From: a virus
Reading direction: 5' to 3' (one strand)
IMG/VR virus record: IMGVR_UViG_3300020172_000002
Span: 1-25,463 of that record
Length of the DNA: 25,463 nucleotides
The position numbers and the translations under genes were made by a program. Below are positions 1-25,463 of the stretch, piece by piece. Position 1 is the first letter of the stretch. Every line of letters begins with the position of its first letter. Below the pieces are notes generated by a model that had not been told where the DNA came from, made no database searches, and worked only from the letters and a program-made list of their open reading frames with translations.

Positions 1-171
1 CTCCGACGGCAGATAAAGCGAGTTCTGTCCCTATGACGGTAAGGGCTTGCTTTGCTCAGAATTCACCAACGGCAGTGTGAAATAGGGTAAAATACAGATA
101 CCAACTGGCGTCCCAAAAGCGAATCGATTACACTTCGAATCATTCGTTCACACACACGGGGATTACGGGTT
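1..171. other. Left-edge region without a supported gene
   Basis: I see no convincing gene before the terminase small subunit. One + frame is open from the left edge to a TGA at 78-80 (25 codons) and could be the tail of an upstream gene, but it has no recognisable motif. A TAAAAT at 88-93 resembles a -10 box, but no good -35 lies 16-18 bases upstream. A packaging (cos or pac) site is often near the small terminase gene, but no palindrome or repeat here identifies one. Confidence 0.4.
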
Positions 172-759
172 ATGCCAGAAACCACCAGCAAGAGGGCTAG
201 AACGCCCGCCAAGACGCCGAAGGCTACTAAGCAAGCCCAAGGTAGCATCGCGCCCTCCGAGACGCCTGTAGCCCCCAAAATACCAAAGGTTCATCATCGC
301 CCTGTAGAGTTCACAGAAGAGATAGCAGAAGAGGTATGCTGGAGACTCGCTCATGGAGAGTCACTCGTATCAATCTGTAGCAGTGAACACCTCCCGCATT
401 GCGCGACTATTTATCGTTGGTTGATTCGCTTCCCAACCTTCTGCGAGATGTACGCACGCGCCCGTGAAGACCAAGCCGACACCAACGCTGATGAAATCCT
501 CGCCATCGCTGACGAGATGCCTCCTGAGTACACCGACGAGAAGGGCCGCACCTCTCTCGACCAGACGTACCTCGCGTGGCAGAAGCAACGTATCGAGGCC
601 CGTAAGTGGACATCAGCCAAACTCAAGCCCCGCAAGTACGGTGACCGCGTGGCTGTCGAGGGCGTGGAGGACGGAGCCGCTATCAAGACTGAGGATGCCA
701 GCGCCAGCAAGTTCCTTGACATCATCAAGAACATGGAGATGACCAAACGTGCTGGCTAG
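172..759 (+). CDS. terS: Terminase small subunit, Sf6-type
   Basis: DNA-recognition subunit of the packaging motor, expected to bind the packaging site and load the large subunit. After a basic, low-complexity N-terminus (about residues 1-40) comes a helix-turn-helix region at about residues 47-87 (EEVCWRLAHGESLVSIC, then CATIYRWLIRFPTF). It is followed by the ARAREDQADTNADEILAIAD helix at about 95-114. This arrangement, a helix-turn-helix leading into an ARAREEQAD-like helix, is characteristic of Sf6 gp1-like small terminases. The length of 195 aa is somewhat above the usual 140-180 because of the N-terminal extension. The ribosome binding site is weak, and the ATG at 172 is the first that keeps the extension. 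The large subunit follows after 83 bases, the canonical order. Confidence 0.87.
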   Translation: MPETTSKRARTPAKTPKATKQAQGSIAPSETPVAPKIPKVHHRPVEFTEEIAEEVCWRLAHGESLVSICSSEHLPHCATIYRWLIRFPTFCEMYARAREDQADTNADEILAIADEMPPEYTDEKGRTSLDQTYLAWQKQRIEARKWTSAKLKPRKYGDRVAVEGVEDGAAIKTEDASASKFLDIIKNMEMTKRAG

Positions 760-793
760 TATTACATTCAGGCGCCAGCAGGTGTCCAGAAAC

Positions 794-815
794 ACGGGGT
801 TTTATCCCCTGTTTT
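794..815 (+). terminator. Weak terminator-like hairpin between terS and terL
   Basis: A four-pair GGGG/CCCC stem (796-799 with 806-809) has a six-base AT loop. It is extended by two pairs across a bulged T and followed by a short T run. The stem is short, so it may only attenuate transcription or do nothing. Confidence 0.22.
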
Positions 816-842
816 GGCTGATTTGAGCGCAAAGTAATACTT

Positions 843-2255
843 ATGCTTACAGAGTTATTCGATTCTGAAACCATTGCGGAGTTTAACGCCAAGTCAGAGC
901 ATGACCGCATCGCATACATCGCCCACGCCAAGTGGGTAGCAAGCGCCCACCGATACCAGATACCGCCGCCCCTTGAGGTGGACTACACCGTGTGGATGAT
1001 GCTGGCTGGTCGTGGTGCGGGCAAGACCCGCAGTGCCGCCGAAGCCCTGTGGTGGTGGGCATGGATAAACCCCGGCAGTCGATGCCTTGTGCTGGCGCCT
1101 ACATCTAACGACATCAAGTTCACCTGCTTCGAGGGCCAGTCAGGGCTTCTCGCGTGTATCCCTACCGAACTCGTGGTGGACTACAACAAGCAAGACCACC
1201 AGATTAAGCTGTCCAATGGCTCTATCATCCGCGGCATCTCTGGCGACTCCTACGAGCGTCTGCGTGGCCCTCAGTTCCACTACGCATGGTGTGACGAGTT
1301 AGCCGCCTTCCAGTACCTTGGCAGTGGTGAGGCTTGGGACATGATGATGATGGGACTTCGCTTAGGTGATAAGCCCCGCGTCATCGTGACAACAACACCG
1401 CGCCCCAAAGACCTCATCATTGACCTTGTGGGACGTGAGGGTGACGACGTAGTGATTGACCGCGCCAGCACCTACGAGAACGAAGCTAACCTTGCATCGA
1501 CCTTCCGCAACCAGCTTGAGCAGTACAAGGGCAGTAAGCTGTACGAGCAGGAGGTCATGGGTATGCTCGTTGACCTTGAAGACGGCAAGGTGGTCGGGCG
1601 CGATATGTTCAAGCTGTACCCAGCGAACAAGCCCTTCCCTAAGTTCGAGTTCATTGTCCAGTCCTATGACTGCGCCTTCAGTGACAAGGAATACAACGAC
1701 CCGACGGCGTCCACGACGTGGGGCGTGTTCAAGCCCCTTGATGGGCCTATGTCCGTCCTGCTGATTGACTGCTGGGCTGAACACCTAACCTTCCCTCTGC
1801 TCAAGCCCAAGGTGATTGAAGAGTGGCGTGTGTCCTATGGTGAAGGCAAGGATGCCAAGCGCCCTGACCTGATACTTGTGGAAGACAAGGCCGCAGGCAT
1901 CTCCCTCATCCAAGAACTGCGTGCGGCCCACCTGCCTGTGCGTGGATATAACCCCGGCAAGGCGGACAAGATGCAGAGGCTCCAGATTACCGCGTCCATC
2001 TTTGCGACTGGGCGTGTGTGGCTTCCTGAGAGCAGTGTCCGCAAGGGCTACGTCAAGGATTGGTGCGAGGGCTTCCTGTCTCAGATATGCTCCTTCCCTG
2101 ACTCGACGCATGACGACTATGTAGACTCAGCCACACAGGCTATTCGTTTAATGAAGGACATGGGTTTCCTCGACATAAACCCTGAGCCTCGGTATGATGA
2201 CGACGATGACTACGAATACACCCGCCCCAAGCGGGTCAACCCTTATACGGCGTAA
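843..2255 (+). CDS. terL: Terminase large subunit (ATPase and nuclease)
   Basis: Motor ATPase and endonuclease that translocates and cuts concatemeric DNA at the portal. The ATPase half has Walker A GRGAGKT at residues 56-62, Walker B YAWCDE at 147-152 with the catalytic Glu at 152, and the coupling motif TTTPRP at 183-188. The nuclease half is RNase H-like, with the expected acidic residues in SYDCAFSD (Asp276), LVEDKAAG (Glu347, Asp348) and HDDYVDSA (Asp424, Asp425). All catalytic motifs are present, so the 470-aa protein looks complete and active. Its C-terminus has a run of five Asp (452-456) before a short basic end. The start lacks a strong ribosome binding site, and ATG 843 is the first in-frame ATG that gives a normal N-terminus. 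The next gene begins four bases after the stop. Confidence 0.97.
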   Translation: MLTELFDSETIAEFNAKSEHDRIAYIAHAKWVASAHRYQIPPPLEVDYTVWMMLAGRGAGKTRSAAEALWWWAWINPGSRCLVLAPTSNDIKFTCFEGQSGLLACIPTELVVDYNKQDHQIKLSNGSIIRGISGDSYERLRGPQFHYAWCDELAAFQYLGSGEAWDMMMMGLRLGDKPRVIVTTTPRPKDLIIDLVGREGDDVVIDRASTYENEANLASTFRNQLEQYKGSKLYEQEVMGMLVDLEDGKVVGRDMFKLYPANKPFPKFEFIVQSYDCAFSDKEYNDPTASTTWGVFKPLDGPMSVLLIDCWAEHLTFPLLKPKVIEEWRVSYGEGKDAKRPDLILVEDKAAGISLIQELRAAHLPVRGYNPGKADKMQRLQITASIFATGRVWLPESSVRKGYVKDWCEGFLSQICSFPDSTHDDYVDSATQAIRLMKDMGFLDINPEPRYDDDDDYEYTRPKRVNPYTA

Positions 2256-2258
2256 CAC

Positions 2259-5200
2259 ATGGGCAAACTCAAATTACTCGGCGATGTAGTTGAAGGCGGC
2301 TTGAACGCAATCAAGACGGCAAAGCGCACAACCAATGAGCAGAAGGCGGCTGAGAAGTATGCGGCTGGCGCCCAATACGCTGACCCTCTTGAACCCGCAA
2401 CCATGCGTATGTCTGAGGCGCTGGGCAACGCAGGTGCTGAGGGTAAGACCCTGAACTTTACTGAGGCTGACCGCTCAAGGGTGTTTGGCTCTAACCGCGG
2501 TGGCGTGGGCTTCTCTGGCCTCCAGCACTACTCACTGCCCCACAAGGAAGCTAACACTGTCTGGGGCTTTGGCAAAAAGTCGGTGGCAGAAAAGAAGGTC
2601 AAGCAGAACGACCCAGAGAAAAGCCTGATAACAACCTTCGTGGGTTCGCCTACCCAGCACAAGAGCAACTCTGTCGTCATTGGTGACGCCATCAAAGAAT
2701 TTCAGAAGTCCGTAAAACAGGGCGATGTGCCTCGTGAGCAAATCATGCTTATGAACAAGCGCCTGAATGAAATAACCGATGCCAAGACTGGCGCAAAGGT
2801 TTTTGAGGACGGGTTTGACCTGACTGACCCTAGCGCCTTGAGCGTAGCCAACACTTTCTCTCGACGTGCCGCGGTAGGTGATGTCATGCTTGGGTTGGGC
2901 GTCAAAGGCCCAATGTCTCGTCTGGATTTCAAGAAAAAATTTCCCAACACTAAGTTTGTTGATGGGAGCAACATCGAGAACATCCTAAAGCGAGAGACTG
3001 ACCCTGACCTAGTTAACGCTGGCACATACGACGTAGGCAACCGTCTGTTCGTGATGGACGGCAAAATCATTGAACGCCCAGACCTGAACGAGGCGTTCCC
3101 TTCTCAAGTGACGGGATATGACCTTGGCATGAAGTATCAACTTGTCCCGCCCAACAAGGCCATGCGCGATTTCTACAAGGCGCGTGAGAACAGGTTAGAT
3201 AAAAACCAAAAGCCATCTCCTGTCTCATATTATGACCTTGCAAGAGCGGAGCCATCGCAATTTGTAGACGAGGACTACCTGACGTTTCTCCAAAAAGAGG
3301 GCTACAAAAAGGGCGGAGCCGTCGAGGACTTCGACGCCAAGGTAGACAAGCTGATTCAGAACCACCACTTCGACAACCACGTTGACAAGCGGATTAAGGA
3401 ACACTTCGCTAAGGGTGGAGACGTAAAACTTGCCCGCACTTCTTTGCGCATGGCTGGTGGCGGTATGCTTGGTAAGGGTATGGCTAAGTTAGGCAAGCGC
3501 CTGATGGCTGACCCAGCAGAGGCGACTGCCTCTATTAAGGGCGGCACACGCAAGTTCGGTGACGAGGCTGGTGGCAACACCGTCGTCAAGGATGTTGGCG
3601 GTAACTGGCTGAGAGACAGCACAGGCTCATCATTGAAGACGTTGAAGCGTAAGACGCAAGGCGGAATGAAGCCAGAAGATGCTTTGGTGCAGATGCGTGA
3701 ACGGTTCTCGGATGTGCCAGAACAACAGCAGAACATTCGCAGTCTTGAGGCTGATGTTGCGCTGAACAAGTGGGTTGACAGCAACTTGAACAACTACGTC
3801 AAGAAGCAGATGGGTACGCCTGAAGACCCAGTGCGCAAGCTGGCTGAAGAGGACATCACACACTTCCCTATTGCTGAAGACCCAGCGTTCTGGGAGCGCA
3901 GGGGTGAGTCAAGTCGAAAGAAGCTAGGCGGAAGCAAGATGGCTCAGTCTGACCTTGCCCAGCAGTGGGAGAACCGCACTGACGCAATTATTAAGCGTGA
4001 CACTGCGCAAGAGCATCAGTCGATGATGAGGCAGGCGCCGGGGATGTACGAGAAGGGCGACGAGTGGATAAACAAACTTGCGCCAGAGACTCCGCTCTAC
4101 ACCAGCATCATGAACCCAAGAGACCTTGGCTTTGACCACATCATGGACGTCTTGCGTGCAGACTTGCAGGCTGGTCGTATCCGTCCTGAGCAACTGAACA
4201 AGGTCAGCATGGAGCAGGCAGTACGCCGCACCTACGAGTACGACCAAGAGATGGCCCGCAAGATGGCGCAGTCTCAGTTCGAGGTTACCAAGGATATGCC
4301 TATCCACAAGGACTACGCAGACAAAGGTTACAAGTGGGTTGAGTTGGCCCCGAAAAAAGACAGAAAACCATACACCGAAGAGAATCTTCCGCAGGGTTAC
4401 ACGCTTGAGCAAGACAGAGACGGCTTCTATCAGGTAAGAAACAAAAACGTAGGTGAAGTTCCGACCACCGACAGCTTTTCAAAGACCCCTGAAGAGTCAA
4501 TTGCAAAGTTCAACAAGTGGGCCAAAGACAAAGACTTTGAACTTCAGAGTGCGCTCAAGTACGAAGGCGACACAATGGGTCACTGCGTTGGTTCCTACTG
4601 TGATGACGTTGCTGGTGGCAAAACCCGCATCTACAGCTTGCGTGATGCCAAAGGTGAGCCTCATGTGACGGTTGAGGTTGAACCCAATCCGTCTTGGTTT
4701 ACTAAGGCTGACAAAACCCCAGACCCGTCAGGAAACTATAAAAGTTTTCATTACCTTATTGACAATGAAAGAGCGGAACTTGCAAAGCGAAGTGGCGGGT
4801 TTGGTTCTGTAGGCGAGTCCTACGAGGAGACTGCAAATAGGCTGGCTCAACAATACAATCTAGAAAACTCGCCAAGCATTGTCCAAATCAAAGGCAAAGG
4901 CAACGCCAAGCCTAAAGAAGAGTATCTGCCATTCGTGCAGGACTTTGTCCGCGGCGGCAACTGGTCTGATGTTGGCGACTTCAGGAACACTGGGTTGCTT
5001 CAGCCATACGAAGTTATTGGAGAGGAAAGTTTAAAGGCGTTAAAAGCCAAAGGCATTCCAATTCCCAAGTACCTGACCAAGGAAGAGGCAGACGAACTTG
5101 GTAAGCAAGCCATTCGAGCCTCAGACATTCCAACAATTGATGAGGCGGCAAAGCTGTTGCCACCAGCAGAAGGCATGGCTAATGGCGGAGGCATCCTAAA

Positions 5201-6920
5201 GTACACCACGTTGCGCATGGGCAAGGGCGGACTGCTGGGCAAGGGAGCCAAGGCTCTGGCTGGCGCGATGAAAGGTGAGCAACTGACATCGCAAGCTATT
5301 GGCAAGGCCGCTGAGTCTGCTGGTATGACTGCGCCAGTGACGGCAAACAAGTCGTTGACCAATGTGCAGGACTATCACACCTCCCTGATGGACGAGGTGC
5401 GACGCCGCTCTGTCGAGGCGAGAAAAGAGATGGACGCCTTCAACTATAAGTACGACAAGGGCCAGCGTGTGTTCACTGAGCATGGCGCCAAGAACAACCT
5501 GCCGCCACTTACCGTCCTAGAGCGCAGTCGCCACGGCAATGAAATCATATGGGAAGGTGAGCCTTGGAGAAGCCCGAAGGTCATTGACCCAGAGACAGGC
5601 AAGGCCAAGCGCACGCCGTATGGCCCCGGCTACAAACTGCGGCGCGAAGGCCCAGAAGAGGGTATGTGGCAAGAGTTCACTTTGCCTGAGTCAGCTATCA
5701 AGGGCGATGTGGAGATGGCCCGTGGTGGGGGTGTACTAAAGTACAGTACGCTTCGTAACCGAAACACAACCCAATCACAACCGAATCGGTTTGCTGATGG
5801 TGGTAAGAGCGAGATGAAAGCCACGCCCCGTAAAAAGGGCTACGGTGTAGCATCCGACGTACTCAAAGGGGTGCATGAGTTTGCGTCTAAGCCCTTTGGT
5901 TACGAGAACCCGCCTGTTGAGTTCATCTCCGAACTGCTTGGCATCCCAGCCGCGTCCCGCGTTCTGGACAAGTTAAGTTACGGTGAGCCAATCACCAACG
6001 CAGGCAAGGCCAACGTCCCGCTTATTCCTGACGACACCTTTGACGCGGCAACCGCTGGTCTGGGTGGATTAGGTGCGGCAAGCAAGCTGGCAAAGCCCCT
6101 TGCCAAGGCGGCAAAGAAGTTGCCCAAGGACTTGCCTGTTGGCCTGAGCATCAAGTCGGTGGGTGACAGTCCTTTTGGTGAAAAGATGATGCCTACTGCC
6201 CGCATTGGGTTAGAGGCCCCCGGCATCCTCATCCCCAGCAAGATGAACAACGTCAGAGAGGCTGTCCGCAACACGAAGGGCAACTACGGCGCAAGGCGTG
6301 TTGAGCGTGCGGCTGACGAGATACCAAACCTTGAGAGGATGTACCAAGAAGATGCGCTCAAAGAAGCATTCACTGGTGACAATGCCAGCGCAATGATGTC
6401 TATAAACCCCTCAGATTTTGAAAAGTTTGCCCGCGAACTTGAAAGAAAAACAAGCGTTGGCCCAAAGGCGGCTGAGTTGGCAAAGCAGGGTGACATTGAC
6501 AAGATGACGGTCACAACCGATGAGTACATCAAACACCTGCAAAGATTGAAGGACGGATTCTCTGATGTGCCATACCTAAACTTGAACAAAGATGAGGTAG
6601 GCTTGCCAACTATGCCCAAAGTGATTGGGCATGAAGGTCGCCATAGAAACCGCGCATTGGCTGATGCGGGTGAAAAATCAAGTCTTGTAAAAATTAACCC
6701 TCGTGGCGACTTGCGTGAGGGTATGCCGCGCAGGACTCAAGAGGATTATATTGAGGCACTCAGGGAAGAACTTGAAAGGTCAAACCGTTTGGTTTTGCCA
6801 GAAACAGACCCGTGGTTTCGCAGGCCAGAAATTCAACTTCCAGACATTTATGCCAGAGGCGGCGCTATCCTAAAACACACCACCTTGCGTAACCGCAGGG
6901 CTAACCAACGAGTGAGATAA
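2259..6920 (+). CDS. Giant modular (polyvalent-like) phage protein with PcfJ-like domain and repeated GG tags
   Basis: A 1553-aa protein lodged between terminase and portal. Function is not established, but the position suggests a virion, ejected or assembly-linked product. Four degenerate copies of a tag (consensus [FMY]A[KRN]GG..LK.[TS]TLR) end at residues 397, 986, 1166 and 1544. They divide the protein into modules of about 397, 589, 180 and 387 residues. Module 1 (1-397) has no domain I can name. Module 2 contains a PcfJ-like segment: MGHCVGSYCDDVAGGK (773-788), IYSLRD, then HVTVEVEPN, with IVQIKGKGN (874-882) and RNTGL (909-913) downstream. Module 3 is short. Module 4 has an Ala/Gly/Lys-rich amphipathic stretch (about 1260-1287) and GHEGRHRNRAL (1457-1467). 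PcfJ-like and similar domains occur in the polyvalent proteins of phages and conjugative elements. No frameshift is visible, and the portal gene follows at two bases. Confidence 0.8.
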   Translation: MGKLKLLGDVVEGGLNAIKTAKRTTNEQKAAEKYAAGAQYADPLEPATMRMSEALGNAGAEGKTLNFTEADRSRVFGSNRGGVGFSGLQHYSLPHKEANTVWGFGKKSVAEKKVKQNDPEKSLITTFVGSPTQHKSNSVVIGDAIKEFQKSVKQGDVPREQIMLMNKRLNEITDAKTGAKVFEDGFDLTDPSALSVANTFSRRAAVGDVMLGLGVKGPMSRLDFKKKFPNTKFVDGSNIENILKRETDPDLVNAGTYDVGNRLFVMDGKIIERPDLNEAFPSQVTGYDLGMKYQLVPPNKAMRDFYKARENRLDKNQKPSPVSYYDLARAEPSQFVDEDYLTFLQKEGYKKGGAVEDFDAKVDKLIQNHHFDNHVDKRIKEHFAKGGDVKLARTSLRMAGGGMLGKGMAKLGKRLMADPAEATASIKGGTRKFGDEAGGNTVVKDVGGNWLRDSTGSSLKTLKRKTQGGMKPEDALVQMRERFSDVPEQQQNIRSLEADVALNKWVDSNLNNYVKKQMGTPEDPVRKLAEEDITHFPIAEDPAFWERRGESSRKKLGGSKMAQSDLAQQWENRTDAIIKRDTAQEHQSMMRQAPGMYEKGDEWINKLAPETPLYTSIMNPRDLGFDHIMDVLRADLQAGRIRPEQLNKVSMEQAVRRTYEYDQEMARKMAQSQFEVTKDMPIHKDYADKGYKWVELAPKKDRKPYTEENLPQGYTLEQDRDGFYQVRNKNVGEVPTTDSFSKTPEESIAKFNKWAKDKDFELQSALKYEGDTMGHCVGSYCDDVAGGKTRIYSLRDAKGEPHVTVEVEPNPSWFTKADKTPDPSGNYKSFHYLIDNERAELAKRSGGFGSVGESYEETANRLAQQYNLENSPSIVQIKGKGNAKPKEEYLPFVQDFVRGGNWSDVGDFRNTGLLQPYEVIGEESLKALKAKGIPIPKYLTKEEADELGKQAIRASDIPTIDEAAKLLPPAEGMANGGGILKYTTLRMGKGGLLGKGAKALAGAMKGEQLTSQAIGKAAESAGMTAPVTANKSLTNVQDYHTSLMDEVRRRSVEARKEMDAFNYKYDKGQRVFTEHGAKNNLPPLTVLERSRHGNEIIWEGEPWRSPKVIDPETGKAKRTPYGPGYKLRREGPEEGMWQEFTLPESAIKGDVEMARGGGVLKYSTLRNRNTTQSQPNRFADGGKSEMKATPRKKGYGVASDVLKGVHEFASKPFGYENPPVEFISELLGIPAASRVLDKLSYGEPITNAGKANVPLIPDDTFDAATAGLGGLGAASKLAKPLAKAAKKLPKDLPVGLSIKSVGDSPFGEKMMPTARIGLEAPGILIPSKMNNVREAVRNTKGNYGARRVERAADEIPNLERMYQEDALKEAFTGDNASAMMSINPSDFEKFARELERKTSVGPKAAELAKQGDIDKMTVTTDEYIKHLQRLKDGFSDVPYLNLNKDEVGLPTMPKVIGHEGRHRNRALADAGEKSSLVKINPRGDLREGMPRRTQEDYIEALREELERSNRLVLPETDPWFRRPEIQLPDIYARGGAILKHTTLRNRRANQRVR
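3405..3449 (+). repeat. GG tag copy 1 in the giant protein (degenerate)
   Basis: Encodes FAKGGDVKLARTSLR, residues 383-397, followed at once by MAGGGMLGKG. It has one more residue than the other copies and is the most diverged. A related YKKGGAV lies about 30 residues upstream (349-355). Confidence 0.6.
5175..5216 (+). repeat. GG tag copy 2 in the giant protein
   Basis: Encodes MANGGGILKYTTLR, residues 973-986, followed by MGKGGLLGKG. Both the tag and the sequence after it match copy 1, so tag plus a glycine-rich restart forms a joint between modules. Confidence 0.75.
5715..5756 (+). repeat. GG tag copy 3 in the giant protein
   Basis: Encodes MARGGGVLKYSTLR, residues 1153-1166, followed by NRN. 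A second Gly-Gly element, NRFADGGKSEM, lies 10 residues downstream (1176-1186). Confidence 0.75.
6849..6890 (+). repeat. GG tag copy 4 at the C-terminus of the giant protein
   Basis: Encodes YARGGAILKHTTLR, residues 1531-1544, then NRRANQRVR to the stop. That this copy forms the C-terminus suggests the internal copies were once C-termini too. Confidence 0.75.
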
Positions 6921-6922
6921 AC

Positions 6923-9436
6923 ATGGCTACACAAATGCCCAATGACCCAGAGTTCAACCGCTTCATTGACGGTCTGAAGATGAACGAGGACGGCAGTGCC
7001 GAGGTGGACTTGCTCCCCGGCGAGGAGCCAGAGGTCGAGGAACTCCCTGACGGCTCTGCTGTTGTGAACATGGGTGACTTCAAAGGCCCGATGGACGACG
7101 AAGACTTCTACCAAAACTTGGCTGAAGACATCATTGACGTCTACGAGTTAGAGAAGATGGGTATGCGTTACCTTGACCTGATTGACAAAGACCGTGAGGC
7201 ACGTCAGAAGCGGGACAAGCAGTATGAGGAAGGTCTTCGCAGGACGGGTATGGGTGATGACGCCCCGGGCGGTGCGCAGTTCCTTGGCGCCAGCAAGGTT
7301 GTCCACCCCATGATGGCTGAAGCCTGCGTGGACTTTGCCGCTCGTGCCATCAAGGAGATGTTCCCACCAGACGGCCCAGCCAAGACCAAGATTCTGGGCG
7401 AGGTTACGGACGAGAAGACCGAGACCGCAGAGCGCAAACGCGACTACATCAATTGGCAGTTGACCGAGCAGATTCAAGAGTTCCGCGACGAGCAGGAGCA
7501 GTTGCTGACTCAGTTGCCACTCGGTGGCTCACAGTTTATGAAGCTGTGGTTTGACGAGAAGAAGAAGCGCCCCTGCGCTGAGTTCGTGCCTATCGACAAC
7601 ATCCTCCTGCCTTTTGCCGCGGCTAATTTCTACACCGCCCAGCGCGTAACTGAACAGCAAGACATCAGCGAGTGGGAGTTCCGCCAGCGCATTGACCGCG
7701 GCTTGTACCGTGACATTGACTTTATCCGCGCCACCTCTGAGCCAGAGCAGACCAAGGCTGAGAAGGCCAACGCCAAGATTGAAGGCAAGCAGTACGAGAC
7801 CAACGAAGACGGCCTGCGCCGCATCTATCACATCTACACTTGGCTCGACTTGGATGACGACCCCATAACAAAGGGCGAGAGCGCTCCTTACGTTCTGATG
7901 GTTGACGAGTTAGAGAACAAGGTCATTGGCCTCTACCGCAACTGGGAAGAGGGCGACGACACGATGACCAAGCTGGATTGGCTCATCGAGTTCAAATTCA
8001 TCCCTTGGAGGGGCGCGTATGCCATCGGGCTACCTCACCTCATCGGAGGTCTCTCCGCCGCCACCACGGGCGCATTAAGGGCCTTGATGGACACCGCTCA
8101 CGTCAACAACTCGCTAACCATGCTGAAGTTGAAGGGCGCAAAGGTTTCAGGCCAGTCTGACCAGATTGAAATCACGCAGGTGACCGAGATTGAAGGTGGC
8201 ATTGGTGTGGACGACATCCGCAAGATTGCGATGCCCATGCCCTTTAACCCACCCTCCCCTGTGCTGTACCAGTTATTGGGATGGCTGACGGAGCAAGCCA
8301 AGGGCGTGGTCACCACCGCAGAAGAGAAGATTGCAGACGCCAAGAGCAATATGCCTGTAGGTACAACGCAGGCTTTGATTGAGCAAGGCGCTGTGGTGTT
8401 CTCTGGCATTCACTCGCGCCTGCATGACAGCCAGCGCCGCGTGTTGCAGGTGCTTGGACGCATCAATCGCTGGTACTTGGATGACCAACGCCGCGGTGAC
8501 ACAGTGGCTGACCTGCCTATCAAGCGTGAAGACTTCAAGCGCAACAGCGACGTAGTGCCTGTCAGCGACCCCCACATCTTCTCTGAGACACAACGTATCA
8601 GCCAGATGCAGTCGGTCATGCAGTTGTCTGCACAGTTCCCGCAGATTTTTGACCAGCGTGCGGTAGTGAGCCGTATGCTCAAGCAACTCAAAGTGCCAAA
8701 CGTCAACGAGTTGATGCCTAACACTGGCAAGCCAGCAGAGTTGAACGCGGCGGATGAGAACAGCGCAATGGCGCTAGGACGCCCAGCGTTTGCATACCCA
8801 CGCCAAGACCAGTTAGCGCACATCCAAGCGCACTTGAACTTTGCGATTGACCCGATGCTAGGCTCTAACAAGCTGATTGCACCTAAGTACATCCCACAGG
8901 TGATGGAACACATCAAGCAACACATGATGCTCTGGTACACCCAACAGATGCAAACCTACGTCACAGCAGGAGCGGACATCAAATTGGGCAAATACGAAGA
9001 GAACAAACTTGCCGCTGAAATTGACAGGGCGATTGCGATTGCGTCTGACCACGTCAAGCTGGACTCCGAGCAGGTGTTCTCTGGCGTTACGCAGGCACTG
9101 GAGCAACTCGGTCAAATCATGCAACAGTTCAAGCCACCAGCACCTCCAATGGACGGCGAGGCACAGGCTGTATTGCAGGCGTCTATGGCAGAGACACAGC
9201 GCCGTACCGCCTCAGACCAAGCGCGTTTGGGCTTCGACCAGCAGAAGTTCCAAGCCGAGCAAGCCAACAAGGACAAAGAATTGCAAGTCAAGGTGGCTAT
9301 GAACGCCGAAGACAACCTCACAGAGGAGCGCATCAAAACAGCAGAGTTGACTTTAGACGAAGTCAAACTGCGTAAGGAGCAGGAAGAAACTGCAATCAAA
9401 CTCAACCAAGAGACTCAACGCAACTTAGGAGCATGA
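6923..9436 (+). CDS. Portal protein
   Basis: Ring-forming portal at the unique capsid vertex, through which DNA enters and leaves and on which the terminase docks. The 837-aa length suits the large portals of P22-like and related short-tailed phages. An acidic N-terminus is followed by a conserved portal-like core, including RYLDLIDKDREARQKRDKQY, GASKVVHPMMAEACVDFAAR, the LLTQLPLGGSQFMKLWFDE region and the long GLPHLIGGLSAATTGALRAL segment. The C-terminal 100 residues are Gln/Glu/Lys-rich and predicted helical or coiled-coil (about 745-837), like the barrel of long portals. The gene follows the giant gene by two bases and directly precedes the head-assembly genes. Identification rests on core motifs, size and position, and the exact portal family is uncertain. 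Confidence 0.88.
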   Translation: MATQMPNDPEFNRFIDGLKMNEDGSAEVDLLPGEEPEVEELPDGSAVVNMGDFKGPMDDEDFYQNLAEDIIDVYELEKMGMRYLDLIDKDREARQKRDKQYEEGLRRTGMGDDAPGGAQFLGASKVVHPMMAEACVDFAARAIKEMFPPDGPAKTKILGEVTDEKTETAERKRDYINWQLTEQIQEFRDEQEQLLTQLPLGGSQFMKLWFDEKKKRPCAEFVPIDNILLPFAAANFYTAQRVTEQQDISEWEFRQRIDRGLYRDIDFIRATSEPEQTKAEKANAKIEGKQYETNEDGLRRIYHIYTWLDLDDDPITKGESAPYVLMVDELENKVIGLYRNWEEGDDTMTKLDWLIEFKFIPWRGAYAIGLPHLIGGLSAATTGALRALMDTAHVNNSLTMLKLKGAKVSGQSDQIEITQVTEIEGGIGVDDIRKIAMPMPFNPPSPVLYQLLGWLTEQAKGVVTTAEEKIADAKSNMPVGTTQALIEQGAVVFSGIHSRLHDSQRRVLQVLGRINRWYLDDQRRGDTVADLPIKREDFKRNSDVVPVSDPHIFSETQRISQMQSVMQLSAQFPQIFDQRAVVSRMLKQLKVPNVNELMPNTGKPAELNAADENSAMALGRPAFAYPRQDQLAHIQAHLNFAIDPMLGSNKLIAPKYIPQVMEHIKQHMMLWYTQQMQTYVTAGADIKLGKYEENKLAAEIDRAIAIASDHVKLDSEQVFSGVTQALEQLGQIMQQFKPPAPPMDGEAQAVLQASMAETQRRTASDQARLGFDQQKFQAEQANKDKELQVKVAMNAEDNLTEERIKTAELTLDEVKLRKEQEETAIKLNQETQRNLGA

Positions 9437-9437
9437 A

Positions 9438-9617
9438 ATGTCTACAAACGATAAAGAGCAACAATCCGAACAAGTACGTCAGAAAACCCGCATGGCGGCT
9501 GGCGCATGGGTGACGGGCGAAACACTAAAAGAGCAATCAAAAGCGACCATGCCAGAGGCCAACAGCGACCACGGGAATTTCTCCCAACCCAAGGGTGTTG
9601 ATAAGTCCAACGCATGA
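9438..9617 (+). CDS. Small hydrophilic phage protein (59 aa)
   Basis: A 59-codon ORF in the gap after the portal, beginning MSTNDKEQQSEQV and ending KGVDKSNA. AGGAG at 9427-9431 gives a well-placed ribosome binding site. The ORF starts one base after the portal stop and its own stop overlaps the next start as ATGA, the pattern of translational coupling. The composition is polar, rich in Gln, Lys and Asn, with no membrane segment or cysteine. I do not recognise a family. The packing, the ribosome site and the coupling argue that it is translated. Confidence 0.62.
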   Translation: MSTNDKEQQSEQVRQKTRMAAGAWVTGETLKEQSKATMPEANSDHGNFSQPKGVDKSNA

Positions 9618-9799
9618 AGTTAGTTTCCGACTTTATTAGCGCTGTAAAAGCGCGTCAGGCAGAGATTGCAAAGGGGTTGGCGCATGGAAATGCGTCCGAC
9701 TTCAATGCATACCAACGCCTAGTCGGGGAAAACTTAGGACTTGAGGCATCCCTTGAGATTCTTAACCACCTTTTGAAAGAAGATGAAGATGACAGATAG
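9614..9799 (+). CDS. Small conserved phage protein (61 aa)
   Basis: A 61-aa, probably all-helical protein with core AEIAKGLAHGNASDFNAYQR followed by LVGENLGLEASLEILN and an acidic end (KEDEDDR). Small proteins with an ALA.GN..D...YQRLVGE-like pattern are widespread next to portal and head genes in tailed phages. No activity is known to me. It overlaps the upstream ORF by four bases (ATGA) and the GroES-like gene by 17 bases, so the three are probably translated together. Confidence 0.72.
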   Translation: MKLVSDFISAVKARQAEIAKGLAHGNASDFNAYQRLVGENLGLEASLEILNHLLKEDEDDR

Positions 9800-10211
9800 C
9801 ACGGTAGCGGGTAATGCCGCTGATTTACAGGAAGCCTTTCCTGTTGTAGACCCCGGTGCGATTCCCCTTGGTGCGCGAGTGCTTGTTCAACTGCGCAAAG
9901 CCAAGAAACGAATGACTCAATCTGGGATTATTTTGCCTGAAGAGACTCGCGACACCGAACGGGCGCAAAACCCCGTTGCAAAGGTGATTGCATTTGGCCC
10001 GTTGGCGTTCAAAAAACGCGACACGATGGAGCCTTGGGTCGAGGGTATTTGGTGTGAGGTGGGTGACTACCTTCGCGTACCCAAATGGACTGGCGACCGC
10101 TGGAATGTTCCACATGGAGAAGACGAAAACGTCGAGTTCATGGTGCTGAACGACCACGAAGTGATTGCCAAAATCACAGGTAATCCACTTGAAGTGAGGG
10201 CATTTGTATGA
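9783..10211 (+). CDS. GroES-like co-chaperonin (Cpn10)
   Basis: Probable phage co-chaperonin that would cap the host GroEL and modify folding of phage proteins, most plausibly the capsid protein, as T4 gp31 does. The GroES fold is readable. The first strand is PLGARVLVQL (residues 28-37), and the mobile loop KKRMTQSGIILPEETRD (41-57) carries the GroEL-contacting hydrophobic tripeptide IIL at 49-51, where GroES has IVL. Next come NPVAKVIAFGP (63-73), EVGDYLRVPKWTG (92-104) and the closing strand FMVLNDHEVIAKI (119-131). At 142 aa it is longer than GroES (about 97), with extra residues at both ends and between strands. An ATG two codons downstream (9789) is an alternative start. It overlaps the scaffold-like gene as ATGA. 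Confidence 0.86.
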   Translation: MKMTDSTVAGNAADLQEAFPVVDPGAIPLGARVLVQLRKAKKRMTQSGIILPEETRDTERAQNPVAKVIAFGPLAFKKRDTMEPWVEGIWCEVGDYLRVPKWTGDRWNVPHGEDENVEFMVLNDHEVIAKITGNPLEVRAFV

Positions 10212-11182
10212 GTACCGAACAACAACAAGAAGTTATTGTGATTCAGGAAGAGAAAGACGGCTCGGCGACCATTGAGTTGCCTGATAGCATCCCATCTCCT
10301 GAGCCACAGCATGATGAGGACTCCGATGAGGCTGATGACCGCGCCCGACAGAAGGAAATGGTCGTCGGTGGGGCGGTAGATGAGGACGCAGAGGCTCTTC
10401 GTGAGCAAAAACGCCTCAAGCGCCAGCGCCGCAAGGAGTATCACAAGCAAGTTTCCTCCGAAAAAGACGTCAAACTGACGCTTTTGGAGCGACAAAACCA
10501 ACAATTGCTTGAGCGGTTGTCTGTTTTGGAGAAAAAGAGCCACGGTTCTGACATCGCACGCCTGAATAAGGCTATCGAAGACCAGAATACGCGCATTTTG
10601 TTCGCCAAACAGAAAATCCAAGAGGCAACAGCGACTGGTAACGGTGAATTGCTCACTTCCGCTCAGGAAATGTGGTTTGAAGCACGTCGCCAGTCAGAGG
10701 CTCTGGCAAATCTGAAGAAACGTGCAGTGGCTCCACAGCGCCAACGCACAATTCAGGCGCCAGACCCACAACTTCAGCGCCATGCCAACAATTGGATGGC
10801 AAACAACCAGTGGTACGACCCTAACGGGAAAGACCCAGACTCACGCCGCGCTTTGAACGAGGACGCCATACTTGCAGAAGAGGGTTACGACCCAAAAACT
10901 GCCGAGTATTGGGAAGAACTTGACAGACGCTTGCAAAGAGTAGTACCTCACAGGTATACTGAAGATGCAGACGAGAGACCTCGCTCTAGACCGCGAAATG
11001 CAGTAACTAGTTCAGGCCGCGAATTTGCATCAAATAATGGCAAGGGGAATTCGTTCACCTTATCACCTGACCAAGTCAGGGCCATGAAAGATGCAGGTAT
11101 GTGGGATGATGCTGAGAAACGGGCCAAGATGATTCGACGCTACGCCTTAGAAGCTAAACAAACTAACGGTTATAGGGGTTAA
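10208..11182 (+). CDS. Probable capsid scaffolding protein
   Basis: A 324-aa highly charged protein upstream of the capsid gene, where head scaffolds are encoded. An acidic, Gln/Glu-rich N-terminus (1-60) leads into a long predicted coiled coil (about 62-175) with basic patches such as KRLKRQRRKEYHKQ. A middle segment follows containing NNWMANNQWYDPNGKDPDS, a pattern also seen in other phage scaffold-like proteins. A C-terminal charged helix ends the protein (FTLSPDQVRAMKDAGMWDDA, then EKRAKMIRRYALEAK). Scaffolds of many phages end in a short basic helix that contacts the capsid shell, and this end fits that idea. There is no visible protease domain. The call is from architecture and position, not from a strong family match. 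Confidence 0.68.
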   Translation: MSTEQQQEVIVIQEEKDGSATIELPDSIPSPEPQHDEDSDEADDRARQKEMVVGGAVDEDAEALREQKRLKRQRRKEYHKQVSSEKDVKLTLLERQNQQLLERLSVLEKKSHGSDIARLNKAIEDQNTRILFAKQKIQEATATGNGELLTSAQEMWFEARRQSEALANLKKRAVAPQRQRTIQAPDPQLQRHANNWMANNQWYDPNGKDPDSRRALNEDAILAEEGYDPKTAEYWEELDRRLQRVVPHRYTEDADERPRSRPRNAVTSSGREFASNNGKGNSFTLSPDQVRAMKDAGMWDDAEKRAKMIRRYALEAKQTNGYRG

Positions 11183-11184
11183 AA

Positions 11185-11724
11185 ATGGATTCTCGTCTAA
11201 AGAAAAATTTATCTGCTGGAGACCGCGAAAACCGCGGCAGTCGCGACACGATTCGCGAGGCTCCAGAAGACAAAATGGCATCGTCGGATGAACGTCGCAA
11301 GATGTGGAAAGACGAATGGGTACAAAGTGCGTTGCCCGCTGTTCCTGATATGAAGGGATGGCACGTTTGCTGGTTATCTACAACCAACAGTTACGACAGC
11401 ATCGACAAGCGGATTCGGTTAGGGTACGTTCCCGTGAAAGCGGATGAGTTACCTGAGATGCAGAATAACCGCGTAAAGGCTGGAGAACATGAAGGTTTTA
11501 TCTCGTGTAATGAGATGCTCTTGTACAAAATTCCTATGGACTTGTATCAAGATGTAATGGCTCATTTTCACCATGATGCGCCGCTTGAGGAAGCGAACAA
11601 AATTCGACTTCAGGCAGAACAGAATGTTGGACGAGATAGTCGAGGCAGAAGCCTCGGTCAGATTGAAGGCGAAGGGCTTAACGACATTGACAAACCGATT
11701 CCTGCTCCGCATTTTGCTGGGTAG
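11185..11724 (+). CDS. Conserved phage head-module protein
   Basis: A 179-aa soluble protein two bases after the scaffold-like gene and just before the decoration and capsid genes. Recognisable stretches are GWHVCWLSTTNSYDSIDKRI, RLGYVPVKADELP, GFISCNEMLLYKIP and MAHFHHDAPLEEANKI, a pattern I associate with conserved uncharacterised proteins in the head modules of short-tailed phages. The N-terminus is very charged and the C-terminus Gly/Asp-rich. No catalytic motif or membrane segment is visible. A role in head assembly is inferred from position only. Confidence 0.6.
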   Translation: MDSRLKKNLSAGDRENRGSRDTIREAPEDKMASSDERRKMWKDEWVQSALPAVPDMKGWHVCWLSTTNSYDSIDKRIRLGYVPVKADELPEMQNNRVKAGEHEGFISCNEMLLYKIPMDLYQDVMAHFHHDAPLEEANKIRLQAEQNVGRDSRGRSLGQIEGEGLNDIDKPIPAPHFAG

Positions 11725-11753
11725 GGTTTTTAACGAATCAAAGGAGAAAGACT

Positions 11754-12326
11754 ATGTCTTCAACCAATGCTCCGTTCGGTATGCGCCCTTCTTTCCATCC
11801 TTCGGGTTTGGACAGAGCGGTTGCTTTGCCTAACGGTATCGCCTCGGCTTACAACACTGGCATTTTGAAAGGCCAACCTGTAGCCCTTAACACTAGCGGT
11901 AACATCATTGCCGCTACTGCTGGTAGCGCCTATCAAGGTGCTTTCGCTGGTCACGAGTACACCGACCTAACTGGTCGTCGTCTTGTCAGCAACCAATGGA
12001 TTGCAAACACTGCATACCAAACTGGTTCTGAAGTGACTTACTACTACTCTGACCCCAATATCGTTTACGACATTCAGGCAGATGGCAGTTTGGCACAGAC
12101 CTCTATTGGAGACCAAGCAAACTTCACAAACATCAGTGCTGGTTCTACCACCACAGGTTTGTCACAATGCACAATCTCTACCTCGTTGGCAGGCTCTAGT
12201 GCTGTTGGTGATATGCGTATCATCGGCCTCACACCTGCTGTTGACAACGCTTGGGGCGACGCTTACACAGTAGTGCAAGTACAAGTCTCGCGTAGTCAGT
12301 TCGTCGCAACCATTAACGCCATCTAA
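11754..12326 (+). CDS. Probable capsid decoration or minor head protein
   Basis: A 190-aa Gly/Ala/Thr/Ser-rich, probably beta-structured protein with a perfect ribosome site (AAAGGAGAAAGACT before the ATG). It begins with a short linear segment (SSTNAPFGMRPSFHPSG). Then come ILKGQPVALNTSGNIIAATA and YQGAFAGHEY, resembling the compact beta-barrel pattern of head decoration and stabilising proteins (kGqpV...G.i..a....f.G). It lies 11 bases upstream of the capsid gene, as decoration genes commonly do. It could instead be another minor virion protein. Confidence 0.55.
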   Translation: MSSTNAPFGMRPSFHPSGLDRAVALPNGIASAYNTGILKGQPVALNTSGNIIAATAGSAYQGAFAGHEYTDLTGRRLVSNQWIANTAYQTGSEVTYYYSDPNIVYDIQADGSLAQTSIGDQANFTNISAGSTTTGLSQCTISTSLAGSSAVGDMRIIGLTPAVDNAWGDAYTVVQVQVSRSQFVATINAI

Positions 12327-12337
12327 GGAGTCCAATC

Positions 12338-13252
12338 ATGGCCGCACCAATGCGCAGTACGGACTTTAGAAGTATTGTTGAACCTATCCTCAACGAATGC
12401 TTCGATGGAGTCTATGACCAACGTACCGATGAATGGTCACGAGTTTTCCGTGAACAAGAAGGTATTCCCCGTAACTACCACGAAGAACCCGTCTTGTACG
12501 GATTTGGCGCCGCTCCCCAGTTGCCTGACGGTACTCCTGTCAGCTACCAACAGGGTGGTGTTCTCTTCTTGCAACGCTATGTATACAACGTGTTTGGCCT
12601 TGCCTTTGCGTTGACCAAAGTGTTGGTTGAAGATGGCGACCATATCCGTATCGGTCAGGTTTACGCCCGTCACTTGGCTCAGTCTTTGATTGAGACCAAA
12701 GAGACTTTGGCGGCAAACGTGTTGAACCGTGCGTTCAACGCCTCGTACCCCGGTGGTGACGGTGTCGCTTTGAACAGCGCATCACACCCCATCGTGAACG
12801 GTACTTTCAGCAACTTGTTATCCACTGCGGCTAACTTGAGCCAGACATCTCTTGAGCAGATGCTGATTCAGATTCGTCAAGCTGTGGACAACAACGGCAA
12901 GAAGATTCGCCTTGTGCCACGTCAACTGATTGTGGCCCCCGGCAACGTCTTCCAAGCCGAAGTTCTGTTGAAGTCCGTCCTGCGTGCAGGTACAGGCAAC
13001 AACGACGTCAACCCAATCAAATCTATCGGTTTGCTTGACGAAGGCGCGGCTGTTCTGTCACGTTTGACCTCTTCTACAGCGTTCTGGGTGCAGACTGATG
13101 CGCCTGAAGGCATGAAGTTGCTGATGCGTCGCAAACTCGAAAAGACTATGGAAGGCGATTTCGAGACCGACTCTATGCGCTACAAGGCCACTGAGCGTTA
13201 CCAAGTGGGCTTCACTGACCCACGCGCCGTTTACGGCACACCCGGCGTCTAA
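12338..13252 (+). CDS. Major capsid protein
   Basis: Main shell protein, probably of the HK97 fold. The 304-aa sequence has an N-terminal helical arm (STDFRSIVEPILNECFDGVY), an E-loop-like region with VSYQQGGVLFLQRYVYNVFG, then the helix RIGQVYARHLAQSLIETKET. The segment LNSASHPIVNGTFSNLL matches the pattern of Mu-type and related capsid proteins, and RLVPRQLIVAPGNVFQAEVL is a typical P-domain strand. The end MRYKATERYQVGFTDPRAVY is also typical of capsids. Ribosome site GGAG precedes the ATG. The gene is followed immediately by a strong terminator, consistent with high, bounded expression. No prohead protease gene or N-terminal delta domain is evident, fitting the separate scaffold. Confidence 0.86.
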   Translation: MAAPMRSTDFRSIVEPILNECFDGVYDQRTDEWSRVFREQEGIPRNYHEEPVLYGFGAAPQLPDGTPVSYQQGGVLFLQRYVYNVFGLAFALTKVLVEDGDHIRIGQVYARHLAQSLIETKETLAANVLNRAFNASYPGGDGVALNSASHPIVNGTFSNLLSTAANLSQTSLEQMLIQIRQAVDNNGKKIRLVPRQLIVAPGNVFQAEVLLKSVLRAGTGNNDVNPIKSIGLLDEGAAVLSRLTSSTAFWVQTDAPEGMKLLMRRKLEKTMEGDFETDSMRYKATERYQVGFTDPRAVYGTPGV

Positions 13253-13261
13253 AAGCGCCAC

Positions 13262-13293
13262 AAGGGGTTGGGATAAAACCCAGCCCCTTTTTT
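13262..13293 (+). terminator. Strong rho-independent terminator after the capsid gene
   Basis: An 11-pair stem (AAGGGGTTGGG with CCCAGCCCCTT, one G-T wobble) closes a six-base loop (ATAAAA) and is followed by a T run. It lies 10 bases after the capsid stop and before the ribosome site of the next gene. Confidence 0.9.
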
Positions 13294-13330
13294 GTTAACT
13301 GTATTTGTCAAACTTTTCAAGGAGAAGACA

Positions 13331-14317
13331 ATGCCCCAATATTCAGACGACCTATTCTTAGGCCCAGCCGAGACCTCTATGGGTACTGGCTTGCGTGCCA
13401 ATACCTCAACCTTCACTGGTTCAATTGCTTCAACCACGCTAACCGTCACCGCAATGTTGTCAGGTTCGCCAATTGTGCTTGGTATGTACATCGACGGCGC
13501 AAGCGTCACCGATGGTTCTTACATCACCGCATTTGGTACAGGCAATGGTGGCACTGGTACTTACACTGTAAGCACAGCGTCTACAGCGTCTAGCACTACT
13601 ATTACCGCAAACGCCAATGTGCCGTTTGACAATCCATCTCCAATGAGCGTTGGTGTTGGCCCTCTTGGTCGCATCTACGTTTGGGACATCGTTCCTCAAG
13701 CATTGGTTGCAAACAACATTGCCGCCACACAAACTCCCGCCGCCGCTGGTTCGCTCACGCTGACCGCTGGTACTTCTGTGAAGTCTGTTATCAATGCAAG
13801 CGGTTCAACCGTGTTGCAATTAGATTGCCCTCGTGCAGTTCAATTGACTACAGCATCTGGCACAATTGTTACAAGTCGCAACCTCACCGTGTCTGGCTTT
13901 GACTACTACGGTCAAGCAATGAGTGAAGTGATTGCAACAGGAACAACCTCTTCTGCTGTGGCTAACGTCGCTGGTAAGAAAGCGTTTTTCCAAATCTCTA
14001 GCATCACAATCAACGGTTCGTTGCCAGTAGCAATTACTGTTGGTACGACTGATGTGTTGGGTCTGCCAGTTCGCGTGTTCAACGTGTCCTACGTTGCCAG
14101 CGTTAAGAGCAACAACACACTAGCACAAGACGCTGGTACGTTTGTCGCCGCTGACACTGCAACTGCTACGACCACCACTGGTGACGTTCGCGGTACATAC
14201 GCCCCTGCCACTGCATCGAACGGTATCGTTCGTACAACAATGGGAATTCTGTTGCCAGCAATCGCTGTCGGCCCTAACGCTACTCGCGTTGGCGCTCTTG
14301 GCGTAACTCAAGCCTAA
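13331..14317 (+). CDS. Beta-rich virion structural protein
   Basis: A 328-aa Ser/Thr/Ala/Gly-rich protein with no charged clusters or membrane segment, typical of a virion surface or minor head protein. AAGGAGAAGACA directly precedes ATG 13331, which I chose over an upstream TTG that falls inside the terminator T run. Near the N-terminus, a [20 protein letters not shown] stretch resembles short beta modules found in many phage tail and head appendage proteins. The C-terminal half contains [20 protein letters not shown] and [16 protein letters not shown]. It is encoded between the capsid terminator and the basic repeat protein, suggesting a separate regulatory unit. Specific function is unknown. 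Confidence 0.62.
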
Positions 14318-14328
14318 AGGAGAGCAAC

Positions 14329-15444
14329 ATGGGACAATTTAAACCAATGGTGAAGATGGAGACCACGGAGCCTACAGTTGAGTTAAAACTCAAAAAAGGC
14401 GGTCACGTCAACATGAAAAAAGGTGGTAAAGCCGAAGCTGGTCATAAAAAGATGGCTGGTGGCGGCGCTATGGAGATGATGATGGGAACGCCCGCTTTGG
14501 TGGGTCGTCCTGCTGTTAACGCTCCTGTTCGCGCCCCCGGCAAGCCCTCTATGGCGTCGCGTCGCAAGGCAATGATGGCTAAGAAGCCTATGCCTGCTGT
14601 AACGCCTTCTGGCCCCGCTATGCCCGCTCCCGCCATGAAAAAAGGTGGCGAGTCCAAGAAAACGCACATGGCTGAGATGTCAAAGATGAAGGGTCTTGAG
14701 AAAGAACTGAAGTCTCACGAGTCCAAGCCTGCCAGCAAGGGCCACAAAGGTCTGAAGACTGGTGGCGTGACTAATGGTCAAGGTGGCTACAAAACTGGTG
14801 GTGTTGCCCTTGGTAACGGCGGCGGTTACAAAACTGGCGGCGTCTCAATGAGCAATGCTGGTGGCTACAAAATGGGAGGTAAAACCTCAAAAAAAGCCTA
14901 CGCGGCGGGGGGTACTGTTAATTCAGGCAAACCCGTCGCGATGCCCGAAGGTCGCAAACCTGTACCCGCCCCTGTAAGAGTTAGCCAACTGGCTGGTACT
15001 TACAAGAACGGTGGTCGAGCAACTCCCGCGGAAGCACGCTTGTTGAAAAACAACGCCGCAGAGAACTCGACTGCTATGCGCGAAGCTAAAACTGACAGCA
15101 ACCTGAAATATGGTTCGCCTAAGCGGATGCAGAGCGGTGGCGCAATTTCTAACAAAGACATCGCTAATGCTTATGCAATTGATAAAGCAACAGGCGATAA
15201 ACTTGTAGATTTGTCCAAAGGTGGTTACGACAAAGCTGGAAAGAACAGCCGTGAATTAGAGGATGCATTGAATCCTTTGAGCATGGCTAAAGAACTTTAC
15301 GGCAAGGCTCGTGATTACTTTAAAGGCGAAGGCTCAGTTACGGACAAAGAAAGGTCGATGCTTCCATCTGGAAGCGTCACCAAAACTGAAAAGTCTGTGA
15401 CGGTTGCACCAGCAGGAAAAAGACGCGGCGGACGCGCTTGTTGA
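14329..15444 (+). CDS. Very basic Lys/Gly-rich repeat protein with many GG tags
   Basis: A 371-aa low-complexity protein of very high predicted pI, with a strong ribosome site (AAAGGAGAGCAAC). The N-terminal half is rich in Lys, Met, Ala, Pro and Gly with KKGG at 22-25, 30-33 and 104-107. Residues 142-184 hold a near-perfect tandem of (Y/L)K(T/M)GG units. More tag-like elements follow: YAAGGTVN (191-198), YKNGGRATP (225-233), MQSGGAIS (267-274) and KRRGGRAC at the C-terminus. The C-terminal third is more ordinary, probably helical (EDALNPLSMAKELYGKARDY). It lies between two strong terminators with the preceding virion gene. I recognise no enzymatic family. The composition would suit nucleic-acid binding or packaging inside the head, but that is inference. 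Confidence 0.72.
   Translation: MGQFKPMVKMETTEPTVELKLKKGGHVNMKKGGKAEAGHKKMAGGGAMEMMMGTPALVGRPAVNAPVRAPGKPSMASRRKAMMAKKPMPAVTPSGPAMPAPAMKKGGESKKTHMAEMSKMKGLEKELKSHESKPASKGHKGLKTGGVTNGQGGYKTGGVALGNGGGYKTGGVSMSNAGGYKMGGKTSKKAYAAGGTVNSGKPVAMPEGRKPVPAPVRVSQLAGTYKNGGRATPAEARLLKNNAAENSTAMREAKTDSNLKYGSPKRMQSGGAISNKDIANAYAIDKATGDKLVDLSKGGYDKAGKNSRELEDALNPLSMAKELYGKARDYFKGEGSVTDKERSMLPSGSVTKTEKSVTVAPAGKRRGGRAC
14752..14880 (+). repeat. Tandem KTGG-type peptide repeats
   Basis: Four consecutive units encode LKTGGVTNGQGG, YKTGGVALGNGG, YKTGGVSMSNAG and YKMGG. Three are 12-14 codons apart, and the repeat is clear at both DNA and peptide level. Confidence 0.85.
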
Positions 15445-15449
15445 AAACG

Positions 15450-15474
15450 AGTGGGGGCTTCGGCCCCTGCTTTT
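15450..15474 (+). terminator. Strong UUCG rho-independent terminator
   Basis: A GGGGC/GCCCC stem closes a TTCG tetraloop and extends outward through G-T, T-G, G-C and A-T pairs into a TTTT run. It lies six bases after the basic repeat gene. Confidence 0.87.
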
Positions 15475-15488
15475 AATTGGAGAATCGC

Positions 15489-15791
15489 ATGAAAGTGCAA
15501 ATAGTTTCAAAGACAGGTACTGGCTCTAGTTCCGCTTTGGTGATGAATACAAACGTCAGCCCCTTCAATGTGGGTTTTGGCGTTGTTGTGACTGGCACGG
15601 TCAACTATACCGTTCAGCACACTTTTGACGACCCTGCGGTGGGTTTTACCACTTGGTTCAGCCATCCAACGATTGCCAGCAAGACTGACAACCAAGATGG
15701 CAACTATGCGTTTCCTGTGACTGGTATCAAGGTTCTGGTGAACTCTGGTGCTGGTACGGCAACGATGAACCTCGTACAAGCAGGTATTTAA
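15489..15791 (+). CDS. Small virion-type protein (100 aa)
   Basis: A 100-aa beta-rich protein: MKVQIVSKTGTGSSSALVMN, then SPFNVGFGVVVTGTVNYTVQ and FPVTGIKVLVNSGAGTATMN. GGAG precedes ATG 15489, which I chose over an in-frame TTG at 15477 that lies at the ribosome site itself. Small proteins with the pattern VNYTVQHTFDDP and a closing TATMNLVQAG are common in phage structural modules and probably form small beta-sandwich virion components. Function is not known. Confidence 0.6.
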   Translation: MKVQIVSKTGTGSSSALVMNTNVSPFNVGFGVVVTGTVNYTVQHTFDDPAVGFTTWFSHPTIASKTDNQDGNYAFPVTGIKVLVNSGAGTATMNLVQAGI

Positions 15792-15792
15792 T

Positions 15793-16026
15793 ATGCCCTA
15801 CGTTGGTTACACAGGTGTAGCCAATCAAGCAAACACCAGCGATGGTTTTGCTTTGAATGTGACTGCCGCAAATGTGGTGGGCGCGACACCGGGCGATGAC
15901 GTGGGGGACAACGGTGTCGTTGACCTCTACGGTGGCGCGGCGCGGACTAAGTTTTACATCCTGATGGAGTCATCGGGGTACGTCTTGCAAGAAGACGATT
16001 TTAAAATTGAATTGGAGAGCAACTAA
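15793..16026 (+). CDS. Small phage protein (77 aa)
   Basis: A 77-aa acidic protein beginning MPYVGYTGVANQANTSDGFA and ending in KFYILMESSGYVLQEDDFKI followed by ELESN. It starts two bases after the preceding stop and its own stop overlaps the next start as TAATG, so the three genes are probably coupled. I do not recognise a family. Composition and position suggest a structural or assembly role. Confidence 0.55.
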   Translation: MPYVGYTGVANQANTSDGFALNVTAANVVGATPGDDVGDNGVVDLYGGAARTKFYILMESSGYVLQEDDFKIELESN

Positions 16027-16613
16027 TGGCTGACCAAAAAATATCGGCAATGCCGAATGCGGCAACGCTCACTGGAGCGGAACTTGTTCCTCTTGTTCAA
16101 TCGAGTGCCAATGTCAAATCAACACTGTCCACATTGAGCGCATTCTCCCGTGGAAATGCTGGCGCATTTTCAAGCAGTGTCACTCAGACTGGGTCAACCA
16201 CTGCTGGAACTGCCTTTACATTTAACACCACAGACTATGCTGGTGGCGTTACCTTGGCAAGCAACTCACGAGTAACTGCTCCTGTTGCTGGCACATACAA
16301 TTTACAGTTCAGTGTGCAACTGCAAAGCACGGATGTTGCCCCTCAAGACGCTTACATTTGGTTAAGAGTTAGTGGCACAGATGTTGGTGGTTCTGCTGGT
16401 CGTGTTGGTATGCCCGCACGGAAAAACCCAAGTGACCCATTCCATGCAATTTATGGCTGGAACTACTATTTAACTTTGACTGCCAACCAGTATGTTGAAA
16501 TTATTTGGTTGCCTACCGCACTAACAATTTCAGTTCCGACTTATGCGGCCCAGACAACTCCTGCAATCCCATCGACGCAGTCTGTCGTTGTGACTATGAG
16601 TCAGGTGGCATGA
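16026..16613 (+). CDS. Fibre-like virion protein with C1q/TNF-like C-terminus
   Basis: A 195-aa protein. Its N-terminus, ADQKISAMPNAATLTGAELV followed by PLVQ, is an anchor also found on phage tail fibres, and it parallels the start of the large fibre at 18966 (TILQLPAAGAITGTEAVPIV). Residues about 55-195 resemble a C1q/TNF-like jelly roll: AGTAFTFNTTDYAGGV, RVTAPVAGTYNLQFSVQL, YIWLRVSGTDV and QYVEIIWLPTALTISVP. Such domains trimerise and bind receptors or glycans. It lies upstream of the adaptor gene rather than in the main fibre cassette. A surface adhesin or decoration role is likely but unproven. Confidence 0.6.
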   Translation: MADQKISAMPNAATLTGAELVPLVQSSANVKSTLSTLSAFSRGNAGAFSSSVTQTGSTTAGTAFTFNTTDYAGGVTLASNSRVTAPVAGTYNLQFSVQLQSTDVAPQDAYIWLRVSGTDVGGSAGRVGMPARKNPSDPFHAIYGWNYYLTLTANQYVEIIWLPTALTISVPTYAAQTTPAIPSTQSVVVTMSQVA

Positions 16614-16891
16614 TGCCAAGCAAATCATCTTCTCAACACAATTTAATGGCGGCGGTTGCACATAACCCTGCGTTCGCCAAGAAGGTAGGAATTTCTCAAA
16701 AAGTCGGCAAAGAGTTTGCCAAGGCTGATGAGGGCAAGAAATTTAAAGGAGGCGGTCTCTATGACAACATCAATGCAAAGCGTGAAAGAATCGCTGAAGG
16801 CTCTGGCGAAAAAATGCGCCGAGTGGGTAGCAAAGGTGCGCCAACGGCTCAAGCCTTCCGAGAGTCAGCCAAAACAGCCAAACCAAAATGA
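16610..16891 (+). CDS. Small conserved basic phage protein with a GG tag
   Basis: A 93-aa basic protein beginning MMPSKSSSQHNLMAAVAHNP followed by AFAKKVGISQKVGKEFAKAD. This N-terminal pattern (S..QHnfMaavAhnp.FAkkvgi.qsvGkeF..AD) recurs in small uncharacterised phage proteins. FKGGGLYDN (about residues 45-53) matches the tag seen elsewhere in this window. The start ATG overlaps the preceding stop (ATGA), with AGGTGG upstream. ATG 16613 is an alternative one codon in. Its stop overlaps the next start. Function unknown. Confidence 0.65.
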   Translation: MMPSKSSSQHNLMAAVAHNPAFAKKVGISQKVGKEFAKADEGKKFKGGGLYDNINAKRERIAEGSGEKMRRVGSKGAPTAQAFRESAKTAKPK

Positions 16892-17142
16892 GCAAGAAAA
16901 AAGTTAATCTTGCAGTTGGTCGAGGCGAGAAGTTGTCCGTTGAAAAAGGTGCTGGATTAACTGCCAAAGGTCGGGCAAAATACAACCGTGAAACTGGGAG
17001 CAATTTAAAGGCTCCTCAGCCTCAAGGTGGGGCGCGAAAGGACTCTTTTTGCGCTCGTATGTCAGGCGTTGTAGAGCATTCAAAGGGAGATGCCCCGCGG
17101 GCAAAAGCATCTTTGAAGCGTTGGGATTGTCCCGGTTGGTAA
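16888..17142 (+). CDS. DUF6321-type small phage protein
   Basis: An 84-aa basic protein matching the DUF6321 pattern from memory: GAGLTAKGRAKYNRETGSNL, KAPQPQG, then RKDSFCARMSGVV and ASLKRWDCPGW. The conserved AKGRAKYNR.TGSNLK and SFCARMSG motifs and a second cysteine near the end are present. This family is found in phages and has no assigned function. The start overlaps the upstream stop (ATGA). The gene lies in a string of small basic proteins before the adaptor. Confidence 0.75.
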   Translation: MSKKKVNLAVGRGEKLSVEKGAGLTAKGRAKYNRETGSNLKAPQPQGGARKDSFCARMSGVVEHSKGDAPRAKASLKRWDCPGW

Positions 17143-17156
17143 ACAGGAGAGAAAAA

Positions 17157-17513
17157 ATGCCATTTCCAAAAGAAGTTATTTCCGAGAATTTAGAAAAATA
17201 TGGCCCCAAGGTGGGTTCTAATGTTGACAAACTTGAGGAAACGGTATCTCTTGCCGCTGGTCGCAAGCCCCGCGAAAGAAACGAAATGCTAGGCCAAAAC
17301 ATAATGGCTATGGCTGGTCGCTCTGACGCCCGCAAGCAGAATGAAAAACTTATAAAAGAAGCCCAAGAGTTGGGTGACCAATACAAGCGTGAGGCCAGAG
17401 GCACAGAAGACACCTCCAGCACAATCCCTAAGCGTATGCTAAGTGCATTGGGTTTCAAGCATGGTGGAAAGATTTCAACCTGCTCTCCAAACAAAAGCCA
17501 ATCACGGTGGTAA
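17157..17513 (+). CDS. Small helical phage protein with C-terminal GG tag
   Basis: A 118-aa hydrophilic protein, probably helical over most of its length (NLEKYGPKVGSNVDKLEETV, then NEKLIKEAQELGDQYKREA). AGGAGAGAAAAA precedes ATG 17157, which I chose over a longer upstream reading that would overlap the DUF6321 gene. The C-terminus, MLSALGFKHGGKISTCSP, carries another aromatic-x-x-Gly-Gly tag near the end, as in the giant protein. Function unknown. It lies three bases upstream of the adaptor gene. Confidence 0.6.
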   Translation: MPFPKEVISENLEKYGPKVGSNVDKLEETVSLAAGRKPRERNEMLGQNIMAMAGRSDARKQNEKLIKEAQELGDQYKREARGTEDTSSTIPKRMLSALGFKHGGKISTCSPNKSQSRW

Positions 17514-17516
17514 GTA

Positions 17517-18587
17517 ATGGCGTATTCTGACACCTACGGACAAACATACAACGTACAGACGTTGATTGACCACGGCGCTCGTCGGTGCGGAAAACTTGCC
17601 GAGGAGTTGACATCTGAGCAGGTCTTGTCTTCTCGCCAGTCGCTTGGCTTTCTTTTGTCTAACCTCATCAACCGAGGTATTCAGTACTGGTGCATCAGCA
17701 AAGAGGTTATTGGCCTGACGCCAGACAAATACCGCTACACCCTGCCTGATGGGGCTGTAGACACGTTAAACGTGCTGTATCGCACCCTGAACCGCCCTTC
17801 TGGCGCGTACACCTCTTCTGCTGGCGGAACGGTTGCAAACCTGTACGACGGCAACATTGACACCTACGCCCAGCAGACTTCTGCAAATGGTAACTTCACG
17901 GTCAACTACGGCACGACAAACCCTATCTATGCAGGCTCTATTGGGTTTTTGCCCTACATTGCAGGCGGTGGCTCGGCAACTTGGAACATTACGCTCGAAT
18001 ACTCAAGTGATGGGGCGACTTTCAACACTTTGGAGAACCTTGGCGCAATTTCGGTGACCGACAACACATGGGTGTGGACGGACATTGACCCGGGGCAAAA
18101 CGTCGCTTTCTACCGCATTAGAGCCTCCTCTGGCACGACTTTAGCCCTGCGTGAGTGGTATATCGGCAATAACAGCACCGAAGTGATGATGTCTCGCTTA
18201 AACCGCGATGACTACACAAACCTGCCAAATAAGAACTTCACAGCGAACCAGCCCTACCAGTTTTGGTTTGACCGCACGATTCCTAACCCCACGATTTACC
18301 TGTGGCCTACCCCTAGCAATGCATTCGTGCAAATGACTGTGTGGTACTCCACCCAAATCATGGATGTGGGTGCTTTGACGGATGAACTACAGATTCCACA
18401 GCGCTGGTACGAGGCTGTGCTGTTTATGCTGGCTCACCGTATGAGCCTCGAACTCCCACAAGTTGGCATGGACAGGGTTCAGTATCTTGAGAAGATGGCT
18501 GAGAAGTATCTCTACGAGGCAGAGCAGGAAGAGCGCGACAAGTCGCCAATCTACTTTGCCCCTAACATTTCCCCGTATACGAGGTAA
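17517..18587 (+). CDS. gp4-like head-tail adaptor with inserted discoidin-like domain
   Basis: A 356-aa protein whose ends fit P22 gp4-like head-completion adaptors, which dock on the portal and receive the tail. The N-terminal part has helical VQTLIDHGARRCGKLAEELT and LSNLINRGIQYW, then YRYTLPDGAVDTLNVLYR. The C-terminal part has MSRLNRDDYTNLPNKNF, QPYQFWFDRTIPNPTIYLWP, PQRWYEAVLFMLAHRMSLEL and a final charged helix. Between them (about residues 95-222) is a beta-rich insert (ANLYDGNIDTY, WNITLEYSSDGATFN, VAFYRIRASSGTTLALREWY) with the pattern of an F5/8 type C (discoidin) carbohydrate-binding domain. The adaptor-core assignment is fairly strong, and the insert is likely but from memory of the fold pattern. 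Confidence 0.75.
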   Translation: MAYSDTYGQTYNVQTLIDHGARRCGKLAEELTSEQVLSSRQSLGFLLSNLINRGIQYWCISKEVIGLTPDKYRYTLPDGAVDTLNVLYRTLNRPSGAYTSSAGGTVANLYDGNIDTYAQQTSANGNFTVNYGTTNPIYAGSIGFLPYIAGGGSATWNITLEYSSDGATFNTLENLGAISVTDNTWVWTDIDPGQNVAFYRIRASSGTTLALREWYIGNNSTEVMMSRLNRDDYTNLPNKNFTANQPYQFWFDRTIPNPTIYLWPTPSNAFVQMTVWYSTQIMDVGALTDELQIPQRWYEAVLFMLAHRMSLELPQVGMDRVQYLEKMAEKYLYEAEQEERDKSPIYFAPNISPYTR

Positions 18588-18590
18588 CCG

Positions 18591-18965
18591 ATGCCAGTCT
18601 TCATGGACACAATTGGTCTGTCTTCTCTTGCCATCGCGGTGTGCGATAGGTGCAAGATGAAACGTGCCTATGTGGACTTGAGGCCCGACGGGAATTCCCC
18701 CGGACTGCGTGTGTGCGGGGAAGGTTGCTGGGACACCCTTGACCCTTACCGCTTGGCGGCACGCAAAACCGAGAGGATTAACCTTCGCTTTGCACGCCCT
18801 GATGTAAGCGTTGCGGCAAACGACAATTTCTTGATGACGGGTAGTCAAAACTTGGATGGCTCTAGCCAGTTCCAGATTTCGACTGAGCAAAACACTCAGA
18901 CGCCGACTAACACAGGGAACAAAGACACAATTGCTCCGAACCCTCCAGACAATACGAGTACATAA
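18591..18965 (+). CDS. Small four-cysteine (zinc-ribbon-like) phage protein
   Basis: A 124-aa protein with Cys18, Cys21, Cys42 and Cys46 (VCDRCKMK and RVCGEGC), a spacing suited to a zinc ribbon. YVDLRPDGNSPGLR lies between the pairs and DPYRLAARKTERINLRFARP after them, a pattern found in small conserved proteins next to tail adaptor and fibre genes. The C-terminal third is Thr/Asn/Gln-rich and probably disordered. The gene is three bases after the adaptor and immediately before the large fibre. A structural zinc-binding role is inferred. Confidence 0.68.
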   Translation: MPVFMDTIGLSSLAIAVCDRCKMKRAYVDLRPDGNSPGLRVCGEGCWDTLDPYRLAARKTERINLRFARPDVSVAANDNFLMTGSQNLDGSSQFQISTEQNTQTPTNTGNKDTIAPNPPDNTST

Positions 18966-21707
18966 ATGTCAGCACAAGTCACCATACTCCAACTCCCAGC
19001 CGCTGGTGCTATCACTGGCACTGAGGCTGTTCCTATTGTCCAAAATGGCGTGACGGTACAGACGACCACGGGCGCAATTACTAATTCGCCATCGCAGACA
19101 TATACATACCTGACGGTAACCCAGACTCCGCAACTGCCTAACAGTCGCTACATTGGCGGGACAAATGGCTTGACTGTGACTGATGGGGGCATTCAAGGGG
19201 TGCTGAATGTCACGACCTCTGGCGCTTTATTGCAGATTGTTCAGGCTGATACTGGATTCCTTGTTAAAACGTCTTCTACGACCGTTACGCGCCGTTATAT
19301 TGAAACTGTAGGCACTGGCATATCAGTTTCCAACGGTAGTGGGGTTAGTGGCAATCCGCAAATCGAGTTATCTAATCAGCTTCAACTTTTTTCAAATGCC
19401 AGCTTGAATGGCTTTGTGGTTCTTACAAGCGGCGGGGCAGTTACAAGCACGACGATGGTTGGCACTGCAAATCAGATTGGCATCACAAACCCTACAGGGG
19501 TAGGTAACCCAGTTTTCTCGATTGCTGACAACGCAGTGATGCCGGGTACTGGTGCGATGACCATCCCCAAAGGCACATCAGGCCAGCAACCCGTTGCATC
19601 CGTAGATGGCATGATTCGTTACGACACCTCTTATGGTGCGTTCTACGGCTATTCTGGCGGCTCGTGGAATCAGTTTTCCCTGTCTGGTGGTGTTACTCAG
19701 GTCAACACTGGCACAGGTCTGACAGGTGGCCCAATCACGGGTGTTGGCACAATCTCAATTGACAACACCACTGTGACGTATGGCTCTTATGGCTCTACGA
19801 CTCAAGTTGGCACGTTTACTGTCAATGCTCAAGGACAGTTGACTGCCGCCGCTAACGTGACAATCAGCGCGTCTGGCATTGGCGCGGTGACCACCATCAA
19901 TGGCACTGCAAACGAAATAACATCATCAGGTGCATCGACTGTCACCTTGTCTTTGCCTGCGGCCTTGACCTTTACTGGTAAGACAGTAACAGGTGGTACT
20001 TTCACGGGTACTACGGTAACTGGCGCCACTCAGACTGGCGGAACAATCAACAACACCCCAATTGGTGGTACGACCCCAAGTTCTGGTGCTTTTACGACTA
20101 TTTCAGCCTCTGTAAGTGGAACTGTTGGCGGGGACACAATTACCACCAATACAGCGACTCAGACCCTTACAAACAAAACTTTGACCCTCCCAGTCATTGC
20201 TTCTATCAGCAATACTGGTGTTTTGACTTTGCCTACGTCTACCGATACTTTGGTAGGTAGAGCGACGACTGACACATTGACCAACAAGTCGATGAGTGGG
20301 TCAACTAACACATTCACGAATCTGCCCAACAATGCGCTGACAAACTCGTCAATCACTGTTGGAACAACTGCAATTGCTTTGGGCGCCTCAAGTCTTACCT
20401 TGGGTGGTTTGACTTCTGTTGCTGTGACGCAAGACCCAACAACCGCGTTGCAGTTGGCAACTAAGCAGTATGTGGACACGTTGGCGGCGTCTGGTATTCA
20501 CTACCACGCGCCTGTTTATGTTGAGTCACCAGACACCGCTGGGAACTTGAATGCAACGTATAACCAACCCGGTGGGGCTGGCGACGGCGTAGGCGCTACC
20601 CTGACCAACGCTGGCGCACAGGTGGCTTTGACCATCGACGGCGTCTTGATGACCGTTGGCAAGCGGGTGTTGATTTACAACCAGACCAACCAAACTCAAA
20701 ACGGTGTGTACACCGTCACTGTTGTTGGTGATGGCTCGACAAACTGGGTACTGACCCGCGCAACTGACGCAGACACATATGCACCCTTCAGCCCTAACTC
20801 ACTAGGCCAAGGCGACGCCTTCTTTGTGCAGGCAGGAAATACAGGCGCAGGCGAGACCTACATCTGCAACACTGTTGGCACTATTGTGTTTGGCACGACC
20901 AACATCACGTTTGTTCAACTTTCGTCTGCTCAGATTTACTCTGCTGGTACTGGCCTGACGCTGACCAATACGACTTTCAGCATCACAAATACGGCTGTAG
21001 TGGCTGGCTCCTACGGTTTGGCGGCTTCTGTACCTACGATTGCAGTGAATGCTCAGGGTCAGATTACAAGCGCCAGCAACACCGCAATTGCAATCAACGG
21101 CAACCAGATTACCTCTGGCACTGTGGGTTCTGCTTACATTTCAGGCTCTTACACAGGAATTACAGGTGTAGGAACTGTGACCGCGGGTACTTGGAACGCA
21201 ACCACGATTGGCGTGGCCTACGGAGGCACTGGGCTGGCCTCCTACACCCTTGGCGATATGTTGTATGCCTCTGGCACTTCAACGCTGTCTAAGCTGGCTA
21301 TTGGCACGGTGGGTCAAGTCCTGACCTCAACAGGCTCTGCTCCGCAGTATGTGGCTCAGTCAACCCTGTCTGTAGGTACGGCGACCAACTTGGCGGGTGG
21401 CACAACAGGTTCTTTGCCTTACCAATCAAGCGCAAATACAACCACTTTCTTGGCGCTTGGCACATCTAGCTATGTGCTGACTGCTGGCGCAAGCGCTCCT
21501 CAATACGTTGCTCAATCTACTCTGTCCGTTGGAAGCGCAACAGACGCAACAAATACCGCTATCACGGCAAATTCGACCAACGCAACGAACTACCTTACTT
21601 TCGTGAGCGCTACTAGCGGTAACCTTGGGCAATTGGTAAACTCATCAATAACTTGCAATCCCTCAACTGGCGTGCTGACAGGCGGGATTTCTGGAGGAAC
21701 TTTCTAA
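18966..21707 (+). CDS. Large modular tail fibre protein
   Basis: A 913-aa Thr/Ser/Gly-rich beta-repeat protein. The N-terminal anchor motif TILQLPAAGAITGTEAVPIV (6-25) parallels the start of the gene at 16026. Repeated fibre modules follow: IPKGTSGQQP...MIRYDTSYGAFYGYSG (about 200-230), GTGLTGGPITGVGTISI, TLTNKTLTLP..., an ATKQYVDTLAASG module with a following domain containing GKRVLIYNQTNQTQNGVYTV (about 500-650), and VAYGGTGLASYTLGDMLYAS. The C-terminus has a 52-residue repeat of APQYVAQSTLSVG and ends with NPSTGVLTGGISGGTF, where related fibres usually continue into further repeats. It is probably the main trimeric fibre. The next fibre gene starts one base after its stop. Confidence 0.85.
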   Translation: MSAQVTILQLPAAGAITGTEAVPIVQNGVTVQTTTGAITNSPSQTYTYLTVTQTPQLPNSRYIGGTNGLTVTDGGIQGVLNVTTSGALLQIVQADTGFLVKTSSTTVTRRYIETVGTGISVSNGSGVSGNPQIELSNQLQLFSNASLNGFVVLTSGGAVTSTTMVGTANQIGITNPTGVGNPVFSIADNAVMPGTGAMTIPKGTSGQQPVASVDGMIRYDTSYGAFYGYSGGSWNQFSLSGGVTQVNTGTGLTGGPITGVGTISIDNTTVTYGSYGSTTQVGTFTVNAQGQLTAAANVTISASGIGAVTTINGTANEITSSGASTVTLSLPAALTFTGKTVTGGTFTGTTVTGATQTGGTINNTPIGGTTPSSGAFTTISASVSGTVGGDTITTNTATQTLTNKTLTLPVIASISNTGVLTLPTSTDTLVGRATTDTLTNKSMSGSTNTFTNLPNNALTNSSITVGTTAIALGASSLTLGGLTSVAVTQDPTTALQLATKQYVDTLAASGIHYHAPVYVESPDTAGNLNATYNQPGGAGDGVGATLTNAGAQVALTIDGVLMTVGKRVLIYNQTNQTQNGVYTVTVVGDGSTNWVLTRATDADTYAPFSPNSLGQGDAFFVQAGNTGAGETYICNTVGTIVFGTTNITFVQLSSAQIYSAGTGLTLTNTTFSITNTAVVAGSYGLAASVPTIAVNAQGQITSASNTAIAINGNQITSGTVGSAYISGSYTGITGVGTVTAGTWNATTIGVAYGGTGLASYTLGDMLYASGTSTLSKLAIGTVGQVLTSTGSAPQYVAQSTLSVGTATNLAGGTTGSLPYQSSANTTTFLALGTSSYVLTAGASAPQYVAQSTLSVGSATDATNTAITANSTNATNYLTFVSATSGNLGQLVNSSITCNPSTGVLTGGISGGTF
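21339..21542 (+). repeat. 52-codon tandem repeat in the large tail fibre
   Basis: APQYVAQSTLSVGTAT and APQYVAQSTLSVGSAT are encoded 156 bases apart (21339 and 21495), with synonymous differences in several codons. The preceding segments (GQVLTSTGS and SYVLTAGAS) also align. Confidence 0.8.
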
Positions 21708-21708
21708 A

Positions 21709-22566
21709 ATGGCGGCAATAAATTACACCCCAATTCAGTTGTACAGAAGTACAACGCCTTCTGCCGTTCCTCTGGCGGCAAACCTTGCGGCTGGCGAACT
21801 GGCACTGAATATCGTTGACGGCAAGCTGTACTACAACGACAGCGGAGTGGTCAAGCTGTTGGCCTCCAATGCCGCCACCACGGTTGTCAACACAATTACG
21901 TTTGGCACGACTGGCCTGACCCCATCGGTTGCGACTTCGGGCGCGGTTACTGTGGCGGGAACTCTGGTTGTCGGAAACGGCGGCACAGGACTCACCACAA
22001 TCACCGCAGGGCGCATTTTGTACGGTGCTGGTACATCAGCCATCGGAAACTCTGCAAGCCTCTTCTGGGACACCGCAAACAGCCGTTTGGGCGTGAATAC
22101 CGCAACTCCAGCGGTAACTGCCGAATTGGTGGGTACGGATGCAATGCTTATTCCCAAGGGAACGACAGGAAACCGTCCTACAGGCGTTTCAGGCTATTTG
22201 CGTTTCAACACTACGACGACCGAGTTTGAGGGCTATAACGGCACTGCATGGGCTTCTGTGGGTGGTGCGGCACTGAGCAACGACACATCAACTACATCGA
22301 ACATCTATCCGCTGTCTGCGGCGGCTACTTCTGGCACGGCATCGACGCTGTACACATCGAACGCTAAGTTCCTGTACAAGCCTTCTACTGGTGAGTTGCA
22401 AGCCTCTGAAATTGTTGCAACAAATGGCTTGCTTGTGAATGCGACCGCAGTGAGTGCAAATTACACTATTGGCGCTGGCTACAACGCATTCTCTGTTGGC
22501 CCAATCACAATTAACGCAGGAATTTCTGTAACTGTTTCCAGTGGTCAACGCTGGCTCGTTCAATAA
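21709..22566 (+). CDS. Second modular tail fibre protein
   Basis: A 285-aa fibre with a typical N-terminal attachment pattern (PIQLYRSTTPSAVPLAANLA followed by AGELALNIVDGKLYYNDSG). Next come VVGNGGTGLTTITAGRILYG, then SRLGVNTATPAVTAEL, then IPKGTTGNRP...YLRFNTTTTEFEGYNGTAW (about 148-182), the same module as in the preceding fibre. It ends with ANYTIGAGYNAFSVGPITIN, then ISVTVSSGQRWLVQ, a common fibre tip pattern. GGAGGA at 21693-21698, inside the end of the previous gene, serves as ribosome site. Probably trimeric and part of the adsorption apparatus. Confidence 0.8.
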   Translation: MAAINYTPIQLYRSTTPSAVPLAANLAAGELALNIVDGKLYYNDSGVVKLLASNAATTVVNTITFGTTGLTPSVATSGAVTVAGTLVVGNGGTGLTTITAGRILYGAGTSAIGNSASLFWDTANSRLGVNTATPAVTAELVGTDAMLIPKGTTGNRPTGVSGYLRFNTTTTEFEGYNGTAWASVGGAALSNDTSTTSNIYPLSAAATSGTASTLYTSNAKFLYKPSTGELQASEIVATNGLLVNATAVSANYTIGAGYNAFSVGPITINAGISVTVSSGQRWLVQ

Positions 22567-22576
22567 GGGATAAACA

Positions 22577-23194
22577 ATGCCAAATGTAATTAACGGAACA
22601 TCCACAGGCTCTGGGGGTCTAATCACCACTGGAGACGACAGTGGAATCCTGAACATTCAGACAAACGAAACAACAGCTTTAACCATTTCAACAGGTCAAG
22701 TTGTTACTTTTGCACAGGCTCCCGTATTTCCTGCGGCATCTATTCCTCAAGCCGCACTTGCCGCTAATGTGGCTGGCAACGGCCCTCTTTTAATAAGTGG
22801 CTCTTCAACTGGCGTAAGTGCGCCGACTGGAACTACAACTGTATTTACATCATACGCCGCAAGTGCGGTTGATACAGCAAGTGCTTTTAACACGGCAAAT
22901 GGCAGGTTCACGCCTCAAATTGCAGGATACTATTTGGTTAGTGCGTGGGTTGGATACGACAGCAATGGAATCAACGCTTCGTCTTTTAGTTCAAACATTC
23001 TTAAAAACAATGCTGCTTATGCATATTTTGGTAGCGGCTCCAGTTCTACCGTGTATCCAAAAATTGAAGTGACTAGCCTTGTTCCAATGAATGGAACAAC
23101 TGACTACATTACGGTTGCCGCTTATCAAATCAGCGGTGGCACAGCAACCAATCTTTATGCACAACTACAAGCAGTTTTAATAAGGGCCGCATGA
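22577..23194 (+). CDS. C1q/TNF-like tail fibre or receptor-binding protein
   Basis: A 205-aa protein. Residues about 10-60 form a fibre stem (GLITTGDDSGILNIQTNETT, ALTISTGQVVTF, PVFPAASIPQAAL). The C-terminal 110 residues have a C1q-like pattern (AFNTANGRFTPQIAGYYLVS, AWVGYDS, ITVAAYQISGG) expected to form a trimeric jelly roll that may bind a surface glycan. The strand layout resembles the protein at 16026, but the sequences differ. AAGGG before the ATG is the ribosome site. Its stop overlaps the start of the next mini-protein. Confidence 0.7.
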   Translation: MPNVINGTSTGSGGLITTGDDSGILNIQTNETTALTISTGQVVTFAQAPVFPAASIPQAALAANVAGNGPLLISGSSTGVSAPTGTTTVFTSYAASAVDTASAFNTANGRFTPQIAGYYLVSAWVGYDSNGINASSFSSNILKNNAAYAYFGSGSSSTVYPKIEVTSLVPMNGTTDYITVAAYQISGGTATNLYAQLQAVLIRAA

Positions 23195-23358
23195 TGACAC
23201 TCTACGAAAAAATCAAATCAATTTATCCGCAGATTGAAGATGCTGAATTTCGCCAAGTGTATGGAAGCATCTCTTTGTTCAAAGAGGGTGACCTTGAATA
23301 CATTGCGAAGTGGGAACACCCAACACTGCCTCGCCCCACTGAGGAGCAATTAACATGA
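23191..23358 (+). CDS. XkdW-like mini-protein of the tail-fibre cassette
   Basis: A 55-aa ORF starting with ATGATGA across the upstream stop (ATG 23194 is an alternative). It begins MMTLYEKIKSIYPQIEDAEF and ends AKWEHPTLPRPTEEQLT. The YEKIK..YP.i.d..F and IakWnHPtLp.PT.EqL patterns resemble XkdW-like small phage proteins found beside fibre genes. They may assist fibre assembly or bind the fibre tip, but function is not established. Confidence 0.65.
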   Translation: MMTLYEKIKSIYPQIEDAEFRQVYGSISLFKEGDLEYIAKWEHPTLPRPTEEQLT

Positions 23359-23408
23359 TTTTAATTGAATCACTAACACAGCGTATTACTGCGCTTGAGG
23401 GAGCATAA
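23355..23408 (+). CDS. 17-codon coupled ORF (possible micropeptide)
   Basis: MILIESLTQRITALEGA, starting in ATGA overlap with the XkdW-like stop and ending two bases before the next gene. The heptad-like LTQRITALEG resembles coiled-coil ends of fibre-associated proteins. It may be a real micropeptide, or a relic or leader whose translation carries ribosomes to the next start. Its end supplies the GAGGGAG ribosome site of the next gene. Confidence 0.4.
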   Translation: MILIESLTQRITALEGA

Positions 23409-23410
23409 AC

Positions 23411-24484
23411 ATGGCTTACGGCACGATTAACGCAGAACAGTTAACCACGCAGTCTGGCTACACGCTAGGCGCTGGTGACTCATCGTCCTACAAGAATAAA
23501 ATCATAAATGGGGCTATGGTCATTGACCAGAGGAATGCGGGAGCGAGTGTTTCAACTTCTGCCGCAACAATAGCATTTACCTTAGATAGATGGGCTTACG
23601 GCGCCATCCAAGCATCTAAGTTTACTGTTCAGCAAAACGCAGGCGGTGTAACTCCTCCAGTGGGGTTTACAAACTATTTGGGATGCACATCAACTTCGGC
23701 ATACGCTGTAGCCGTTGGTGATTTTTATGAAGTCAGGCAACCAATTGAAGGCTACAACATTGCAGATTTGGGCTGGGGTACAGCAAACGCTAAACCCATA
23801 ACTCTTTCTTTCTGGGCGTACTCAAGTTTGACAGGAACTTTTGGCGGTGCGTTAACTGGCAATGCTGGAACTTCTTATCCGTTTTCTTACTCCATTCCAG
23901 TAGCAAATACTTGGACACAAATTAGCATTTCGATTGCTGGGCCAACAATAGGTACTTGGCAGACAACCAATTCATTAGGAGTTTTGGTGCGCTTTAGTCT
24001 TGGCACGGGAACTATTTACAGTGGCCCTGCTGGCTCATGGTCAAGTTCAATCTACGCATCTAGCACAGGTGCGGTCTCTGTTGTCGGAACAAACGGCGCA
24101 ACCTTCTACGTCACTGGCGTTCAGTTTGAGACAGGAACTGTAGCCACATCATTTGACTATCGTTCGATTGGTACTGAGTTGGCTTTGTGTCAGCGGTATT
24201 TTGAAACTTTTAAAAACTCGTCTGGCACTACGCAAAACCTTTATTTGGGTTATGCAATCGGAGGAAATGCCGCTTGGGTAAATTCTCCGTTTGTGTATCA
24301 AGTAACAAAACGAGCAACACCTACAGTTACCACAAGCAATCTTGGTGGAACTAACTTTACTTTATCTCTAGTAAGCGCGTCAGTCAATTATGTGAGTTTG
24401 CAATTTACTTCGGCATCTGCTGGTACTACACAAGTATATGTAGTTGACGGCAACACATGGTTAACTGTTTCATCGGAGTTGTAA
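23411..24484 (+). CDS. Tail protein with carbohydrate-binding-like domain
   Basis: A 357-aa beta-rich protein. MAYGTINAEQLTTQSGYTLG is followed by YKNKIINGAMVIDQRNAGAS and FTLDRWAYG, the N-terminal pattern of a widespread class of phage tail proteins with a jelly-roll carbohydrate-binding region. KPITLSFWAYSS, ANTWTQISISIAG and FYVTGVQFETGTVATSFDYR continue this fold. RSIGTELALCQRYFETFK is the typical junction to the C-terminal domain. The product probably binds cell-surface glycans. It has a good ribosome site (GAGGGAG, about seven bases upstream). The base composition looks more AT-rich than in the head genes. Confidence 0.75.
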   Translation: MAYGTINAEQLTTQSGYTLGAGDSSSYKNKIINGAMVIDQRNAGASVSTSAATIAFTLDRWAYGAIQASKFTVQQNAGGVTPPVGFTNYLGCTSTSAYAVAVGDFYEVRQPIEGYNIADLGWGTANAKPITLSFWAYSSLTGTFGGALTGNAGTSYPFSYSIPVANTWTQISISIAGPTIGTWQTTNSLGVLVRFSLGTGTIYSGPAGSWSSSIYASSTGAVSVVGTNGATFYVTGVQFETGTVATSFDYRSIGTELALCQRYFETFKNSSGTTQNLYLGYAIGGNAAWVNSPFVYQVTKRATPTVTTSNLGGTNFTLSLVSASVNYVSLQFTSASAGTTQVYVVDGNTWLTVSSEL

Positions 24485-24652
24485 ATGTACAAAATAATTA
24501 ATGACTTTTTGACAAAAGAGGCTGGCCTTGTTGTTCGCCTGTCAGACAACGCTTTCATCCCATTTGACCCCGACAACACCGACTACCAAGCCTACCTAAA
24601 GTGGGTTGCTGAAGGCAACACTCCAACCCCTGCTGAAGAACAAGGAGCATAA
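24485..24652 (+). CDS. Small tail-fibre-associated protein (55 aa)
   Basis: A 55-aa ORF immediately after the preceding stop, with GGAG six bases upstream. It reads LVVRLSDNAFIPFDPDNTDY then QAYLKWVAEGNTPTPAEEQ. The (V)IRLSDNAfIPfDp.NtDYq.YL.Wl.eGNtP.PA pattern is common in small phage proteins encoded beside fibre genes, with unknown activity. It may be a fibre chaperone or tip component, by position. Its C-terminal codons carry the AAGGAG ribosome site of the next gene. Confidence 0.72.
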   Translation: MYKIINDFLTKEAGLVVRLSDNAFIPFDPDNTDYQAYLKWVAEGNTPTPAEEQGA

Positions 24653-24654
24653 CT

Positions 24655-25463
24655 ATGACGCTAATTTTATCCGGGAGCGATGGTTTATCAGATGTTGATG
24701 GTTCTGCCGCAACCCCTGCTATTAGAGGTACTGATGCCAATACGGGCATATTCTTTCCTGCCGCAGATACGATTGCTTTTTCTGAAGGCGGTGTAGAGGC
24801 GGCTAGGTTTGATAGCGCGGGAAATTTGGGTATTGGTACTACAAGTCCTGTTTCTCCATTGACTGCGGCAAGAGGAAACGTAACTGGTGCTGGGCAATGG
24901 GCATCTTCTGCTATTGCTGTGTATAACCCAACAAATACTGGTGCGTATTCTCAGATTTCATTTGGCTACACATCTGGCACGACAAACGCTTCTGCGTATA
25001 TGGGTTTTGTTTCAACCAATCAAGGCTCTAACGGCTTTGGCGACTTGGTATTTGGAACAAGAGCAGTAAATACTGATACTCAACCAACAGAACGCGCCCG
25101 TATACTGTCAGATGGTGTGTTGCTAGTAGGTACTTCAACAACTTTTAATGGTACTTCGATAGAACAAGTATCAGGCAATCCTGTTGCTAACCAAGTGTTT
25201 TCAGCAAGGCACACAGGAGCAAATCCAAACGGAATGTACTTAGTTTATACAGGCGCTACTCCAAATGGAGGTGCTAATTATTTTATTCTTGCTTCGGATG
25301 GCACAACCCGTTTTTACGTTGCCTCCAATGGGGGTGTTGTTAATTATCAAGCAAACGATGGAAACTTGTCTGACCGCAGAGAAAAAACAAACTTTGCTCC
25401 TGCCAAGTCATACCTTGATGTAATCTGTTCAATACCAGTTCAAACATTTAATTACATTGACCA
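24655..25463 (+). CDS. Tail fibre/spike with peptidase S74 chaperone domain (3' end outside window)
   Basis: Partial: 269 codons are visible and the frame is open at the right edge. The N-terminal part has typical fibre modules (GTDANTGIFFPAADTIAFSE, EAARFDSAGNLGIGTTSP), and ILSDGVLLVGTSTTF follows. At residue 239 begins SDRREKTNFAP, then KSYLDVICSIPVQTFNYID, the start of the intramolecular chaperone (peptidase S74) domain. In this family the protein cleaves itself just before the Ser of SDxRxK after helping the fibre to trimerise, so Ser239 is the predicted cleavage residue. The Lys of the pair is present (Lys244). The rest of the chaperone lies beyond the window. Confidence 0.85.
   Translation, partial: MTLILSGSDGLSDVDGSAATPAIRGTDANTGIFFPAADTIAFSEGGVEAARFDSAGNLGIGTTSPVSPLTAARGNVTGAGQWASSAIAVYNPTNTGAYSQISFGYTSGTTNASAYMGFVSTNQGSNGFGDLVFGTRAVNTDTQPTERARILSDGVLLVGTSTTFNGTSIEQVSGNPVANQVFSARHTGANPNGMYLVYTGATPNGGANYFILASDGTTRFYVASNGGVVNYQANDGNLSDRREKTNFAPAKSYLDVICSIPVQTFNYID

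Follow-up and report, generated by a model that had tools for sequence, protein, structure and literature searches.

Features of the locus

The window, by which we mean the whole stretch of 25,463 nucleotides analysed here (IMG/VR record IMGVR_UViG_3300020172_000002, positions 1 to 25,463), carries an open reading frame on the plus strand at 2259-6920 that encodes a protein of 1553 amino acids. The gene order is terS-terL-protein-portal-Cpn10-capsid, both in the window and in its relatives. We found the following features in the protein and its gene.

2259..6920, plus strand: modular polyvalent-type protein, 1553 aa, between terL and portal
2379..3305, plus strand: module A, residues 41-349, delimited by alignment; AlphaFold model folded over 41-349; commonest module family
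3303..3320, plus strand: joint YKKGGA ending module A, residues 349-354 (Gly-Gly at 352-353); Gly-Gly invariant in 24 aligned relatives
3405..3449, plus strand: tag copy 1, residues 383-397, FAKGGDVKLARTSLR; divergent, 15 aa
3450..3518, plus strand: start segment, residues 398-420, MAGGGMLGKGMAKLGKRLMADPA; resembles the relatives' N-termini MADPKKILGGLGKxxKRL
3519..5165, plus strand: PcfJ-like module, residues 421-969, with the PcfJ core at 764-809 (Pfam PF14284)
5175..5216, plus strand: tag copy 2, residues 973-986, MANGGGILKYTTLR; found by repeat search; crossover inside the tag in relative L002
5217..5276, plus strand: start segment, residues 987-1006, MGKGGLLGKGAKALAGAMKG; read from the sequence
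5277..5714, plus strand: module M3, residues 1007-1152, without Pfam match; L001 has an ART module in its place, L002 lacks it
5715..5756, plus strand: tag copy 3, residues 1153-1166, MARGGGVLKYSTLR; from sequence comparison of the tag copies
5790..5804, plus strand: extra joint FADGG, residues 1178-1182; motif in the sequence
5814..6113, plus strand: module W, residues 1186-1285, the least hydrophilic stretch
6189..6848, plus strand: ParB/sulfiredoxin-like module, residues 1311-1530, motif GHEGRHRNRA; alignment, model (pLDDT 84.8) and Foldseek/VIA
6849..6890, plus strand: tag copy 4, residues 1531-1544, YARGGAILKHTTLR; all 36 aligned relatives have the Gly-Gly; DNA homology to L197 picks up again at 6852
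6891..6917, plus strand: C-terminal tail NRRANQRVR, residues 1545-1553; a lineage tail adjoining the portal start, common to L001 and L197

The original prediction placed four copies of a tag in this reading frame, with a restart of Met and a Gly-rich segment after the first two, and both the copies and the restarts are present. The last copy, which had been taken for the natural C-terminus, lies near the end and not at it, since nine more residues follow. The core of the tag, [FMY]A[KRN]GG, occurs four times in the protein, whereas 2000 composition shuffles gave 0.019 on average and never more than 1. Additional joints of this Gly-Gly type are at residues 352 (YKKGGAV), 400, 990 and 1181. In a de novo DNA repeat search no direct repeat of the gene was longer than the tags (41 nt at 5175/5715/6849 and 42 nt at 3437/5204). 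The DNA copies of the tag share only about 60-69% identity. Because identical residues of copies 2-4 are encoded by identical codons in just 12 of 29 cases, it is the protein and not the DNA that is conserved in the tags. The number of promoters and terminators at the joints was about the same as in shuffled sequences.

Elsewhere in this gene order, the window encodes a Cpn10 (GroES-like) co-chaperonin at 9783-10211, in the interval between portal and capsid (Pfam, 1.1e-8), and Cpn10 is also annotated in Caulobacter RW, HTVC027P and DSL-LC04. Three relatives have terminase large subunits that are 300-470 aa longer than that of the window and contain intein/Hint domains (L006:4605-6974, L030:773-3082 and L054:1-2835).

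Modules and class of the protein

The PcfJ-like module matched PF14284 with 33.4 bits, above the curated cutoff of 25, over profile positions 75-122 of 147. For the ParB-like module, the best Foldseek match was the ParB-like protein PadC (E 0.036), the VIA rows were mostly Srx/ParB/Osa/SbnI with Z up to 4.3, and the motif GRHRNRA was conserved in the alignment of relatives. These scores are weak and the list is consistent; together with the modelled fold and a motif of the G-x-H-R type they place the module in the ParB/sulfiredoxin superfamily. Its HEGRH was considered as a zincin motif and rejected, as the model puts it at the end of a strand and has a fold that matches ParB/Srx. A search for the module in bacterial genomes found none. 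In two models the confidence drops to low values at the tag, so that the joint sits at the edge between folded and disordered sequence. A structurally similar Flavobacterium phage protein carries the annotation 'Structural protein'; virion data for it were sought in the open-licence literature, where the name of the phage was not found.

Module A has a tentative and weak resemblance to YTH/EVE (PUA-like) domains, in that YTH chains were at the top of the VIA list for its model (Z 5.5, rmsd 4.0 over 130 residues), with Foldseek E values above 1. By sequence, its single match in the PDB was an antifreeze-repeat chain (E 0.0004, residues 14-63), which we rejected since no stretch passed alone. 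Module W is possibly a membrane or core segment. The profile similarity among the hydrophobic modules H, H2 and W was weak, and a single family is not claimed.

Judged by sequence and gene order, the giant protein belongs to the phage polyvalent proteins, a class predicted to be injected with the DNA. Two features of that class are found here: the location among the late genes of the virion cluster, in the window and its relatives, and several disparate domains in one polypeptide. The domains in the window protein are PcfJ and the ParB/Srx fold, and the class-curated models ART-PolyVal and LPD23 match in relatives only. No MPTase domain was found in the window protein, whose sole HExxH is the HEGRH of the ParB-like motif. 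A PADLOC search gave zero matches.

The slot in relatives

Relatives were collected in overlapping scans, comprising a first scan (12 loci), a portal-anchored scan (80), a scan with the ParB-like module (46) and a scan with module A (80). In close relatives, one to three large proteins occupy the slot between terL and portal. After removal of near-identical sequences, 85 slot proteins remained, and they had 70 different architectures, that is, orders of modules. Further domains in these relatives were ART-PolyVal, ParB_N, LPD23 with a zincin-like motif and a GDSL hydrolase. The zincin-like LHEMQH occurred in just 4 of the 85 slot proteins and is not in the window. The slot is accessory, since both Caulobacter phage RW and Roseobacter phage CRP-901 have it empty. 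It is filled in phage DSL-LC04.

In Caulobacter phage RW the slot holds nothing but a tRNA-Val, and two genes annotated as 'large terminase subunit' flank a methyltransferase. Distant relatives (L068, L070, L071, L076, L083, L084 and L091-L093) have different slot proteins upstream of the portal, and these share another C-terminal motif, QNPNxGYxLGxxPLS.

A signature at module ends

The motif [A/K]xGG ended the ParB-like module in 39 of 40 cases, ART in 28 of 28, the PcfJ-like module in 9 of 9 and M3 in 6 of 6. For module A it was found in 25 of 31 regex hits, and the remaining 6 are apparently false matches of the regex. Among 70 additional module A loci, 58 had the Gly-Gly at most about 5 residues from where it was expected, and in most of the others the printed segments place it slightly before that point. 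Where module A is the last module (L171, L172, L187, L214 and L216) it has the same tag, and the gene ends shortly after. Furthermore, 54 of 73 slot proteins carried the tag at their natural C-terminus, compared with 6 of 361 other ORFs from the same loci (p 1.6e-45), and the core density per 1000 aa was 3.06 in slot proteins versus 0.26 in other ORFs.

In the alignments of module A and of the ParB-like module both glycines were invariant, while the sequence downstream differed in nearly every relative. Across joints the Gly-Gly was conserved at 80-85% and the flanks mostly at 40-57%, compared with 72-78% and near 60%, respectively, for equally chosen Gly-Gly pairs outside joints; part of the conservation at joints is ascertainment, because these pairs were picked for having Gly-Gly in the query. 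From these sequence comparisons, modules of unrelated families have their ends marked by the signature, and the Gly-Gly is kept where the flanks are not. The long form with LK.TTLR is a lineage-specific extension and the general core is [A/K]-x-G-G; the four copies stand, and the original consensus was in this part too narrow.

Recurrent tails were seen beyond the last Gly-Gly of slot proteins (LSAIEKV, DDLIIEERPL, GGLAAMAR and GGLTLMR), some of them after different last modules. The tails may partly reflect the region of the portal translation start.

Exchange at the joints

We found that 62% of right-hand BLAST ends, counting those internal to both proteins, lay within 8 aa of a Gly-Gly, compared with 18.6% for a null of shifted controls (z 16.7, support at least 5). 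Similarly, the ends of near-identical DNA segments were within 6 codons of a Gly-Gly in 47.7% versus 14.2% for the null. Individual relatives gave the same picture. In L001 the ART module that replaces M3 has near-identical DNA before it and high identity after it. L002 has lost exactly M3, its DNA matching window tag 2 up to the Gly-Gly codons and crossing over within them to window tag 3. Over 5 kb, beginning at tag 4 and extending across the capsid region, L197 and the window share 91% identity. Upstream of this stretch L197 has different cassettes; its blocks of homology start at positions 5723 (codon 1156, a Gly of tag 3) and 6852 (codon 1532, tag 4) of the window, and its joints retain tags of the LK..TLR type. 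Finally, in L129, L118, L048, L051, L053 and L097 the modules are encoded by separate genes that almost abut, and the products of the upstream ones end in the tag.

As read from these alignments, modules are swapped, deleted and split into separate genes at the joints. The original prediction that tag-ended units had been joined in line is therefore strongly supported: break points coincide with tags, unrelated families end in A-x-GG whether internal or last, and relatives have the modules as genes of their own. The opposite outcome, a low-complexity linker with no relation to borders or C-termini, was not what we found.

What the joint may do

We propose that the interval between terL and portal serves as an accessory slot for cassettes and that the gene in it encodes one polyvalent protein. 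The chain would be a row of unrelated effector-like modules (PcfJ-like, ParB/Srx-like, two unknown and one relatively hydrophobic), almost all with a C-terminal [A/K]-x-Gly-Gly of their own, after which the next module begins with a short segment that is basic or amphipathic. By analogy with other phage polyvalent proteins, the product is predicted to be packaged in the virion and ejected along with the DNA; its modules, going by their class, would act on the host or host defences early in infection. In the leading mechanism the joint would be a recognition element carried by each module. Taken as a whole, a modular polyvalent protein with a standard joint is probably the best explanation of the locus.

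With regard to the joint itself, we tentatively favour a cut site that would release the modules over a docking tag or a passive linker. A cut site accounts for the retention of every internal copy and for modules that exist as separate genes, whereas a docking tag explains the C-terminal copies and a passive linker the break points. Spelled out, A-x-GG would be the site of a putative protease and the chain an effector polyprotein whose interchangeable modules meet at a standard cleavage joint, a fuller version that we hold somewhat more loosely. Against cutting, the tag is kept at natural C-termini, where only a short tail would be trimmed. Pfam recognised no processing protease among the 35 ORFs of the 54-kb relative G001, whose peptidase-type domains were only an M15 endolysin type and a tail S74. 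Retention of the Gly-Gly could also come partly from frequent recombination that imports intact joints. The C-terminal copies are better accommodated if A-x-GG is a loading or ejection tag, a short linear motif that some component of the virion binds; modules that fuse and split repeatedly would each keep a copy, leaving the motif both internal and C-terminal. It is also present in separate one- or two-module genes (L129), and a neighbouring protein of the virion cluster, at 14329-15444, has 11 similar KxGG motifs, with resembling arrays in relatives. However, other late proteins are mostly without it (the 6 of 361 above), and one copy per chain would be enough, yet the internal copies are conserved, which leaves a loading tag rather unlikely.

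Equally doubtful is a passive standard linker, a flexible spacer conserved since recombination joins only where the linkers of both partners match. This would account for the break points, for the crossover within Gly codons and for the position of the joint at the edge of folded sequence in both models, but what is retained in unrelated families is a specific A-x-GG and not general flexibility, and the codon comparison of copies 2-4 argues that protein and not DNA is conserved. The same comparison weakens the idea of a recombination site that acts at the level of the DNA and has no function in the protein: the crossover mapped within the tag in L002 and the rank of the tags as the longest repeats fit it, but the DNA copies of the tag share only about 60-69% identity, the amino acids being conserved instead, and no recombinase was found adjoining, so that we consider it very improbable. 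Least credible of all are internal translation starts giving separate proteins from one mRNA. A Met does stand directly after tags 1 and 2, but it is missing after tag 3; no Shine-Dalgarno match precedes Met398 and only AAG precedes Met987, an argument that is weak because several real starts here also have no strong match.

Relation to known systems

Polyvalent proteins, for example P1 DarB/DdrB and N4 vRNAP, are predicted to be injected with the DNA and were proposed to be processed by a built-in metallopeptidase, the MPTase being common and not obligatory (Iyer et al. 2017, PMC5512222). The text of that paper has no 'linker' or joint motif and leaves the PcfJ-like domain unmentioned. The present protein resembles the class in combining several unrelated effector-type domains in one large protein, in its late-gene place beside the packaging genes, in its ParB/Srx fold and the ART domains of relatives, in extensive domain shuffling, and in the LPD23 and zincin-like motif of some relatives. 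It differs from the class as described in the common [A/K]xGG motif at joints and C-termini, in its PcfJ-like domain and in having no MPTase, with HEMQH rare among slot proteins. The original remark that no described phage system uses the tag is to be corrected as regards the protein class, which is already described; for the module-end joint, no description of such a motif was found in the open-licence literature (subscription journals lay outside this scope). A lineage mostly without the metallopeptidase, with a single short signature at the ends of modules that are often exchanged there, makes it testable how polyvalent proteins release or deliver their many activities. Moreover, a signature that delimits modules offers a route to new injected phage effectors without known domains.

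Viral polyproteins of adenovirus and ASFV are cleaved at Gly-Gly motifs between functional units. Gly-Gly thus lies between units in both cases; here no matching protease was seen, and a relationship is not claimed. In heads of the SPN3US/T4 type, many head proteins, some of them ejected, share AXE, a short cut motif of the prohead protease (PMC10052503). One short motif is likewise common to many proteins here, but removal there concerns mainly N-terminal propeptides, whereas here the motif stands between whole modules, and Pfam recognised no prohead protease in the 35 ORFs of G001. Mosaic phage proteins that arise by domain shuffling have been described without mention of polyvalent proteins (PMC10684548); domains are exchanged in both, and in the present case a joint motif recurs and the genomic slot is fixed.

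The KxGG-array protein of the window is 371 aa long, lies downstream of the capsid gene, ends in RRGGRAC and has no Pfam match. Similar array proteins were picked out in 22 loci, with lengths of 333-482 aa in the 14 listed. In the late region of G001 (L137:10378-11765), an acyl-carrier-protein-like ORF adjoins a ketoacyl-synthase ORF.
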